This document shows, one piece after another, positions 1 to 64,000 of a stretch of DNA of 64,000 nt. The position numbers and the translations under genes are program-made. The notes below the pieces were generated by a model. The model ran no database searches and had not been told where the DNA came from. It was given only the letters and a program-made list of their open reading frames with translations. The DNA is taken from positions 154,601-218,600 of the forward strand of contig JAFZVB010000004.1 in NCBI GenBank assembly GCA_017618055.1, written 5' to 3'. Numbering within the stretch: the stretch's first letter is position 1; the number at the start of each line of letters is the position of its first letter. This DNA comes from Clostridia bacterium. Lineage in GTDB: Bacteria; Bacillota; Clostridia; Christensenellales; CAG-917.

Positions 1-1480
1 AAGACAAGTTCCTATTTATGTAGCAGACTATGTTCTCGCTTCCTACGGAACAGGTGTTGTTATGGGTGTTGCTGCTCATGATGATAGAGACTATATCTTC
101 GCACAAAAGCATAACCTTTCTATAGAAAGAGTTATAAAGAGCGCAGATGGTTCTCCAGATGAACTTCCATTCACAGATGATGGTGTATTAGTTAACTCTG
201 GTGAGTTTACAGGTATGACATCTGCTCAAGCAAGAGATGCTATCTTAACTAAACTCCAAGAAATGAACAAAGGTGGATTCAAGACAAACTATAGATTAAG
301 AGACTGGTTGGTATCACGTCAACGTTACTGGGGAGCACCTATACCTATGGTATACTGCGACAAATGCGGAATGGTCCCAGTACCAGAAAAGGATTTACCA
401 GTACATCTTCCATATAATGTTGAATTTAAGCCAAGTGGAGAAAGCCCATTAAAGAAATGTGATGAGTTTATGAATTGCACATGTCCACAATGTGGTGGCC
501 CAGCAAAGAGAGATCCAGATACATTGGATACATTCGTATGCTCAAGCTGGTACTTCTTAAGATACCCAGATCCAAAGAACGACAAAGAACCATTCAATTC
601 AGAGTGGATTAATAAGATGCTTCCTGTAGATAAGTATATCGGTGGAGCAGAGCATGCTTGTATGCACCTCCTTTATGCTAGATTCTTCACAAAGGCATTA
701 AGAGATATGGGATACTTAAAGTTTGACGAACCATTCTTATCCTTAGTACATCAAGGAACAATTCTTGGACCAGATGGATTTAAGATGAGTAAGTCTAGAG
801 GTAATGTTGTATCTCCAGATGATAGTATTCAAAAATATGGCGCAGATATATTCAGAGTATACCTTGAATTCTGCTTCAGCTATATTGAAGGTGGCCCATG
901 GAATGAAAGCGGTTTGGATGCAATTCAAAGATTCTTTGATAGAATTGAAAGATTAGTAACAAAGTGCTATGAAATTTCTTATGTAGACAAACCATTCGGA
1001 AAGGATGAAAAAGAACTTAACTTTGTTAGAAATAACACAATTAAGATGGTTTCCCAAGACTTAGAAACGTTCTCATTCAATACTGCAGTTGCACGTTTAA
1101 TGGAATTCGTTAACGGTATGATGGTCTATGACCAAGCAGTAAAAGAAAAGAGTGTATTATTCAAAGATTGTGTAGAAGACTTAGTAAAACTCTTGGCTCC
1201 ATTTGCACCACACTTTGCAGAAGAGCTTTGGGAAATGCTTAAGAAACCATATTCAGTATTTAACCAATCATACCCAGTATTCGATCCAGCAGCTCTTGTA
1301 AGAGATGAGATTGAATATGCTATCCAAGTAAATAGCAAGATTAGAAGTAGATTAGTTATTTCAAAGAGTGCTTCTAAAGAAGAAATTGAAGAAGCAGCAA
1401 TTAAGGAACTTGGAGTAGACAAGGCTAGTGTAAAGAAAGTTATTGTTGTTCCAGGAAGATTAGTAAACGTAATTATGTAA
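1..1480 (+). CDS. leuS: leucyl-tRNA synthetase, 3' part (5' end outside window)
   Basis: Charges tRNA-Leu with leucine in the cytoplasm. The reading frame is open from the left edge (frame of base 2), so the 5' part of the gene is missing; about 493 C-terminal residues of an enzyme usually near 800-860 are present. The fragment starts in the second half of the CP1 editing domain (GTGVVMGVAAHDDRDY). It continues through SRQRYWGAP, a zinc-ribbon-like pair of CxxC motifs (CDKCG near base 355 and CPQCGG near base 484), the class I signature KMSKS near base 784 (GFKMSKSRGNVV), and the anticodon-binding and C-terminal domains. It ends in TAA at 1478-1480. serS follows after 13 bases, suggesting co-transcription. 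The identification rests on colinear family motifs and is secure. Confidence 0.97.
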   Translation, partial: RQVPIYVADYVLASYGTGVVMGVAAHDDRDYIFAQKHNLSIERVIKSADGSPDELPFTDDGVLVNSGEFTGMTSAQARDAILTKLQEMNKGGFKTNYRLRDWLVSRQRYWGAPIPMVYCDKCGMVPVPEKDLPVHLPYNVEFKPSGESPLKKCDEFMNCTCPQCGGPAKRDPDTLDTFVCSSWYFLRYPDPKNDKEPFNSEWINKMLPVDKYIGGAEHACMHLLYARFFTKALRDMGYLKFDEPFLSLVHQGTILGPDGFKMSKSRGNVVSPDDSIQKYGADIFRVYLEFCFSYIEGGPWNESGLDAIQRFFDRIERLVTKCYEISYVDKPFGKDEKELNFVRNNTIKMVSQDLETFSFNTAVARLMEFVNGMMVYDQAVKEKSVLFKDCVEDLVKLLAPFAPHFAEELWEMLKKPYSVFNQSYPVFDPAALVRDEIEYAIQVNSKIRSRLVISKSASKEEIEEAAIKELGVDKASVKKVIVVPGRLVNVIM

Positions 1481-1493
1481 CGGAGATAGATAT

Positions 1494-2774
1494 ATGTTAG
1501 ATTTAATTCGTATTAGAAATAATCCACAAGAAGTTGTAGACGCATTAGCAAAGAAAGGATGTGTAGTAGATTTTGCAGAAGTTATTGAATGGGACGATTT
1601 AAGAAAAGCAAAGATAACAGAAGTTGAAAGACTAAAAGCAAGAAGAAACGAAGTTTCTAAGTCTGTTCCTATGCTCAAGAAGCAAGGACAAGATGTAGCA
1701 CCAATATTCGCAGAAATGAAAGAGATTGGCGAAACAATAGCAAAGTTAGACGAAGAAGTTGAAGATATCAAGACAAAAATCTTTGATTTCTTAGCAGGAC
1801 TTCCAAATATCCCAGATGCAGACTTATTACCAGGTGAAAAAGAAAACAACCAAGTAGTAAAGATGGGCGGAGAAAAGCCAGTCTTTGATTTCGAAATTAA
1901 GAACCACGTAGACCTTTGTACAGATTTAGGTTTAATAGACTATGAAAGAGGCGCAAAACTCTCTGGCACAGGTTTCTGGATATATAGAGGCAAGGGTGCT
2001 ATCTTAGAATGGGCATTACTTAACTACTTTGTAGAAGAACATCTTAAAGATGGTTATGAATTCATTCTTCCTCCATATCAACTTGGATACAACTGTGGTT
2101 TTGGTGCTGGACAATTCCCAAAATTTGCAGACGAAGTATATTGGTTAGACGTAGACGAAGATAAAAAGAAGAATCGTTTTATGTTACCAACAGCAGAAAC
2201 AGCTCTTGTTAATATGTATGCTGGAGAAATCATTCCAGAAGAAAAATTACCAATGAAGTTCTTTGCATATTCTCCATGCTTCAGAAAGGAAGCAGGTGCA
2301 CATGGCACAGAAGAAAGGGGTATGATTAGAGGACATCAATTTAATAAAATTGAAATGGTACAATATGCACATCCAGATCATAGTATGGAAGCATTTGAAG
2401 AACTTGTTGAAAAAGCAAGCAGATTAGTTGAAAAACTCGGTATCCATTATAGAGTATCTAAACTTGCAGCAGGAGACTGTTCTGCATCTATGGCACGTAC
2501 AACAGATATAGAACTTTGGATTCCTTCAATGGGCATCTACAAAGAATGTAGTTCTGTAAGTAATGCAAATGATTATCAAGCACGTAGAAACAATACTCGT
2601 TACCGTGATTCAGCAACAGGTAAGCCACAATTTGTTCATACATTAAACGGAAGTGGTCTTGCAACATCAAGATTAATTCCTGCAATCGTTGAGCAATTCC
2701 AAAATGCGGATGGTTCTGTAACAGTGCCAGAAGTATTAAGAAAGTGGACAGGCTTTGACAAAATTGAAAAATAA
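1494..2774 (+). CDS. serS: seryl-tRNA synthetase
   Basis: Class II aminoacyl-tRNA synthetase that charges tRNA-Ser. At 426 aa it has the usual length. The first ~110 residues form the charged two-helix arm that grips the long variable arm of tRNA-Ser. Motif 2 (FRKEAGAHGTEERGMIRGHQF, central part) lies near residue 262 onward, and motif 3 (NGSGLATSRLIPAIVEQ) is near the C-terminus. A GGAG sequence at about 1482 precedes the ATG. It lies 13 bases after leuS and 20 bases before the M28 peptidase gene, so the three probably form one transcript. The matching tRNA-Ser(GCU) is also in this window, at 50189-50279. Confidence 0.97.
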   Translation: MLDLIRIRNNPQEVVDALAKKGCVVDFAEVIEWDDLRKAKITEVERLKARRNEVSKSVPMLKKQGQDVAPIFAEMKEIGETIAKLDEEVEDIKTKIFDFLAGLPNIPDADLLPGEKENNQVVKMGGEKPVFDFEIKNHVDLCTDLGLIDYERGAKLSGTGFWIYRGKGAILEWALLNYFVEEHLKDGYEFILPPYQLGYNCGFGAGQFPKFADEVYWLDVDEDKKKNRFMLPTAETALVNMYAGEIIPEEKLPMKFFAYSPCFRKEAGAHGTEERGMIRGHQFNKIEMVQYAHPDHSMEAFEELVEKASRLVEKLGIHYRVSKLAAGDCSASMARTTDIELWIPSMGIYKECSSVSNANDYQARRNNTRYRDSATGKPQFVHTLNGSGLATSRLIPAIVEQFQNADGSVTVPEVLRKWTGFDKIEK

Positions 2775-2794
2775 CAAATAAAGGGAGATAAATT

Positions 2795-4180
2795 ATGGCA
2801 GAAGAAGTCAAGAAAGTAGAAGAAGAGACAAAGAAAGAAACTAGATGGGGTGCTGCTCCAGAGAGACAAGAATATGCAGATTTAGCATATGATATCGTAA
2901 AGCATGCATCAGACAATGGTTCAAGACTTCCAGGATCAGAGGGTGAAAGAAAATTCGCTAACTATATGGGCGAGAAATTGGAAGAAATTGGTATTAAACC
3001 AATTAAGGAAGAATTTGCAGTATCTCCAAGAGCATCTATTGGTGGCATTCCTTTTGTAGGAGTTATCGGTTTAATAGTTTGTGCTTTGATTTACTTTGCA
3101 GGTGCAATTCAAGGTATTTGGATTGGATTATCCATAGTAACATGCTTGGCATGGGTATGGATTGTAAGCACAATATTCTTCTATAAAAAGTGGTTCGATA
3201 TGTTCTTCCCACAAAAGATTTCACAAAACGTATATGGTGAACTCTTACCAGCAGATGGAAAATATGAATATACTATTTTCTTAAGTGGACACTTAGATAC
3301 AAGCTGGAACTGGAAACATTCAGAACATACATACAAGTACAGAAATAATCCTATTAAAGGATTAATCGCAACATACCTTAAAGTCGGTCTTGGCGTAGTT
3401 GGATTCTTTATTTTAACAGCAGTTTCATTTGTATTCATGGTATATGTATCCGGATTATATGCAGGTGCACAATTTGCATTTAGAATGATGGAAGGAATGG
3501 AACAATTCCAATTGGCATTGTATTTCATAGCTCCATTTATTGCCATCTTAGAAGCATTCTTAATCATGTGGGCAGACAAAAACCCAGAAAACGCATCTCG
3601 TGGTGCTATGGATAATGCTACAGGTATAGCATTAAGCTATGCTGTAACAAAGTATTTCCATGATAATCCAGACAAGATGCCAAAGAACTGCAGAATTATA
3701 GACCTCAACGTTGGTTCAGAAGAAGCAGGATTAAGAGGATCTATGGCATTTGGTGAAGAACACAAAGGTGAAGACCTTTTAAAGAATGCATGGAATATTA
3801 ATATTGACTCAGTAGCAGATAAGGATTATTTCGAAGTAGTTATCCAAGATGACTGGCAATTCTGCCGTTTCGATACAGACCTTGAAAAGATGTTCAAAGA
3901 TACATTCGCAGAATTAGGTATCGAATCTAAGTCAGGTGGTTGCATTCATAACCCAGTTGGTGGTTCAGATTCAACACCTATGACAAAGGCTGGAATCAAA
4001 TCTGTAACATTCGCAGCACAAAACCCAATGCTCACATACTACTATCATACATTTAGAGATACAGTAGATCGTTTCGATAAAGATACAGTTGGTATGGGAC
4101 TTGAAGTTGTATTATCTGTTATAGATAAAATTGAAAAATTCCAAGCGGAAAACGGCTATAGAGGACCACAAACTAAATAA
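2795..4180 (+). CDS. membrane-embedded M28-family zinc peptidase
   Basis: A 461-aa member of the M28 (aminopeptidase Y/S-like) metallopeptidase family. All five metal-ligand motifs are visible in order: HLDT (near residue 166), the bridging Asp in SRGAMDNATG (near 269), the catalytic Glu pair in GSEEAGLRG (near 309), NIDSVAD (near 337) and the last His in YYYHTFRDTVDRF (near 426). Unusually, two hydrophobic segments (about residues 83-130) precede the catalytic part. Two more (about 197-222 and 237-262) are inserted between the first and second metal-ligand motifs. The protein therefore probably sits in the membrane with its catalytic domain split by membrane helices. The N-terminus is highly charged and lacks a signal peptide. 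GGGAG precedes the ATG. The substrate is unknown; a peptide is likely. It follows serS by 20 bases. Confidence 0.85.
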   Translation: MAEEVKKVEEETKKETRWGAAPERQEYADLAYDIVKHASDNGSRLPGSEGERKFANYMGEKLEEIGIKPIKEEFAVSPRASIGGIPFVGVIGLIVCALIYFAGAIQGIWIGLSIVTCLAWVWIVSTIFFYKKWFDMFFPQKISQNVYGELLPADGKYEYTIFLSGHLDTSWNWKHSEHTYKYRNNPIKGLIATYLKVGLGVVGFFILTAVSFVFMVYVSGLYAGAQFAFRMMEGMEQFQLALYFIAPFIAILEAFLIMWADKNPENASRGAMDNATGIALSYAVTKYFHDNPDKMPKNCRIIDLNVGSEEAGLRGSMAFGEEHKGEDLLKNAWNINIDSVADKDYFEVVIQDDWQFCRFDTDLEKMFKDTFAELGIESKSGGCIHNPVGGSDSTPMTKAGIKSVTFAAQNPMLTYYYHTFRDTVDRFDKDTVGMGLEVVLSVIDKIEKFQAENGYRGPQTK

Positions 4181-4239
4181 TCATTCTTGAAGATTATTGG
4201 ATTGTGAATTATAATATTTAGTACGAGAGAGGGACAATT

Positions 4240-4602
4240 ATGGGAGAAGAAAAGACAAATCCATTTTATAACTTACCTAAAAAAGTTTGGGATGTTTTGC
4301 TAATAATATTTATTGCAGTTGCAATTGTTAGCATTTTAACAGATGGTATCCTATTCTTATATCGTGTAGAAAGAGTTGTAAAATTGGCATTAGGCATTAC
4401 AGGTATTATTTCTGCATTCATAGTTTTATTACTTATGTTATACAGTTATATCCCAGCAGTTAAGACAAAATGGGAAAAACAAAAGATTGATGCTATGTTA
4501 AACGATCCAAGAAATGCTGAATATATTGCAAAATATACACAAGCAAAAGAGGATGAAGTCCAAAAAGTTGAAGAGGACGATACAGTATCAAATGAAAATT
4601 AA
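4240..4602 (+). CDS. small two-helix membrane protein
   Basis: I do not recognise this 120-aa protein. It has two hydrophobic stretches (about residues 18-40 and 50-72) and a charged C-terminal tail ending in an acidic run (VEEDDTVSNEN). This suggests an inner-membrane protein with a cytoplasmic tail. A good GAGAGAGGG ribosome binding site lies before the ATG. It is 59 bases after the M28 peptidase gene on the same strand and is followed by an intrinsic terminator, so it is probably the last gene of the leuS-serS-peptidase transcript. A partner role with the membrane peptidase is possible but unsupported by motifs. Confidence 0.7.
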   Translation: MGEEKTNPFYNLPKKVWDVLLIIFIAVAIVSILTDGILFLYRVERVVKLALGITGIISAFIVLLLMLYSYIPAVKTKWEKQKIDAMLNDPRNAEYIAKYTQAKEDEVQKVEEDDTVSNEN

Positions 4603-4638
4603 AATATGATTTAAGGGGATAAAATAAATCATTAAGTT

Positions 4639-4668
4639 ACGTCTCATTTATTTGAGGCGTTTCTTTTT
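4639..4668. terminator. intrinsic terminator overlapping the tadA 3' end
   Basis: An 8-bp stem (ACGTCTCA at 4639-4646 with TGAGGCGT at 4653-4660, one G-U pair) is followed by TTCTTTTT. It ends the plus-strand operon. The distal arm lies inside the last codons of the convergent tadA gene (stop at 4648), so the two genes share DNA at their ends. Confidence 0.75.
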
Positions 4669-5097
4669 AAAGAAATCTGTTAAAAGTGCACCACATTCTT
4701 CTGCCATAATTCCACCAACAACATTAATGTTATGGTTAAATAGATTTTCCTCAAATAGGTTAATCTTAGAACCGGCTGCGCCAGTCTTAGGATCATAAGC
4801 TCCGAAGTATAGGTTTTTAATTCTAGAATTAATCATAGCACCAGCACACATAGGACAAGGCTCAAGTGTTACGTAGACATCGCAATCTTCAAGCCACCAA
4901 TTACCCAAAACTTGTGTTGCTTTGCTTATAGCAACCATCTCAGCGTGTTTAGTGGCATCATTATTAACCTCTTTCATGTTAGAGGATTCTGCAACGATCT
5001 CTCCGTCCTTAACAATAACGCAACCAACAGGCACATCGTCTGTTTGAGTGGCCTGTTTGGCTAGTTCTATTGCTCTTAACATAAATTTCAAATCCAT
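4648..5097 (-). CDS. tadA: tRNA-specific adenosine deaminase TadA
   Basis: A 149-aa zinc deaminase that converts A34 to inosine in the wobble position of tRNA-Arg(ACG). The signature motifs are present: HAEMVAI (zinc His and catalytic Glu) and PCPMCAGAMI (two zinc Cys). They are followed by the TadA-typical segment with FGAYDPKTGAAGS. Length and colinearity match the family. It is transcribed divergently from pth and converges on the membrane-protein gene at 4240-4602. A role other than tRNA editing (for example a guanine or nucleoside deaminase) is less likely given the C-terminal half. Confidence 0.95.
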   Translation of the reverse strand: MDLKFMLRAIELAKQATQTDDVPVGCVIVKDGEIVAESSNMKEVNNDATKHAEMVAISKATQVLGNWWLEDCDVYVTLEPCPMCAGAMINSRIKNLYFGAYDPKTGAAGSKINLFEENLFNHNINVVGGIMAEECGALLTDFFKKKRLK

Positions 5098-5120
5098 ACA
5101 TTAAGTTTATCACACTTTTG

Positions 5121-5149
5121 TTGAAAAATAGAATGTTTAGATATATAAT
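5121..5149 (+). promoter_or_regulatory. promoter of the pth-mfd operon
   Basis: TTGAAA at 5121-5126 and TATAAT at 5144-5149 are 17 bases apart, a near-consensus housekeeping promoter. The predicted start near 5157 gives a leader of about 67 nt. The leader contains a hairpin (CACGCA 5174-5179 with TGCGTG 5192-5197) whose loop holds a GGAG. Confidence 0.75.
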
Positions 5150-5223
5150 TTTTATAGTAATAAAAAATGTTAACACGCAGGAGTAAATTTTTGCGTGCTT
5201 TCGCCATATATAGTGAGGTTTGT

Positions 5224-5814
5224 ATGAAACTAATAATAGGACTAGGAAATCCAGGAATGAAGTACAAAAACACATACCATAATCTAGGATTTATGGTTGT
5301 GGATGCTTTTGTAAAAGCAAAGAAATTATCATTTGATAAAAAGCCAGACTGTGATTCAAAGACATTAAAAGGAAAAATTAATGGAGAAGATTTCGTAATT
5401 GCCAAACCTCAAACATATATGAACTTATCTGGAGTAGCATTTAAGAAGCTCGTTAATAAGTATAATGTTGCCGAGGATGATATACTTGTCATCTATGATG
5501 ACGCAGATATCCTAATGGGGCACATGAGAGCCCGCTACGAAGGAAGTGGAGGAACTCACAATGGAATGCGCAATATTATCGCAGAAAACAATATGGAGCA
5601 TTTTAAGAGGTTGAGAATAGGGTTCCAAAATGAAGAATTAAAGAATAAAGAAGTTGCTCTATTAGATTTTGTCTTAAGTCCAATTGAATATGCAGATAAA
5701 CCTATATTTGAAAAATGCATTAAAGAAGGTGCAACTGTTATAGAAGATTTTATAAAAGGCGAACCATTTGACAAAATAATGGCAAGAGTGAATGTTTTTG
5801 ACGGCACGAAATAA
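5224..5814 (+). CDS. pth: peptidyl-tRNA hydrolase
   Basis: Cleaves peptidyl-tRNA that has dropped off the ribosome. The protein is 196 aa, the normal length, and begins MKLIIGLGNPGMKY. It has the catalytic His in NTYHNLGFMV and the conserved core VIYDDADILMGHMRAR followed by GSGGTHNGMRNI. I chose the ATG at 5224 because family members begin at this point and GAGG precedes it. An in-frame TTG at 5191 with AGGAG upstream would add 11 unconserved residues. The stop overlaps the mfd start (TAATG), giving translational coupling, an arrangement common in Bacillota. Confidence 0.96.
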   Translation: MKLIIGLGNPGMKYKNTYHNLGFMVVDAFVKAKKLSFDKKPDCDSKTLKGKINGEDFVIAKPQTYMNLSGVAFKKLVNKYNVAEDDILVIYDDADILMGHMRARYEGSGGTHNGMRNIIAENNMEHFKRLRIGFQNEELKNKEVALLDFVLSPIEYADKPIFEKCIKEGATVIEDFIKGEPFDKIMARVNVFDGTK

Positions 5815-8800
5815 TGACAATTAAACCACTTGAACTTAATAATTTAGGAAAAAACTTTGGATTATTGAATGATATTAGTAATCCAAATTTTAAATTTAAT
5901 TGCTATGCACTAGACAAACTTACAGATGGTGTAAAAATGCATATCGCTGCTAGCATAGGTGCCTTTAAGATTTATATTGCTCCAGATAAACTTGCAGCAA
6001 GAAGTGTGCAAGAAAAACTAACTTCATGGGGAATAAGGGTAGGATACCTTCCAGAAAGAGAAGATATACTTATTAACAGAAAAAACTATACAAGTAACGA
6101 AGATAATAGAGAAAGAATTGCTACATTAGATAAACTTGCAAGAAAAGAGTTAGATGTTTTAGTAATAAGTGCAGAAACGGCACTCCAAAAGTTCCCAAAG
6201 CCAGATATTATTAATAAATACTCCATAGATATAAATGTTGAAGATGAAATAGATCCAACCGATTTGGTTAAAAAACTAATAAATGCAGGATTTATAAGAG
6301 GAGAAATTGTTGCAGAACCAGGTGAGATTGCCCTTCGTGGAGATGTCTTAGATATCTGTATTAAGGAAGGAGAGTGTCTCAGGGTTAGTTTCTTTGATGA
6401 GCTCATAGAATCCATTAAGGTTGTAGATTTAGAAACAATGAAGAGTAAGTCCGAACTAAACAAACTACACCTTGCTCCTTTAAGTGAAGCCCTAATAAGT
6501 TATGAGACTGTAGAAAAAGCAAAGAAGAGACTACTTGTGGCATCTCAAACTTCAAAAATTGCTGGAGAAATGGTAGAACTCCTCCATGAAGGTTCTTGTG
6601 ATAGTTCCATTCTTTGGGCACTTCCATTCTTTGCAGAGGATTATGTAAACCTTTTTGAGTTCACAAATTATCCAGTTGTTATTATAGATGAACCTAAGAT
6701 GGCATATGATTCAATCCATATGCACAGAGTCCAATTTGAGAGTAGATATGCAAGATTGATGGACGGCAAGGAAATACTTAAAGATCATTTCCTGTCCATT
6801 CTTATAGAGGAACAATTCTATGCCTACCTAAAAAAATGTAGAGTATTACTCTTTGCTTCTTTGGGTATGTTCGGCACTGTTTTGAGACCAGAAAAGCTTA
6901 TAAGTATTAAGTGTAGAACAGTTGCAAAATACTACCTAGATCATAAGAAGTTTGTCATAGATTTGAAGCTCTTTAAACAGGATAAATTTAGAGTAATTAT
7001 TTGTTGTGGGGATAAGGATAGTGCAACCACCATTTTTGCCAGCCTAGAACGAAACGGAATTGATGTGCTATATGCTGAAGATATTCCAGAAAATGATGGT
7101 GTTTATGTAACCACTTTGCCTATAACTCAGGGCGTTATTTATCCTGATGAAAAAGTGGCTTTAATAGGCTTTACGGATTGTATAGGTAAAAAGCATGAAA
7201 GTGTGTTAAATTTGCAGAAAACGATGTTTACAGACCCAAAACTAGGCGATTATGTAGTGCATCGTGTACATGGCATAGGAATTTGCGATGGTACAACAAT
7301 CCTTAAACATGGAGAGGAAGAGAAGGAATATTACATCATAAGATTTAGGGATGATGAGATACTTTATGTGTCTACAGACCAAACAGAAAACCTTCAAAAA
7401 TACGTAGGTCATGACACTCCAAGACTTAATAAAATGGGAGGCAAAGAGTTTGCTAAACAGAAAGAAAAAGTCAAAGAAAGTGTTAAAAAATTGGCCATAA
7501 ATTTACTCGAATTATATGCTCAAAGAGAGAGTATGAAAGGCTTTAAATATGACAAGGATAATGACTGGCAAAAAGCATTTGAAGACGAGTTTGAATATGA
7601 TGAAACTCCAGACCAATTAACAGCCATTGCTGAAATCAAAAAAGATATGGAAACTGGTAAGCTTATGGATAGGCTTATCATAGGAGATGTTGGCTTCGGA
7701 AAGACTGAAGTTGCATTCCGTGCAATGTTCAAAACTGTCATGGGTGGCAAACAGGCAATGTTACTTGCGCCTACAACTATTCTTGCTAGACAACATTATG
7801 AAAACATAAAAGACAGGGCAGAAAAGTTTGGTGTCAAGGTTGCTCTTTTAACTAGACTTCAAACTGGTGCAGAAAACCAACGTACTATAGATGGCATCAA
7901 CTCAGGCAATATAGATATGGTTATATGTACCCACAAGGGCTTGAATAATAAGATAGAGTTTAAGGATTTAGGTTTGCTTGTACTAGATGAAGAACAAAGA
8001 TTCGGTGTAGAGCATAAAGAGACAATTAAGAACAAATATCCAATTGTTAATGTTTTAACATTATCTGCAACTCCTATTCCTAGAACACTTAATATGGCAT
8101 TGTCTGGCTTGAGAGATATTTCTATGTTAGAAACAGCACCTAGAGGAAGATTGCCAATTCAAACATATATTGTTGAATACACAGATTCAATTGTTATAGA
8201 TGCAATTGTTTCAGAAAAAGCTAGGGAAGGACAGACCTTTATTCTATTGAATAACATAGACCAGTTAGACATATATGCAGATAGTTTAAGAGCTCAATTG
8301 CCACCAGATATAAAGATCATCACAGCAAATGGCCAAATGTCAGGCAAAGAGATAGAGAGTAGAATGGCAGCATTCTATGAGAAAAAAGCAGATGTCTTAA
8401 TTTGTACTACAATCATAGAAAATGGTATAGATATTCCAGATGCTAATACTTTAATAGTATTAGATAGTCATAAGTTTGGTCTTTCACAGTTATACCAAAT
8501 TAGAGGAAGAGTAGGCAGAAGAGGAAAACTTGCATATGCATATCTAACTATCCCTAAGGGATATATGCTAACTCCAGATGCTGGCAAGAGACTACAAACC
8601 CTCATGGATAATACAGAAATTGGATCTGGATACAAAGTTGCTATGTCAGACCTCTCATTAAGAGGTGCTGGAAACTTGCTTGGTGCAGAACAAAGTGGAC
8701 ATATTAGAACAGTTGGATATCAGATGTATCTTGAAATGCTCAATGATGCAATAGAAGAACTTAAGACAGGTGTTGTAAAGAAAGAAAAGAAACCAATAGA

Positions 8801-9233
8801 GGTTAATGCTAATATTGTTGCATTTGTTAGAGATGGTTATGTAGATAGTAGAGAAAAAACAAGACTATATAGACAAATTTCTTCCATATACACAAAGAAA
8901 GAAAAGGAAGAACTTGTAAAAGACTTGGTAGAAGGATATGGCAATTTAGATGAACCTATGAAGAATTTCATAGACCTCACATTAGTAAAACATATGTTAG
9001 AGCCATATAACGTTAAAAAATTCGTCATTAATCCGGGTGCAGCAGGTGTTGTTTTTGCAGATACAGATGTCTTTAGAAACGAAGCAATGATGAAAACCGT
9101 GGCAAATCATCCAAAGGATGTAATACTAACAAATACTATTCCTCCATCCCTTATTTTTGACACCCAAAAGAAGACCATACGTGAAATTTTTGATGCAATT
9201 ATAGATTTCTTTGAGGAAGTTAGAAACTCTTAA
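5814..9233 (+). CDS. mfd: transcription-repair coupling factor Mfd
   Basis: A 1139-aa ATP-dependent translocase that removes stalled RNA polymerase from damaged DNA and recruits UvrA. In order it has a UvrB-like N-terminal part, a CarD-like RNA-polymerase-interaction domain (GDYVVHRVHGIGIC near residue 480 to QKYVG), and the RecG-like helicase core. The core shows Walker A GDVGFGKTEVA, the DEEQ box (LDEEQRFG), SATPIPRTLNMALSGLRDIS and the arginine-finger region RGRVGRRG. The C-terminal regulatory domain follows. Length is normal (about 1100-1180). It starts at the overlapping TAATG with pth. The lipoprotein at 9437 occupies the place where a PrsA-type foldase gene often follows mfd in related bacteria. 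Confidence 0.97.
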   Translation: MTIKPLELNNLGKNFGLLNDISNPNFKFNCYALDKLTDGVKMHIAASIGAFKIYIAPDKLAARSVQEKLTSWGIRVGYLPEREDILINRKNYTSNEDNRERIATLDKLARKELDVLVISAETALQKFPKPDIINKYSIDINVEDEIDPTDLVKKLINAGFIRGEIVAEPGEIALRGDVLDICIKEGECLRVSFFDELIESIKVVDLETMKSKSELNKLHLAPLSEALISYETVEKAKKRLLVASQTSKIAGEMVELLHEGSCDSSILWALPFFAEDYVNLFEFTNYPVVIIDEPKMAYDSIHMHRVQFESRYARLMDGKEILKDHFLSILIEEQFYAYLKKCRVLLFASLGMFGTVLRPEKLISIKCRTVAKYYLDHKKFVIDLKLFKQDKFRVIICCGDKDSATTIFASLERNGIDVLYAEDIPENDGVYVTTLPITQGVIYPDEKVALIGFTDCIGKKHESVLNLQKTMFTDPKLGDYVVHRVHGIGICDGTTILKHGEEEKEYYIIRFRDDEILYVSTDQTENLQKYVGHDTPRLNKMGGKEFAKQKEKVKESVKKLAINLLELYAQRESMKGFKYDKDNDWQKAFEDEFEYDETPDQLTAIAEIKKDMETGKLMDRLIIGDVGFGKTEVAFRAMFKTVMGGKQAMLLAPTTILARQHYENIKDRAEKFGVKVALLTRLQTGAENQRTIDGINSGNIDMVICTHKGLNNKIEFKDLGLLVLDEEQRFGVEHKETIKNKYPIVNVLTLSATPIPRTLNMALSGLRDISMLETAPRGRLPIQTYIVEYTDSIVIDAIVSEKAREGQTFILLNNIDQLDIYADSLRAQLPPDIKIITANGQMSGKEIESRMAAFYEKKADVLICTTIIENGIDIPDANTLIVLDSHKFGLSQLYQIRGRVGRRGKLAYAYLTIPKGYMLTPDAGKRLQTLMDNTEIGSGYKVAMSDLSLRGAGNLLGAEQSGHIRTVGYQMYLEMLNDAIEELKTGVVKKEKKPIEVNANIVAFVRDGYVDSREKTRLYRQISSIYTKKEKEELVKDLVEGYGNLDEPMKNFIDLTLVKHMLEPYNVKKFVINPGAAGVVFADTDVFRNEAMMKTVANHPKDVILTNTIPPSLIFDTQKKTIREIFDAIIDFFEEVRNS

Positions 9234-9243
9234 ATAGTGCTTA

Positions 9244-9263
9244 TTTGTGGACTTGTCCACAAA
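9244..9263. repeat. perfect palindrome after mfd
   Basis: A perfect inverted repeat, TTTGTGGAC-TT-GTCCACAAA, starts about 10 bases after the mfd stop. It has no following T-run on the plus strand, so it is a poor intrinsic terminator. It may be a protein-binding site or an RNA 3'-end stabiliser. Confidence 0.5.
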
Positions 9264-9317
9264 ATTAGGTTATTTATATTCTTAAAAATCCCAATAATTA
9301 TAATAAGTAAAAATAAG

Positions 9318-9387
9318 TTGTCAATGTTTACTAATGTATGTATAATTTTGTATACCTATACTTATGTACGCTCATACGTATACAAAA
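9318..9387 (+). promoter_or_regulatory. promoter with a large inverted repeat over the start site
   Basis: TTGTCA (9318-9323) and TATAAT (9341-9346) are separated by 17 bases, a strong promoter for the lipoprotein gene at 9437. A near-perfect inverted repeat (13 of 14 positions) has arms at 9346-9359 and 9374-9387, reading TTTTGTATACCTAT and its complement. It covers the predicted start site near 9353. Its position fits a repressor operator or a 5' hairpin in the mRNA. Confidence 0.65.
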
Positions 9388-9436
9388 AAAGTAAATAATA
9401 TCTTATATGATATTTAGAATAATCGGAGAAAATGTA

Positions 9437-11830
9437 ATGAAAAAGAAAATCGTATCACTCTTAGCATTAGTTCTTTTAATATCCGTTATGCTAACAATGT
9501 TGGTTGGCTGTGATGAGATATTTAAGAAGAATGACGACAGAGATGCAAACCAAGCAGTTGCTAAAATTACATATGGAAATCAAGTAGCATATGTAACAAA
9601 AGCACAATTGACAACAAGTTTTAACTCATATGCACCATACTATGTTCAATATTATGGAATGACATATCAACAAGCAGCAGATTATATTGTAAAATCACTT
9701 GCACAAAGAGAATTATTAATCTTATATGCAAAAGATAGAATCGCAGCTCTTGAAACACTCGGTGCTCCAGAAAACTTAGAATTAAAAGCATTCGTATCCA
9801 ATCTTGAATACATTGATGCAATTGAAAAAGTAAATAAGGACTTCCAATCCTCACTTGAAACAGCAATTAAGGATTTAATGGAAGAAGATGAAGCAAACAA
9901 GGGAGCAACAAGCACAGTTGATTCTGGTGTTTATGATCATGCAAAGATTACAAAAGACAACAAAGCTAATGCAATCTATGTAACATTTGATTCAGACGGT
10001 GGTTCCTCTGTTGAAAAACAAACAATCCTTAAGGGTGAAGCAGCAGATCGTCCAACAAATCCAACAAAGAGTGGTTATACATTCATGGGTTGGTATAAGG
10101 TAACGGATGGTGTAGTCTCCGATACACTTTATCCATTTGGTGCCGATGCAACTCTTGAAGCAAACTTACAACTCAAGGCAAAATGGGTTCCAGCAAAGAC
10201 AGCTAGAACAGAAAGACCAGATGAAGAGGAAGACGAAACAGATTATGATTATTCTAAATACGCAACAGAAGATGAAATCAAAGCAGCAAAGACAGATGCA
10301 GACGTAGCAGCAACATTAAAATTCTTCGATGAAGGATATGCAGCTACAGCAAAAGCAGATGCAAAAGAAAACCTTGAATTAACAGACGAGGAAATCAATA
10401 CTTACTTTGATAAAGCTATGAAGACATTAAAAGATAATCTTAGCAAGTTATATACAAGCTATGATTATTATCTTACAAGCGAATTAAAGACATTGATACT
10501 TAATAAGTATCAAAGAATGTTGGGAGAGCCTGTAACAGTATCTGCAGACGAAGTTACAGCAGAATATAACAGAATAGTTGAAGGAAACATTGAAAAGTAC
10601 GGTTCAAGTGATTCTGCTTATGAAACAGCAATCAAGGGAACACTTTCAGATGCTATCTATCAAAACTATGGTCATGATGCAGTAACAGATACACAAGACA
10701 GTTATGGTTTCGTAATTAACATTCTCTTAAAACTTGGAGATGACGAAGTTGCAGAATTAACACAAATGGTTTCAGATGGAACATACAGCAAAGAACAAAT
10801 CATCGCAAGAAGAGATGAACTCTTAAGAGAAATCAAAGTTGCTATTAGCAATCCAGATTATAGCTCTACAGCAGAATGTGAATATTACACAGAAGACGTA
10901 GACAACTATGTTGCATATGATCCACAAACAAATCCAAACCACGAATGTACTTGCTTAAACGATGAACATAAGCATGACAATACAACAGAGAACAACTACA
11001 ACCAAATCGCTACATTCGGAAAAGATGCAGATGACAATTGGGCAATCATTTATAATGTTAAGGAATGTGCAAAGATGGCATATATCCATGACACAACAGA
11101 TGAAGGTAATGTTCTTTACTTGCCAGCATTCACAGTTGGAGAACAAGTTGGTATCGTACAACAAGTCTACAATAGCTTTAAAGCTATTGATGATGCAGTA
11201 ACAGTAGGAACATTAACAAAGGTTGAAGCAGTTTACTGGTATCGTGAAATGGCTACAGCATGGTTATACTTAATCGGTGATGACTCAGGTGGCACATCTT
11301 CAGATAGCAATAACGGCGGATTAGGATATCTCGTACCAGCAGAAAATTCTTCTGTTGCATCATCCTTCTTAACAGACTTCACAAACCAAGCAAGAGCATT
11401 AATTAAAAATGGCGTTGGTTCCTATACAACAGATGGAACAGTAGATGGTTCTTATGTATTTGCAGATAGCTTCATCGAAAGTGGTTCAACATCTGGTGGC
11501 TATGCAGGTATCTTCATGATTATGACATCTTATGTAGCATATGATGAAAGTGCTTACACATTTGAAACACCAGCAGGAACAAAGGTAGATGAAATCGTTG
11601 CTATTACAGATACAACATCTAAGAACTTACCAATGAATTATGTTGTAACATATGCAAAAGACTTGGCAGATTGTAAAACAATCTATGACATTATCTACAA
11701 CAAGTTATTAGATGGAAAGAAGTATGAAAAGTATTCATTAGAAGTTAACTCATTTGGTGAAGCTTATATGGATACAATCGTATACAACGAGAAAGCATAC
11801 AAATCACTTTGGAAGAAGTTAGACGCATAA
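9437..11830 (+). CDS. large lipoprotein, PrsA/SurA-like N-terminus with an InlB-type repeat
   Basis: A 797-aa predicted lipoprotein. It has a basic start (MKKK), a hydrophobic stretch and the lipobox LVGC near residue 25. I chose the ATG at 9437 because GGAG lies 8 bases upstream; an ATG 30 bases earlier has no such site. The next ~110 residues (ITYGNQVAYVTKAQL onward) resemble the N-terminal helical domain of PrsA/SurA chaperones. Residues about 178-254 are one InlB/Listeria-Bacteroides repeat (VTFDSDGG, SGYTFMGWYK, LQLKAKW). The remaining ~540 residues are acidic and helical in the first half, with a Ser/Gly/Asp-rich stretch later. No PPIase domain is recognisable. Its position after mfd fits a foldase-like surface chaperone, but that is inference. 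Confidence 0.75.
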   Translation: MKKKIVSLLALVLLISVMLTMLVGCDEIFKKNDDRDANQAVAKITYGNQVAYVTKAQLTTSFNSYAPYYVQYYGMTYQQAADYIVKSLAQRELLILYAKDRIAALETLGAPENLELKAFVSNLEYIDAIEKVNKDFQSSLETAIKDLMEEDEANKGATSTVDSGVYDHAKITKDNKANAIYVTFDSDGGSSVEKQTILKGEAADRPTNPTKSGYTFMGWYKVTDGVVSDTLYPFGADATLEANLQLKAKWVPAKTARTERPDEEEDETDYDYSKYATEDEIKAAKTDADVAATLKFFDEGYAATAKADAKENLELTDEEINTYFDKAMKTLKDNLSKLYTSYDYYLTSELKTLILNKYQRMLGEPVTVSADEVTAEYNRIVEGNIEKYGSSDSAYETAIKGTLSDAIYQNYGHDAVTDTQDSYGFVINILLKLGDDEVAELTQMVSDGTYSKEQIIARRDELLREIKVAISNPDYSSTAECEYYTEDVDNYVAYDPQTNPNHECTCLNDEHKHDNTTENNYNQIATFGKDADDNWAIIYNVKECAKMAYIHDTTDEGNVLYLPAFTVGEQVGIVQQVYNSFKAIDDAVTVGTLTKVEAVYWYREMATAWLYLIGDDSGGTSSDSNNGGLGYLVPAENSSVASSFLTDFTNQARALIKNGVGSYTTDGTVDGSYVFADSFIESGSTSGGYAGIFMIMTSYVAYDESAYTFETPAGTKVDEIVAITDTTSKNLPMNYVVTYAKDLADCKTIYDIIYNKLLDGKKYEKYSLEVNSFGEAYMDTIVYNEKAYKSLWKKLDA

Positions 11831-11853
11831 TCTAATAATCACTTAATAAAAAT

Positions 11854-11885
11854 AATCCACAATGGTTCGCCACTGTGGATTTTTT
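11854..11885. terminator. bidirectional intrinsic terminator
   Basis: The stem AATCCACA (11854-11861) pairs with TGTGGATT (11874-11881); inner TGG/CCA pairs and a TTCG loop make it strong. It is followed by T-rich DNA on the plus strand, and the complement also gives T-rich DNA on the minus strand. It separates two convergent genes. Confidence 0.9.
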
Positions 11886-11902
11886 ATATACTTCTATATA
11901 AA

Positions 11903-13504
11903 TTAGTCTTCTGTAAAGCCCGTAGAATCGTCTTCCTCGGCAGGTGTCATGTTCTCGGGTGAGAATGCGTCCATGGCCTCAATTAATGCCTCTTGCTTTT
12001 TCAGGACCTCTGGTCTCTTTCTAGAGTAGTCTTGCTTGTAACTGTCTATACCAACTTGCCACATATACATATCTAATAAACGCATAGGCGTGTACATCTC
12101 ATATTCAGAGTGTGCAAGTAAGTCTCCAAAGTCTGCAGAGTTGTATCTCATAAAGTTACATAAGGCTCTGAAAGACTCCTCAGAAAGAATTGGATGAAGG
12201 ACAGGTACAACTTCAACATTATTCAAAGCTTCAACAGAGCGCTTAAATAGAGTGTCATAACAAGGTATACAGCCCATAGTTCCATTTATGATATCTGTAA
12301 TAAGTGTATCAGTTGCTTTAAGGGGGAAGGAAGGGGTGCTATATGCAAGTTCTAGTCTTCCTACCAAACCGTTCCAATGTGCTCCTGGAAGCTCTCCAGC
12401 GGACTTCTCTATGAACAGTAATCTTGCTATTTCGTCTGTTAGTTTTCCGTCTAATGGATTGAAGTCCCATAATGGTTCATAAACTGGATCTAAAAGTATG
12501 TCTACAACCTTGCTATGTCTTGTGAAATCACAGTACCTTGCGAGGAATGTAGAAGCCCTAAACATACCTGTACTTGCTAGGTAAGCAGTGAGGTGTAAAG
12601 CCATAAATTCACGGACTTGTTCAGCCTCTTTTGTTCTACGTCTTGCAAGCTCTCTATTGTCATGAAAGTACTTTCTACACTTCTCCCACGCTAGATAAAG
12701 TGTGTTTTCTGGTGTATTAGGTCTTTGTTCTGGATGTCTGCAACGGTTGACTTCATCTATAATATTGTAATCGTTGCTGAGGATTAGAGCACCAACAACT
12801 GTGGTGTAATCATCTTGTCCTGCTTTAAATATCATCCACTCACCAGTTTCTCTTGGGAATCTACGTTGTCTTGTGAGAATAAATGCATCGTTGGAGTCTA
12901 GTAAAACACCTAGGACAACAGTCTTAAAGATTCTACGAACTCTTAAAACGGCATCAGAGGATCTAAACTCACTTTCGTCTAAACTATTGAAGATAGATGG
13001 AACTTCTGTTGTGGCAACAAAATAGACATTCTCCATCTTGGATAAACTGAACATTCTTTCTGCAATCTCATCACCATAGTCGGACACCAAGTAGTCTGCA
13101 AGTTCATCAATAAATATAAATGTATTTTTGTCCTTGTTCATTGGCTCGGACTTGGACATCGCAATTGCTCTTAAAGTATCATGCATCTCACCAAAGTCTG
13201 AAATGAATCCAGCTACTTGTGGATAGTGTCTATATTGTAATAATTCGTCTGGCTTTCTGGTGAAGATATAAAAGTCTGATGTCTCTTGTGTGTTTCTATC
13301 CATAAGTGAACGAAGGGTAGACTTAAGGAACATTGTCTTACCACATTGAGAACATCCTGTGATGAGGAGGGAACCGGAATTGTCCAAGGTATCTACGACA
13401 TATCTTTCATCATTTTCTAAACCAACAGGGAAAGTAAGCCTAGACTTGGAGGCTTTGTACTTTTCAGACTCTTTAATATCCCTGTATAAACAAATTGTAA
13501 GCAT
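11903..13504 (-). CDS. FtsK-like P-loop ATPase fused to an uncharacterised domain
   Basis: A 533-aa soluble protein. Walker A is GCSQCGKT (residues 50-57), preceded by SLLITG. Walker B is TFIFIDELADYL (about 128-139), the form found in FtsK/SpoIIIE/HerA DNA translocases. Unlike FtsK it has no membrane helices and no recognisable gamma DNA-reading domain. After residue ~280 comes a different region with the run MALHLTAYLASTGMFRAS, then PVYEPLWDF and GTMGCIPCYDTLF. From memory, similar runs occur in a stand-alone family of unknown function in many bacteria, so this looks like a fusion. GAGGG precedes the ATG. The gene is monocistronic between a terminator and a hairpin. Possible roles include DNA movement, plasmid or defence functions; none is shown by context. 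Confidence 0.7.
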   Translation of the reverse strand: MLTICLYRDIKESEKYKASKSRLTFPVGLENDERYVVDTLDNSGSLLITGCSQCGKTMFLKSTLRSLMDRNTQETSDFYIFTRKPDELLQYRHYPQVAGFISDFGEMHDTLRAIAMSKSEPMNKDKNTFIFIDELADYLVSDYGDEIAERMFSLSKMENVYFVATTEVPSIFNSLDESEFRSSDAVLRVRRIFKTVVLGVLLDSNDAFILTRQRRFPRETGEWMIFKAGQDDYTTVVGALILSNDYNIIDEVNRCRHPEQRPNTPENTLYLAWEKCRKYFHDNRELARRRTKEAEQVREFMALHLTAYLASTGMFRASTFLARYCDFTRHSKVVDILLDPVYEPLWDFNPLDGKLTDEIARLLFIEKSAGELPGAHWNGLVGRLELAYSTPSFPLKATDTLITDIINGTMGCIPCYDTLFKRSVEALNNVEVVPVLHPILSEESFRALCNFMRYNSADFGDLLAHSEYEMYTPMRLLDMYMWQVGIDSYKQDYSRKRPEVLKKQEALIEAMDAFSPENMTPAEEDDSTGFTED

Positions 13505-13557
13505 ATTTTCTATTTCCCTCGATATTTATAATAACATATATATGAAATTTATGCAAT

Positions 13558-13580
13558 TAAAGACTAACAATTAGTCTTTA
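13558..13580. repeat. perfect inverted repeat upstream of the FtsK-like gene
   Basis: TAAAGACTAA, a CAA spacer, then TTAGTCTTTA: 10-bp perfect arms. It lies about 55-75 bases upstream of the minus-strand ATPase gene and downstream of the HAD gene. There is no T-run, so an operator or mRNA-end hairpin is more likely than a terminator. Confidence 0.5.
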
Positions 13581-13681
13581 GGTTCGAAAAATGAGCATAA
13601 AAATACACAAAAATGACATACTTTTGAATATGAAAAAAATAGGATAAAATTAAGATGTTTTAATGGTATGATAAAAAGTGT

Positions 13682-14371
13682 TTATTTCACACAATCGGCA
13701 ATTAATGGTGCATTTTTGAATGAATAAAGTATAAGAATATGTGAAAACGTGTCTTTTAATAGATTGTTGTTATTGTCCTGTACGCCTATGGTTAAAAGCC
13801 CCAAATTTTCAGCGCTTTTTATAGCATCTTCTGCGTCTTCAAAAAGCACAGTATTTTCTATATTTGCACCTATCTCTTTTAGCGCATAAGTATATATTTT
13901 TCCACTTTGCTTGCCTATTCCAACTTCATTTGCAGAGAACACTTTCTTTATATATTTATCTATTCCAAGTCTTTTAATGCAAGGCTCATACATCTCTTTA
14001 CTACCACTAGTAACAACATACATATTAATGTTCTTACTGGCACAATATTCTAAATATTCCATCGCTCCTTCTTTAAGTGGAATGGTGGTTTCATATTGTT
14101 TAATGGCTTCTTCCTTCCAAGTTACAAGCAATTCGGATATGTCTTCTATACCAACTATATTTGCTGCATAACGGACTGTCTCTTCATATCTCATAGCATT
14201 GGTTTTCTGCACAAAGTCTTCTGGCATTTGCATTCCATGTTGTTCAAAAAAGAGTCTATCGGTATATCTCCAAACACCTAGACTATCTATAAGAGTTCCA
14301 TCTAGGTCAAAGAATATATTCTTTACTCCAAACAATGTTGGTATATTGTTTATAAAATTTAATTTTGCCAT
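13682..14371 (-). CDS. HAD-superfamily phosphatase (beta-phosphoglucomutase/phosphoglycolate phosphatase type)
   Basis: A 229-aa HAD hydrolase. Motif I is IFFDLDGTLIDS (nucleophile and acid Asp), followed by a four-helix cap of subclass I. Motif II is VVTSGS, the motif III Lys lies near GIGKQSGKIY, and motif IV is LFEDAEDA. The protein probably dephosphorylates a small phosphorylated sugar or acid in the cytoplasm; the exact substrate cannot be read from sequence. There is no Shine-Dalgarno site upstream. Instead, an extended -10 sequence ends 7 bases before the ATG, so the mRNA may be leaderless. It is divergent from the transport operon that starts at 14569. Confidence 0.85.
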   Translation of the reverse strand: MAKLNFINNIPTLFGVKNIFFDLDGTLIDSLGVWRYTDRLFFEQHGMQMPEDFVQKTNAMRYEETVRYAANIVGIEDISELLVTWKEEAIKQYETTIPLKEGAMEYLEYCASKNINMYVVTSGSKEMYEPCIKRLGIDKYIKKVFSANEVGIGKQSGKIYTYALKEIGANIENTVLFEDAEDAIKSAENLGLLTIGVQDNNNNLLKDTFSHILILYSFKNAPLIADCVK

Positions 14372-14378
14372 AAAAAAT

Positions 14379-14387
14379 ATAATATCA
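14379..14387 (-). promoter_or_regulatory. extended -10 promoter of the HAD gene (leaderless candidate)
   Basis: On the minus strand TGATATTAT (14387 to 14379) is an extended -10 element ending 7 bases before the ATG at 14371. The predicted start site falls at or next to the A of the start codon. No GGAG is present. Confidence 0.45.
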
Positions 14388-14421
14388 TAAAATGGAGATA
14401 TGTGAGCAACGTTTTTTAATA

Positions 14422-14450
14422 TTTGCTTTTTGCAAATAATAAATTATAAT
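14422..14450 (+). promoter_or_regulatory. promoter of the TiaS-like/FecCD transport operon
   Basis: TTTGCT (14422-14427) and TATAAT (14445-14450) are 17 bases apart. The predicted start near 14457 gives a leader of about 112 nt, long enough for the structured element at 14474-14563. Confidence 0.6.
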
Positions 14451-14473
14451 TGTATTACATCAATACAATCCGA

Positions 14474-14563
14474 TTCTTAATAATCTAAGGTTTGACTCAG
14501 CTATGATTTTAAGAACGATAGGGTATATATGGAAACATATATGCCTCCCAGTGTGGAAAGGAG
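14474..14563 (+). ncRNA. structured 5' leader, candidate riboswitch of unassigned class
   Basis: Two helices can be drawn. Helix 1 pairs TTCTTAA (14474-14480) with TTAAGAA (14509-14515) and continues as AATC (14482-14485) with GATT (14505-14508). Helix 2 is a 10-bp stem, GGTATATATG (14522-14531) with CATATATGCC (14536-14545), capped by a GAAA tetraloop. The CTCC at 14545-14548, directly at the base of helix 2, can pair with the GGAG at 14560-14563 that serves as ribosome binding site. The leader could thus switch between ribosome access and blockage. The ligand is unknown; one supplied by the downstream ABC importer is the natural guess. Confidence 0.45.
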
Positions 14564-14568
14564 AAAAA

Positions 14569-15972
14569 ATGAAATTAAGAGCAAAAGTTTTAACATTTAT
14601 TTTAGTTTTTGTATTAGTTGTTTGCATGATTTCTATGGTTGCATGTAACAAAAATGATGATAAGGAACCAGAACAAACAACAGGGTACACTGTAAATTGG
14701 GATAATGGCTTTGGTACTGTGTCAATTTTTAATGGTGACACACTACTTGGACAAGGTAAGTTAGGAGACCATTTGGATTTAGTGGCTCAAGAAACAGTTG
14801 AAATCGAAGGTATAACATATGTTGTATATAGTTTCTTGCCTGTAACAAACGGAATGCAATTACCTGAATTTACAAAGGTAAAATTTATAGCATCCGACAA
14901 TTCTGAGAAGACATTGGTATTAGGTTATAATTCATTATCTACTGTTGTTGCCGTTGTTGGAACAGTTAATAATGGTGTATTTACCCAATATCAAACAATG
15001 GGAGTACTTGTAAAAGGGACTTCTAATCAAGCATCAGACATTTTTGCTAATTTAACAAAAGTTGTATTTGATCCGGTCGAAAAATTAGATTTAGATACAA
15101 TAACAGTTAATGATGTAACAGTATATAGCGGAGATGATGTTTTATTTACATTCACCAAGAATGATTTAAAGCCTTTAGAACAATATATTCTAACTCTCAC
15201 AGCTGAAGAACAACAATATGTAGCATTTAAGTTTACAGATATTGCTCAAGCAAAGAATGCAACACTTCCAACAACTATTACTAAAGTAAAAGTTGGTTCA
15301 ATGGAGAATGAAATTACATCTTTAGCTAACGCATATATTTTGGTCTCCAAAGTTGAGAATGGCGGATACACAACATTAAATAACATTCCACGTTTCGTGT
15401 TCAATGCAACAACAGTTACAACAATGAATACAGATGTTGCTAAGTCTGTTGCAGAAATTTATATTAATCCACCAGCAAGTCCAGATGCAAATTTAACACA
15501 ACTTGCAACTTTAACATTCGAATGGGGAAGCAATGGAAAAGATTTAACTATCACAGTAGATGCTGTAGATAACGAAAATGACTGCATCATTGCATATACT
15601 GTAGACAACACAGGAGTAGTAACTGGAACAATAACAGCTTCAGGTAGAGGTCCAATTGCAACTCCAGCAGTTACTCTAGCCTCAAAGACAAACAAAAATG
15701 GAGATAAAACCTATTATGGATACACCATGACAGATATATTCAGTTGTATTGGAAAGATTAATAAGAGCGATGCATTCAAACCAGCAGCATATGATGTAGG
15801 TTTAGTCAGAATGACAGTTGGAGAAGCATTTAGTGCAGAAGAGATAACAGATGTTTCAACAGGATATGTTATTGATTGGTTAAATAAGGGTTCACACGAA
15901 ACAAGAGTATTCAAAGGCACAACCGAAATTCAAAATGTTGTATCAATTACTTTATATAAAGTAAACGAATAA
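14569..15972 (+). CDS. lipoprotein at the head of the importer operon
   Basis: A 467-aa predicted lipoprotein with a hydrophobic signal and the lipobox MVAC at residue 26. I chose the ATG at 14569 because AAAGGAG precedes it; an in-frame ATG 66 bases upstream lies inside the structured leader. The mature part is rich in Thr, Val and Asn and looks beta-stranded, beginning with GYTVNWDNGFGTVSIF. I recognise no family and no catalytic motif. It ends 1 base before the GTG of the TiaS-like gene and shares a transcript with a FecCD-type importer, so it may be a surface capture or accessory protein for the same ligand. That role is inferred only from position. Confidence 0.7.
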   Translation: MKLRAKVLTFILVFVLVVCMISMVACNKNDDKEPEQTTGYTVNWDNGFGTVSIFNGDTLLGQGKLGDHLDLVAQETVEIEGITYVVYSFLPVTNGMQLPEFTKVKFIASDNSEKTLVLGYNSLSTVVAVVGTVNNGVFTQYQTMGVLVKGTSNQASDIFANLTKVVFDPVEKLDLDTITVNDVTVYSGDDVLFTFTKNDLKPLEQYILTLTAEEQQYVAFKFTDIAQAKNATLPTTITKVKVGSMENEITSLANAYILVSKVENGGYTTLNNIPRFVFNATTVTTMNTDVAKSVAEIYINPPASPDANLTQLATLTFEWGSNGKDLTITVDAVDNENDCIIAYTVDNTGVVTGTITASGRGPIATPAVTLASKTNKNGDKTYYGYTMTDIFSCIGKINKSDAFKPAAYDVGLVRMTVGEAFSAEEITDVSTGYVIDWLNKGSHETRVFKGTTEIQNVVSITLYKVNE

Positions 15973-15973
15973 G

Positions 15974-16855
15974 GTGAAAAGATATATTATCGGAATAGAT
16001 GATACAGACAACTATGGCTCCAAAGGAACTGGGGCCATAGCTGGTGAACTCAAAAAGATTATTTCAGATGAAGGCTTTGGAAAGACTGGGTTTATTACTA
16101 GACACCAGTTACTCATCCATCCTGATATAAAGTATACCTCGCACAATTCCTCCATGATTTTCACAGCAGATATAGATGAAAGTCGTATAAATGAGTTGGA
16201 AACAGTACTTGAAAAACATTTAAAAGAGGAAAGCGCAGAAGGAAGTGATCCAGGATTATGTATCTTTTGTCCAGAGGATTTAAAGGACAAGAGTGAATTA
16301 ATATCCTTTGGATATTTGGCAAAAAATATTGTATTAACAAAAGAGGATGCATATAGGATTGCTCAAAGAAATAACATTTATCTAAAAGAACTAGGGGGAG
16401 AAGGAATAGGAATAATTGGTGCTCTAGCAGGAGTTGCTTTGAGATACTCTGGGAATGATGGAGAACTTAAAGGTGGTGCTAAAGACTTTGAAGAAGGAGA
16501 GACATATCTAATAAAAGATTTCTTGGCACACAAAAACATAGATTCCGTACAAGATATAGATGGAGATATACCAAATGAAGATGACAATGTATATGTCCCA
16601 TGGAAAGTAAAACCTATTCTAACTAAAGATAAACTAGTTGTATTTGTTAAAAAGAATCCTAAAGGTGGTTATATTGCTCTTGCAAAGCAAGAGAATAGAG
16701 ATTTAGAAGAGAAAAGACAAGATTTAACAGCTTGTGATGAGTTTGAAAGAGATGTAGACGAAGAACTTATATCTTCTATAGATAATACTTGTGCTAACTG
16801 TATGTATCGTAGATGGACAGACAAAGCATTTTCATGCGTAAAAGATAGAAAATGA
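15974..16855 (+). CDS. TiaS-like protein lacking the tRNA-binding OB domain
   Basis: A 293-aa protein that starts with GTG directly after the previous stop, with no strong ribosome binding site, suggesting coupled translation. The N-terminus IIGIDDTDNYGSKGTG and the segment PDIKYTSHNS match the catalytic domain of archaeal TiaS (agmatidine synthase for tRNA-Ile2). The middle fits its ferredoxin-like domain. The end has a short Cys cluster (CANC and a later Cys). Archaeal TiaS is roughly 420 aa with an additional OB-fold domain for tRNA, absent here. Bacteria use TilS for the tRNA step, so this paralog likely acts on another ligand. It overlaps the permease gene by 4 bases (ATGA), tying it to the importer. 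Confidence 0.7.
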   Translation: MKRYIIGIDDTDNYGSKGTGAIAGELKKIISDEGFGKTGFITRHQLLIHPDIKYTSHNSSMIFTADIDESRINELETVLEKHLKEESAEGSDPGLCIFCPEDLKDKSELISFGYLAKNIVLTKEDAYRIAQRNNIYLKELGGEGIGIIGALAGVALRYSGNDGELKGGAKDFEEGETYLIKDFLAHKNIDSVQDIDGDIPNEDDNVYVPWKVKPILTKDKLVVFVKKNPKGGYIALAKQENRDLEEKRQDLTACDEFERDVDEELISSIDNTCANCMYRRWTDKAFSCVKDRK

Positions 16856-17877
16856 TGAAGAAAGTGGCAATTAATAAGAGAGCATTGCAAATATCACTTT
16901 ATGTATTATTTGCAGTATTACCTTTTATTGCTATCTTTGTTAGCTTGTTTATAGGTAACTACCATTTAACAGGCAAAGAAGTCTTTGATATCCTATTCCA
17001 TCCAAACGATGTAACAATTAATCAATATGTGGTTGTTTGGCATTTAAGATTACCTAGAGCAATTGCAGCAGCAATGGTTGGTGCAGCACTTTCTGTCTCT
17101 GGCGCAGCGTATCAAGGTGTATTTAGAAATCCTTTAGTTAACTCTGGAATGTTAGGTGTTTCAAATGGTGCAGGTTTTGGTGCTTGCTTTGCAATTATAT
17201 TGCTTGGCGGCGGAGTATTAACATACTTTACTTCATTCGCTTTTGCAGTACTTGCTGTAACGCTTGCATGGCTCGCAGGAAGAGTCTATGGACATACAAC
17301 GACTACCAGTTTAATCTTAGGTGGTGTTGTTATTTCAGCATTGTTTAGCGCCTTGATTTCAATAATGAAATTTGTTGCAGATCCATATAGCCAGTTGCCA
17401 GCAATTACATTCTGGTTTATGGGAAGCTTTGCATCTATAAATTACACACACTTCTGGGCATTTATTCCTATGGGTGTTGGTATGATTTTGATATTTATAT
17501 CAAGATGGCAAATCAATGTGCTTTCTATGGGAGACAGAGAAGCAAAAGCATTGGGTGTAAATGTAAAGTTATTTAAATTATTAATTATTGGTGGTGCAAC
17601 ACTAGCAACAGCTAGTGCTGTATGTATAAGTGGAACAATTGGTTGGGTAGGATTAGTTGTTCCTCATATTGGAAGAATGATAGTAGGGAATAACAATAAA
17701 AAACTTATCCCTATTTCTGCAGCCATAGGTGCATCGTTTATGGTTATCGTAGACATTATTGCTAGAAGTGTAACAACATCAGAATTACCTGTTGGAATTA
17801 TTACAGCAATAATTGGAACACCATTCTTCATCTACTTATTAAAAAAGACAAAGGGGAAGCAGTGGAATGATGGATAA
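16852..17877 (+). CDS. FecCD-family ABC importer permease
   Basis: A 341-aa membrane protein of the FecCD/BtuC family, which imports iron-siderophore, heme, cobalamin or, in some members, molybdate. About ten hydrophobic segments are visible. Family motifs include LRLPRAIAAAMVGAALSVSG (residues ~63-82), YQGVFRNPLV, GTIGWVGLVVPHIGRM near residue 260 and the C-terminal ELPVGIITAIIGTPFFI. It overlaps the TiaS-like gene by 4 bases and the ATPase gene by 11, a tight operon. A second in-frame ATG at 16855 is equally possible as start. The ligand cannot be decided from this sequence. Confidence 0.93.
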   Translation: MMKKVAINKRALQISLYVLFAVLPFIAIFVSLFIGNYHLTGKEVFDILFHPNDVTINQYVVVWHLRLPRAIAAAMVGAALSVSGAAYQGVFRNPLVNSGMLGVSNGAGFGACFAIILLGGGVLTYFTSFAFAVLAVTLAWLAGRVYGHTTTTSLILGGVVISALFSALISIMKFVADPYSQLPAITFWFMGSFASINYTHFWAFIPMGVGMILIFISRWQINVLSMGDREAKALGVNVKLFKLLIIGGATLATASAVCISGTIGWVGLVVPHIGRMIVGNNNKKLIPISAAIGASFMVIVDIIARSVTTSELPVGIITAIIGTPFFIYLLKKTKGKQWNDG

Positions 17878-18691
17878 TGTTATAGAGATATCATCACTAT
17901 ACTTTTCTTATGGAAATAAGGAGGTATTAAAGAATCTTTCTTTGTCTATACCAAGAGGAAAGATAGTTTGTCTAATGGGTCAAAACGGTTCAGGTAAGAC
18001 AACTTTAATAGATGCAATTATGGGATTGAATCCCATAAAGCAAGGAAATATTATTATAAATGGTAAGGAAATTAAAACACTAAAAACTATGGACATTGCA
18101 AAACAGATTGCATATGTGCCACAGTTACATAACATAAGATTCCCATACACTGTAAAAGAAATCGTCATGATGGGTAGAACAGCATATATGGGATTATTTG
18201 GTGGTCCAAAGAAAAAAGATGAAGAGATAGCCATGGAGTCTCTAGAAAGAGTAGGAATAGTTGAATATGCAGATAGACCATACTCCCAGTTGTCTGGTGG
18301 AGAAATCAAGTTGGTATTACTAGCTAGAGCACTTGGACAATCCACAGACATAATCATAATGGATGAACCAACAGCCCACTTGGATTTAAAAAATGAACTA
18401 ATATTTTTAGAAATGGTGTCCAAAATCGTGGTAGAAGAGCAGAAGACAGTATTAATAGCAACACATTCTCCAGAACACGCTTTCTATTTTGAAAGATTAC
18501 AAACAAATGTTGAAGCAGCACTAGTTAAGGATGGAGAGATATATAAGATTGGTGCACCAAGTGAAGTAATAACCAAAGAATCTATAAAAGAAGTGTTTGA
18601 TGTAGATGCAGATATTATTACAACATTAACCGAAGATGGCATTGAAGAAAAGACATTGTGCCTAAGGAAGACAACAAATGAGAAAGAATAA
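17867..18691 (+). CDS. ABC importer ATPase (FecE/BtuD type)
   Basis: A 274-aa ATP-binding subunit pairing with the FecCD permease. It has Walker A GQNGSGKTT (near residue 39), a Q-loop in YVPQLHNIRFPYTV, the signature QLSGGEIKLV, Walker B IIIMDEPTAHLD and the switch His in IATHSPEHA. The C-terminal ~40 residues are typical of this subfamily. Its start lies inside the permease gene and its end overlaps the binding-protein gene by 14 bases. All three importer parts are therefore translated from one mRNA. Confidence 0.94.
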   Translation: MMDNVIEISSLYFSYGNKEVLKNLSLSIPRGKIVCLMGQNGSGKTTLIDAIMGLNPIKQGNIIINGKEIKTLKTMDIAKQIAYVPQLHNIRFPYTVKEIVMMGRTAYMGLFGGPKKKDEEIAMESLERVGIVEYADRPYSQLSGGEIKLVLLARALGQSTDIIIMDEPTAHLDLKNELIFLEMVSKIVVEEQKTVLIATHSPEHAFYFERLQTNVEAALVKDGEIYKIGAPSEVITKESIKEVFDVDADIITTLTEDGIEEKTLCLRKTTNEKE

Positions 18692-19766
18692 TGTATTAAT
18701 AGCTATAATGGTTCTTATTTTAATGCTATCTTTGATAGCATTACCTGCTTGCAATCGTAGAGAAGGAAATACCGATGGAGAAACAAGGGTTGTTGTAGAT
18801 AGTGTAGGAAGAGAAGTAGAGGTTCCTAAAGACCCTCAAGCTATTTGTACATTGTCTGCTTTTGCTGGGCCATTAGTATGCTTATACGGTTTTAGTGATA
18901 GAATGCCGGCAACTTGTAATAATGTATTAAGAGATACATTTCTTAAACAATTATGTCCTGCTCTTAATTATTCAATTAATGTTAAGAACTCTGGAACAAT
19001 GAATGCTGAAAGCATTATGGCTCTAAACGTAGACGTAATCTTCCTGGATAAAGAAATGTATTCAGATCCAGATGAAAAGAAGAAACTAGACACCATGAGA
19101 ATTCCTTATGTTGTTGTAGACTATGTTGGCATGGATGCACAAATAGAAGCTGCAATGGTTGTTGGCAAAGCTTTGGGTTGCGAAGATATTGCACAAAAAT
19201 ATATAGACTTTTATAGAACAGCAATCAATACGGTATCTTCAAATATTACATCAATTACAGATAGAAAAGTATACACAATATATCACTCAATTAATGAGGC
19301 AACAAGGACCGATTCTGCTGGTGATTTGGGTGCAGAATGGATTGGAGTTACTGGTTGCAAGAATGTCTCTATAGATTCTGAATTGAATATCGAAGATGGA
19401 AAGTCAATGGCTAATTTAGAAACCATTTTAAGCTGGGATCCAGAAGTCATCATTTGCAACGAACCGGGGGTTGATGATGCCATTTTGGCAGATAAAACCT
19501 GGTCTGGCGTAAATGCAGTAAAAAACAACAGGGTATATCAAATTCCAATTGGAATAACTAGATATGGTCATCCAAACGGTATAGAAACGGCATTAGCAAT
19601 ATATTGGTTAGGCACAAAATTATACCCAGATGCATTTGATTTTACTATAGAGCAAAAGATGAAGGAATTCTATTATACTTTCTTCAATGTTGAAGTAAGC
19701 GATGAAACCATTGCACAGATAATTCAAGGGGATGGAATAAGAACGGAGAAAAATAAAAATTCCTAA
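18678..19766 (+). CDS. substrate-binding lipoprotein of the FecCD-type importer
   Basis: A 362-aa binding protein of the TroA/BtuF-like fold. It has a signal with lipobox LPAC (Cys near residue 25), then VVVDSVGREVEVPKDP, the usual opening strand of siderophore/cobalamin binders, and a long helical backbone in the middle. The C-terminal ITRYGHPNGIETALAIYWLG is characteristic of importer binding proteins of this family. It delivers the ligand to the permease at 16852-17877. The ligand is unknown; iron complexes, cobalamin or an oxyanion are all possible. Its start overlaps the ATPase gene by 14 bases. Confidence 0.9.
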   Translation: MRKNNVLIAIMVLILMLSLIALPACNRREGNTDGETRVVVDSVGREVEVPKDPQAICTLSAFAGPLVCLYGFSDRMPATCNNVLRDTFLKQLCPALNYSINVKNSGTMNAESIMALNVDVIFLDKEMYSDPDEKKKLDTMRIPYVVVDYVGMDAQIEAAMVVGKALGCEDIAQKYIDFYRTAINTVSSNITSITDRKVYTIYHSINEATRTDSAGDLGAEWIGVTGCKNVSIDSELNIEDGKSMANLETILSWDPEVIICNEPGVDDAILADKTWSGVNAVKNNRVYQIPIGITRYGHPNGIETALAIYWLGTKLYPDAFDFTIEQKMKEFYYTFFNVEVSDETIAQIIQGDGIRTEKNKNS

Positions 19767-19772
19767 AAATAA

Positions 19773-19801
19773 TTGTTAAAACAACTTAATGTTGTTATAC
19801 T
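19773..19801 (+). promoter_or_regulatory. promoter with inverted repeat before the ECF gene
   Basis: TTGTTA (19773-19778) and TATACT (19796-19801) are 17 bases apart. The inverted repeat AACAAC-TTAAT-GTTGTT (19780-19796) lies in the spacer, where a repressor could bind. The ATG at 19812 is only 10 bases past the -10 box and has no Shine-Dalgarno site, so the mRNA would be nearly leaderless. Confidence 0.5.
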
Positions 19802-19811
19802 ATGCCCAATT

Positions 19812-20519
19812 ATGAGAGCTTCTAAAATTCAAACTAAAAACATAGTATATTTTGCAATACTTCTTGCATTAGTAGTTGTACTACAAGTTGTTAGCAATTA
19901 TATTACATTTGGACCTGTATCTATAACATTGGTTTTAATTCCAATTGTTGTAGGTGGAATATTGCTTGGACCACTTGCTGGAGCGCTCTTAGGTTTATCA
20001 TTTGGTATCATTACTATTATAGGATCATTGAAATCACCATTATTTGTAACTGCTCCTGCTCTTATAATTATTTTAGCCTTAGTAAAGGCAACAGCTGCGG
20101 GATTCTTTCCAGCACTTTTTTATAAACTCATTGCAAAGAAACATCCAGTAATTGCAACATATGTTGCATCTGCTAGTGCCCCTATTATTAATACTGGAAT
20201 ATTTATACTTGGATGTATTGCTGGTATAACGAAATTAAAAGAAGCATTTGGCATAGATGAGACAGGTGCAGCAATAGTATTTGTATTTGTAGGCATAGTT
20301 GGTATAAACTTCTTTATAGAGTTTGGTATTAATATCTTATTAACACCAGCTGTAATAAAGATTATAGATATAGTTAAGGGAAAAATAAGAGAAAAGAAAG
20401 CTGTTCAAGAGATAGAAGATGACGAGGAAGAACAAACCGAGGTCATTGAAGAGAACAGTGAAAATATTGGTGAGGGGAATTATGAGCAAGAAGAAAGACA
20501 AGATAGCAGCAATGAGTGA
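19812..20519 (+). CDS. ECF transporter S component
   Basis: A 235-aa integral membrane protein with about six hydrophobic segments, of the vitamin/cofactor-binding S-component type of energy-coupling factor importers. The opening TKNIVYFAILLALVVVLQVV and the segment GPLAGALLGLSFGIITII fit the family. The shared EcfA/EcfT energising unit is not in this window. The C-terminus is a long acidic tail (EDDEEEQTEVIEENSE). The ATG at 19812 was chosen over a TTG at 19773 because the latter falls on the predicted -35 box. It follows the importer operon by 45 bases and overlaps the next gene by 38. The substrate is unknown. Confidence 0.8.
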   Translation: MRASKIQTKNIVYFAILLALVVVLQVVSNYITFGPVSITLVLIPIVVGGILLGPLAGALLGLSFGIITIIGSLKSPLFVTAPALIIILALVKATAAGFFPALFYKLIAKKHPVIATYVASASAPIINTGIFILGCIAGITKLKEAFGIDETGAAIVFVFVGIVGINFFIEFGINILLTPAVIKIIDIVKGKIREKKAVQEIEDDEEEQTEVIEENSENIGEGNYEQEERQDSSNE

Positions 20520-21537
20520 GGAAGAGAAGACTCAGTATCTTGCTAAAAGAAAAAAGAAAAGAATAATTACATGGGCTATAGTTGGGTCAATACTCTTTGT
20601 TATATTATTAAATTTCTTAATATTACCACTTACAGGAAAGGCATTTAGAACAAAAGAAGTTATAGAATATACTGGAACCAATAAATACATTTGTTTTGAC
20701 GATGCATTAATGCTTTCTGCTCATAGAGCAGGTGGTGATTTAGAGCCAGAGGAAACAATGGCAGCATTTAAGCTCTGTATGGAAGCAACAGATTATGTTG
20801 TAGACATCGTAGAATTCGATTTGCACCTCACTAAGGATAATGAACTAGTACTTCTTCATGATGATACAGTAAATCGTACATCAAACGCTACAGAGCATTT
20901 CGGTAGTAAGAAAGTTAAAGCAAAAGATAAGACTTTAGCAGAATTAAAAGAATTAAACTTTGGAGAGAACTTTGTAGATCCAAATGGAAATGCACCATAT
21001 AAGGGATTAAGAGGCAACGATATTCCAAACGATGTTAAGATTACTACATTAGACGAAATACTCACATATTTAACAGCAAAACAACCAACTCTCAATTACA
21101 TAATTGAGATTAAAGACGGTGGCAAGACTGGTGAGGTGGCTATGGATGCTTTATATAACAAGATGGTTCAATATAATATTGTTAACCAAACAATAGTTGG
21201 AACATTCCAAGATAATGTTACTAGATATATAGATAAGAAATATCCAAGCCTAACAAGATCTGCAAGTATAGCTGAGTTCTTAGATTTCTATTATGCATTC
21301 TTATATGGCAACAAGAACAAAGAATTTAAGTTCAAAGTTCTTCAAATACCAATGGGCGCAGACGGAATCTTTAACTTCCATTCAAAAGCATTTATATCCT
21401 TTGCACATTCAAAGGGAATGGCTGTTCAATATTGGACAATTAACGACGCAGATAAGGTTAAGAGATTAAAAGAAAACGGAGCAGACTGTATCATGACGGA
21501 CAATCCTTCCATGGCATATAAAGCACTACATGAGTAA
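20482..21537 (+). CDS. membrane-anchored glycerophosphodiester phosphodiesterase
   Basis: A 351-aa GDPD-family enzyme that hydrolyses glycerophosphodiesters to glycerol 3-phosphate and an alcohol. A very basic N-terminus and one transmembrane helix (about residues 34-55) anchor it, with the TIM-barrel domain outside. Catalytic motifs are SAHRAGGDLEPEETMAA (His and Glu), EFDLHLTKDNELVLLHDDTV (Glu-Asp metal ligands and second His) and the C-terminal GADCIMTDNPS. The ATG at 20482 is preceded by GAGGGG. Upstream in-frame starts lie within the ECF gene, which it overlaps by 38 bases. Confidence 0.9.
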   Translation: MSKKKDKIAAMSEEEKTQYLAKRKKKRIITWAIVGSILFVILLNFLILPLTGKAFRTKEVIEYTGTNKYICFDDALMLSAHRAGGDLEPEETMAAFKLCMEATDYVVDIVEFDLHLTKDNELVLLHDDTVNRTSNATEHFGSKKVKAKDKTLAELKELNFGENFVDPNGNAPYKGLRGNDIPNDVKITTLDEILTYLTAKQPTLNYIIEIKDGGKTGEVAMDALYNKMVQYNIVNQTIVGTFQDNVTRYIDKKYPSLTRSASIAEFLDFYYAFLYGNKNKEFKFKVLQIPMGADGIFNFHSKAFISFAHSKGMAVQYWTINDADKVKRLKENGADCIMTDNPSMAYKALHE

Positions 21538-21562
21538 ATACTTAATAACAAAGTTATTAAAA

Positions 21563-21596
21563 AAGGTGACGGATAAAAACGCCACCTTATTTTTTT
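21563..21596. terminator. bidirectional intrinsic terminator
   Basis: Stem AAGGTG (21563-21568) with CACCTT (21583-21588) is followed by ATTTTTTT. The complement strand also ends in a T-run, so it serves both the GDPD gene and the convergent MacB-like gene. Confidence 0.88.
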
Positions 21597-21609
21597 ATTT
21601 GAGAAAATG

Positions 21610-24378
21610 TTATTCGGTTCGCAGTGCTATAACAGGATCTTTCTTTGCTGCTATTACAGAAGGAACTAAGCCAGACAATACTGTAATGAATACAGCACCG
21701 GCAACAAGAACAAATGGATGCCATATTGCCATTCTCATCATACTTCCTACGCCCATAGTTGCCTTTAGGATGAGGTTTGCTGGATAAATAAGGACAAAGC
21801 CCAAGAGAACACCAAGCAAGCCTGAGACAAGGCCTAGAATCATTGTCTCAACATTAAATATGTTGGAGATATCTAACTTTCTAGCGCCAAGAGAACGCAT
21901 AATACCAATTTCTCTTGTTCTATCTTGTACAGAAATATACATAACAATTGCAATTAAAATCATTGTTACTATAACAGATACTAGAGCAACTGCGATTAAA
22001 ATATATGTTATTGTGTTAGATAAATCTGTAAGTTCGGTTACTGCAGAATCCAAATCATCTTGGTATGCAACAACATAAGTTGTTGTAGGTGCATCTTCTC
22101 CATTTTCTTCTGCTTGTTCTTCTGCATATTTTTCTTCAGATGCTTGTTTTGTATTATATGCTTCTACAAATGCACTTACCTTTTCTTTATTCTTAACTGA
22201 AGAAGGGTAGATGTAGATATAGGATGGTTGCTCTAAATCTCTATAATTTGCACGAGATAATATGGTCTTATATTTGCTGTTATCTATAGATGTAAACTTG
22301 GTTGTAACATCTATGATCCCCAAAGCAGCCTTTGCAAGAATTTGTTTTTCTTCTGTTGTAAAATCCGATTGCTCTTTAGGTGTGCCATCTTCTTTTGTTA
22401 GTTCAATTCCTTTTGCGGCTTCAATTGCAGCCATCCAATCATCATATGATTTTATTTGTGCTTTTACATATGCGCTGTTATTTGCATCGTTGATGATATA
22501 TGAACTAAGGTCTGAGGAATAGCCTAAAATACCATTTATACATCCCTTTGTGCCTGGCTTTGGACGAATGACACCAGCAATTGTTAGTTTGATGGAATCA
22601 TTTTTCATTGCATTGAGGAATCTTGTATCATTTTTATTCTTCCTCAAGTCATTATAGACTTGAGTTGTTTCGTTATATACAAAAGCTTTAGATGTTGGCA
22701 ATACATAGAATTCTGTTCCAAGTGCTTGGCTAAAGGTTTTTTCGTATTCATCAAAATATGTCTTGTCTCCCATAGCAGCTATTAGGTCCATCATGCCTAT
22801 TTCGTCTAAAAGCAATAAGTCAAAGTCTGTGATTTGGTTATATTCATCTAATACCAAAACAACTTCATTCATATTTGTTGGGAGGTGTCCAGCAAGAACG
22901 TCATATTGTTGATTGACGATCTTGTCATCACCAACTATCTCGTCCCAGAAATTAAATGCATCCAAAAGTGATGTCACACCATCATATTCGTCTTCTGTTG
23001 TTTCTTCTCCAAGTATGGTTGTAACAGCTTTAAGAGTGTCACTTTCAGATAGTGGAGCTAATTGTGTATAAGAAACAGTAGGTGGCTGAGGATCTTCTCC
23101 TTCTCCAACTTCTACCTCGGTTTCCGTCTTTTTGTATATGGTCATGCCAATGGAGTAATCATATTTAACTGTACCAAGTGAATAATCAAAATTTTCTTCA
23201 AGATATTTTTTGAATTTAGAAATGTCGTTTGTCTTTTGAATACTATTCATCATCTTTTCAAACATTTCAGAGAATTGAGCATAAATATATACTATTTGTT
23301 CAGTCGTATATTTTGTCCTATCTGTTTCTTGGTCTGCAAATAGGTCTAATACGGCAGAATAATCCAAAGAGTCCCCACTTAATGCATCTCCACCAAGGAA
23401 GTCTTTGAACATAGACATAACAGAATCATTTCCAGATGTAATAGTTACTGGATACTTAGCCATAGACTGTTCTTCGAACTCAGTTATGTATTGAGAGAAG
23501 CCATTGTTTAAGGATAAAATTAGTGATATTGCAATGATACCAATTGAGCCAGCAATGGCAGTCAATATACTTCTTCCACGTTTATTAATAATGTTTTTCC
23601 ATGCCAATTTTATAGATGTCCAGAACGACATTGTAGATAGTTTACGGCTCTTTCTTTTTGCCTTTTTATCCAAGATTGGCTCATGAATTTCTTCGGCATC
23701 ATCATATGGGTTGCTATCTTCAATTATTAACCCATCAAGGGCTTTAACTATACGATTTGAATACTGAAGTGCGAGTTCTGCATTATGAGTAACCATAATA
23801 ACAAGTCTATCAGTTGCTATTTTTTGGAGGATATCCATAAGTTGAATGGAGGTTTCGCTATCTACTGCACCGGTAGGTTCGTCTGCTAATAAAATCTCTG
23901 GTTCATTAACAATTGCTCTTGCTATTGCAACCCTTTGCATTTGACCACCAGAGAGTTGATTTGGACGTTTATGTATCTCGGATTCTAGACCTACACTAAT
24001 AAGAGCCTCTTTAGCTCTTCTTGTACGTTCTTCTTTTGAAATACCAGAAATAGTTAGAGATAATTCAACGTTATCTAGGACAGATATGTGAGGAATAAGA
24101 TTGTAGTTTTGGAAGACAAAACCAATCTTTCTATTGCGATAATCATCCCAATCTTTTTCAGTATAATTTGAGGTAGATTCACCATTAATTAATATCTCAC
24201 CAGAGGTCATTCTATCGAGTCCTCCAATGATGTTCATAAGAGTTGTTTTACCACATCCAGATTGTCCTAAAATGGCAACAAATTCACTTTTTCTAAAGGC
24301 TAGATTTATCCCACGTAAAGCATGAGTAACCTGATCTCCAACCACATAATCTTTTGTAACGTTAATAAGTTTTAGCAT
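21610..24378 (-). CDS. MacB-like ABC exporter (fused ATPase and FtsX permease)
   Basis: A 922-aa protein with an N-terminal ABC ATPase: Walker A GQSGCGKTT, signature QLSGGQMQRVAIARA, Walker B LLADEPTGAVD and switch VTHNAEL. An acidic linker follows, then a first membrane helix (IAGSIGIIAISLILSLNNGF). A large extracytoplasmic domain of nearly 500 residues follows, then a C-terminal FtsX-type three-helix block with DRTREIGIMRSLGARKLDI. This type VII/MacB arrangement moves peptides or lipoproteins mechanically rather than by a classic channel. No periplasmic adaptor or two-component system is adjacent, so the substrate is unknown. GGGGG precedes the start. The gene is divergent from rpiB and appears monocistronic. 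Confidence 0.9.
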   Translation of the reverse strand: MLKLINVTKDYVVGDQVTHALRGINLAFRKSEFVAILGQSGCGKTTLMNIIGGLDRMTSGEILINGESTSNYTEKDWDDYRNRKIGFVFQNYNLIPHISVLDNVELSLTISGISKEERTRRAKEALISVGLESEIHKRPNQLSGGQMQRVAIARAIVNEPEILLADEPTGAVDSETSIQLMDILQKIATDRLVIMVTHNAELALQYSNRIVKALDGLIIEDSNPYDDAEEIHEPILDKKAKRKSRKLSTMSFWTSIKLAWKNIINKRGRSILTAIAGSIGIIAISLILSLNNGFSQYITEFEEQSMAKYPVTITSGNDSVMSMFKDFLGGDALSGDSLDYSAVLDLFADQETDRTKYTTEQIVYIYAQFSEMFEKMMNSIQKTNDISKFKKYLEENFDYSLGTVKYDYSIGMTIYKKTETEVEVGEGEDPQPPTVSYTQLAPLSESDTLKAVTTILGEETTEDEYDGVTSLLDAFNFWDEIVGDDKIVNQQYDVLAGHLPTNMNEVVLVLDEYNQITDFDLLLLDEIGMMDLIAAMGDKTYFDEYEKTFSQALGTEFYVLPTSKAFVYNETTQVYNDLRKNKNDTRFLNAMKNDSIKLTIAGVIRPKPGTKGCINGILGYSSDLSSYIINDANNSAYVKAQIKSYDDWMAAIEAAKGIELTKEDGTPKEQSDFTTEEKQILAKAALGIIDVTTKFTSIDNSKYKTILSRANYRDLEQPSYIYIYPSSVKNKEKVSAFVEAYNTKQASEEKYAEEQAEENGEDAPTTTYVVAYQDDLDSAVTELTDLSNTITYILIAVALVSVIVTMILIAIVMYISVQDRTREIGIMRSLGARKLDISNIFNVETMILGLVSGLLGVLLGFVLIYPANLILKATMGVGSMMRMAIWHPFVLVAGAVFITVLSGLVPSVIAAKKDPVIALRTE

Positions 24379-24496
24379 AGATTTTCCCCCAAGGTTGCTA
24401 ATAGAATAATTTTAAACGAAAAAACATAGGTATTTCAATAATAAAATATTTTGAAATAAAGTGCGAAAAATAATAATTCTAATTTAATTATTTCGT

Positions 24497-24524
24497 TTGA
24501 CTTTATTATTATAAATAATATAAT
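24497..24524 (+). promoter_or_regulatory. promoter of the first sugar operon
   Basis: TTGACT (24497-24502) and TATAAT (24519-24524) with a 16-base spacer lie 48 bases before the first gene. The surrounding 24379-24572 is very AT-rich and holds nothing else I can support. Confidence 0.75.
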
Positions 24525-24572
24525 TTAATTAAAGATTTTAACTAATTATTATTTAAGATAAGGAGTAACATT

Positions 24573-25064
24573 ATGAAAATTGCAATTGGATCAGACAAGT
24601 CTGGATTCTCATTAAAAGAAGCAATCGTTGCAGATTTATTAGCAAACAAAGAAGAATTAGGTATTGAAGTTCTAGATGATTTAGGAACAAAGAATTTAGA
24701 AGAAGTTCATCCTTTTTATCAAGTAGCAGGAGACGTAGCCCCAAAGGTTCAAGATGGAACTTATGACAGGGCTATTTTAATTTGTGGTACAGGTGCAGGA
24801 ATGAACATCGTTTCTAACAAATACCAAGATGTACACGCAGTTGTTTGTGAAAGTGTATACACAGCGAAGATGGCAAGAGCAATTAACAATGCACAAATTC
24901 TTTGTATGGGTGGCTGGGTTGTAGCACCTGAAATGGGTGTACAAATGGCTAGAGTATTCCTTAAAACAGACTTCTTACAAGACTTAGAAGAATGGAGAAA
25001 GGGCTGGCTCACAAACGCAGCTGCAAAAGTAAAAGAACTCGAAGAAAATATTTATAACAAATAA
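24573..25064 (+). CDS. RpiB/LacAB-family sugar-phosphate isomerase
   Basis: A 163-aa isomerase of the ribose-5-phosphate isomerase B / LacAB family. It shows MKIAIGSDKSGFSLKE at the start, DLGTKN, and the active-site ICGTGAGMNI with the catalytic Cys. Enzymes of this family interconvert aldo- and ketopentose or hexose phosphates; relatives act on sugars such as allose 6-phosphate and 4-carbon sulfosugars. The C-terminal tail is slightly longer than in RpiB. It heads an operon with an iron alcohol dehydrogenase, a ROK regulator, a fucose-isomerase-like enzyme, a transporter and a GH31. A peripheral substrate is therefore more likely than the pentose-phosphate pathway. AGGAG precedes the ATG. 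Confidence 0.88.
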   Translation: MKIAIGSDKSGFSLKEAIVADLLANKEELGIEVLDDLGTKNLEEVHPFYQVAGDVAPKVQDGTYDRAILICGTGAGMNIVSNKYQDVHAVVCESVYTAKMARAINNAQILCMGGWVVAPEMGVQMARVFLKTDFLQDLEEWRKGWLTNAAAKVKELEENIYNK

Positions 25065-25073
25065 GAGGAAAAT

Positions 25074-26195
25074 ATGGCAGATTTAGATTTTTCATTATCT
25101 CAACCAGTCCGTATTGAGTTTGGTGTAGGCAAAGTAGACCATCTCGAAGAATTGGTAAAGATATATGGGTTTTCAAAAGGTGTATTAGTTTGTGATAAGT
25201 TATTCGTTAATAACGGATATGCACAAAAGTTAGTTGCTAACACACCATCTTTAAAAGACATTTATAGTGATATCACCCCAAATCCAATGCTTAGCGAAGT
25301 ATTAAAGGCTAGGGAAGTATTAAGAAGAGTTGGTGCAGATTTTGTTGTAGCACTTGGTGGCGGTTCTTCTATGGACCTTGCAAAGTTTGCTTCAGCAATG
25401 TATTACGAAGATGGAGATATTAAAGATTATTTCTATAAGAGAAGAGATTTTAGCACAAAGCCATTACCACTCATTGCTATTCCAACAACAGCTGGAACAG
25501 GAAGTGAGGTGACATCTGTTTCTGTATGTAACGATGACGAAACAGGAACAAAGTCTCCACTTGCGCATGTAAACTTCTTTGCACATACAGCATTGGTAGA
25601 TCCAAACCTAACATTATCCTTGCCACCATTCGTTACAGCAACAACTGGATTGGACGCTATGGCTCATGCACTTGAAGCATATTGGTGTAATGCACATAAT
25701 CCTGTATCAGATGGCCTTGCAATTGCAGCATTGAAGAGGATTTTTGCAAATATAGAGATAGCATTTAAGGATGGAAAGAATGTTGAGGCTAGAGCGGAGA
25801 TGGCACTAGGTTCATTGGTTGCAGGACTTGCATTTGCTCCTACAAGAACAGCAGCAGTTCACGCTTGTTCATATCCACTTAGTATGTACTATCATTTATG
25901 CCACGGTGAAGCTTGTGCTTTCACATTGGATTCCTATGTAATTATTAACGGAAAGGCAGATCCAGAACGTATGTTTGCTTTAGCAAAAGCACTAGGATTC
26001 AAGGATGTTGCAGAAATGGCAGCAAAGATTAAGGAAATTAAGAAGAATCTTGGAATGAAGATGACTCTTAAGGATGCAGGAATAGATGATTTAACACAAT
26101 TAGTAGAAAACTGCGCTTCTCAACCTTTAATGAACAACAATCCTGCTAAGTTAAATAAAGAAGAATTAATAGAATTGTTTGAGGGCTTAAGATGA
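25074..26195 (+). CDS. iron-containing alcohol dehydrogenase
   Basis: A 373-aa group III alcohol dehydrogenase that reduces an aldehyde or ketone (or the reverse) with NAD(P)H. Motifs are ALGGGSSMDLAKF for the dinucleotide, PTTAGTGSEVT, and the metal ligands in ALVDPNLTLSLPP (Asp), DAMAHALEAYW (His) and YYHLCHGEACAF (His). Length is normal. The N-terminal substrate side cannot be assigned. It lies 9 bases after the RpiB-like gene and overlaps the ROK gene by 4 (ATGA). In this operon it could reduce the aldehyde end product of the sugar pathway and recycle NADH. Confidence 0.92.
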   Translation: MADLDFSLSQPVRIEFGVGKVDHLEELVKIYGFSKGVLVCDKLFVNNGYAQKLVANTPSLKDIYSDITPNPMLSEVLKAREVLRRVGADFVVALGGGSSMDLAKFASAMYYEDGDIKDYFYKRRDFSTKPLPLIAIPTTAGTGSEVTSVSVCNDDETGTKSPLAHVNFFAHTALVDPNLTLSLPPFVTATTGLDAMAHALEAYWCNAHNPVSDGLAIAALKRIFANIEIAFKDGKNVEARAEMALGSLVAGLAFAPTRTAAVHACSYPLSMYYHLCHGEACAFTLDSYVIINGKADPERMFALAKALGFKDVAEMAAKIKEIKKNLGMKMTLKDAGIDDLTQLVENCASQPLMNNNPAKLNKEELIELFEGLR

Positions 26196-27310
26196 CAACA
26201 AAAGTAATTAATCCAAAGACATTAAGAAAGAGTAACAAAGTTAATATTAAGTTCATCCTTTGGAGTAAAGGAGATATGTCTAGACTTCATCTTGCAAAGG
26301 AACTTAAACTCACTAAGGCGTCCATAACACAAATCGTAAACGATTTGGTATACGAAGGAGAGGTTGAAGAAATAGGCAATGTAGAAAGAAAAGGCGCAGG
26401 AAGACCAGAAATACTTCTTCGCTTAAACACAAAGAAACATATTGCTATCGGACTTAATATTGAGAACGACAAAACACACTTATCTATCTGTACTTTAGAC
26501 GAAATTCTAAAGGACTTTGTATTTAATACAAAAGATAGAATCAATAGTGTTAAAGATATCATAGAACTTGTAAGACCAGTTATAGATAGATGGATATATC
26601 CATATGATCCAATTGGTATAGGAGTTGGTATAGTTGGTCCTGTAGATAATGGTATCTCAATTAATAGCTATGGTATTTTGCCTAACAATAGTGATATCAA
26701 GAAGGAACTTGAGAAAGAATTCAATATCCCAGTAAAGGTAATAAATAACATTCATGCACAAGCTAGAGCTTTATTACAAGGTGGCAATGATAACTATATG
26801 TTGATCAAGCATTCACCTGGTATTGGATGTGCAATTATTAGTAACGGAAAGATACTTGGAGGCGAACATTCTAACGCTGGAGAGATAGGACATTCCATCA
26901 TGGAAATTAATGGTTTGCCATGCCGTTGTGGTAAGAAAGGTTGTTTAGAGGCATATTGCGCAGAATGGCACATTCAAGACTTGTATGAGTCAAAATCAGG
27001 TGTTAAAGTGCCTATTGAGGAAATATATGCAAAATATGGCGAAGATGGACTTGCAACCAAAATACTAGATGATGCAATCCAACCAATGGCTCTTGCAATA
27101 GTAAATACATCCATGATAGTAGACCCCAAAAAGATACTTGTAACTGGCGGTATGTTTAACAATGAAAAACTATATGGGGTTATCATGAATAAACTTCAAG
27201 AATTAGGAATGAAGAAGGATTGTGATATATCTATAGTCCCACAAGAACAAAACATAAAGGCATTTGCAGGTGCTAAAGACATAATAATGAATAAAGTATT
27301 AGAGGTATAA
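26192..27310 (+). CDS. ROK-family transcriptional regulator
   Basis: A 372-aa regulator. It has an N-terminal winged helix-turn-helix (about residues 15-65, DMSRLHLAKELKLTKASITQ) and a C-terminal ROK sugar-kinase-like domain with the zinc motif GLPCRCGKKGCLEAYC (near residue 245). In true ROK kinases the phosphate loop is DxGxT; here it reads NIENDK, so kinase activity is unlikely, as in XylR/NagC-type repressors. It probably senses the sugar degraded by its own operon, in which it overlaps the dehydrogenase gene by 4 bases. The operator has not been identified. Confidence 0.9.
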   Translation: MTTKVINPKTLRKSNKVNIKFILWSKGDMSRLHLAKELKLTKASITQIVNDLVYEGEVEEIGNVERKGAGRPEILLRLNTKKHIAIGLNIENDKTHLSICTLDEILKDFVFNTKDRINSVKDIIELVRPVIDRWIYPYDPIGIGVGIVGPVDNGISINSYGILPNNSDIKKELEKEFNIPVKVINNIHAQARALLQGGNDNYMLIKHSPGIGCAIISNGKILGGEHSNAGEIGHSIMEINGLPCRCGKKGCLEAYCAEWHIQDLYESKSGVKVPIEEIYAKYGEDGLATKILDDAIQPMALAIVNTSMIVDPKKILVTGGMFNNEKLYGVIMNKLQELGMKKDCDISIVPQEQNIKAFAGAKDIIMNKVLEV

Positions 27311-27313
27311 ATT

Positions 27314-28627
27314 ATGAAACAAAAAGTAAAACTTGGTGTAGTTTGTTTAACAAGACACACATTTGATTTCAATGCAGCAGCAGAGTTGTATGAAGGAATC
27401 AAGAAAGATTTAAGCAACATTGAAAACTTAGAAGTTTGTGCAGTTGAGAAAATCATCATGACACAAGACGAGGCAATTGAGGCAGGTAAGTTCTTTGCTT
27501 CAAATTTAGTAGATGCTATTGCAGTTATTTCTGGAACATTCCATCTCGGACACTTAGTTCTTGAGATTAAGAAGATTTGCGATAAGCCATTATTACTCTG
27601 GGGACTTCCAGAACTTCCATATAACGGCGGCAAGATCAGACTTAACTCAGTTTGTGGTGTAAACCTTAATGGAAGCAACCTTACAAAAGCAGGATATTCA
27701 GACTTCACATACACAGTATCTAGCAAAATTGATGAAAATTGGTTAGATGCAATCCGTATGATGGTAGCTCTTAAGAATGCTAGTGTAGGTATTATCGGAT
27801 ATAGAGCAGATGGTTTCTTTAATGTGGGAATAGATGAACTTGCAACATACAAAAAGTTTGGTTGCTTAGTAAATCACTACGAACTAGATGAAATCTGGGG
27901 ATATAAGGAAAGTGCAGATTCTGTAGCATATTATGAAGAAAAGGTTAAGAAAATCTTTAATTTAAAGGCAGTTACAGAAGAACAAGTTAAAAAAGTATGT
28001 GTTCTAGCTTCAAAACTCAAGAATTTCATGACAGATAAGAACATTAAGATTATGGCTATTCGTTGTTGGCCAGAATTCGCTGCAGGATTTGGTATTTCTC
28101 CATGTGCAGCAATGTCTTTATTACAAGATGAAGGATATATCCTTGCTTGTGAAGGGGACATAGACTGTGGTTTAACAATGCTTTGCCACCAAGCAGCAGG
28201 TGCAGAAACTCCATTTATGGCAGACTTATCTCAAGTAAACCTTGAAGAAGGTACAGCATTGATGTGGCATGATGGTGTTGCAGCTTGCTCGCTCTGTGAT
28301 GGTGTTTGCACTCCAACATTAGATACATATTTTGCAGGCGGAAAGGGTGTTACAGCAGGTTTCGTTATGAAGTCTGGTGCAATGAATATGGCAAGATTAG
28401 ATAGTATCAACGGTACATATAGACTCTTCCAAGAAAAAGGAACAGCACTTCCTATGGAAAAAATCCTTGCAGGAACATATGCAAAGGTTAAGTTTGAACA
28501 TCCAATGAAGGACGTTTTAGACAGAGTTATATATACAGGTGTTGCACATCACGTTTCTATGGTATACGGAGACTTCAGCAAGACATTTGAGATCTTCGCA
28601 AAATTATTAGGAATTGAAATGTTATAA
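27314..28627 (+). CDS. L-fucose/L-arabinose isomerase-like sugar isomerase
   Basis: A 437-aa protein of the FucI/AraA-like superfamily. Probable metal ligands are Glu in RCWPEFAAGFG (near residue 256), Asp in ACEGDIDCGLTM (near 283) and a C-terminal His in VAHHVSMVYGD. It is shorter than E. coli FucI. It should interconvert an unphosphorylated aldose and ketose. From memory, isomerases of this broad type also serve in some sulfosugar pathways, which matters because the operon ends with a sulfoquinovosidase-clade GH31. The exact substrate is not decidable here. It lies 3 bases after the ROK gene. Confidence 0.8.
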   Translation: MKQKVKLGVVCLTRHTFDFNAAAELYEGIKKDLSNIENLEVCAVEKIIMTQDEAIEAGKFFASNLVDAIAVISGTFHLGHLVLEIKKICDKPLLLWGLPELPYNGGKIRLNSVCGVNLNGSNLTKAGYSDFTYTVSSKIDENWLDAIRMMVALKNASVGIIGYRADGFFNVGIDELATYKKFGCLVNHYELDEIWGYKESADSVAYYEEKVKKIFNLKAVTEEQVKKVCVLASKLKNFMTDKNIKIMAIRCWPEFAAGFGISPCAAMSLLQDEGYILACEGDIDCGLTMLCHQAAGAETPFMADLSQVNLEEGTALMWHDGVAACSLCDGVCTPTLDTYFAGGKGVTAGFVMKSGAMNMARLDSINGTYRLFQEKGTALPMEKILAGTYAKVKFEHPMKDVLDRVIYTGVAHHVSMVYGDFSKTFEIFAKLLGIEML

Positions 28628-28630
28628 TAT

Positions 28631-29701
28631 ATGGACTTTTTACACTTTAAGGCTAAGAAAGTTATAGACATAGTCCTAATGGATGTAGTTTGGGCAGCGT
28701 ATTACATTGCCTCAAACTGGATGGTGGCAAAAACATCATCCCCATTCGTTACGGGTATGATTATGAGAGCATCTGCTTTGGTGTTCTTAATCATCTATGT
28801 CTTAGTTAAAAAGGAGTTCAGAGATCTTTTCAAACAAGGAAAGGTTACCTGGCTGCTTTTCCTTATTGGTGTATTAGGTTTTACAACAGATGCATTTGCA
28901 AATATAGGACTTAAATTCGGTTCAATAAGTACAGGTACGGTACTACTTAAAACGGATATTATTATGGCTAATTTGATAACCATAATAGTATTTAAGCAAA
29001 AGCTCCACGTTAACGAATGGGTAGGCTCTTTAATAATGCTTGGTGGTGTTGTTCTTGTACTTGGTGTTGGCAGTAAAGACTTCCAATTCAACTGGTATGA
29101 TCTATTCTTTATAGCAAGTGCATTGTCTGTTACTATAGATGCTTTCTTAATTAAGCACGTAAGAACAAAATATGGTACAAGTTCAGACATTATTGCATTC
29201 TATAACAACTTTGTTGTTTTAATCTTGTTTACACTAGCAACATTCATAAGCCAAGACTTCAGACTTATGAAAAATTTAGAGGCAACATATCCAATCTTCT
29301 TAGTTGCTCTTGCTGGTGGTCTTGCACAAACTTGTATCTACATCTTCTACTACATCAACCTCTCTAGAATGGCCGTATGGAAAGTTAAACTTGCACTATT
29401 ATTCATTCCAATTATTAGCTTAATCTTCGGACTTATCATATACCATGAAACAATTACATGGTTACAAGGTCTTGGAATCGGCATAATGCTCATTGGTGGT
29501 GCAATAGTTGTTGTACACATTAAAGTTAAGAAACATAGAGCAATCCTGGCACATACAGCATATCATCTAGATGCTATCCCAAATGACGAGCATGCAAAAG
29601 CAAGAGAATTGGCACAAGACGAAATGGCTGAAATAGAGGAAACATTAGGCATAGAAGATCCAGAAAAAATGGAAGAAAATGAAAAGGATATAAATGGGTA
29701 G
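28631..29701 (+). CDS. DMT/EamA-family transporter
   Basis: A 356-aa membrane protein with about ten helices in two EamA repeats and a charged ~60-residue cytoplasmic tail. DMT proteins often export small metabolites or import sugars by proton coupling. It starts 3 bases after the isomerase stop with no Shine-Dalgarno site of its own, so translation is probably coupled. Within this operon it may import the sugar or export an end product. A short hairpin (29703-29720) lies between it and the GH31 gene. Confidence 0.85.
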   Translation: MDFLHFKAKKVIDIVLMDVVWAAYYIASNWMVAKTSSPFVTGMIMRASALVFLIIYVLVKKEFRDLFKQGKVTWLLFLIGVLGFTTDAFANIGLKFGSISTGTVLLKTDIIMANLITIIVFKQKLHVNEWVGSLIMLGGVVLVLGVGSKDFQFNWYDLFFIASALSVTIDAFLIKHVRTKYGTSSDIIAFYNNFVVLILFTLATFISQDFRLMKNLEATYPIFLVALAGGLAQTCIYIFYYINLSRMAVWKVKLALLFIPIISLIFGLIIYHETITWLQGLGIGIMLIGGAIVVVHIKVKKHRAILAHTAYHLDAIPNDEHAKARELAQDEMAEIEETLGIEDPEKMEENEKDING

Positions 29702-29760
29702 TGATATTTTTTGAAATATCAGTTATCATTATATAAGATAAACGAATAGGGGGAATTTGA

Positions 29761-31755
29761 ATGAATCTCATCATAAAAGAAAATGCATTAGAGCTCTCTT
29801 TTAATGGAAAAACAATTATTACACACAGCAAAGAGAATCCTTTTATTACAGCAGTTGTTGCTAATTATGATGTTTCAACTTCACATGGCAATTTTAAGGT
29901 TAAAGAGAAAATTAAGAAGAGAATACCTTTAACAAACTACGAGATAGAGAAGAAACTTGATGACGAATTAAGTATAGTTTTCTATTTCCAAAAAGTTGCA
30001 ATAAGAGTTAAAACTGTTAAAGAAACAGATTCAGCTATTCGCCTTTATTTTGAAACAGAGAGCAAGAATTACGCATGGGAGTTCCATACAGTAGGTTATC
30101 CAAACGAAGCAATATTCGGTGGTGGAGAACAATATAGACAATTAAATCTTAGAAACGAAAGAGTACAAAACTGTGTTTCAGAACACATTGTTGTATGGCC
30201 AATTATTCAAAAAACATTGCTAGACTTCAAACCATACAAAGAAAAAGGGCATTTCTACATAGATACATATGCTCCTATGTCCACATTCGTTTCAAGTGAG
30301 ATGTATGCAATCCGTTTTGAGACCTCTAAATACGGATACCAAGAATTTAAGGACAAAACAAGGAATATATTCCGTTATCAAGAATGTCCAAAGTCTATGG
30401 TCTATATAATGGGCAAGGACTTCAAAGATTTAGGCAGAAAACTTGCTAAAGATATACCAAACAATGAGTCCATTCCAGATTGGGTTTATGATGGTTTAAT
30501 TCTAGGCGTACAAGGTGGTATAGATAGAGCAGAAGAAATGGCAGAAAAGCTTATAGACGCTGGTGCTAAAGTATCTGCTATATGGTGCCAAGACTGGTCT
30601 GGAAAGAAGATTACAGCAGCAGGAAAACAAGTATATTGGAACTGGGAAGTAGATAGTTCTTTATATCCACATTTAAAAGATAGAATTGCTCATTTAAAGA
30701 AGAGAGGAATTCGTTTCTTAGGATATATTAATCCATATCTCGTTAAGGATGGTCCAATGTATAATTTCTGCAAAGATAAGGGTTGGTTAATTCTTAATAA
30801 AAAGTGGGAAGTTTACCATGTAAAGTCTACGACTTTTGATGCAGGCATGATGGATCTCACAAACCCAGAAATGGTTGAATATCTTAAAGAGACTCTCATT
30901 AAGAAAAATATGTTGGATCTAGGAATTGATGGATATATGGCAGACTTTGGTGAATATCTCCCAATAGATGCTGTCCTCCACAAAGGAGATCCAGAAGTAT
31001 TACATAACGAGTGGCCAACAATCTGGGCAAGACTAAATAGAGAAGCAGTAGACTCGCATGAAAGAGGCAAAGAGGTATTCTTCTTCACAAGATCCGCATA
31101 CAATGGTGCACAACAATATACAACAATGATGTGGAACGGAGACCAACACACAGACTTCTCTAAAGACTATGGTATGCCTTGTACAATCCCAGCATCCTTT
31201 AACTTAGGATTTAGTGGTATGACATTGGTTCATAGTGATATCGGTGGATTCATTAGCTTTAACAAGCTAGTTAGAGATCCAGAGATATTTGTACGTTGGA
31301 TGGAAATGAATACATTCTCTATGGCAATGAGATCTCATGAAACAATTAGACCAGAAGCCAACTCCCAACCATATGACGATGCTATCTTGCAATACACAGT
31401 TTCTCTTACAAATGTACACGTTGCACTAGCACCATACCTTAAGAAAGTGGCTAAAGAAGCACACGAAGGTATCCCTGCAATGAGACCAGATTTCTATGAG
31501 GATAATGACTTCACAAAACGTAAAGATCCATATAGTTATTTGCTAGGTTCAGACATTTATGTCTGCCCTGTAATAGAAAGAGGGGATGTTGCAAGAGATG
31601 TACATCTTCCAACAGGCAAATGGAAGCAGTTCTTTACAAACAAAGAATATGCAGGTGAAGGTAAATATTTAATAGACTCACCACTGGGTTATCCAGTTGC
31701 TTTCTATAGAGAAGATAGTGAATTTGCAGAGTTATTTGCTGGAATTAAATTGTAA
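29761..31755 (+). CDS. GH31 alpha-glycosidase of the YihQ (sulfoquinovosidase) clade, altered binding site
   Basis: A 664-aa cytoplasmic retaining alpha-glycosidase. Long stretches align without gaps to my memory of E. coli YihQ, including LGVQGG, IWCQDWSGKK, YINPYL, YMADFGEYLP (nucleophile Asp395), MMWNGDQ (acid/base Asp461) and SDIGGF. At the five sugar-head-group positions of sulfoquinovosidases (Gln262, Gln288, Arg301, Trp304, Tyr508 in YihQ) this protein has Gln251, Gln277, Gln290, Trp293 and Phe497. The Arg and Tyr that hold the sulfonate are replaced. The true substrate is thus probably a different alpha-glycoside, possibly one whose sugar feeds the adjacent hexuronate genes. GGGGG precedes the ATG and a terminator follows. 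Confidence 0.88.
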   Translation: MNLIIKENALELSFNGKTIITHSKENPFITAVVANYDVSTSHGNFKVKEKIKKRIPLTNYEIEKKLDDELSIVFYFQKVAIRVKTVKETDSAIRLYFETESKNYAWEFHTVGYPNEAIFGGGEQYRQLNLRNERVQNCVSEHIVVWPIIQKTLLDFKPYKEKGHFYIDTYAPMSTFVSSEMYAIRFETSKYGYQEFKDKTRNIFRYQECPKSMVYIMGKDFKDLGRKLAKDIPNNESIPDWVYDGLILGVQGGIDRAEEMAEKLIDAGAKVSAIWCQDWSGKKITAAGKQVYWNWEVDSSLYPHLKDRIAHLKKRGIRFLGYINPYLVKDGPMYNFCKDKGWLILNKKWEVYHVKSTTFDAGMMDLTNPEMVEYLKETLIKKNMLDLGIDGYMADFGEYLPIDAVLHKGDPEVLHNEWPTIWARLNREAVDSHERGKEVFFFTRSAYNGAQQYTTMMWNGDQHTDFSKDYGMPCTIPASFNLGFSGMTLVHSDIGGFISFNKLVRDPEIFVRWMEMNTFSMAMRSHETIRPEANSQPYDDAILQYTVSLTNVHVALAPYLKKVAKEAHEGIPAMRPDFYEDNDFTKRKDPYSYLLGSDIYVCPVIERGDVARDVHLPTGKWKQFFTNKEYAGEGKYLIDSPLGYPVAFYREDSEFAELFAGIKL

Positions 31756-31779
31756 AATTAGATAGGAAAATTGAACTTT

Positions 31780-31812
31780 TTAAAAGACTTCGTTCCGGAG
31801 TCTTTTAATTTT
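31780..31812 (+). terminator. intrinsic terminator after the GH31 gene
   Basis: TTAAAAGACT (31780-31789) pairs with AGTCTTTTAA (31799-31808), extended by two inner pairs and followed by TTTT. It separates the first sugar operon from the hexuronate operon. Confidence 0.85.
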
Positions 31813-31825
31813 CGTCTTTATAGTA

Positions 31826-31831
31826 TATAAT
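31826..31831 (+). promoter_or_regulatory. -10 box of the hexuronate operon
   Basis: TATAAT lies 25 bases before the uxaC ATG and just after a terminator. No good -35 box is visible at 16-18 bases, which suggests an activator-dependent or weak promoter. Confidence 0.4.
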
Positions 31832-31855
31832 TATTCTAATATGGAGGGATGTGTT

Positions 31856-33253
31856 ATGTTTAATGACGATTCATTTTTATTGACTTCCGAAAAGGCAAAA
31901 GAGTTATACGAATACATTAGAGAAATGCCTATTTTAGACTATCATTGTCATTTAAGCCCAAAAGAAATTTATGAGAACAAGACTTTCTATAACCTAACCG
32001 AATTATGGTTAGAGGCAGACCATTACAAGTGGAGAGTAATGCGTAATGCTGGAATAGATGAAGAGTTTATTACAGGAGATGCAGATCCATACGAAAAGTT
32101 CCTAAGATTTGCTTCCGTTATGCCAGATTTCATCGGCAATCCTGTATATCATTGGGCACACATAGAATTAAAGCAATACTTTGGTATCACAACACCACTT
32201 TCAAAGAATTCTGCACCAGTTATCTGGGAAGATACACTAAACATAATGAAAGAGGGCAGTTTCTGTGCTAGAAATTTAATAGCACAATCTAACGTAAAGG
32301 TTGTTATTACCACAGATGATCCTATAGACAAGCTAGATTACCACGAACTCCTTGCCACAGAAGATATCCCATTTAAAGTCCTTCCATGCTTTAGATGTGA
32401 CAGAGTTTTAGGAATACAAAAGGAAGACTTTGCAGAATACATCCAAAAATTAGGATATGCAGCTGGAGAAACTATTTCAGATTTATCTGAATTAATTACA
32501 GCAATTGAAAAGAGATTAGACTTCTTTATGGCTCATGGTTGCGTAGCAATAGATTTATCCTTTGCAGATTTTCCAAAGGCAGAAGGAGATTTAGAACTTG
32601 CAGATATAGCCTTTAGAAAGGCTATTGCAGGAGAGGAATTAACCTGCGAAGAAAGAAAAGAGTATGTGTTTGTAATGCTCTGTGAGATTGCAAGAATGTG
32701 CAAACAAAACAATTTGGTAATGCAAATACATGCGGGGGTTCTTAGAAACCAAAACAAAGTTAGATATGAACAAATTGGACCAGATACAGGTATAGATAGT
32801 CTAGGAAATACATTGGATATAGTTTCTGGTGGTAGACTCTTCAATAAAATTGAAGAGAATAGCGGTACACCTAAGACAATAGTTTATACGTTGAATCCAA
32901 CATCATATTACACGCTTGCAACCATGATAGGAGACTTTGCAGGAGAGATTAGAGGAAAGATGCAACTTGGTGCAGCTTGGTGGTTTATGGACCATAGAGA
33001 CGGTATAGAAGAGCAATTAAAGATATTCGCTAATACTTCTGGACTCGGACTATTTAATGGTATGTTAACAGACTCAAGAAGTTTTACTTCTTATGCACGC
33101 CATGATTACTTCAGACGTATCCTATGCTCAATCATAGGCAAGTGGGTTGAAGCAGGTGAATATCCAGATGACGAAGAGATGTTAATGAGACTATTAAAAA
33201 ACATTTGTTATTACAATGCAGAAAAATATTTTTTAGGAGGACATAAAATTTGA
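31856..33253 (+). CDS. uxaC: glucuronate/galacturonate isomerase UxaC
   Basis: A 465-aa uronate isomerase of the amidohydrolase superfamily that converts D-glucuronate to D-fructuronate. The start [20 protein letters not shown], the metal motif DYHCHLSP, and later [10 protein letters not shown] and [12 protein letters not shown] are all typical. I start it at 31856 because GGAGGG (31843-31848) is the ribosome binding site for that ATG; the ATG at 31841 overlaps this site. The stop TGA overlaps the TTG start of uxuA. It is the first step of the complete hexuronate route encoded here. Confidence 0.95.
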
Positions 33254-34296
33254 AACTAAGTTTTAGATGGTATGGCGAAAGCGACAGAATCTCCTTAGAG
33301 TATATAAGTCAGATTCCAAATATGTACAGCGTAGTTACAGCTGTATATGATGTTCCTGTTGGCGAGGTTTGGCCAAGAGAGAATATAGCAAGATTAAAGA
33401 AGTTAACTGAGGATGCAGGACTTAAATTTGAAGTTATAGAAAGCGTCCCAGTACACGAAGATATTAAACTAGGTCTTCCAACAAGAGACAAATATATAGA
33501 GGCATATAAAGAGAACATTAGAAGACTAGGAGAGGCTGGAGTTAAGTGTATTTGCTATAACTTTATGCCTGTATTTGACTGGACAAGAACACAGTTAGAT
33601 AAGGTTGCAAAGGATGGTTCTACATCCCTTGTATACTATACCGAACAATTAGAGAAAATGGATCCTTTAAACGGAGAGTTATCTCTACCAGGTTGGGACT
33701 CAAGTTACAAGAAAGAGGACTTAAAACATCTATTTGAACAGTATAAACTAGTGGATGAAGAAAAACTCTTTGAAAATCTCAAGTATTTCTTAGAGCAAAT
33801 AATCCCAGTTTGTGAAGAGGCAGATGTCAATATGGCAATACATCCAGATGATCCTCCATGGCCTATTTTTGGACTACCAAGAATCATTACAAACGAAAAG
33901 AACATAGATAGATTCTTAAAACTTGTAGATAGCAAGAGAAATGGACTCACATTCTGTACTGGTTCATTAGGTGCAGACCCAAATAATGACTTAGTTAAGA
34001 TGGTAGACAAGTACAGCAAGATGGGAAGAATTCATTTCATGCATGTAAGAAATATCAAGATACTCAATAATGGCTTTGAAGAAACAGCCCATGACAATAC
34101 TTATGGTTCATTAGATATCATAGGAATAATGAGAGTTCTTGTAGATAATGGTTTTGATGGTTATCTCAGACCAGATCACGGAAGAATGATTTGGGGAGAA
34201 ACAGGCAAACCAGGATATGGTTTATATGACAGAGCACTCGGAGCAAGTTATCTCAATGGTGTTTGGGAAGCATTAGAAGAAGAAAGGAGAAAATAG
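33250..34296 (+). CDS. uxuA: D-mannonate dehydratase UxuA
   Basis: A 348-aa metal-dependent dehydratase that turns D-mannonate into 2-keto-3-deoxy-D-gluconate. The start [20 protein letters not shown] and [14 protein letters not shown] are hallmarks of the family, as are the metal-site segments [10 protein letters not shown] and HVRNI. It starts with TTG, overlapping the uxaC stop (TTGA), with a strong AGGAGG (33235-33240) placed 9 bases upstream. Length fits UxuA of Bacillota. It acts after the SDR encoded by the next gene. Confidence 0.95.
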
Positions 34297-34297
34297 T

Positions 34298-35134
34298 ATG
34301 GAATTCAATTTAGATTTAACAAACAAAGTTGTAGTTATCACAGGAGCAGGTGGAATTATCTGTGGTGGTATAGCAAAAGCATTAGCACCAAGCAAAGCAA
34401 AGATTGCTATCTTAGATTTAAACTTAGAAGCAGCAGAAAAAGTTGCTCAAGAGGTTAATGCAATTGGTGGCATTGCAAAGGCATATAAGGCAAACGTTTT
34501 AGAGAAGGCATCCCTAGAAGAAGTTAAAGAGGCTATAAACAAAGACTTCGGAACAGTAGACATTCTCATTAATGGTGCAGGTGGAAACAATCCTAGAGCC
34601 ACTACATCCAACGAAACCAACGAAGTTGGAGTAACATACGAAAAAGATTTCTTCGCATTAGACGAAAGTGGTGTACGTTTTGTCTTTGATCTCAACTTCT
34701 TAGGCACATTCATTCCTACACAAGTATTTGCAAAGGATATGTTAGGCAAGAAGGGATGCTCAATTCTAAATATTTCTTCTATGAATGCTTTCACACCTTT
34801 AACAAAGATTCCAGCATATTCAGCAGCTAAAGCAGGTATCTCTAATTTCACAGAATGGCTTGCAGTACACTTTGCACCATCTAATATTAGAGTAAATGCA
34901 ATTGCACCAGGATTCTTTGTAACAAATCAAAATAGAGCACTCTTATTCAAAGAAGATGGAACACCAACAGCTAGAACAGAAAAGATTCTTGCTGCAACTC
35001 CTATGAAGAGATTTGGTGAGATAGATGAAATTATGGGTGCAGTAAAATTATTATTATCAGAAGAAAATGCAAGCTTTATTACAGGAACTGTAATACCAAT
35101 AGATGGTGGCTTTAATGCATATTCAGGAGTATAA
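34298..35134 (+). CDS. uxuB: SDR-type D-mannonate (fructuronate) oxidoreductase
   Basis: A 278-aa classical short-chain dehydrogenase. It has the Rossmann motif TGAGGIICGGIA and the NAG-like loop NGAGGNNPRA. Its catalytic Ser is in ISSMNAF and its Tyr/Lys in YSAAKAGIS; the C-terminus is IDGGFNAYSGV. The long insertion with FDLNFLGTFIPTQVF matches the SDR D-mannonate oxidoreductases of Bacillota (YjmF type), which replace the unrelated E. coli UxuB. It reduces D-fructuronate to D-mannonate with NADH. Its place between uxuA and eda supports this. GGAG precedes the ATG. Confidence 0.88.
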   Translation: MEFNLDLTNKVVVITGAGGIICGGIAKALAPSKAKIAILDLNLEAAEKVAQEVNAIGGIAKAYKANVLEKASLEEVKEAINKDFGTVDILINGAGGNNPRATTSNETNEVGVTYEKDFFALDESGVRFVFDLNFLGTFIPTQVFAKDMLGKKGCSILNISSMNAFTPLTKIPAYSAAKAGISNFTEWLAVHFAPSNIRVNAIAPGFFVTNQNRALLFKEDGTPTARTEKILAATPMKRFGEIDEIMGAVKLLLSEENASFITGTVIPIDGGFNAYSGV

Positions 35135-35136
35135 GT

Positions 35137-35748
35137 ATGGATTATTCTTTTTTAGACAGTAACAAGATAGTACCAGTTGTTGTATTTAATAGCGTAGACG
35201 AAGCTCTACCAAAGTTAAATGCATTAAGCAAAGGTGGTATTAAGGTTGCAGAGATTACATTCAGAACAGCATGTGCAAAAGAGTGTATTGCTTTAGCAAG
35301 CAAGGAATGCAAGGATATGTTAATTGGTGCTGGAACAGTTATAAATGCACAACAAGCAGAAGATGCAATAGATGCTGGTGCAAAGTTTATAGTCTCCCCA
35401 GGATTCTCAAAGGCAGTATATGAAGTATGTGCAAAGAGAGATATCCCACTCCTTCCTGGTATTGCAACTCCAACAGATATTATTGCTGTTAAAGAATGTG
35501 GATTAGATATCGTTAAGTTCTTCCCAGCAGGAGCATTTGGAGGAGTGAAAATGCTAAAAGCATTAGCAGGTCCATTCCCAACATTAAAATTCGTTCCTAC
35601 GGGAGGCGTAGATGTAGAAAATATGAAAGAGTATTTAGCACTTCCTTGTGTTAAGGCAATTGGTGGCAGTTGGATGATGAAAGGAGATGCAGAACAAATA
35701 GAGAAATTAAGTAGAGAAGCCGTAAAGGTTTTGGAGGAAATAAAATGA
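35137..35748 (+). CDS. eda: KDPG aldolase
   Basis: A 203-aa class I aldolase that splits 2-keto-3-deoxy-6-phosphogluconate into pyruvate and glyceraldehyde 3-phosphate. It shows EITFRTACAKECI (catalytic Glu), GAGTVINAQQAEDAIDAG, and the Schiff-base Lys in DIVKFFPAGAFGG. Length is normal. It starts 2 bases after the SDR stop and overlaps the kinase gene by 4 bases (ATGA). It is the last step of the hexuronate route. Confidence 0.94.
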   Translation: MDYSFLDSNKIVPVVVFNSVDEALPKLNALSKGGIKVAEITFRTACAKECIALASKECKDMLIGAGTVINAQQAEDAIDAGAKFIVSPGFSKAVYEVCAKRDIPLLPGIATPTDIIAVKECGLDIVKFFPAGAFGGVKMLKALAGPFPTLKFVPTGGVDVENMKEYLALPCVKAIGGSWMMKGDAEQIEKLSREAVKVLEEIK

Positions 35749-36764
35749 AAGTAGTATGTTTCGGAGAATTAATGCTCCGTTTAGCACCAGAAGGAAGATT
35801 AAGACTTTTGCAAGAACCTAAATTCCAAGCAACATTTGGTGGTGGCGAGGCAAACGTAGCAGTATCTCTTGCTAACTATGGAGAAAAAGCAAAGTTCATA
35901 ACAAAACTTCCAAAGAACGATATAGCAGATGCAGCACTAAGAGAATTAAAAGGACTTGGTGTTTGTGTATGTGGTGTTGTTAGAGGTGGAGACAGAATGG
36001 GTATCTATTATTGCGAGAAGGGTGCATCTATGCGTCCAAGCAAGGTTATCTATGATAGAGCACATTCAGCAATAAGCGAAGCAAAGGAAGAAGACTTTAA
36101 TTGGTCTGAAATCTTTGAGGGTGTAGACTGGTTCCATTTCACAGGTATTACTCCAGCATTGGGAGATAATGTTGCAGCAATAACAAAGAATGCTTTGCTA
36201 GAAGCAAAGAAGAGAGGAATTACTGTATCTTGTGACCTCAATTACAGAAAGAAACTTTGGTCTAAAGAAAAGGCTGGGAAGGTAATGGGAGATTTAATGC
36301 AATATGTAGATGTATGTATTGCAAATGAAGCAGATGCAGAAGATGTCTTTGGTATTAAAGGCGAAACAAGTGATGTAGAGAATGGAAAACTTAATGCAGC
36401 AGAATATGAATCTGTTGCAAAGCAACTTGTAGAAAGATTTGGTTTCAAAGCAGTTGCAATTACATTAAGAGAAAGTATTTCAGCAGATGATAACAATTGG
36501 GGTGCAATGTTATATAAAGATGGAAAGGCAATGTTCTCCAAGAAATATGCAATACGAATTGTAGATAGAGTTGGTGGAGGAGATAGCTTCGTTGGTGGTC
36601 TTATTTATGGACTTAACCATTATGATGATCCTCAAATGGCTCTTGAATTTGCTGTTGCTGCATCTGCATTAAAACATACTATAGAAGGAGACTACAATAG
36701 AGTTAGTGTTGCCGAAGTTGAATCTTTGATTCAAGGTAATGCTAGTGGAAGAGTACAAAGATGA
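35745..36764 (+). CDS. kdgK: 2-keto-3-deoxygluconate kinase
   Basis: A 339-aa PfkB-family sugar kinase that phosphorylates KDG to KDPG, linking UxuA to Eda. N-terminal motifs are CFGELMLRLAPEG and the PfkB box FGGGEANVAVSLANYG. The C-terminal ATP/anion-hole signature GGGDSFVGGLIYG carries the catalytic Asp. It overlaps eda and the next gene by 4 bases each, so translation is tightly coupled. The KDG assignment rests on family and neighbours; other 2-keto-sugar acids are possible. Confidence 0.92.
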   Translation: MKVVCFGELMLRLAPEGRLRLLQEPKFQATFGGGEANVAVSLANYGEKAKFITKLPKNDIADAALRELKGLGVCVCGVVRGGDRMGIYYCEKGASMRPSKVIYDRAHSAISEAKEEDFNWSEIFEGVDWFHFTGITPALGDNVAAITKNALLEAKKRGITVSCDLNYRKKLWSKEKAGKVMGDLMQYVDVCIANEADAEDVFGIKGETSDVENGKLNAAEYESVAKQLVERFGFKAVAITLRESISADDNNWGAMLYKDGKAMFSKKYAIRIVDRVGGGDSFVGGLIYGLNHYDDPQMALEFAVAASALKHTIEGDYNRVSVAEVESLIQGNASGRVQR

Positions 36765-37891
36765 TTAAATTTGCTGTAATTGGAATAGGAAGAATGGGCT
36801 TTAGGCACGCATATAACCTTTATATGCATCATGTAACGGGTGCTAAACTTGTTGCAGTATGTGATATCTCTCCAGATGCAAGAAAGAAGGCAGAGAAGTT
36901 TAAAGGTGTAGGTATATATGAAGACTACAAAGATATGTGTGTTAAAGAGAAACTAGACGCAGTATTAATAGCAACCCCACATTATTCTCATCCAGAAATT
37001 GCACAGTATACAATACAGAAAGGTATAAATACCTTAATTGAGAAACCTGTCTCCGTTACAACTAAGGATGCAAAGGAACTCATACAATGCGCTGGAAAGG
37101 TTCCAGATATAAAGGTTGGGGTAAGTTTCAACCAAAGAAGTAACAGGATGTACAAGTATGCTAAGAAGCTTATATCTAGTGGTAAGATGGGAGAGATTCA
37201 AAGAGTTAATTTTACAGTAACCCATTGGTATAGATCTCAAGCATATTATGACCAAGGCGGATGGAGAGCAACATATGTTGGAGAAGGCGGTGGTTGTTTA
37301 ATTAACCAATGTGTACACCAAATAGATGCCCTTCTAAATATCATAGGCATGCCAAATTCTGTAACTGCTACAATGCATACAAGAGATAGAAATATTGCTG
37401 TAGAGAACGATGTAACAGCACTCCTTAAGTATGATAACTTTGAGTGTGTCTTTACAGCATCTACTCATGAGATTAAGGGAACAAACTGTCTAGAGATAGC
37501 CTGTGACAAAGGAAAATTAGTAATTGGTCCTACAGTTATGAAGATATATAAACACAAATCCGAGAAGGAAGTTAATGCCACAACCAAGTTTGGATATGGC
37601 GCTACACCATCCTTTAAAAGTTATAAAACATATGGCTTCTTTACAGGTCTTAAAGACCTAGCAGTAGGACAACAAGTAAGAGCAATAAGAGCATTTGTTA
37701 AAGAAATTAATGGCAAAGGAAAGCAACTTGCAACCCTTGAAGATGGACTAAATACTATGGAAATTATTAACGGAATATACCTATCTTCCTGGACAGAAAA
37801 AGAGATTGCATTGCCTATTGATGACGAGCAATATGCATTAGATTTAGAACATAAAAAACAAAGCGAAATTAATAAAAGTAAAGAGGAATAA
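36761..37891 (+). CDS. Gfo/Idh/MocA oxidoreductase A
   Basis: A 376-aa NAD(P)-dependent sugar oxidoreductase. The Rossmann motif GIGRMGFRHAYN is at the start, the catalytic EKPVSV near residue 95, and the C-terminal domain carries GGWRATYVGEGGGCLINQCVHQID with its conserved Gly-rich loop and active-site His (longer than quoted families need). Members oxidise or epimerise free sugars, inositols and glycosides at C-3. It is not part of the standard glucuronate pathway, yet overlaps kdgK by 4 bases. It is paralogous to the product of 38814-39965, and a TIM-barrel gene lies between the two. This set may modify a uronic-acid glycoside before the hexuronate genes act. Confidence 0.88.
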   Translation: MIKFAVIGIGRMGFRHAYNLYMHHVTGAKLVAVCDISPDARKKAEKFKGVGIYEDYKDMCVKEKLDAVLIATPHYSHPEIAQYTIQKGINTLIEKPVSVTTKDAKELIQCAGKVPDIKVGVSFNQRSNRMYKYAKKLISSGKMGEIQRVNFTVTHWYRSQAYYDQGGWRATYVGEGGGCLINQCVHQIDALLNIIGMPNSVTATMHTRDRNIAVENDVTALLKYDNFECVFTASTHEIKGTNCLEIACDKGKLVIGPTVMKIYKHKSEKEVNATTKFGYGATPSFKSYKTYGFFTGLKDLAVGQQVRAIRAFVKEINGKGKQLATLEDGLNTMEIINGIYLSSWTEKEIALPIDDEQYALDLEHKKQSEINKSKEE

Positions 37892-37894
37892 AAA

Positions 37895-38809
37895 ATGGCA
37901 AAATTTACAATATCAGGGTTTTATGATGAAGTTTCGGGTGATTTAAATACCCAAATTGCTGAAATCAAGAAATTAGGAGAGAGTTATCTTTGTCCTAGAA
38001 CTGTTAACGGAAAGAGCATTGCAGACTTCACTGCAGAAGAGTTCAAAAGAGACATTAAACCTATCCTAGATAAGGAAGGAATCAAGTTCTCATCCATAGG
38101 TTCACCAATTGGTAAAGTTAACATTGATGACGAAGCTGGATTTGAAAAGCAAAAGAAACAACTTAAGGAATTAGTTGGGATTGCAAAGATGATGGATTGC
38201 AAATACATAAGAGCATTTTCATTCTTCTATGGAGATAAGGATCCAGATTCTTGTTTTGATACAGTCCTTGCTAAGACCAAACAATTTATGGAGATTATTA
38301 AAGGTAGTGGTGTTAAGTTCATGCATGAAAACGAGAAGTTCATTTACGGAGACGTTCCAGAAAGAGTTTTAAAACTTTACAATGCAATTAATGATGAAGA
38401 CTTCGTTCTTTGCTTTGACGCAAGTAACTATGTCCAATGCGATGTAAAGCCAAACGAGGCTTTTGATATGCTCAAGGATTATACAGTATATTACCACATC
38501 AAAGATTGCTCTAAGTACAAAGTAGAAGTTCCAGTTGGCACAGGTGAAGGTTGTTATGACTATATCTTTGCTCAACTTAAGGAAAGAAACTATGAGGGTT
38601 TTGTAACAATGGAACCACACACGTGGAAATATGCAATCTTCAAGTTGCCAGTATATTGCATCCCATTCATGCCTTTAATTAAGAAGGATTACTTCAAGGC
38701 ATTTAGAGGAGTAGACAAAGCAATGCATGTATGTCCACTTAGAAAAGTATCTAGACAAACTGTATTTGAATGGCAATACAATAACCTTAAAAAATTAATA
38801 GAGGGGTAA
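37895..38809 (+). CDS. xylose-isomerase-like TIM-barrel protein (sugar isomerase/epimerase) 1
   Basis: A 304-aa member of the AP-endonuclease-2/xylose-isomerase-like TIM-barrel superfamily. Metal-site segments are visible: HENEKFIYGD (near residue 142), FDASNYVQC, YYHIKDCSK and FVTMEPHTW. Members act as isomerases, epimerases, inosose dehydratases or, in some bacteria, as lyases on 3-keto-glycosides formed by Gfo/Idh enzymes. It lies between two Gfo/Idh genes with gaps of 3 and 4 bases, so the three should act on one substrate. The specific reaction is not decidable from sequence. Confidence 0.82.
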   Translation: MAKFTISGFYDEVSGDLNTQIAEIKKLGESYLCPRTVNGKSIADFTAEEFKRDIKPILDKEGIKFSSIGSPIGKVNIDDEAGFEKQKKQLKELVGIAKMMDCKYIRAFSFFYGDKDPDSCFDTVLAKTKQFMEIIKGSGVKFMHENEKFIYGDVPERVLKLYNAINDEDFVLCFDASNYVQCDVKPNEAFDMLKDYTVYYHIKDCSKYKVEVPVGTGEGCYDYIFAQLKERNYEGFVTMEPHTWKYAIFKLPVYCIPFMPLIKKDYFKAFRGVDKAMHVCPLRKVSRQTVFEWQYNNLKKLIEG

Positions 38810-38813
38810 GAAT

Positions 38814-39965
38814 ATGGATAAAGTAAGATTCGGTATTGTTGGCTTAGGTAAACAAGGAACTTTTTACACAAAGTTATTCCAAAAAGGCAAGTCTGTTCTA
38901 AAGGGAGCAGAACTCACAGCTGTTTGTGATGTTTTAGAAGACAGAAGAAAGTATGCAGAGGAAAATTTAAAAGGTGTAAAAGTATTTAGTGACTACAACG
39001 AGATGTTCAAGAGTGGTCTTATAGATGCTGTCATGATCGAAACACCACACTATTTCCATTCCGAAATAGCAATTGCAGCTTTTGAGGCAGGTCTAAACGT
39101 TCTTTGTGATAAACCAGCTGGAGTATATACAAGACAAGTAGAGGAGATGAACAAGGTTGCAGAAGAGCATCCTAACCAATTATTTGGTATGATGTTCAAC
39201 CAAAGAACAAATCCTTTATATATAAAAGCCAAAGAAATCATAGAAAGTGGCGAACTTGGAAACCTCAAGAGAATAGTTTGGATTATTACAAACTGGTATA
39301 GACCAAAAGCATATTATGCACAAGGTGGCTGGAGAGGCACTTGGTGGGGAGAAGGTGGTGGAGTTTTAATAAACCAATGTCCACACCAACTAGACTTGTT
39401 CACATGGCTTGCAGGACTTCCAGTTTCCGTTATGGCAACAACCTCTACAGTAGGTAGAGCAATCAATGTAGAAAATGACGTCACAGCATATTGCAAGTTT
39501 GCAAATGGTGCAACAGGTGTATTCATTACCTCCACCCATGATGCCCCAGGAACAAATAGGTTAGAAATAACTGGAGATGGTGGAAAGATTGTCATAGAAA
39601 ATGGCAAGTTAGTATTCACTAAAAACGAAAAAATGGAACCAGAATTCAGTGAGACAAATACTGTATTTATGGGCTCACCAAAGACCAAGAAGATTACATA
39701 TAGAGGTTGGGGACACTATTTACAATTCAAGAAGTACCCACCACAACACCTTGGAATTATCAAGAATTACACAGACGTTCTTCTAAAGAAGACAGATAAG
39801 TTTATGGCACCAGGAAAAGAAGGCATTATTGGATTAACATTTAGTAATGCAATACATCTTTCTGGATGGACAAACAAAGAAGTAAAGATTCCTTTTGACA
39901 CAGCAGAATACGAGGCCGAACTTGAAAAGAGAAAGGAAGAAGAAAAAATCAAATCAGCAAAGTAA
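38814..39965 (+). CDS. Gfo/Idh/MocA oxidoreductase B
   Basis: A 383-aa NAD(P)-dependent oxidoreductase, paralog of the protein at 36761-37891. It has GIVGLGKQGTFY, the catalytic CDKPAGVYTRQ, and the C-terminal GGVLINQCPHQLDLFTWLAG with the active-site His. The last 25 residues are a charged Lys/Glu tail. The two paralogs share the layout NWYRPKAYYAQGGW versus HWYRSQAYYDQGGW, so they probably bind similar sugars, perhaps as an oxidising and a reducing partner. AGGGG precedes the ATG. Confidence 0.87.
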   Translation: MDKVRFGIVGLGKQGTFYTKLFQKGKSVLKGAELTAVCDVLEDRRKYAEENLKGVKVFSDYNEMFKSGLIDAVMIETPHYFHSEIAIAAFEAGLNVLCDKPAGVYTRQVEEMNKVAEEHPNQLFGMMFNQRTNPLYIKAKEIIESGELGNLKRIVWIITNWYRPKAYYAQGGWRGTWWGEGGGVLINQCPHQLDLFTWLAGLPVSVMATTSTVGRAINVENDVTAYCKFANGATGVFITSTHDAPGTNRLEITGDGGKIVIENGKLVFTKNEKMEPEFSETNTVFMGSPKTKKITYRGWGHYLQFKKYPPQHLGIIKNYTDVLLKKTDKFMAPGKEGIIGLTFSNAIHLSGWTNKEVKIPFDTAEYEAELEKRKEEEKIKSAK

Positions 39966-39988
39966 AACAAAACAAAAGGAGATAAATT

Positions 39989-41554
39989 ATGAGCGACACT
40001 TCAAATCAAAGTTACATCGCTAGAGCTAGTGGCTTGAAGGGAAAAGACTATGTTGCGTATGCATTGGGCGACACAGGTTGTTGCTTGGCATTCGGTTTAG
40101 TAACCACATTATTGCAACGTTTCTACACAGACGTATTATTGTTACACCCACTATTCATTATGATTATGTTCGTTGTAGCAAGAGTATGGGACGCAGTTAA
40201 TGACCCAATTATGGGAAGAATCTGTGATACCATTAAACCATCCAAATGGGGCAGATATCGTCCTTGGTTCTTATATGGTGGTATCCCACTCGCTATTTCA
40301 GCAGTCTTAATGTTCATTAAGTGGCCAGGATTCGGTACTGTAAAAGGAGACATTGGCGTATCTGTATATGCAACAATAACATATATCTTATTCGGTATGT
40401 GTTATACAGTTATCCAAATTCCATATGGCTCACTTGCATCCGTTGTTACATTGGATGACAAAGAAAGATCCAAACTCTCCATTTGGAGAAGTGTAGGTGC
40501 AGCAGTTGGTTCAATGCCTGTTATGTTAATATCTATGTTTGCATTCTCTGAATCTGGTGTTAACTACACAATTACTATTATAGGTGTTGGTGTTATGGCA
40601 GCAGCTTCTCTTGCAATGCTATTATTAGCATTCTTTGGGAATAGAGAAAGAGTTAAGGCTCAACCTGTTACTCCAGAAAAGGGTGCCACACTTAAGGCAT
40701 TCAAGAAACTCTTTAAGAGCAAGTCTATGGTTGCAGTATCTCTTGCAAGTATGTTATTGCTCGCAGGACAAATGTTTATCCAAAGCTTCTATTCATACCT
40801 TATTAACTACTACTTTGGAAAGGGTGGTATCTGGACAATGCTTCCAACAGTACTCACATACTTACCAATGGCAGTATTAATGTTCTTCACACCTAAACTT
40901 GTTAGAAAGTTTGGAAAGAAAGAAGTATCTGGTATAGGTATAGTTATTGCAGCAGTTGCAAACCTTGCAATGTTCTTACTCTTATTCATGGGCAAAGGCA
41001 ATGCTACACTCTATATCTTCATGGTATTCTGTCTCATTAGCGGTATTGGTCTTAACTTCTTCGTATTACAAGTTTGGGCCATGGCAGCAGACTCTATTGA
41101 TGAAATTGAAATCAAGACTGGATCTAGAGATGATGGTACAGCATATTCCTTCTTTATGTTCTTTAGAAAACTCGGACAAGTTATTGCAGCAGTTGCAGTT
41201 AACGGAACACTTCTTGCTATGAACTACTATGAGTCCATTGAGGCAACAGGAACACCAAGTTTCAGCGAAGGACAGTTAAAGATTATGTTCATTCTTGCAA
41301 CTGTAATTCCAGCAGCAATGTTCGGTGTAATGGCAATTATACTATTAATAGTATATCCATTAGGAAAGAAGAAGGTTGCACAATTACAGATAGACAAGGA
41401 AGCAAAACTTAAAGCAGCAGCAGAAGCTGGAGAAATTGAGATTGATTCAACTGTAGTTGTGGAAGAAGCAGTTGAAGAAACCCCACAAGAAGAAACTACA
41501 GAGGAAACCCAAGAGGAACCTGTTGTAGAAGAAGAAAAGAAAGACGAGGAATAA
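39989..41554 (+). CDS. GPH-family (glycoside-pentoside-hexuronide) sugar:cation symporter
   Basis: A 521-aa MFS-type transporter with about twelve helices. Family features are YALGDTGCCLAFGLVTTLLQ near the start, ARVWDAVNDPIMGRICD (loop 2-3 motif), SKWGRYRPW and the loop 10-11 region with GSRDDGTAYSFF. The family includes MelB, UidB and the sulfosugar permeases YihO/YihP. It is the obvious importer for this island and most likely carries a hexuronide or related glycoside with a cation. The C-terminal ~70 residues are acidic and Glu/Thr-rich, longer than usual. AGGAG precedes the ATG, and the next gene starts 1 base after its stop. Confidence 0.92.
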   Translation: MSDTSNQSYIARASGLKGKDYVAYALGDTGCCLAFGLVTTLLQRFYTDVLLLHPLFIMIMFVVARVWDAVNDPIMGRICDTIKPSKWGRYRPWFLYGGIPLAISAVLMFIKWPGFGTVKGDIGVSVYATITYILFGMCYTVIQIPYGSLASVVTLDDKERSKLSIWRSVGAAVGSMPVMLISMFAFSESGVNYTITIIGVGVMAAASLAMLLLAFFGNRERVKAQPVTPEKGATLKAFKKLFKSKSMVAVSLASMLLLAGQMFIQSFYSYLINYYFGKGGIWTMLPTVLTYLPMAVLMFFTPKLVRKFGKKEVSGIGIVIAAVANLAMFLLLFMGKGNATLYIFMVFCLISGIGLNFFVLQVWAMAADSIDEIEIKTGSRDDGTAYSFFMFFRKLGQVIAAVAVNGTLLAMNYYESIEATGTPSFSEGQLKIMFILATVIPAAMFGVMAIILLIVYPLGKKKVAQLQIDKEAKLKAAAEAGEIEIDSTVVVEEAVEETPQEETTEETQEEPVVEEEKKDEE

Positions 41555-41555
41555 T

Positions 41556-42317
41556 ATGAGATACGGCATCCAGTTATATTCCTTAAGACAATATTTAAAA
41601 TCTGACGAAGATTATCGTGAGGTATTTAAACGTTGCAACGAAATGGGTGCCGAAACAGTTCAGTTGTCCGTAACAGCAGGACATCCATATAATGCTGAAC
41701 TTATAAAAGAGTTAGTTAAGGAGAGTGGATTGAGCGTTTGTTCAACTCATTCTCCTTTTTCTCGTATAGTAAATGATTTAGATAACCTTGCACTAGAACA
41801 TTTATCTTTTGATTGCCACGAGATAGGAATTGGCATGATGCCAGGTGAGTATAGAAAGAACCATTATGAAAAACTAGATGATTTCATAGCAGAACTCAAC
41901 AGGGCAGCAGAAAGATTAAAGCAATACAATATTTCAGTTGCATATCATAATCATTGGTTTGAATGGGATGATACAAAAGAAGGCAAGGTAATAGAAAGAT
42001 TAATAAATAATACATCTAAAGATGTAAACTTTATTCCAGACACATTCTGGATTAAATTTGCTGGTGAAGAACCAATAGAGTTTTTAAAGAAAGTTAGTGG
42101 TAGAGTACAAACACTACATTTAAAAGATTACAAAAAGACATTAGGACTTCCTATATTTAGAGCTGTTGGCAAAGGAATATTAGATTTTAAAGAAATAATA
42201 AAGACAGCAGAAGATATAGGAGTACAAAATAGTGTTGTTGAATTAGATTTATCTCCAAAACCATATATGAGCTTGGAGTTTAGTTTTGATTATATTAATA
42301 AGAACTTAAAGTCGTGA
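41556..42317 (+). CDS. xylose-isomerase-like TIM-barrel protein (sugar isomerase/epimerase) 2
   Basis: A 253-aa protein of the same broad TIM-barrel superfamily as 37895-38809 but distant from it. Metal-site segments are VAYHNHWFEWDD (near residue 130), FIPDTFWIKFAG, TLHLKDYK and SVVELDLSPKP. It follows the transporter gene by 1 base and closes the hexuronate operon. It may be a second isomerase, epimerase or lyase for the same glycoside. Its stop codon lies inside the first copy of a palindrome family (42314-42338). Confidence 0.82.
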   Translation: MRYGIQLYSLRQYLKSDEDYREVFKRCNEMGAETVQLSVTAGHPYNAELIKELVKESGLSVCSTHSPFSRIVNDLDNLALEHLSFDCHEIGIGMMPGEYRKNHYEKLDDFIAELNRAAERLKQYNISVAYHNHWFEWDDTKEGKVIERLINNTSKDVNFIPDTFWIKFAGEEPIEFLKKVSGRVQTLHLKDYKKTLGLPIFRAVGKGILDFKEIIKTAEDIGVQNSVVELDLSPKPYMSLEFSFDYINKNLKS

Positions 42318-42338
42318 AGTCACAATTTGTGACATCAC
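42314..42338. repeat. palindrome copy 1, downstream of the ORF6N gene
   Basis: A 25-bp palindrome with core GTCACAA-T-TTGTGAC and outer arms GTGA/TCAC separated by one A-A mismatch. The core is identical to the copy inside the ORF6N gene (43111-43135). It overlaps the TGA of the preceding gene. There is no T-run, so it is not a normal terminator. Confidence 0.7.
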
Positions 42339-42376
42339 CAATTTGCGGTAAAAATCCTTGACCACAAAATAAAAGT

Positions 42377-43351
42377 TTACAATTCCAAATCGTCATTTTT
42401 TAACAACTCTTCTATTAAAGGACGATAGAACGAAGAAGTTTCTATTCTGACTATTGATGATATGCTATTACCAGCGTCTTTGCTTGATGCTCCACATTGG
42501 AACAATTCTTCGTTTTTAGTTTTGCAATCTATATAGATATATCTATCATGATAAGGTCTACAAGTTTTCTTTATTGTAATTGACAAGCCAGTATCATTAA
42601 TAAAATCTTTTATCCAAGTTGAAGTTAATGAATTTTTAGCTTTATTATCTGTAAAGATTGTAATTTTAACCTTGGGGTTGCAAACTTTTAATAATAGAAG
42701 TGTTTTGATATCAATGTAATTGTCGATAATGTATATTGTATGTTTAGCCTTTCTATATATCTCTTGATGTGCAACATCAGCTTCTAGTCTTTGTCCATCC
42801 AAGAATAGAAAATGGTTATATGTTGTTGGATCGATAAAGTTTTCCATAACCATATTCAATTGATTTTCAAGATTATCTATACGATTTGAATTGTTTTTTA
42901 TTAAATCAACCAATTTAATAGTTTCATAGCTTGGCAGAAGATTGTTTGTACTCATCACATAATCTTTGATTTGTTTAAAAGTTCTAATCAAAGAAATGCT
43001 TTGTTTTGTGGCCAATTCGCCCTTTAAGACAGTCATCAACATATAGATTCCTTGTTCTGTAAATGCATAAGGAAGATATCCTCTGCCACCAGCGCCTTGA
43101 GCCCATAGAGCAGTGGTCACAATTTGTGACCTCTGCAAAGAAACAACTTCCTCTTTTGTTAACTGAAAGCGAAAATCAACTGGAAATTTGTCTATGTTTC
43201 TTTGAACTTGTTGGTTAAAACTTTTAGTTGTATATCCATATATTCCGGCTAACTCAAAATCCAACATCACTTTTTGTCCACGAATTTCGTATATCATAGA
43301 TTCGATGGTATCTTTGTTTAATTCTTTTAGAATAATATCTTTTTCTTCCAT
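42377..43351 (-). CDS. ORF6N DNA-binding domain protein with C-terminal HKD-like domain
   Basis: A 324-aa protein. Residues about 15-110 match the ORF6N (KilA-N-like) DNA-binding domain found in phages and bacteria: IRGQKVMLDFELAGIYGY, FQLTKEEV, RSQIVT, LPYAFTEQGIYML. A helical linker follows. The C-terminal part (about 178-315) resembles a phospholipase-D-like domain: YIIDNYIDIKTLLLL, then H268-x-R-x4-D275 (an HKD variant), then CGASSKDAG. From memory this two-domain layout recurs widely in bacteria without a known function. It is flanked by three hairpins upstream, one inside its own coding sequence and one downstream. A strong AAGGAGAAAA precedes the ATG. It may bind or process these palindromes. 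Confidence 0.82.
   Translation of the reverse strand: MEEKDIILKELNKDTIESMIYEIRGQKVMLDFELAGIYGYTTKSFNQQVQRNIDKFPVDFRFQLTKEEVVSLQRSQIVTTALWAQGAGGRGYLPYAFTEQGIYMLMTVLKGELATKQSISLIRTFKQIKDYVMSTNNLLPSYETIKLVDLIKNNSNRIDNLENQLNMVMENFIDPTTYNHFLFLDGQRLEADVAHQEIYRKAKHTIYIIDNYIDIKTLLLLKVCNPKVKITIFTDNKAKNSLTSTWIKDFINDTGLSITIKKTCRPYHDRYIYIDCKTKNEELFQCGASSKDAGNSISSIVRIETSSFYRPLIEELLKNDDLEL
43111..43135. repeat. palindrome copy 2, inside the ORF6N gene
   Basis: A 25-bp near-perfect palindrome (11 of 12 arm positions) with core GGTCACAA-T-TTGTGACC. On the coding strand it spells codons 73-80, including the family-conserved RSQIVT. Its outer CAGAGGTC arm matches copy 5 at 43541-43565. Confidence 0.75.
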
Positions 43352-43444
43352 AATTTTTCTCCTTAAGTGTATTTGATTTTATATATAGTTTAACACTGTC
43401 AATGTTCCAAAAATGGTACATTGCAAAAGAAGATAATAAATAAT

Positions 43445-43565
43445 CGGGGTCAATTTTTTCGACCTCGCTAAAGCAATTATGATGTTATTAAAATAGACAT
43501 TTTCGTGAGGTGAATTTTTTGCACCTCATAATATTATAGTCAGAGGTCAAAAATTTCGACCTCTG
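43445..43565. repeat. array of three related hairpins upstream of the ORF6N gene
   Basis: Three hairpins with 9-nt AT-rich loops: 43445-43467 (CGGGGTC/GACCTCG), 43506-43528 (TGAGGTG/CACCTCA) and 43541-43565 (CAGAGGTC/GACCTCTG). The middle one has exchanged a C-G pair for G-C against the others, so pairing is conserved. The consensus is GAGGTC-N9-GACCTC. Together with 42314 and 43111 there are five copies in 1.25 kb and none found elsewhere in the window by eye. Confidence 0.75.
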
Positions 43566-43575
43566 CCAAAAAGTG

Positions 43576-44793
43576 TTATTCCCAAATATAAGTGTCAGTC
43601 TTTTTCTTATATGGATTCCATGTTTTATATGGTTCTATGTTAGGATTACCTGTGCGAGCAAGTGCAGAGAATCTATCTACCATTTCATTGGAGATATCAA
43701 AGTCATGTTGTTCCATAGGTCTCCAAGATAAACCTAAACTTCCTAGTGCATACCATACATCACAAGTATGGAATGAAGCCTCATCTGGAGGGAGTAGTCT
43801 GTTAAATTCAAATATGTAAGCAGGGAAGCCTTTCTTCCTTTGAATCCTACAGAACTTCCTTGCCATATGTCTAAGTATTGGAGGAGGTAAGTCCTTTTTT
43901 ACCATACCAAAGATTACAGGAACATCTGTTATATATTTTTTGGATTTAAGAAATTCACCATCTAAAACAATCTTTGTTTCCAAAGCTTTTCCAACTAAAT
44001 GCTTTGTTCTCCAAGGTTCCCAAATCTGTTGCGCTGGCATTTGTTTGTATTCTTCAAAGGATGTAGCACCAGCTTCTTTTTCTAATTTCTTCCAATATCT
44101 ATGATTTGGTTTTGTAATGGCAAAGAAAGGTTTTCTTATACCACCACCAGAAAGCATAATTGCACCTTTAATCTTTCCTTTTAGTTGCTCTGTGCATATT
44201 AGAGTTTGGATACTCATTGCTCCAGCACTTTGTCCCATAAGGATAATATGAGATGGATCTCCTCCAAAGGAGGAAATGTTGTGTATAACCCATTCAATAG
44301 CTGTGTATTGGTCCATAATATGGAAGTTTCCGTTGCAATGTTCTCCATCTGCAAAAGAACCAAAAATATTAAGACGGTAATTAATAGTTACACAAATAAC
44401 ACCTCTCTTGCAGTATGCCGAACCATCAAAGTGGGTTTCGTTAATACTACCTCCAGTAAAACTACCACCATGGATATAAATTAAAACAGGGCAGTTCTTG
44501 GCATCTTTTGGTTGGAATATATTAAGTATCTGGCAATCTTCAGAGTATTTAAATTCTTGTCCAACTCTAAATTCTTTATAAAAGAATCTATGTTCTTCAT
44601 TCCAATATGCCCTCATTTGTGGACAGCAGACTCCTTGCTTAGTTGCATCTATATCTGTATCAAAATGAGTTATTTCAACAGGATTTTCAAAACGTCCTGC
44701 TTTAGCATATGGAATAGCTCTAAATCTTGCGCCATATTCCATTTCTTCGCCAATAACATTGCCACATGGAGTGTTAATAGTGATTGTTCCCAT
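43576..44793 (-). CDS. type B carboxylesterase
   Basis: A 405-aa alpha/beta hydrolase of the carboxylesterase/cholinesterase family. It has the oxyanion-hole run PVLIYIHGGSFTGGS, the Cys near SEDCQILNIF, the nucleophile elbow GQSAGAMS and a late catalytic His candidate in HTCDVWYALG. The protein is shorter than typical type B esterases (about 500). I start it at the ATG at 44793, preceded by AGAGG; a TTG 30 bases upstream has no such site. No signal peptide is present, so it acts in the cytoplasm, perhaps removing acyl or aryl esters from imported plant glycosides. It is divergent from the serine-hydrolase gene. Confidence 0.88.
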   Translation of the reverse strand: MGTITINTPCGNVIGEEMEYGARFRAIPYAKAGRFENPVEITHFDTDIDATKQGVCCPQMRAYWNEEHRFFYKEFRVGQEFKYSEDCQILNIFQPKDAKNCPVLIYIHGGSFTGGSINETHFDGSAYCKRGVICVTINYRLNIFGSFADGEHCNGNFHIMDQYTAIEWVIHNISSFGGDPSHIILMGQSAGAMSIQTLICTEQLKGKIKGAIMLSGGGIRKPFFAITKPNHRYWKKLEKEAGATSFEEYKQMPAQQIWEPWRTKHLVGKALETKIVLDGEFLKSKKYITDVPVIFGMVKKDLPPPILRHMARKFCRIQRKKGFPAYIFEFNRLLPPDEASFHTCDVWYALGSLGLSWRPMEQHDFDISNEMVDRFSALARTGNPNIEPYKTWNPYKKKTDTYIWE

Positions 44794-44915
44794 TAAAAAC
44801 CTCTTATCATTAAAATAACACAATTATTATACAAGAAACTGTATGAGATATAAAGACATATTCTTTATTTAAATTATTTTTATAATTTGTTAAAATACGA
44901 AAAGGGGGTATTGCT

Positions 44916-46475
44916 ATGTTTTTAGAAAAGGTTAAGATACCAGAAGATGCAGGAGTAAATTCTGCGGTTGTATTAGAATTCTTTAATCTCATGAAAGAAA
45001 TGGGTGTTGAAAACCATGGGTTTGTAATTATCAAAGATGAAAAGATTGCTTTAGAAAATTATACAGCACCATTTGGACCACAATATGCACATTCTTGTTT
45101 CTCGGTTTCCAAAGGACTAATTTCTACAGCTGTTGCATATGCAATAGAAGATGGGACAATGTCCTTAGACACACCAATTTTGAAATATTATCCAGAATAT
45201 GAAGAGTATGCAAAGAAAGAACCACGAAATGCAAAAATTACAATTCGTGATTTACTTTTAATGTCTAGTGGTAAGAAATGCAAGTTTGTTAAAGATATGA
45301 CAAAAGGTAACTATGCAGATGATTGGATTAAATACAAGTTTAGAAAAGATAATAACTTTATGTATTCCAATGATGATGTCTATATGATTGCTAAAGCAAT
45401 AACCCGTATTTATAAGTGCAGTATTATAGACTTCTTAATGCCAAGACTCTTTGAACCTCTTGGAATAGAAAGACCATTTTGGGAAACCACAATAGAAGGC
45501 GTAGAAGCCGGTGCTACAGGGCTTTATCTTAAAACAATGGATTTGGCTAAGATTGCATATTGCTACGCTTGTGATGGCATGTGGGACGGCAAACAGGTTA
45601 TTCCAAAGGAATGGACACAGATTGCAGGGCAGTATTATGTAGACCTTCCTCCATATTACAATACTTCTAAGAAGTACGGATATTTCTTCTGGGGAGATCC
45701 AAATGGAGATTATCGTTTTGATGGTATGTATGGACAATGGGCTATTGTTTTAAAGAAATATAATGCAGCCGTTGTATTTAATGATTCAAGTTGCAATGTA
45801 CAAGCATTCATAGATGAGATGTGGAAGTACTTCCCAAGAGCTTTCATAGAAAAGAGTGATGGCTCCAAGATAGAAGAACTCCAAGCATTATTAAAGAAGA
45901 ACGAAGAGTTTGAAGTTCCAAAAGCAGATAGATCTCCAAATGAGAAGGAATTTGAAGGCAAGTATAAACTTCATTCTATCTATAAGATAGGAGATGCATT
46001 CAACCAACCAGTTTCTATGATGCCTATGGTAGACAACGGAACAATGCCACAACACTCCAAAAAGAGTATGGATAAATTGGACATCAAGTTCACAGATACA
46101 AGTATTGTTCTGAACTGGAGTGAAGGGGAAGAAATTAATACTATAGAAATCGGACTAGATGGCACAATCAAGGAAAGCAATACCATTTTAGGAACGTTTC
46201 CATTCAAGACAGTTTCATATGGACAATGGTTAGATGAGAATAAACTTGAGGTTATCATTAGGTTTATAGAAACACCGGTTAGCCGCAAGATGGTCTTAAA
46301 GTTTAAGAAGAACAAAATAAAGATTAAAGTAACATCCATTCCAACTGTTAAGGAATTTGTATTTGGATACATTGGAGAAGTGTCTATAAAACCAACTCCA
46401 TTTGTAAAAGCAATGCTAACTCCAGTACTAAAAGTACTAGAACCAACCTTAACATACAAGAGGGTAAAAGAGTAA
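44916..46475 (+). CDS. beta-lactamase-like serine hydrolase (class C/esterase type)
   Basis: A 519-aa protein of the beta-lactamase/penicillin-binding-like hydrolase family. The catalytic SxxK is S63-V-S-K66 in CFSVSKGLIS, and the YxN motif is in NNFMYSNDDVYM. A C-terminal region of ~190 residues (from about 330) is beta-rich and similar to the lipocalin-like extensions found in such hydrolases. There is no signal peptide, so it is probably an intracellular esterase or peptidase rather than an antibiotic-resistance enzyme. GGGGG precedes the ATG. Confidence 0.85.
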   Translation: MFLEKVKIPEDAGVNSAVVLEFFNLMKEMGVENHGFVIIKDEKIALENYTAPFGPQYAHSCFSVSKGLISTAVAYAIEDGTMSLDTPILKYYPEYEEYAKKEPRNAKITIRDLLLMSSGKKCKFVKDMTKGNYADDWIKYKFRKDNNFMYSNDDVYMIAKAITRIYKCSIIDFLMPRLFEPLGIERPFWETTIEGVEAGATGLYLKTMDLAKIAYCYACDGMWDGKQVIPKEWTQIAGQYYVDLPPYYNTSKKYGYFFWGDPNGDYRFDGMYGQWAIVLKKYNAAVVFNDSSCNVQAFIDEMWKYFPRAFIEKSDGSKIEELQALLKKNEEFEVPKADRSPNEKEFEGKYKLHSIYKIGDAFNQPVSMMPMVDNGTMPQHSKKSMDKLDIKFTDTSIVLNWSEGEEINTIEIGLDGTIKESNTILGTFPFKTVSYGQWLDENKLEVIIRFIETPVSRKMVLKFKKNKIKIKVTSIPTVKEFVFGYIGEVSIKPTPFVKAMLTPVLKVLEPTLTYKRVKE

Positions 46476-46536
46476 AATTTGAATTAACATAACTAGTTGT
46501 AGTAAAATTTAAAAAGATAAGGGGGAGGATACAATT

Positions 46537-47202
46537 ATGTTATTCGGAGATGGAAGTGAAGCTGCCAAACAGGCGGTGCAATCGATCAAGGTCTGGAGTT
46601 TAGAAAACTTCAATTGGACATTTATTTTTATCATGGCAGTAGTTTTCTATGTTTACTGGTCTGAGTGGAGAAAAGGAAACTACAAAGCTTTACTAGCAGG
46701 TGCAGCATTGTACTGCGTACACTGGTTCTATGAGATTATCAATGCATATATCTATTATGGTTCCGGTTATCCATTATGGGCTGTATCTAATGCAAGCACA
46801 TCCTTCATATTACTAGTTGGTGTATCTTGGGAACTTTCCATGATGTTCACACTCGCTGGTATTATTGCATGGAAGATGCTTCCAGAAGATAGAACAAAGA
46901 GATTCTTAGCTAGGGGCAACTTTAAAGGAATTCCTTGTAAACTCGTAACTACAATAGGAATGGCATTATTGTTCTCAGTAGTTGAGATATTCCTTGCAGC
47001 AACACCTGCATTCATTTGGGTATATAAGTGGTGGGGTGCAATTCCAGTATTCATCACAACATACATCCCATTCTTCATTGCAGCTATTTACGTACCAGAT
47101 ACATCTAAGAAGTTTAAGATCATATTCTTCAGTGTAATGTGTGCCGTAAACCTCATATTACTTGCTGTAATGATTCCAGTTTATATCGTACCAAGTCTAT
47201 AA
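46537..47202 (+). CDS. six- or seven-helix membrane protein of unknown function
   Basis: A 221-aa integral membrane protein with about six or seven helices and many aromatic residues (NWTFIFIMAVVFYVYWSEW, CVHWFYEIINAYIYYG). I do not recognise the family. It has no obvious catalytic motif, though conserved-looking Trp, Glu and His residues lie inside the helices (HWFYE, SWELSM). It has an excellent GGGGGAGG ribosome binding site. The DUF2188-like gene follows after 12 bases, so the two are probably co-expressed. Confidence 0.7.
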   Translation: MLFGDGSEAAKQAVQSIKVWSLENFNWTFIFIMAVVFYVYWSEWRKGNYKALLAGAALYCVHWFYEIINAYIYYGSGYPLWAVSNASTSFILLVGVSWELSMMFTLAGIIAWKMLPEDRTKRFLARGNFKGIPCKLVTTIGMALLFSVVEIFLAATPAFIWVYKWWGAIPVFITTYIPFFIAAIYVPDTSKKFKIIFFSVMCAVNLILLAVMIPVYIVPSL

Positions 47203-47214
47203 GGAGGATAAATT

Positions 47215-47442
47215 ATGGCTTCAAAAGTATATCATGTTTCTAAGAGAGCTTCAGATAACAAATGGCAAGTCTTTATCCAAGGTAGTGATAAAGTAATTAA
47301 ATTATTTGATACCAAAGCAGAAGCTGAAGCATATTGCGAACAAATGGCAAAGAACCAAGGAGCAACTCTTTTGGTTCATAAGTCAAAGGGAGACAACAAA
47401 GGAAAGGCTGCAAAAGCAAAAGTCGTTAAAGGTAAAAAATAA
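47215..47442 (+). CDS. DUF2188-like small basic protein
   Basis: A 75-aa protein. Residues about 4-56 fit the DUF2188 pattern (YHVSKRASDNKWQVF, FDTKAEAEAYCEQMAK, GATLLVHKSKG). The last ~17 residues are a Lys/Ala/Gly tail (KGKAAKAKVVKGKK), which could bind nucleic acid or the membrane surface. AAGGAGG precedes the ATG. It ends an operon with the membrane-protein gene and is followed by a strong terminator. Confidence 0.8.
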   Translation: MASKVYHVSKRASDNKWQVFIQGSDKVIKLFDTKAEAEAYCEQMAKNQGATLLVHKSKGDNKGKAAKAKVVKGKK

Positions 47443-47465
47443 TTAAACTTAAACAGCTATATTAA

Positions 47466-47499
47466 AATCCCTCTGCCGTTATGGGTAGGGGGATTTTTT
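47466..47499 (+). terminator. strong intrinsic terminator
   Basis: A 12-bp stem, AATCCCTCTGCC (47466-47477) with GGGTAGGGGGATT (47483-47495, wobble pairs included), is followed by TTTTT. Confidence 0.92.
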
Positions 47500-47546
47500 G
47501 TATAAAAAAGTTTGGAAAAATAGAATATTGTGCTAATAATATATCT

Positions 47547-48081
47547 ATGACAACATCAATGGAAGAAATAAAGGTCAAACGGCCAAAGATAAAATTAGAG
47601 AGAACATAACAAATAGAGTATTGTTATGTGTTTCTATGTGTTTGTTAACCATAGGGTTATATTTTGTATTGGGATTCTTCTTAGATGCTTGGGCAGAATC
47701 CATTCCATTATTTCTTCTCCCAATACTTCCATGCATCTTAGTTGTTAGATATAAAAAGACATATAAAACAGCAAGTGTCATTTTTGCAACAATTATATTG
47801 TTGTTTGGTGCTTTCTGTTGTTATTTTAGTACAGGTCTTAAGGCAACATCTAAACCAGGATATGGAGAAAGAATAACAAGTGGAAAGGTTGAAACAATTA
47901 ATTATTCCCGCTCATTGTTAATACATATACAAGACTAAACAATTTTGGTTTTGAAGGTCTAGAAAACTATGTTTGGATTCCAAGAGATGTAGATCATTCA
48001 GATGCATTAGTTATTGGATTATATAATGCAGTTTATTTAACAGTAGGAATAGAATTTGGATATACAGAATTTCAAGCATAA
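47547..48081 (+). pseudogene. decayed small membrane protein gene (two frameshifts)
   Basis: Coding-like sequence runs through three frames. ATG at 47547 opens MTTSMEEIKVK. A second frame holds KDKIRENITNRVLLCV, then two or three membrane helices to 47938. A third frame from about 47902 gives NNFGFEGLENYVWIPRDV and ends in TAA at 48081. Each step is the same direction (consistent with one base lost), in an A-rich spot near 47565-47575 and near the CCC at 47907-47909. Joined, they would make a protein of about 175 aa. It could be a pseudogene or two assembly errors. The family is not recognised. Confidence 0.55.
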
Positions 48082-48097
48082 GACGAAATAAAATAAA

Positions 48098-48130
48098 CCC
48101 CATAAGCACTCAAACTTATGGGGATATTTT
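48098..48130. terminator. bidirectional intrinsic terminator
   Basis: CCCCATAAG (48098-48106) pairs perfectly with CTTATGGGG (48115-48123), with T-rich flanks on both strands, between two convergent genes. Confidence 0.9.
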
Positions 48131-48148
48131 TAATTAAGTTTTTTGGTA

Positions 48149-48520
48149 TTAATTTTGATGTTCTGCAACTAGTCCGAAAATACCACCTAAGAGATAGAAG
48201 ATGTCTCCAAAGATACCAACGATAATCATTAAGATATGTGGTGCATTTTCTGTCTTGTTATTATTCAATGCTTTCTTTGCATGCCCTGCGATAGCACAGA
48301 TTACAGTATAAACAACGAATAATACAACGCCTGTAATAAGAATAGATATACCCATAGCTTTTGCTTCAGCTGCTGTTGCTATTTCATCTGATGCATCAGC
48401 AAGTTTTCCTGGTGCTACCATAGCAACAATACCTACTACTATCAATATAACACATGCGATAATGGCGATAATATTAAAAATCCTACCAATTGTATACATA
48501 ATTTTAGATGCTGTTTTCAT
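48149..48520 (-). CDS. small membrane protein with three or four helices
   Basis: A 123-aa protein with hydrophobic segments at about 12-38, 55-78 and 92-115. A short external stretch (PGKLADASDEIATAAEAK) lies between the first two. I do not recognise the family with certainty; general features recall DUF4064-like membrane proteins. AAGGAG precedes the ATG. It is monocistronic and divergent from the nucleosidase lipoprotein gene. Confidence 0.7.
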   Translation of the reverse strand: MKTASKIMYTIGRIFNIIAIIACVILIVVGIVAMVAPGKLADASDEIATAAEAKAMGISILITGVVLFVVYTVICAIAGHAKKALNNNKTENAPHILMIIVGIFGDIFYLLGGIFGLVAEHQN

Positions 48521-48585
48521 ACTAAATATCTCCTTATTTTTAATATAAAAATATTATTGCATTTTTAAAAGATAGTCAAACAGTG

Positions 48586-48613
48586 TTGTATGGAAAATGG
48601 ATTATGATATAAT
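48586..48613 (+). promoter_or_regulatory. promoter of the nucleosidase lipoprotein gene
   Basis: TTGTAT (48586-48591) and TATAAT (48608-48613) have a 16-base spacer. The ATG lies 32 bases downstream with TGGAG before it. Confidence 0.6.
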
Positions 48614-48645
48614 AATTACATCTATAACTTATTTGGAGAATAGAA

Positions 48646-49440
48646 ATGAAACGTTTTGCAGTTATATTTTTAGTAGTATTGTTATTGCTCACACTCTGTG
48701 CTTGTGACAGCAAAAAGACAGATGACAAAGAGTATATAGGCATTATTTCCGCTATGGATAACGAAATAGCAGAATTAATTAATGAAGCAGATATTGAGAG
48801 AACGGATAATATTGGAGGCTTAAAATATTATGTTGGCAAACTTAAAGGAAAGCCAGTAGTTATTGCGAAGTCTGGGATAGGGAAGGTTAGAGCATCTGCA
48901 GGGGCAACTGCTATGTTAAATAACTATAATATTTCCAAAATGATATTTACAGGTATAGCAGGCGGTGTTGCAGACGAGACAAAAGTAATGGACCAAGTTA
49001 TTGCAACAAAACTTGTTGAACATGATTATGGTAAGATTACAAATGACGGCTTTATTTGGCTTTCTGGAGATCCTGGTGTTGGAATAGAACCAGGGGCATA
49101 TTATGATACAGACCTTTTATTAACAAATTTAGCATACGAATGCGCAGTAGAAGTATTAGGTGCAGAACATGTCTTTAAAGGTGTAATAGCTACCGGAGAC
49201 CAATTTATTGCTTCTGAAGATTATGTAAAAAGATTACAAGACGATTACAACGCATATGCTTGTGAAATGGAAGGAGCATCCGTTGCAGTAATTTGTATTC
49301 AATATAATGTTCCTTTTGCAGTTATTAGATGTTTGTCTGACAAAGCAGATGGTGAAGCCCATGAGAGTTATGAGAACTTTGGAGATATAGCAGCAGCAAA
49401 CTCAAGTGCAATAGTTCTTAAAATGTTAGAAAAGATTTAA
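48646..49440 (+). CDS. lipoprotein 5'-methylthioadenosine/S-adenosylhomocysteine nucleosidase-like enzyme
   Basis: A 264-aa phosphorylase/nucleosidase-superfamily protein that should hydrolyse MTA, SAH or related nucleosides to adenine. Catalytic-site motifs are IGIISAMDNEIAEL (acid Glu), TGIAGGVADE, the ribose-binding ACEMEGASVAV and the catalytic Asp in RCLSDKAD. Unlike the normal cytoplasmic enzyme (about 230 aa) it starts with a lipoprotein signal, MKRFAVIFLVVLLLLTLCAC, with the lipobox Cys at residue 20. It therefore works on the outside of the cell, presumably scavenging purine bases. It is monocistronic with its own promoter and terminator. Confidence 0.88.
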   Translation: MKRFAVIFLVVLLLLTLCACDSKKTDDKEYIGIISAMDNEIAELINEADIERTDNIGGLKYYVGKLKGKPVVIAKSGIGKVRASAGATAMLNNYNISKMIFTGIAGGVADETKVMDQVIATKLVEHDYGKITNDGFIWLSGDPGVGIEPGAYYDTDLLLTNLAYECAVEVLGAEHVFKGVIATGDQFIASEDYVKRLQDDYNAYACEMEGASVAVICIQYNVPFAVIRCLSDKADGEAHESYENFGDIAAANSSAIVLKMLEKI

Positions 49441-49468
49441 GATATTATTTCTAAAGAAATAAAAAAGA

Positions 49469-49498
49469 GCTAATCCTTTTTGTTGGGTTAGCCCTTTT
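49469..49498. terminator. intrinsic terminator
   Basis: GCTAATCC (49469-49476) pairs with GGGTTAGC (49485-49492), one G-U pair, followed by CCTTTT. The A-rich left side makes it usable on the minus strand too. Confidence 0.82.
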
Positions 49499-49522
49499 AA
49501 TATATAGGTAAGTACTATGAAA

Positions 49523-50131
49523 TTATCCTTGAATTTGTCCTACAGCAACGTAGAGATCGTAGTATTGGTCATATAATCCTAAGCAAGCATCTGCACCAGA
49601 GTTAACAGAGAATGCCTTTGTTAAAACCATTTCCCATGAACCATACTTTGTATAGAGTTGATCTGGTGTTGGTCCTTCTTCTTGTCCCCATTCTGTGAGG
49701 TTTGTTTGTCTAATTTGTGCCTCTTCTTCTGGGGTTGCTGCAGATTCAAGACGGATTTCATTACGCTTTGTACTAATTGCACGTGCAATTTCTTCTGTTG
49801 TTTTTCTTTGTGCACGCATTTGGTCTAACATAACATACATTGCTTCTAAGCTATTATGATATGCAATTCTTTCTTGACGTAATTCTTCAACTACTTCTTT
49901 ATTTGTGAAATCTTTCTCTGCATAAACATATAAACGGCCAGATGTGGTTGGACGGAATCCGTATATACAGGAACTATCTGCTACAACGTCTGCCATTGCA
50001 CTTGGATTGTCTTCTGGATTGTGTTGGTATTTAAATCCTTCGTCTTTTTTGCTACATGCAACAAAAATAGCACTAAATGCCATTACTAAGACTAATAAAA
50101 TTACTAGATTACGCAAAGATGATTTTTTCAT
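49523..50131 (-). CDS. small lipoprotein of unknown function
   Basis: A 202-aa predicted lipoprotein with a basic start, a hydrophobic segment and the lipobox FVAC (Cys near residue 26). The mature part has a likely short beta region (YGFRPTTSGRLYVYAEK) and then a long charged helical stretch (VVEELRQERIAYHNSLEAMY onward) that may form a coiled coil. I recognise no family. A very strong GGGGGGAG precedes the ATG. It lies just downstream of tRNA-Ser and its terminator, on the same strand. Confidence 0.7.
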   Translation of the reverse strand: MKKSSLRNLVILLVLVMAFSAIFVACSKKDEGFKYQHNPEDNPSAMADVVADSSCIYGFRPTTSGRLYVYAEKDFTNKEVVEELRQERIAYHNSLEAMYVMLDQMRAQRKTTEEIARAISTKRNEIRLESAATPEEEAQIRQTNLTEWGQEEGPTPDQLYTKYGSWEMVLTKAFSVNSGADACLGLYDQYYDLYVAVGQIQG

Positions 50132-50153
50132 AAATAGTCTCCCCCCTTTTACT

Positions 50154-50177
50154 AAAAAATCCCAGATTGGTGGGATT
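50154..50177 (-). terminator. terminator of tRNA-Ser
   Basis: On the minus strand AATCCCA, a 6-base loop and TGGGATT are followed by TTTT, 12 bases after the tRNA 3' end. Confidence 0.85.
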
Positions 50178-50188
50178 GAAAATGGATT

Positions 50189-50279
50189 TGGCGGAGGAAC
50201 AGGGATTTGAACCCTGGCTAGCTGTTAAACTACTACTCCCTTAGCAGGGGAGCCCCTTCGGCCTCTTGGGTATTCCTCC
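50189..50279 (-). tRNA. tRNA-Ser (anticodon GCU)
   Basis: A 91-nt class II tRNA with encoded CCA. It has acceptor GGAGGAA/TTCCTCC with discriminator G, a long variable arm (typical of Ser), T-loop GGTTCAAATCC, and anticodon GCT in the loop CTGCTAA. It reads AGC/AGU codons. Confidence 0.96.
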
Positions 50280-50302
50280 GTACCAATGCTAAAAGCGAGT
50301 TT

Positions 50303-50332
50303 ATATTAGCATATAAAGGCTTTTTATGTCAA
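50303..50332 (-). promoter_or_regulatory. promoter of tRNA-Ser
   Basis: On the minus strand TTGACA (50332-50327) and TAATAT (50308-50303) are 18 bases apart, starting transcription about 18-20 bases before the tRNA. Confidence 0.65.
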
Positions 50333-50369
50333 TTGCATTGATTTACTATCTCCTTCTTTTTACAATTAT

Positions 50370-50398
50370 TTGAATTATTTTTTATATGTAAGTATAAT
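50370..50398 (+). promoter_or_regulatory. promoter of the membrane-protein/SDR operon
   Basis: TTGAAT (50370-50375) and TATAAT (50393-50398) with a 17-base spacer are followed by AAAGGAG and the ATG at 50425. Confidence 0.7.
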
Positions 50399-50424
50399 TA
50401 TTGGTAGCAAAAAGGAGATTTTAT

Positions 50425-51033
50425 ATGGATAGATTACCTTTAATAAGAAACAAACAAAAAACAATTGGTATATTAGACATAGTACTTGCTGTGTTATATT
50501 TAGGTGTTATTGCATTATTAATAGTTGCAATGGTTGGTGCAATGAACATCAACACAGATGCAGATGGAGATGGCCAAACTAGTGGTAGTGAAGCTATTGG
50601 TGGAATCTTTGCAGCATTTGCTGGTGCTATCTTAGTAGTATTGTTAATACTAATAGCCATTATAGTATTCATTGGATTTATTTTCTGGCTTGTATCTGGA
50701 GCATTACAACTATGTGCATCCACAGGCAAGAAAGATGTAAATCGTGGATTTAATACATTTGTTGGTGTAATCCAAATCATTTCATTCATTGTTGTTGTAA
50801 TATATGGTCTTGTATCATTATTCAACCTAAAGGGCAATGTATCCGCAAGTGATGTTTTAACACCAATTATCTTTATTGCATCTTCAGTACTTTGCTTGGT
50901 TTCCGCAATATTCAAATTCAAACTTAATGGTTTAATGAGAGCAGGTGAACAAAAAGAAGAAATTGAAGAGATGCAACATACTGCAGAGCATAGAGCAGAT
51001 AAGAACGTCTTTGAAGACGAAACAGATGAATAA
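50425..51033 (+). CDS. four-helix membrane protein of unknown function
   Basis: A 202-aa protein with about four hydrophobic helices (roughly residues 18-42, 65-95, 115-135 and 150-168). A polar loop with NTDADGDGQTSGSE, which resembles a calcium-binding DxDGDG loop, lies between the first two. The C-terminal tail is charged (GEQKEEIEEMQH). I do not recognise the family. I start it at 50425 because AAAGGAG precedes that ATG; an in-frame TTG 24 bases earlier lies at the probable start site. The SDR gene follows after 20 bases. Confidence 0.72.
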   Translation: MDRLPLIRNKQKTIGILDIVLAVLYLGVIALLIVAMVGAMNINTDADGDGQTSGSEAIGGIFAAFAGAILVVLLILIAIIVFIGFIFWLVSGALQLCASTGKKDVNRGFNTFVGVIQIISFIVVVIYGLVSLFNLKGNVSASDVLTPIIFIASSVLCLVSAIFKFKLNGLMRAGEQKEEIEEMQHTAEHRADKNVFEDETDE

Positions 51034-51053
51034 TATTTTTTAGGAGATAAATT

Positions 51054-51854
51054 ATGATTACTGGAAAGAAAATCGTTTTAACAGGTGCAAACAGTGGTAT
51101 TGGTCTTGAAACACTTAAACTATTAGTTCAAGGTGACAACAAAATTTTAGCAGTAGACCTTAGAACAGACAAGATTGAAACATTCGACAAAGAGAAAGTC
51201 ATACCTATGGTATGTGATGTATCCACAAAAGAAAATGTAGACTCAATCTTTGACAAAGCCACAGAGACTATGGGAGGAATAGACATCTTCTACGCTAATG
51301 CAGGTTTCCCATACTATGAAAAGATGGATTATGTAAATTGGGAAAGAGTAGAAAAGATGTTCCAAGTCAACGTATTCTCACCAATCTATTCATATCAAAA
51401 ATATGTTCAATACATGGATGGCAAAGAAGGACACTTCGCAATTACAGTTTCTGCAATTGGACAAATGGGTGTTCCTGGATACACAGTATATAGTTCATCC
51501 AAGTTTGCAATGAACGGTTTCCAACAAAATATCCGTTTAGAGATGCCAAAGAACATTAAGCTCACTTGCTTATATCCAGTAGCAACAGATACAGGATTCT
51601 TTGCAAAAGCAGCAGAGGGAAGTGGAAAGGTTATTAGAGAAAAACCATTCCCAGTACAAAAACCAGACCACGTTGCAAAAGTTATGGTTAAAGCATTAGA
51701 GAAGAAGAAAAAGAATGTAAGTCCATGTAAGTTATTTGGATTTGCAAGATTCTTAATGGCAATTTGTCCACCAGTACGTACAATTTACTGGAAGATGGAA
51801 AAAGGCAAGCTAGACAGATATGTAGCTCAAAAAGCTGAAGCAGAAAATAAATAA
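51054..51854 (+). CDS. short-chain dehydrogenase/reductase
   Basis: A 266-aa classical SDR with LTGANSGIGLETLK for the cofactor, the NAG-type YANAGFP, catalytic Ser in VSAIGQMG and YSSSKFAMNGF (Tyr and Lys). The C-terminal ~40 residues (CKLFGFARFLMAICPPV) are hydrophobic and basic, as in membrane-associated SDRs acting on lipids or ketones. AGGAG precedes the ATG. The substrate is not deducible. It is the second gene of an operon with the four-helix membrane protein. Confidence 0.9.
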   Translation: MITGKKIVLTGANSGIGLETLKLLVQGDNKILAVDLRTDKIETFDKEKVIPMVCDVSTKENVDSIFDKATETMGGIDIFYANAGFPYYEKMDYVNWERVEKMFQVNVFSPIYSYQKYVQYMDGKEGHFAITVSAIGQMGVPGYTVYSSSKFAMNGFQQNIRLEMPKNIKLTCLYPVATDTGFFAKAAEGSGKVIREKPFPVQKPDHVAKVMVKALEKKKKNVSPCKLFGFARFLMAICPPVRTIYWKMEKGKLDRYVAQKAEAENK

Positions 51855-51878
51855 TCTTTTACTTAATAAGAGGGAAAG

Positions 51879-51910
51879 AATGGCTGAGTTAAATTACTTG
51901 GCCATTTTTA
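51879..51910. terminator. possible terminator overlapping the DMT gene end
   Basis: AATGGC (51879-51884) can pair with GCCATT (51901-51906), followed by TTT. The loop is long (16 nt) and the distal arm is inside the last codons of the convergent transporter gene, so this call is weak. Confidence 0.4.
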
Positions 51911-52820
51911 TTCTGAAATTATTTTCTAAGAAAATATGATATGGTGTTTGTTCTGCAAGAATTACAGCTATGAAGACTATAATGGCTCCTATTCCTTCTA
52001 TAGCAGAATGTGTCTCGTGTAAAATAATTCCTCCAGCAAGGAATGCGAAGATGGCTTCTAGGCTCATTAAAAGCGTTGCAAGGGCAGGTGCAACCATTCT
52101 TTGTCCAATTACTTGGAATGAGTATGCAACACCACTAGAAAGGATTCCAACATATAATAATGGCCATATACAATCTACTACTTGTTGTGGTGTTGGAACT
52201 TCATGAGAAGCCCCCATCCAGATTAAGCCTATAATAGAGGCAACAAAGAATTCCATGAAAGTTATTTTTAATGGATCCACACTTCTAAAAGTATCTAAGA
52301 GTAATATTTGGCAAGCAAAGATTAATGCGGCACAAAGAGTTAATGCATCTCCAATCGCTATTGTGAAATCTTCCTTTATGCTCATCATTGCAAAACCTAG
52401 AAGAGCTATTGGAATTGCAAACCATCCAACTATAGGAGTTTTCTTTTTACAAAGAAGTCCAATTAAAGGAACGAAAGCAACATAGAGGGCAGTTATGAAT
52501 CCAGATTTTCCTGCAGAAGTTGTTTCCAATCCTATTTGTTGGGTAGTAGTTGCAAAGAATATACATACGCCCAATATAAGACCACCAAATATGGTTTCTT
52601 TATTAAAAGGAATAATATCTTTGTGTAATTTCTTTTTAACAAGATCTATTATAAGTATTGTGATGATAAGAAAAACTGCACCTATAGATAGTCTAATTGC
52701 ACCATATGCAATAGAGGTCATATATCTAACAGCCACTCTTTGGAAAACAAAAGCAGTACCCCAAATAATTGAGGCAATTAATAATACAAATGTGCCTAGT
52801 ACAGACCTGTTCTTTTCCAT
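51894..52820 (-). CDS. DMT/EamA-family transporter 2
   Basis: A 308-aa membrane protein with ten helices in two EamA repeats: IASIIWGTAFVFQRVAVRYM near the start and LLMSLEAIFAFLAGGIILHE in the second half. It is the general drug/metabolite exporter type; the substrate is unknown. It ends 8 bases downstream of the phosphatase gene start region in the same orientation: the phosphatase stop at 52828 precedes its ATG by 7 bases, so the two form an operon. It is not closely similar to the DMT protein at 28631-29701. Confidence 0.9.
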   Translation of the reverse strand: MEKNRSVLGTFVLLIASIIWGTAFVFQRVAVRYMTSIAYGAIRLSIGAVFLIITILIIDLVKKKLHKDIIPFNKETIFGGLILGVCIFFATTTQQIGLETTSAGKSGFITALYVAFVPLIGLLCKKKTPIVGWFAIPIALLGFAMMSIKEDFTIAIGDALTLCAALIFACQILLLDTFRSVDPLKITFMEFFVASIIGLIWMGASHEVPTPQQVVDCIWPLLYVGILSSGVAYSFQVIGQRMVAPALATLLMSLEAIFAFLAGGIILHETHSAIEGIGAIIVFIAVILAEQTPYHIFLENNFRIKMAK

Positions 52821-52827
52821 GATGCCC

Positions 52828-53607
52828 TTATTCTAGATAATAATCTTCCCAGTCTTTTATTTGTTCTTCTGTAATCCCATATACATCTTTTAGGAAATCT
52901 TTGAAAGTATCATATTTAGAAAAAATGGAATTATATGCACTATCTATAAGTTCTTTGTGTACTCCAAGAGAGTATATAGCAAAGTCTTTTCTAAATTGCG
53001 CTGTTGGAATTTTATTTATCTTTTTTGTTAAGTATTCGTTATATTCTTTTCTTGCAGTATTGGAATGAAGATATTGGTCTACAACTTGTTCATAAGTTCT
53101 GCCAAATGTTAATTCTATTAACATAGCTGCAATACCAGTCCTATCTTTCCCAGAAGTGCAGTGGAAGGCAAACGTCTTGTGTTCATCCATACATTTAAAC
53201 ATTTTAGAGAATGCTTCTTTTACATATGGCATGTATGCATATAGTTCTATCATGAGGTCATATAACTCATCCACTTTTTTCCTAGACATAAAGACCATCA
53301 TAAGTCTAGTTCTTTTGGTGGGAGCCATATCCTTAAATTTCTCACTATTGAAAACACAAGCCTCAATATATTCAACATTATTTGGAAGGATATCTTTTTG
53401 TTCCTTAACTTCTCCAGGAGATCTAAAATCCAATACAGTATCTAAGTGCATATCTTCTATGTGCTTAAAATCTGTTGGTGTTATAGGGTTGAACATTGTG
53501 GTACGGTATATAAGATTAGGCTTAATCTTTTTACCATTAGCAACCTTAAGACCGCCAAGATCCCTAAAGTTTACGAGTGTTAATTTATCTTCCATTTGTT
53601 TTTGCAT
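52828..53607 (-). CDS. tyrosine/dual-specificity protein phosphatase
   Basis: A 259-aa phosphatase of the Y_phosphatase3 type. Its motifs are VNFRDLGGLKVANGKKIK, LIYRTTMF, DFRSPGEV and the P-loop FHCTSGKDRTGIAA with catalytic Cys and Arg. The C-terminus VYGITEEQIKDW is typical. Members dephosphorylate Tyr or phosphoinositide-like substrates. The first ATG (53607) has no Shine-Dalgarno site, and a -10 box ends 6 bases before it, consistent with a leaderless mRNA; a second ATG lies at 53595. It is the first gene of an operon with the DMT transporter. Confidence 0.9.
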   Translation of the reverse strand: MQKQMEDKLTLVNFRDLGGLKVANGKKIKPNLIYRTTMFNPITPTDFKHIEDMHLDTVLDFRSPGEVKEQKDILPNNVEYIEACVFNSEKFKDMAPTKRTRLMMVFMSRKKVDELYDLMIELYAYMPYVKEAFSKMFKCMDEHKTFAFHCTSGKDRTGIAAMLIELTFGRTYEQVVDQYLHSNTARKEYNEYLTKKINKIPTAQFRKDFAIYSLGVHKELIDSAYNSIFSKYDTFKDFLKDVYGITEEQIKDWEDYYLE

Positions 53608-53613
53608 AAGAGC

Positions 53614-53642
53614 ATTATATTATTTAGGAAAATAATAAACAA
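53614..53642 (-). promoter_or_regulatory. promoter of the phosphatase operon (leaderless candidate)
   Basis: On the minus strand TTGTTT (53642-53637), a 17-base spacer and TATAAT (53619-53614). The ATG at 53607 is 6 bases past the -10 box, placing the predicted start at the A of the start codon. Confidence 0.6.
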
Positions 53643-53650
53643 CAAAATTG

Positions 53651-53678
53651 TTGATAAAGGGTCAAATTATGATATAAT
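53651..53678 (+). promoter_or_regulatory. promoter of tRNA-Ala
   Basis: TTGATA (53651-53656), a 16-base spacer and TATAAT (53673-53678), 13 bases before the tRNA. It is back-to-back with the phosphatase promoter. Confidence 0.8.
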
Positions 53679-53691
53679 GATAAGGCACTTT

Positions 53692-53767
53692 GGGGGCATA
53701 GCTCACTTGGTAGAGCGCTTGAATGGCATTCAAGAGGTAAGGGGTTCGATCCCCCTTGTCTCCACCA
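53692..53767 (+). tRNA. tRNA-Ala (anticodon GGC)
   Basis: A 76-nt tRNA with encoded CCA. It has acceptor GGGGGCA/TGTCTCC including the G3-U70 pair that marks tRNA-Ala, discriminator A, anticodon loop ATGGCAT with anticodon GGC, and T-arm GGGGTTCGATCCCC. It reads GCC/GCU. Confidence 0.97.
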
Positions 53768-53773
53768 TTAAAG

Positions 53774-53813
53774 AGTACCGACTATTTTATTTCGGTGCTT
53801 TTTTATTTTTTTT
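53774..53813 (+). terminator. terminator of tRNA-Ala
   Basis: AGTACCGA pairs with TCGGTGCT (one wobble), followed by TTTTTTATTTTTTTT, starting 7 bases after the tRNA. Confidence 0.88.
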
Positions 53814-53902
53814 GAAAGTTTTGTAAACTTTGTTCGTATATATAGTTAGAAAGAGAAAAATCAAGAGAATAAGGTTTTTATTAGAAAGGACGGAAAATTA
53901 AA

Positions 53903-55264
53903 ATGTTTAATAAATTAAGAATATCTTTTAGAAATATAAATCATAAATTATTTTTATCATTGTTGGTGATGGGATTAGTCCCAACTATTTATACTACTTT
54001 AAGAGTTTTCTGGTTAGGAAATATTCCTGGAGAATGGTCATATTCTATAGCAGGGCAATTATCTTGGATTAACTTAATATACGAAGTCATAAATGAAGCA
54101 ATCATATTGCCATTATTCTATTTTGTCGGGAAAGTATTGGCAGATAAAAAAGAATTGACTAATAGAATGAAGACAGGATTGCTATTAACTTTAGGAATCT
54201 ACATTGTTTTGTCTATCATTATAATGTCTTGTACTGAACCATTATTAAAAGTGATGGCAACAGATCCATCTATTATAGATGCTAGTGCAACTTATATTAG
54301 AATAGAGGCAGTTGCTAATATATTTGGAATTCTTTCCCAATTTGCTTTAGTAGGATTGGTAACTCTAGGAAAAGATAAATTAGTATATATACTAACTGGA
54401 GTTAAATTGGTCTTATGTGTGGTCCTTGATATCTTCTTAATATCAAGTTTAAAGTGCTCAGCCAATATGGGTGTCAATGGAATTGGCGTTACCAACATTG
54501 TTGTTAATGCAATAATCTTTGGCACAACATTAATCTTGCTTGCCAAGAATGGAGTCAACATCTTTAACAAAGAGAAGATGGATTTCAAATGGGCAAAGGA
54601 ATTTGTCAAGATTGGTGGAATATCCGGCCTAGAGTCATTTGTTAGAAACATCGCTTACATGGTAATGATTGTCAGAATGGTGAACGTTGTAAATGAACAA
54701 GGTACTTACTGGGTTGCTAACAACTTTATCTGGGGATGGTTATTACTTCCAATTATCCAATTGGGCGAATTAATTAAACAAGAAACTGCAACAAATAAAG
54801 ATGCCGTAAAGAATAACACATTAGGATATTTTTCAATTACCGCAATTTCAATACTTGTTTGGGGTGTATTTATCCCAGCATATAAACCATTTATGCAATA
54901 TGTTTTAAACTTTGATGAAGTGGAAAAACTATTTGAACTTGTAATGGTCTTATTTGGATTCTATGTATTATATGCAATTCAAAATGTGTTCGATGCCACA
55001 TTCTACGGAATTGGTAAAACAAACTATATGTTATTTGAATCTGTAGTAACCAACTCAATTTATTACGGCATAGCATTCATTCTTTATGTAACTGGCGTAT
55101 GGCAACCAACATTAATTGGAATAGCATTATTGTTTGGTATTGGAAATGCCTTTGATACCATTGTTTCATTGGGCGCATATTGGTTCTTATTAAAGAAAAA
55201 TAAGATCAATATCTTGAATGTTGAAGAAAATGTGAAACCAAAGGAAGAAGTGGTGGCAGAATGA
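53903..55264 (+). CDS. MATE-family transporter
   Basis: A 453-aa membrane protein with about twelve helices in two repeats, of the MATE (multidrug and toxin extrusion) fold: LPLFYFVGKVLADKKELTNR in helix 2 and its loop, and ADKKELTNRMKTGLLL. It is likely an Na+- or H+-coupled exporter of organic cations or a metabolite. The Glu-rich tail overlaps the next gene by 4 bases (ATGA). This ties the transporter to the kinase/nucleotidyltransferase fusion, so it may export or tolerate something that enzyme makes. GGA-type ribosome binding site. Confidence 0.85.
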   Translation: MFNKLRISFRNINHKLFLSLLVMGLVPTIYTTLRVFWLGNIPGEWSYSIAGQLSWINLIYEVINEAIILPLFYFVGKVLADKKELTNRMKTGLLLTLGIYIVLSIIIMSCTEPLLKVMATDPSIIDASATYIRIEAVANIFGILSQFALVGLVTLGKDKLVYILTGVKLVLCVVLDIFLISSLKCSANMGVNGIGVTNIVVNAIIFGTTLILLAKNGVNIFNKEKMDFKWAKEFVKIGGISGLESFVRNIAYMVMIVRMVNVVNEQGTYWVANNFIWGWLLLPIIQLGELIKQETATNKDAVKNNTLGYFSITAISILVWGVFIPAYKPFMQYVLNFDEVEKLFELVMVLFGFYVLYAIQNVFDATFYGIGKTNYMLFESVVTNSIYYGIAFILYVTGVWQPTLIGIALLFGIGNAFDTIVSLGAYWFLLKKNKINILNVEENVKPKEEVVAE

Positions 55265-56436
55265 GATTGTTCGTTGTAGGAAACATTAGTTCCGGAAAAT
55301 CTTACATTATAGATAAGATTAAACCTTTGTTGCCTAATTATCATATTTTAAAAATTGATGATTACAGAGCAAACAATTGTGATGGAACATTAGAAAAAGA
55401 ACTTCAAATGTGGAGAGAATTCCCAAATGAGGTTCTTAAATACAACGATGTTATAGTTGAATTGTCGGGAGGTGGGCAAGTTGCCAGCAATATCGTCAAA
55501 CAACTTGAAGAAAACTCGTTTTTGGTATTGTTTATTGATGTAAATTCGGATGTCTGCATTGAGAGAAGCAAAACAAAAGATTTCAAACGAACACCATATC
55601 CAAAAGAATTTAAAGAACCAATCGAAGAAACAATAAAGAGATTGGGAAAAAACTTTGAAACCAATATTAATAAAGTTTGGTCAAAAGCATTAAATATAAT
55701 CAAGATTGATTCCAATGTTGATGTTACTAAGTTGCCATTACTGCAATATCATGAATTGTTCAAATTGAAAGAAACATTGGTTAATTATGAAGGAAGTTTG
55801 TTTACTTTTGGTACAACAGCTAGAGGTTTAATGGATAACTCATCAGACGTAGATACATATTTTTTATGTAAGGAAAGAAAAGAAAAGATTAAACAAGATT
55901 TATCCAGCAAATTTGATAGTGTCAAAATAATGCAAGATGAATTTGTTATAAGAGAAAATGGCATATTAGTTGAAATGAATTATATTAATGATATCAATAA
56001 AGCATTATATTTCTATGGCACTAGTTTAGTTAAGAATCCTTATAAAACAATTCTAAAAGATGATTATGGAGTTATATATGATTTAATCGTTGCATCAAAA
56101 ATAGAAGTTGATAAAAATAAAATCATCGATTTTACAATAGATAAATTAGACTATTACGTTGAGTCTTTACCTAGAATAACTCTTAAAAATGATGAGTATA
56201 AATATTATTTTCACAATAACATAGTTATTCATGAATATGTAAAATTAAGGGCATTTTTAAAAGATGAATTTGCTTATTCATATTTGCCTAAGGATGCAAA
56301 GAAATATTTAACAGAGGAGGAGTGGATAAATATAATGTATTCTTTTGGTGATGATATGATTAAACACTATGAAGTTGTTAGAAAAATGAGTGATGAAATT
56401 ATAAATGAGGTTCGCAATAAATATGATAAAAAATAA
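55261..56436 (+). CDS. P-loop kinase fused to a pol-beta-type nucleotidyltransferase
   Basis: A 391-aa two-domain protein. Residues 1-155 are a P-loop kinase-like domain with Walker A G7-NISSGKS14, then KIDDYRANN, a DVIVELSGGG strand and a lid region rich in Arg/Lys. Residues 165-390 begin a nucleotidyltransferase of the MNT/aminoglycoside-adenylyltransferase fold: FTFGTTARGLMDNSSDVDTY supplies the Gly loop and two metal Asp (D196, D198), with a third acidic residue candidate in ILVEMNY (E238). The substrate is unknown; small molecules, proteins or tRNA ends are possible. It overlaps the MATE gene by 4 bases and the PHP gene by 14. The AT-rich, Lys-heavy composition differs from the housekeeping genes. 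Confidence 0.72.
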   Translation: MRLFVVGNISSGKSYIIDKIKPLLPNYHILKIDDYRANNCDGTLEKELQMWREFPNEVLKYNDVIVELSGGGQVASNIVKQLEENSFLVLFIDVNSDVCIERSKTKDFKRTPYPKEFKEPIEETIKRLGKNFETNINKVWSKALNIIKIDSNVDVTKLPLLQYHELFKLKETLVNYEGSLFTFGTTARGLMDNSSDVDTYFLCKERKEKIKQDLSSKFDSVKIMQDEFVIRENGILVEMNYINDINKALYFYGTSLVKNPYKTILKDDYGVIYDLIVASKIEVDKNKIIDFTIDKLDYYVESLPRITLKNDEYKYYFHNNIVIHEYVKLRAFLKDEFAYSYLPKDAKKYLTEEEWINIMYSFGDDMIKHYEVVRKMSDEIINEVRNKYDKK

Positions 56437-57259
56437 TTACCATACACATACAAAGTATTGTAATCATGCAACTGGAGAAATGGAAGATTATATAAAGGTT
56501 GCAATAGATAACAATTTTGAAGAATTAGGATTTTCAGACCATATGCCAGTTCCTGACGAATTGTTGGAAGATGAGAAATACAAATCTTTAATATATTTGG
56601 GGAAGCCATATAAAGACAGAATGGAAACGGAAGATGTTGAAAGATACATTTCAGAACTTAATGTATTAAAAAATAAGTATTCTAATCAAATAAAGATATT
56701 TATAGGTTTTGAGTGTGAATATTCCGAGAAGATAGCAAATATTGTTAAAAATCTAAATTCTATTTCTGATTATCTTATTCTTGGTATGCATCATTTTTAT
56801 GTGGGAGATGAAATATACAATACGTATAGTTCTACAGATATGACTAATGAAAGAGTAATACAATATGCAAATGAATGTGCTAAAGCATTAGATACAGGAT
56901 TGTTCAAATATATTGCTCACCCAGATTTATTTATGTTTAATTATATGAAAAATAATGGAAGATTGTTTACTATAGAGTGTGAAATTGCAACAAGAATAAT
57001 AGTTGAAGCAGCCATTAAGAATAATGTTTATTTGGAATTGAATGTTCATGAAATAGAGTATTCGGAAAAAGAGGGAATAAATCCCTGGAGATATCCAAGA
57101 AAAGAATTTTGGGACATTGTTTCAGAATACAAAGAAGCAAAGGTGGTTATAGGTATGGATGCTCATAAACCAGAAAAGTTGGTAAACGAGAATTATTACA
57201 AGATTTTAAATCTTGCTAATAATTGTGATATTAAATTAGAGGAATCCATTGGGTTATAA
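56423..57259 (+). CDS. PHP-domain phosphoesterase (HisJ-like)
   Basis: A 278-aa metal-dependent phosphoesterase of the PHP superfamily, nearest to histidinol-phosphatase HisJ. Metal motifs are NNYHTHTKYCNHA, LGFSDHMPVP, GFECEYSE, LGMHHFYVG, IAHPDLFMFN and a final GMDAHKP. No other his genes are nearby, so a role with the adjoining kinase/nucleotidyltransferase is as likely as histidine synthesis. I prefer the ATG at 56423; an in-frame ATG at 56405 is possible. GAGG lies 12 bases upstream of 56423. The gene overlaps the fusion gene by 14 bases. Confidence 0.82.
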   Translation: MIKNNYHTHTKYCNHATGEMEDYIKVAIDNNFEELGFSDHMPVPDELLEDEKYKSLIYLGKPYKDRMETEDVERYISELNVLKNKYSNQIKIFIGFECEYSEKIANIVKNLNSISDYLILGMHHFYVGDEIYNTYSSTDMTNERVIQYANECAKALDTGLFKYIAHPDLFMFNYMKNNGRLFTIECEIATRIIVEAAIKNNVYLELNVHEIEYSEKEGINPWRYPRKEFWDIVSEYKEAKVVIGMDAHKPEKLVNENYYKILNLANNCDIKLEESIGL

Positions 57260-57341
57260 GAGTTTGCTATGCAAAGATTTCAAGAATATCAAGATGGAGA
57301 TATTAAATATAATTTGATAGGGGGGAGGACAGATAACAAAT

Positions 57342-57902
57342 ATGGACAATAAAAAAATAGAGTTAGTAATACAGACAAATGATGACATTTCAGCCGATAA
57401 CCAAGATATAAAGATTGCATTTTACTCAAATATAGGTTTCTTTATAGAAGTGGCACAAATGCTCGAATATAATATACGAAAATTAATATGTTATCATAAG
57501 TCTGTGATAGAAATAGAAGAAGGTGAAATTACAAAGAAGAGAGTTGAAGCAATCTGTGAAAAATATAATAAATATTATCTTAAAACATATAAGGATAAAT
57601 ATACCCTTGGCAAATTAAATAAGGAATTGGAGTGTGTCAAAAGTATAAAAAAAGAGACATTTGATATATTTAATGAAATTAATGATTATAGAATTCTAAT
57701 AGTTCATAAAATCTTCCAAAATAATATTGCTATTGATAGATTCAGAGATTCTAAGTATGTTAATGACTATATGAAACAACGATTGCTTCCAATGATAAAT
57801 AAGACGAATGCAATCAATAATATGATTATTAATATAATTAATGCATATAAGGAGGATTTGCATGCATATAAAGATGATGTCGGAATACCATATGAAAAAT
57901 AA
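57342..57902 (+). CDS. HEPN-like helical protein
   Basis: A 186-aa all-helical, soluble protein of no firmly recognised family. It contains R117-ILIV-H122 in NEINDYRILIVHKIF, which fits the Rx4-6H motif of HEPN RNases. An early helix GFFIEVAQMLEYNIRKLICY resembles the first helix of HEPN domains. HEPN proteins are often paired with nucleotidyltransferases that silence them, and such a domain is encoded two genes upstream. A very strong GGGGGGAGG site lies about 13 bases before the ATG. It is followed by a terminator. Composition is AT-rich and unlike core genes, suggesting acquisition by transfer. Confidence 0.55.
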   Translation: MDNKKIELVIQTNDDISADNQDIKIAFYSNIGFFIEVAQMLEYNIRKLICYHKSVIEIEEGEITKKRVEAICEKYNKYYLKTYKDKYTLGKLNKELECVKSIKKETFDIFNEINDYRILIVHKIFQNNIAIDRFRDSKYVNDYMKQRLLPMINKTNAINNMIINIINAYKEDLHAYKDDVGIPYEK

Positions 57903-57943
57903 GACACATTATACAATAGTTGTTTAATTATAAGAATACGCAA

Positions 57944-57972
57944 CCCTTTCTTATTTAGAGAGGGTATTTTTA
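57944..57972 (+). terminator. intrinsic terminator of the accessory operon
   Basis: ACCCTTTCT (57944-57952) pairs with AGAGAGGGT (57958-57966), one G-U pair, followed by ATTTTTAT. Confidence 0.82.
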
Positions 57973-58046
57973 TACCCAATATTGACATTTACTCTTGAAT
58001 AAAATAATCTAGATATATATAAAATATATATTTTTGGGGATTAGGT

Positions 58047-59420
58047 ATGGAACAAAATGTTGGCATAAAGAAAGCAACACCTTTGGGTGCTAGAATTTGG
58101 ATATCAGCAATAGTATTTGGTTTAGTGGGACAGATAGCTTGGGTTGTGGAAAACATGTATTTTGCAACCTTTGCTCAAGATATTTTCTCCAATTCTGGGC
58201 GCACTGATATGTCATATCTTGTTACAACCTTAATGGTTTGGCTCTCTGCAATAACGGCAACAGTTACTACTATTTTTGCAGGTGGTTGGTGTGACAAAAC
58301 AGGAAAGAGAAAGCCATTTGTAGCATATGGATATATTGGTTGGGGTGCAACTATTATGTTATTTGCTGCAATACCTATGTCCGCAAGTGAAGGCAAGATT
58401 GCAGGTGTAGCTGCTATGCTTATTATATTTGACTGTGTCATGACATTTGCTGGTTCCACAGCCAATGATGCGGCATTCAATACTTGGATTACAGACGTCA
58501 CAGATACAACAAATAGAGGAAGGATTAATACTATTCTTGCATTAATGCCTGTCTTCGCAACTATTATTGTATTCATTGGTCTTGGGAATTTATATAATTC
58601 AGCAGCAAGAAGCAACTGGTTATTCTTTGTTGTTTTAGGTGCAATTCCTATGGCTTCTGGTGTGGTGGCTATATTCTTAATGAAAGATAGTCCAAATATT
58701 ATTAAGAACACAAATCCAAATTTCTTAAAGGAAACATTCTATGGTTTCAGACCAGAAGTTGCAAAAGACAACAAGATGCTTTATGTATGTTTAACAACAT
58801 TTGCACTTTTAGGAATATCCCAACAAACATTTTTCTCATACATCATAAACTTTGTACAAAACACACTTGAGTTGGGAGATTCATATGTTATACCTCTTGC
58901 AGTTATAGTTCTTGGATCCGCAGCAATTACAGGTTTAACTGGATTCTTGAGTGATAAATTTGGAAAGAAACATATGATATATCCAATGTTGTTTGTAGCA
59001 ATTATTGGAACATTAATGATGTACTTATTAAAGTTCATGCCAAAAGGAGTTTGGTTACCATTATGTTATGTAATAGGCATACTTATGCTTGGTAGTTTAC
59101 TTGGATTAAGTGGAATATTAATGTCCTCATTCCAAGACTACATACCAAAAGGGTATGAAGGAAGATTCCAAGGTGTTCGTATGTGCTTCAGCGTATTAGT
59201 TCCAATGTTAATTGGACCATTAGTAACACTAGTATTAGGATTAAACAATACAGATACAGGGGCAGCTGGATTCGCACCACCATTTAGTATGTTCCTTGCT
59301 GCATCTATAATTGCAGTATTAGCATTAGTTCCTGCTTACTTTGTACGTAAGGATTCTGATAGACTTCGTGAATCATTGCTTAAAGAAAAGGAATGTGAAA
59401 AATCTGAAGAAATTGAGTAA
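58047..59420 (+). CDS. MFS transporter of the GPH/SLC45-like type
   Basis: A 457-aa transporter with twelve helices. The loop 2-3 motif is AGGWCDKTGKRKPFVAYGY, and the second half repeats it as GFLSDKFGKKHMIYPML. The overall layout (WVVENMYFATFAQDIF near helix 1, long C-terminal charged tail) recalls SLC45/GPH-type sugar transporters. The substrate is unknown. It has its own transcription unit after a terminator, and GGGG with AGG precede the ATG. Its codon use resembles the core genes more than the neighbouring accessory genes do. Confidence 0.88.
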   Translation: MEQNVGIKKATPLGARIWISAIVFGLVGQIAWVVENMYFATFAQDIFSNSGRTDMSYLVTTLMVWLSAITATVTTIFAGGWCDKTGKRKPFVAYGYIGWGATIMLFAAIPMSASEGKIAGVAAMLIIFDCVMTFAGSTANDAAFNTWITDVTDTTNRGRINTILALMPVFATIIVFIGLGNLYNSAARSNWLFFVVLGAIPMASGVVAIFLMKDSPNIIKNTNPNFLKETFYGFRPEVAKDNKMLYVCLTTFALLGISQQTFFSYIINFVQNTLELGDSYVIPLAVIVLGSAAITGLTGFLSDKFGKKHMIYPMLFVAIIGTLMMYLLKFMPKGVWLPLCYVIGILMLGSLLGLSGILMSSFQDYIPKGYEGRFQGVRMCFSVLVPMLIGPLVTLVLGLNNTDTGAAGFAPPFSMFLAASIIAVLALVPAYFVRKDSDRLRESLLKEKECEKSEEIE

Positions 59421-59483
59421 ACTTAAGAAAAGAAGTAATAGATAGCAATGAATGATTTTTTATTAATAAAATGAGGAAATTTT

Positions 59484-60698
59484 ATGAATCAATACAATGA
59501 GAATGACTTGTTTAACTTTTTTGAAAACGAGAAAAAGGTTGCCGAAAAAATGATGAAAGAAAGGGAAAGTGTTTTAAAAGAAATATTTAAACACAAAATA
59601 AAACCTAACTTCTTAATATATATGCTTAATAAAGTAAAAAATGAGATGGGAACTGAACTCGGGCATTATTTCGATTTTAGTGTTTCGATAGAAAAAACGG
59701 TAAAGTGGGATTTTGTATCCCCAGATTATGAGATATGTAGGATGATAGTTGGAGTTCATAGATCAAAGACATTATTATTGGAGGAAGAACCACTTGCAAA
59801 ATTACAAAATGATAACCAATATATAGGCAAGTTAACACAAGAAGTTATAACACACATAAAATTAAGATATTACGCTGCTGATTATTTTAGAAACAAACAA
59901 ATAATATTTGGTGAAGAGTTTTTATACTATCCCTTTCCATATAGGTTATTTGCATTAAGTCTAAATGCGTGTTTTTTAATGAGTGATAATCGACAAATTA
60001 TCAATGATATAAAGACATCATATTTTTATATAACTATTTTTAACAAAGCCATTACAGCTTTGACTTTGCTTGGAGATAATATGTTTGATAGTGTATATCC
60101 TATTTGTAGAGCAATTATCGAAATTTTTTTAAAATTGAACATATTGGAATTGAACCCGGGATTAATCAATGAATATAACAAATTTGTTGAATATGATTTT
60201 GATAGACAAAAAAATGATGGGAAATATACAAGAGAGTTTTTAGATAAGTTTGAGAATAGGATAAATCGTTCTGAAAACATAAAAAATAACTATCTATTTT
60301 ATGGCTGGGTTGATGCATTGAATGGATATCATAATATAGTTACAAAGAATGCGTATTCTTTAGAAGGATTAAGCATTTATTTAAATAATGTATTTAATCA
60401 AGGAGAATTGTATGATACATTAATAAAGTATTATAAAAAATGCAATTCGTTTACTCACGGAAATGTTGCTAGTTCATTGTTTCCATTGTATGACTATTTT
60501 GATATAACAGTAATGCTGGAATTGACAATCCCTAATACGTATAGGATGTTGTGTAATATTATGGAATGTGATGAAAAAATTGATGGTAATGATATTCTAA
60601 CAGGATTGTTTGACGAGTTCGAAGACTTTATAAAGCAAAAGGATGCGGCGACACCTGAAATATTAGAGAAATATTATAAAAAACATCCTATGCAATAA
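59484..60698 (+). CDS. DUF5677-like helical protein
   Basis: A 404-aa soluble, mainly helical protein. Its core motif is DSVYPICRAIIEIFLKLNIL (near residue 203) followed by YKKCNSFTHGNVAS (near 320). This is the R-x-x-x-E plus late His arrangement I associate with DUF5677 and AbiV/HEPN-like families. The N-terminus is a charged helix (FFENEKKVAEKMMKER). Function is unknown; a stress or phage-response role is possible from family resemblance only. The gene is AT-rich, with many AAA and ATA codons, unlike the housekeeping genes. GAGG precedes the ATG. Confidence 0.6.
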   Translation: MNQYNENDLFNFFENEKKVAEKMMKERESVLKEIFKHKIKPNFLIYMLNKVKNEMGTELGHYFDFSVSIEKTVKWDFVSPDYEICRMIVGVHRSKTLLLEEEPLAKLQNDNQYIGKLTQEVITHIKLRYYAADYFRNKQIIFGEEFLYYPFPYRLFALSLNACFLMSDNRQIINDIKTSYFYITIFNKAITALTLLGDNMFDSVYPICRAIIEIFLKLNILELNPGLINEYNKFVEYDFDRQKNDGKYTREFLDKFENRINRSENIKNNYLFYGWVDALNGYHNIVTKNAYSLEGLSIYLNNVFNQGELYDTLIKYYKKCNSFTHGNVASSLFPLYDYFDITVMLELTIPNTYRMLCNIMECDEKIDGNDILTGLFDEFEDFIKQKDAATPEILEKYYKKHPMQ

Positions 60699-60759
60699 AA
60701 TTTTAGTTACTTCTTGTTGTTTTCTTGATAATTGCTATAGTCTTATTAAGGAATAAAAA

Positions 60760-60835
60760 ATCAATTAGTTAAAGTACATTACTTATTAATCAATTAGTAT
60801 AAATAATTTACTAATTACTATACTTGTGCTAAAAT
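60760..60835 (+). promoter_or_regulatory. promoter region with direct repeats before the His-rich protein gene
   Basis: TTTACT (60807-60812), a 17-base spacer and TAAAAT (60830-60835). Upstream, the 10-mer ATCAATTAGT occurs twice (60760-60769 and 60789-60798), 29 bases apart, about three helical turns. A regulator could bind both copies from one face. Confidence 0.4.
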
Positions 60836-60859
60836 TCTAGCGTTAGGGAGAAAATACTT

Positions 60860-61054
60860 ATGCTAAGATTTTTGTGTTTATTAGCACCTATTCAAATCGC
60901 AGGAATATGTATTGCGGCAGCATTTGTTGCTATCTTTTGCATAATGGTTATTATCTACTTAATTAAGAACAAAAAACATCCTCACGAGGAAAACGAACAT
61001 CATGAAGAAGAACACCATGACCACTCTCATGAGGAAGAACATATAGAAGATTAA
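60860..61054 (+). CDS. small membrane protein with a His/Glu-rich tail
   Basis: A 64-aa protein. One hydrophobic helix (about residues 9-35, IQIAGICIAAAFVAIFCIMV) is followed by KNKKH and a 26-residue tail made almost only of His, Glu and Asp (HEENEHHEEEHHDHSHEEEH). Positive charge next to the helix predicts that the tail faces the cytoplasm. Such tails bind Zn, Ni, Cu or Co ions; storage, sensing or metal hand-over are possible roles. GGGAG precedes the ATG by 9 bases. The large surface-protein gene begins 17 bases after its stop, so they may be co-transcribed. Confidence 0.75.
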   Translation: MLRFLCLLAPIQIAGICIAAAFVAIFCIMVIIYLIKNKKHPHEENEHHEEEHHDHSHEEEHIED

Positions 61055-61071
61055 TTTTGGACTAACGGATT

Positions 61072-64000
61072 ATGATTAAGTTAAGAATTATTGATGACGA
61101 ATTTAAACATTATGCTGAGGATTATTCCGTTAGTGAATTTCAGTCCACAAATGCTATAGAATATTTTACAACAGGTGAAACTCAATCACCTCCACCAGAA
61201 CAAATAAATATTCAAGAAGATAGTGGCTTTGCTCAATCTGCAGATAGAAGTGAAGCTTTAAGAGACGGACAAAACTTTAACAATAATAACAACAATACCC
61301 AATCAAATACAGATTCAGGTTCTAGCTCATCATCTAGTAGTTCATCTAGTTCTGATGGAGGTAGTTCTTCTAGTGGTGGTACATCTTCTTCTAGTACATC
61401 ATCAGGAACTTCCTCTGGCGCAAACGTAACCGGAGGTGAAGCAACCGCTACAACTGCAGGATCTTCTGTGGCTGGAGCAAGTGCGGGAGCTGGTGCAGGC
61501 GCTACTGCAGCTACTGCTGGTACGGCTACCGCTGCAACTGTTGCTGGTAGTATTACTGTTGTTGCAGCTGCTATTTGTGCTATTGTTGCTGTTACAGCAA
61601 ATATTATTAAGATGGCTCCAACAGTTATAATGAGTTACTTTATGGCTGGAACCAACTATATACAGTATGTTCTAGATGTTTCAGATTTGGATGACGAAGT
61701 AGATTATATTATTTCACTTTCTAATCCAAACTTCTCATATACATATGACCTGCGAGAGGATTTAACGGAAGATGGTAAAGTGGAAGGGCTTATATCTGGT
61801 CTAACTCCACACAGAAGTTATAAACTTCAGGTTTTGAGTGTAGCTGAATTGGGTAATGTACCACATTTCACATATGAGTTTATTACACAGTCTGAACCTA
61901 AACCCGAAGCGGTACCGAGGGTTGAAGCTAATATAGACTATGATAATAAGACATTTAACTTAGATTACAACATCTTCATTTCAGATGCATATCATACTGG
62001 ATCTAATACATTTGTTGAGTTCTATGTAAACGAAACATTGTTTAGCACAGATTCTAATATAGATAAGAATGGATATATCATTGGACAACTACAAAGACTT
62101 CCAAATAGTTCTACAGTTAAAGGATATGTAAAGACAACATACGAAGAAGCTGAAACAGAAATTGGTTATATTGAATATAAAGTTGTATATCCAAAAGAGA
62201 TTATAACTGAGGCATTAGCATTTAAGGCCACATACTCAGAAGATCCAGAAGTAGAGACAAGTATTGGAACAAGTGCAGATTGTTACCAATATGTGTATGC
62301 AATTAATACGGCCTTTGATAACTCTGCCCAAACAACAGATAAATACTTGCTTGAAGTTGTTGGAGCAAATAATACTGTCTTAGATAGTTATACAGGAACA
62401 AGTGCAATGGTATCTTGTGCTGTAGACTATGATGTGGAAGAAGCATATGTTTATTTAACACCAATTAGTGTTGTTAATGACGAAGAAATAACATTTGAAA
62501 GAAAACTTTTAAAGACTATCTCTAATGCACCATTCATAAGCTATACAGGTTTCGTTATGAGACCAGGTAAAGACTTTATTTTTACAACTAAGATGGCACC
62601 AGAAATGATGCAAGAAGAGTTGATTTGTAGTTATTCAATTGGAGAGGCTTCTCCTATAGAAACTGGTTTGGTAGATGGACAGGTTGAGGTATTTGGTAAT
62701 TCTTCAACTCAAACTTCTATATTATTCCAAATTGTAGATAGTACAGGAAGAATAGCAGGAAAGAGAATTATAGACTTAACTCAAACATCTTCATTGGAAT
62801 TATCCTTCCATGCAAATGGAGACTTCAATTTAACAGAAGGATTTACCATTGAAACAGAATTTGATGAAACACCAACTCTTGGAGAAGGTGAAGGATATAG
62901 ATTAATAGTTAGAGATGAAAATGACAAGTTCCTTGGTATGGGAGCAACTATTACAAATTCATTTGATAACCAAACTTTATCAATCCCAGATTTATCTCAT
63001 ACATTCTATAGAGCAGCACTTGCATCTACAAAGATTGTTAATGGTGTGGAATATGTCTTTGAAAGCTCTGCAAATACAGATGGCTGTGAACACTTATTCG
63101 TTCCATTTGAAGAAGGCTCACTCATGTTTAATGGTAGTAGTACTAGTTCAATATTATTTGGACTTTCTGTTGGAACAATATTCTCTGGAGATAATATAGA
63201 CATTACCGGAACAGTAACCTCTACATACCAAGATAGTACAACTTCTTCATTTAGTTTAGATATCCCATATACTTTAGAGGGAGATAGTACACAAGAAGAA
63301 ATAACATCAGAGCAATGGAATAATTTAAGTAAGGTTGATGTGGTTATAACAAATGATGCTGGAACCATAGTATATGGAAGATACACATATACTAAGTCTG
63401 GCACATTATTGGCTGTTACGAATTATGGTGTAAAGAATAAGAAGTTAACCATGAACGTTTCAGTTCCTAACTGCCCAGAAGATTCTTCTATTTCATACTT
63501 AGCATTTAAAGAAGGCTCCGGTAGTTCTATTATGATTAGTGACCCTATTACCCACGAAGCGGTTCAAGAGGGAGATGACTGGATTGTTACAATAGAGGAA
63601 ATTAAGAGTTTAACATTAGCTGGATTATGGGAGTATTCATTTAATATGAATGGCTTGGAAGTCTCAGTTACAGATTTTGTTGAAACAAGTGAAAGTCTCA
63701 ATATCCAACCAACTGTTAAATATTATTTAAGTGGTGAAACTGCACATGATGCAGAAACTTCACATAAGGTTTATGTAGATGGATATCCAACATATAACGG
63801 AAAAGAAATTAACTTAAGTAATTGGTCTTTATCTTTCTATGAAGATGATACTTATTCAACTCCAATGATGTTGTCCAACGAATCAGATAGTATTGGTCTA
63901 ACAAGTTCAATTGAATATACATTGCTATATCTCCAAAATCCAGTAGAGGATGCCTTCTATTACAAGATGACATATGGTGGAGAAAATACTGTTCTAGAAA
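61072..64000 (+). CDS. very large membrane-anchored surface protein, N-terminal 976 codons (runs off window)
   Basis: From ATG at 61072 the frame is open to the end of the window with no stop. Residues 1-60 are polar and should be cytoplasmic. Residues ~60-125 are a low-complexity Asn then Ser/Gly linker. Residues ~123-165 are an Ala/Gly/Thr repeat-like stretch, and ~163-183 a membrane helix (TVVAAAICAIVAVTANII). The rest is beta-rich. The first domain after the helix looks like a fibronectin type III module (YVLDVSDLDDEVDYIISLSN, LTPHRSYKLQVLSVAE), and further modules follow. The topology is therefore N-in with a large outside part, probably an adhesin or cell-envelope protein. There is no strong Shine-Dalgarno site (ACGGA). 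The C-terminus is unknown. Confidence 0.78.
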   Translation, partial: MIKLRIIDDEFKHYAEDYSVSEFQSTNAIEYFTTGETQSPPPEQINIQEDSGFAQSADRSEALRDGQNFNNNNNNTQSNTDSGSSSSSSSSSSSDGGSSSSGGTSSSSTSSGTSSGANVTGGEATATTAGSSVAGASAGAGAGATAATAGTATAATVAGSITVVAAAICAIVAVTANIIKMAPTVIMSYFMAGTNYIQYVLDVSDLDDEVDYIISLSNPNFSYTYDLREDLTEDGKVEGLISGLTPHRSYKLQVLSVAELGNVPHFTYEFITQSEPKPEAVPRVEANIDYDNKTFNLDYNIFISDAYHTGSNTFVEFYVNETLFSTDSNIDKNGYIIGQLQRLPNSSTVKGYVKTTYEEAETEIGYIEYKVVYPKEIITEALAFKATYSEDPEVETSIGTSADCYQYVYAINTAFDNSAQTTDKYLLEVVGANNTVLDSYTGTSAMVSCAVDYDVEEAYVYLTPISVVNDEEITFERKLLKTISNAPFISYTGFVMRPGKDFIFTTKMAPEMMQEELICSYSIGEASPIETGLVDGQVEVFGNSSTQTSILFQIVDSTGRIAGKRIIDLTQTSSLELSFHANGDFNLTEGFTIETEFDETPTLGEGEGYRLIVRDENDKFLGMGATITNSFDNQTLSIPDLSHTFYRAALASTKIVNGVEYVFESSANTDGCEHLFVPFEEGSLMFNGSSTSSILFGLSVGTIFSGDNIDITGTVTSTYQDSTTSSFSLDIPYTLEGDSTQEEITSEQWNNLSKVDVVITNDAGTIVYGRYTYTKSGTLLAVTNYGVKNKKLTMNVSVPNCPEDSSISYLAFKEGSGSSIMISDPITHEAVQEGDDWIVTIEEIKSLTLAGLWEYSFNMNGLEVSVTDFVETSESLNIQPTVKYYLSGETAHDAETSHKVYVDGYPTYNGKEINLSNWSLSFYEDDTYSTPMMLSNESDSIGLTSSIEYTLLYLQNPVEDAFYYKMTYGGENTVLE

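Follow-up and report, generated by a model that had tools for sequence, protein, structure and literature searches.

Operators that lie inside coding sequence are known from galE (OI) and lacZ (O2). The parS site is conserved and has further genomic copies, and the Rickettsia palindromic elements place palindromic DNA inside reading frames. In B. subtilis, parS-359 lies inside parB (PMC4442127), and PARCELs are 25-residue tandem repeats that occur in many ORFs (PMC2996958). The locus described here was analyzed within a 64-kb stretch of DNA, referred to as the window. It shares with autogenous repressors an HTH protein that would read a palindrome at its own gene, with ParB-parS the predicted site of a DNA-binding protein inside the gene for that protein, with PARCELs and the Rickettsia elements palindromic DNA within reading frames, and with the REP/REPIN-RAYT systems palindromes beside the gene for a DNA-acting protein.

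The ORF6N Gene and Its Five Palindromes

The gene at 42377..43351 (minus strand) encodes a protein of 324 aa with an ORF6N domain and a C-terminal PLD/HKD-like domain. The protein was matched to the Pfam family PF10543 (ORF6N) with an E value of 7.6e-32 and a score of 109.9 bits against a cut-off of 27.8. ORF6N was the only Pfam family above cut-off, and no ParB family match was obtained. A match over residues 2-318 (E 6.1e-100) identifies the protein as a full-length member of the PADLOC family PDC-S05, which is abundant in rumen MAGs (PMC13356809). The literature found assigns PDC-S05 neither a function nor a DNA site. The gene is sporadic, being present in 2 of 43 genomes of the family and 6 of 396 genomes of the order, and when the locus was scanned for sigma-70 promoters, no candidate rose above background.

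The ORF6N domain is winged-helix-like in the AF2 model, with a helix at residues 42-51. The codons of this recognition helix (K43, S44, Q47, and R51) occupy 43199..43228 (minus strand). Residues 76-81 and 84-88 of the loop have pLDDT values under 50 and form a disordered segment that holds the palindrome codons. The ORF6N domain may share its fold with the KilA-N/APSES-like winged helix; the fold matches to the domain were weak (Mbp1, Z 4.2; SKI-like, Z 7.1; MerR/RacA, about 5), and no KilA-N chain was prominent. No close sequence relative was found in the PDB. The PLD/HKD-like domain, at residues about 181-320 (42392..42811, minus strand), was identified using the invariant columns of A1 and A2 and a fold search. 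It adopts a PLD fold, with VIA-align Z values of 9-13 to NucT, Nuc, SauUSI, and BfiI. The catalytic HxK(x)4D motif appears as HxR(x)4D (H268-D-R270-x4-D275), in which the HKD lysine is replaced by arginine, and H268, R270, and D275 are invariant across 55 sequences.

Five palindromes of the form GAGGTC-N9-GACCTC had been predicted at 42314, 43111, 43445, 43506, and 43541. The window was searched for this pattern with up to 2 mismatches, and all five elements were found there, within 1.25 kb. The number expected in the 64-kb window is 0.48, and the highest count among 100 shuffles of the window sequence was 3, with 0 of 100 reaching 5. The predicted form is exact for the element at 43541; the other four carry 1-2 mismatches. 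The internal palindrome CAGAGGTCACAAATTGTGACCACTG at 43111..43135 (minus strand), the proposed intragenic operator, lies in the loop codons and matches the pattern at 43113-43133 with 1 mismatch. It encodes QRSQIVTT of the ORF6N domain, which contains the predicted RSQIVT. A second site at 42314..42338 (match at 42316-42336, 2 mismatches) is located directly downstream of the ORF6N gene and overlaps the stop codon of the neighboring gene for a xylose isomerase-like TIM barrel (41556-42317, plus strand). Both sites were expected to have a common core, and both contain TCACAANTTGTGA, at 43117-43129 and 42320-42332, respectively. The three upstream palindromes are at 43444..43468 (imperfect; match at 43446-43466, 1 mismatch), 43505..43529 (43507-43527, 2 mismatches), and 43541..43565 (GAGGTCAAAAATTTCGACCTC; 43543-43563, 0 mismatches). 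The C-G to G-C swap noted earlier in the second of these hairpins is compensated, and pairing is retained.

Palindrome and Recognition Helix across ORF6N Genes

ORF6N relatives in species genomes and on viral contigs, plasmids, and phages were read, and the region from the HTH to the PY.FTE strand was scanned for palindromes of at least 8 of 10 pairs. Of 128 distinct ORF6N genes, drawn from Bacillota, Bacteroidota, Spirochaetota, Fibrobacterota, and other sources that include viral contigs, 124 carry such a palindrome in the loop that follows the HTH. Among the remaining four is the second gene of L028, whose palindrome falls outside the scanned range. The loop of L032 is without a palindrome, and exact own-code sites are found upstream of this gene, one of which adjoins the likely start.

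The palindrome sits about 220 nt past the start codon. Counted from the center, positions 2-12 are paired in 88-98% of cases, position 13 in 82%, and positions 14-15 in about 50%, and this decay beyond position 13 gives a unit of 25-27 bp. At least 9 pairs are formed in 110 of 128 loops, compared with 17 of 603 control windows in the same genes. Loop segments were also compared with a synonymous-codon null, in which codons were redrawn from the usage of each gene and which gave a mean of 6.5 pairs. At least 9 of 10 pairs were observed in 106 of 122 segments, and 92 of 122 had p <= 1/300 against this null. The palindrome is therefore not forced by the peptide, since its symmetry exceeds that of the null. 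There are 71 distinct left arms among 110, and pairing is nevertheless kept. The palindrome is independent of the HKD domain because 21 ORF6N genes without HKD also carry it.

In several genes more than one in-frame palindrome was found. L035 (Fibrobacter) has three of different sequence, L031, L056, and L101 have two each, and L052 is also among the ORF6N frames with two or three different in-frame palindromes. The multicopy genes L035, L031, L056, and L101 thus indicate that sites duplicate locally, apparently within or ahead of the loop. On the Treponema saccharophilum plasmid pTS1 (L238), the ORF6N gene is flanked by a DNA methyltransferase/winged-helix pair and a restriction subunit S gene, a setting that looks like a type I restriction operon. 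The 4.1-kb plasmid of Segatella copri (L253) has two annotated genes, one of which is an ORF6N gene with a frame +1 palindrome and a possible role in plasmid control.

Mutual information was calculated for the bases of the palindrome against every protein column other than those of the loop. The values peak on the recognition helix, where pairs 4-5 co-vary with residues 47, 44, and 48, pair 3 with residue 51, and pairs 7-8 with residue 43. For pairs 4-5, residue 47 is highest at 0.82 and the best column other than 44, 47, and 48 is at 0.14. Residue 51 is highest for pair 3 (0.85), and residue 43 is highest for pairs 7-8 (0.52, with the next column at 0.18). The order of the residues along the helix is the order of the pairs along the DNA, and the spacing of i, i+4, and i+8 places residues 43, 47, and 51 on one helix face. 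Pair 3 is C:G with R51 (84 of 86) and A:T with N51 (31 of 34). Pairs 4-5 are AC with Q47 (45 of 49), GC with E47 (32 of 33) and with R44E47 (32 of 32), and CT with K47 (8 of 9); with R47 they are CG in 13 of 31 and the half-variant (C/A)G in 13 of 31. Pair 7 is G in 85 of 85 genes with K43. Genes with the HKD domain (103) and without it (21) both follow the code.

As a control for kinship, 60 disjoint sister pairs were compared. Where residue 47 is changed, the bases are changed in 34 of 34 pairs, and where it is unchanged, they are changed in 6 of 26 (P 5.5e-11). The corresponding P values for residues 51 and 43 are 7e-7 and 2e-8, respectively, and no column outside the helix fell below P 0.001. 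Relatedness does not account for the code because of this contrast. The code was also applied without change to a held-out set of 21 plasmid and phage genes that had not been used before. The palindrome is present in 21 of 21; pair 3 was predicted correctly in 18 of 19 and pairs 4-5 in 18 of 21, with one half correct in each of the three misses. Phage FNU1 encodes distant ORF6N-KilAC proteins, and with the helix aligned by eye a palindrome is seen at the corresponding loop of these as well. On the same alignment, the FNU1 protein with K43, R44, E47, and R51 has a TCGC/GCGA site that fits pairs 3-5 and 7, and a second FNU1 protein fits pairs 4-5 and 7, with T at pair 3 rather than the A predicted from N51. 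Insulation between paralogues of the same genome, by avoidance of a shared specificity, was considered and is without support, since 3 of 19 pairs have the same 47/51 code and 17% is expected by chance.

For the window protein (K43, S44, Q47, and R51) the code predicts GGTCACAANTTGTGACC, which is the internal palindrome. The live sites in the window would be this palindrome (43111-43135) and the downstream site (42314-42338). The upstream trio (43446-43563) has A at pair 3, as for N51 proteins with Q/E or R at residue 47. The half-sites of the first upstream palindrome, TCAA/TCGA, appear to match Q47-N51 and E47-N51 proteins and not the present R51 protein; those of the second, TGAA/TGCA, would be the form found with R47-N51 proteins; and those of the third, TCAA/TCGA, would be of the N51 type. 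The internal sites of sister genes have TCGA in L017 (E47 N51) and TCAA in L019 (Q47 N51). The window's genome yielded no second ORF6N gene, and the upstream trio is therefore most simply read as a group of old leftover sites, probably relics of an earlier specificity from before N51 became R51.

Distribution of the Sites

The core TCACAANTTGTGA occurs exactly twice in the genome of the window, both times at the ORF6N gene. When the 1.58-Mb genome was searched for the GAGGTC-N9-GACCTC pattern with up to 2 mismatches allowed, the remaining matches almost all lacked full dyad symmetry, with one clear exception at C24:25152 (AAGGTCTAAAAATTAGACCTT, 2 mismatches). A search of 22 ORF6N genomes (about 62 Mb) for one common site type detected 28 TTGAGGT-N11-ACCTCAA sites, compared with 1 for the reversed control. 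The original prediction had proposed a check for clustering of the palindromes at ORF6N-HKD genes, and the result is positive, with 27 of the 28 sites in or near ORF6N loci. Sites beyond the known loci revealed further ORF6N genes (e.g., L188-L193), one site is separated from an ORF6N gene by about 1.3 kb (L076), and one is an orphan (L187). A second orphan, L257, was obtained in a search with GGTCACAANTTGTGACC and is a long intergenic palindrome, possibly a terminator. Both orphans are in other genomes; the site was found at its own gene and not elsewhere. Another common site type was looked for in 398 genomes, nearly all of which are without an ORF6N gene, and no copy of it was found.

Copies of the palindrome flank many ORF6N genes. 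Extra own-code sites are present at 20 of 122 loci, compared with 12.0 for shuffled codes (p 0.0075), a modest excess, and are often just 5' of the start codon (L060, L046, L043, L090, L104, and L202).

In viral contigs (L129-L165) and in L257, the GAGGTC palindrome appears as a terminator-like hairpin with A/T tracts, and many of the viral contigs are without ORF6N. The palindrome was rejected as a unique marker of ORF6N in viral contigs: those with GAGGTCRCAANTTGYGACCTC have ORF6N on the examined stretch in only 7 of 41 cases, and many others are terminator-like (AAAAGAGGTC..GACCTCTTTT). Because of these terminator-like copies, the sequence of the palindrome alone is not diagnostic there.

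Proposed Autorepression and Its Alternatives

Self-control through binding of the protein to the palindromes had been suggested. The binding step is strongly supported, as residues of the helix co-vary with bases of the palindrome and specify them, and the ORF6N protein very likely binds a site within its own coding sequence. The self-control step is one that we infer; given binding, autorepression via an intragenic operator is probable. This would be the simplest use of the site because genes keep it whether or not they encode the PLD domain, because it is positioned about 220 nt into the coding sequence and is seldom found elsewhere, and because further copies near the promoter sometimes accompany it. 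Comparison of sequences establishes the palindrome, selection at the level of the DNA, the residue-base code, and the near-restriction of the sites to their own locus.

In the proposed mechanism, the winged-helix-like ORF6N domain would bind the 25-bp palindrome, presumably as a dimer, at a site made of the codons for the disordered loop between the HTH and the next strand of the same domain. Counted from the dyad, pairs 7-8 would be read by residue 43, pairs 4-5 by residues 44/47, and pair 3 by residue 51, and a change in the helix would be matched by a change in the site. The bound protein would block elongating RNA polymerase and thereby repress the gene, with extra promoter-proximal sites taking part at some loci. 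Such control would be independent of the promoter, inherited with the gene on mobile DNA, and retained whichever promoter the gene came under after transfer. In this scheme the protein is a candidate for phage defense, the PLD domain would serve as its effector, and autorepression would hold it at a low level. The explanation as a whole, in which ORF6N binds a co-evolving palindrome in its own gene for autorepression that travels with the gene, is favored here with good but incomplete confidence.

The alternatives to autorepression are a partition-like role and nuclease targeting. For the latter, the internal site would be the target of the PLD domain, which ORF6N would position on the ORF6N genes of rival phages or plasmids, or on its own gene, in an exclusion or homing-like process. 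The PLD fold resembles Nuc, NucT, BfiI, and NgoAVII, the PADLOC family is a candidate defense family, and the sites sit in a gene that is common to mobile elements. However, the protein's own gene has an intact site, so the protein would cut itself, the non-HKD ORF6N genes retain the same site and code, and A2 has an invariant arginine in place of the HKD lysine. Nuclease targeting is thus unlikely.

Template-switch correction is an established mutational process and could maintain the symmetry of a neutral, functionless quasi-palindrome in a tolerant loop, the loop being disordered in the AF2 model. Pairs 9-12 are 94-98% complementary yet variable, and in 124 genes they co-vary only with protein columns beside or encoded by them. 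This symmetry of the outer pairs, which have no protein partner, favors such a process and indicates that more than helix reading (shape, cruciform, or template-switch correction) maintains the palindrome. A neutral origin leaves unexplained the helix-base code, the held-out prediction, and the extra sites near start codons; it is very unlikely to be the whole explanation, and the process may act in addition to autorepression.

An RPE/REP-like mobile palindrome that inserts in or near ORF6N genes, perhaps moved by the protein, would agree with the flanking copies and with the different in-frame copies in L035, L031, L056, and L101. The sites are not dispersed in their own genome, where the core is absent elsewhere, and those of the 22 genomes are with one exception in or near ORF6N loci. 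The REP/transposase-like logic first put forward for this locus is not supported by these observations, and a mobile palindrome is highly improbable.

In frame-0 genes, the palindrome encodes the loop peptide, and both vary together, so that the helix might co-vary with the peptide inside the protein and not with the DNA. Seven genes have the palindrome in frame +1, namely L100b (ELVTNCDRL), L121, L128, and L169 (VEVANCDLN) in the first set and L242, L252, and L253 in the held-out set. Their peptides are very different (ELVTNCDRL, EVVANCDHL, and EVIKKFDNL), yet the base code is obeyed in 7 of 7 at both positions. DNA and not peptide is therefore what matters, and with a symmetry that is also greater than the peptide requires, this explanation is scarcely credible. 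An mRNA hairpin that controls translation or decay is just as implausible: the self-complementary sequence could fold as RNA with a loop of 3-5 nt, but of 81 mismatches 9 are G-T (G-U), fewer than in any other class, which gives no sign of tolerated RNA wobble, the code is typical of a DNA-reading HTH, and some sites are upstream or downstream of the gene.

ORF6N is widespread in phages, plasmids, and candidate defense genes; no DNA site for it was known in the literature found, and no open-access paper linking ORF6N to palindromes was found. The code yields the site of most ORF6N members from four residues, and their function is directly testable. With the target inside the gene, a protein-DNA recognition code can be read straight from genomes, and selection on DNA in this coding region is strong enough to survive changes of reading frame. 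The mobile ORF6N family likely carries lock and key in one frame, with the target placed in the coding sequence of its own reading domain and the paired changes about 70-110 bp apart, and would thus provide natural orthogonal repressor-operator pairs that are readable from sequence. Gene and operator would be inseparable by transfer because the target is within the codons of the reading domain.

Membership in the REP/RAYT systems was rejected, since the palindromes are not dispersed through the genome and a Y1 (HUH) transposase was not found in the protein, which has ORF6N as its Pfam match, a PLD fold, and no RAYT homology. PARCELs and the Rickettsia palindromic elements differ from ORF6N genes, which have one operator-length site tied to one domain and helix. 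In contrast to ParB-parS, the specificity of ORF6N shifts repeatedly and its sites are confined to the locus. Autogenous repressors with operators differ in that the ORF6N operator would be part of the very codons that specify the DNA-binding domain, holds one conserved position in different phyla, is read in either of two frames, and co-evolves with the recognition helix.
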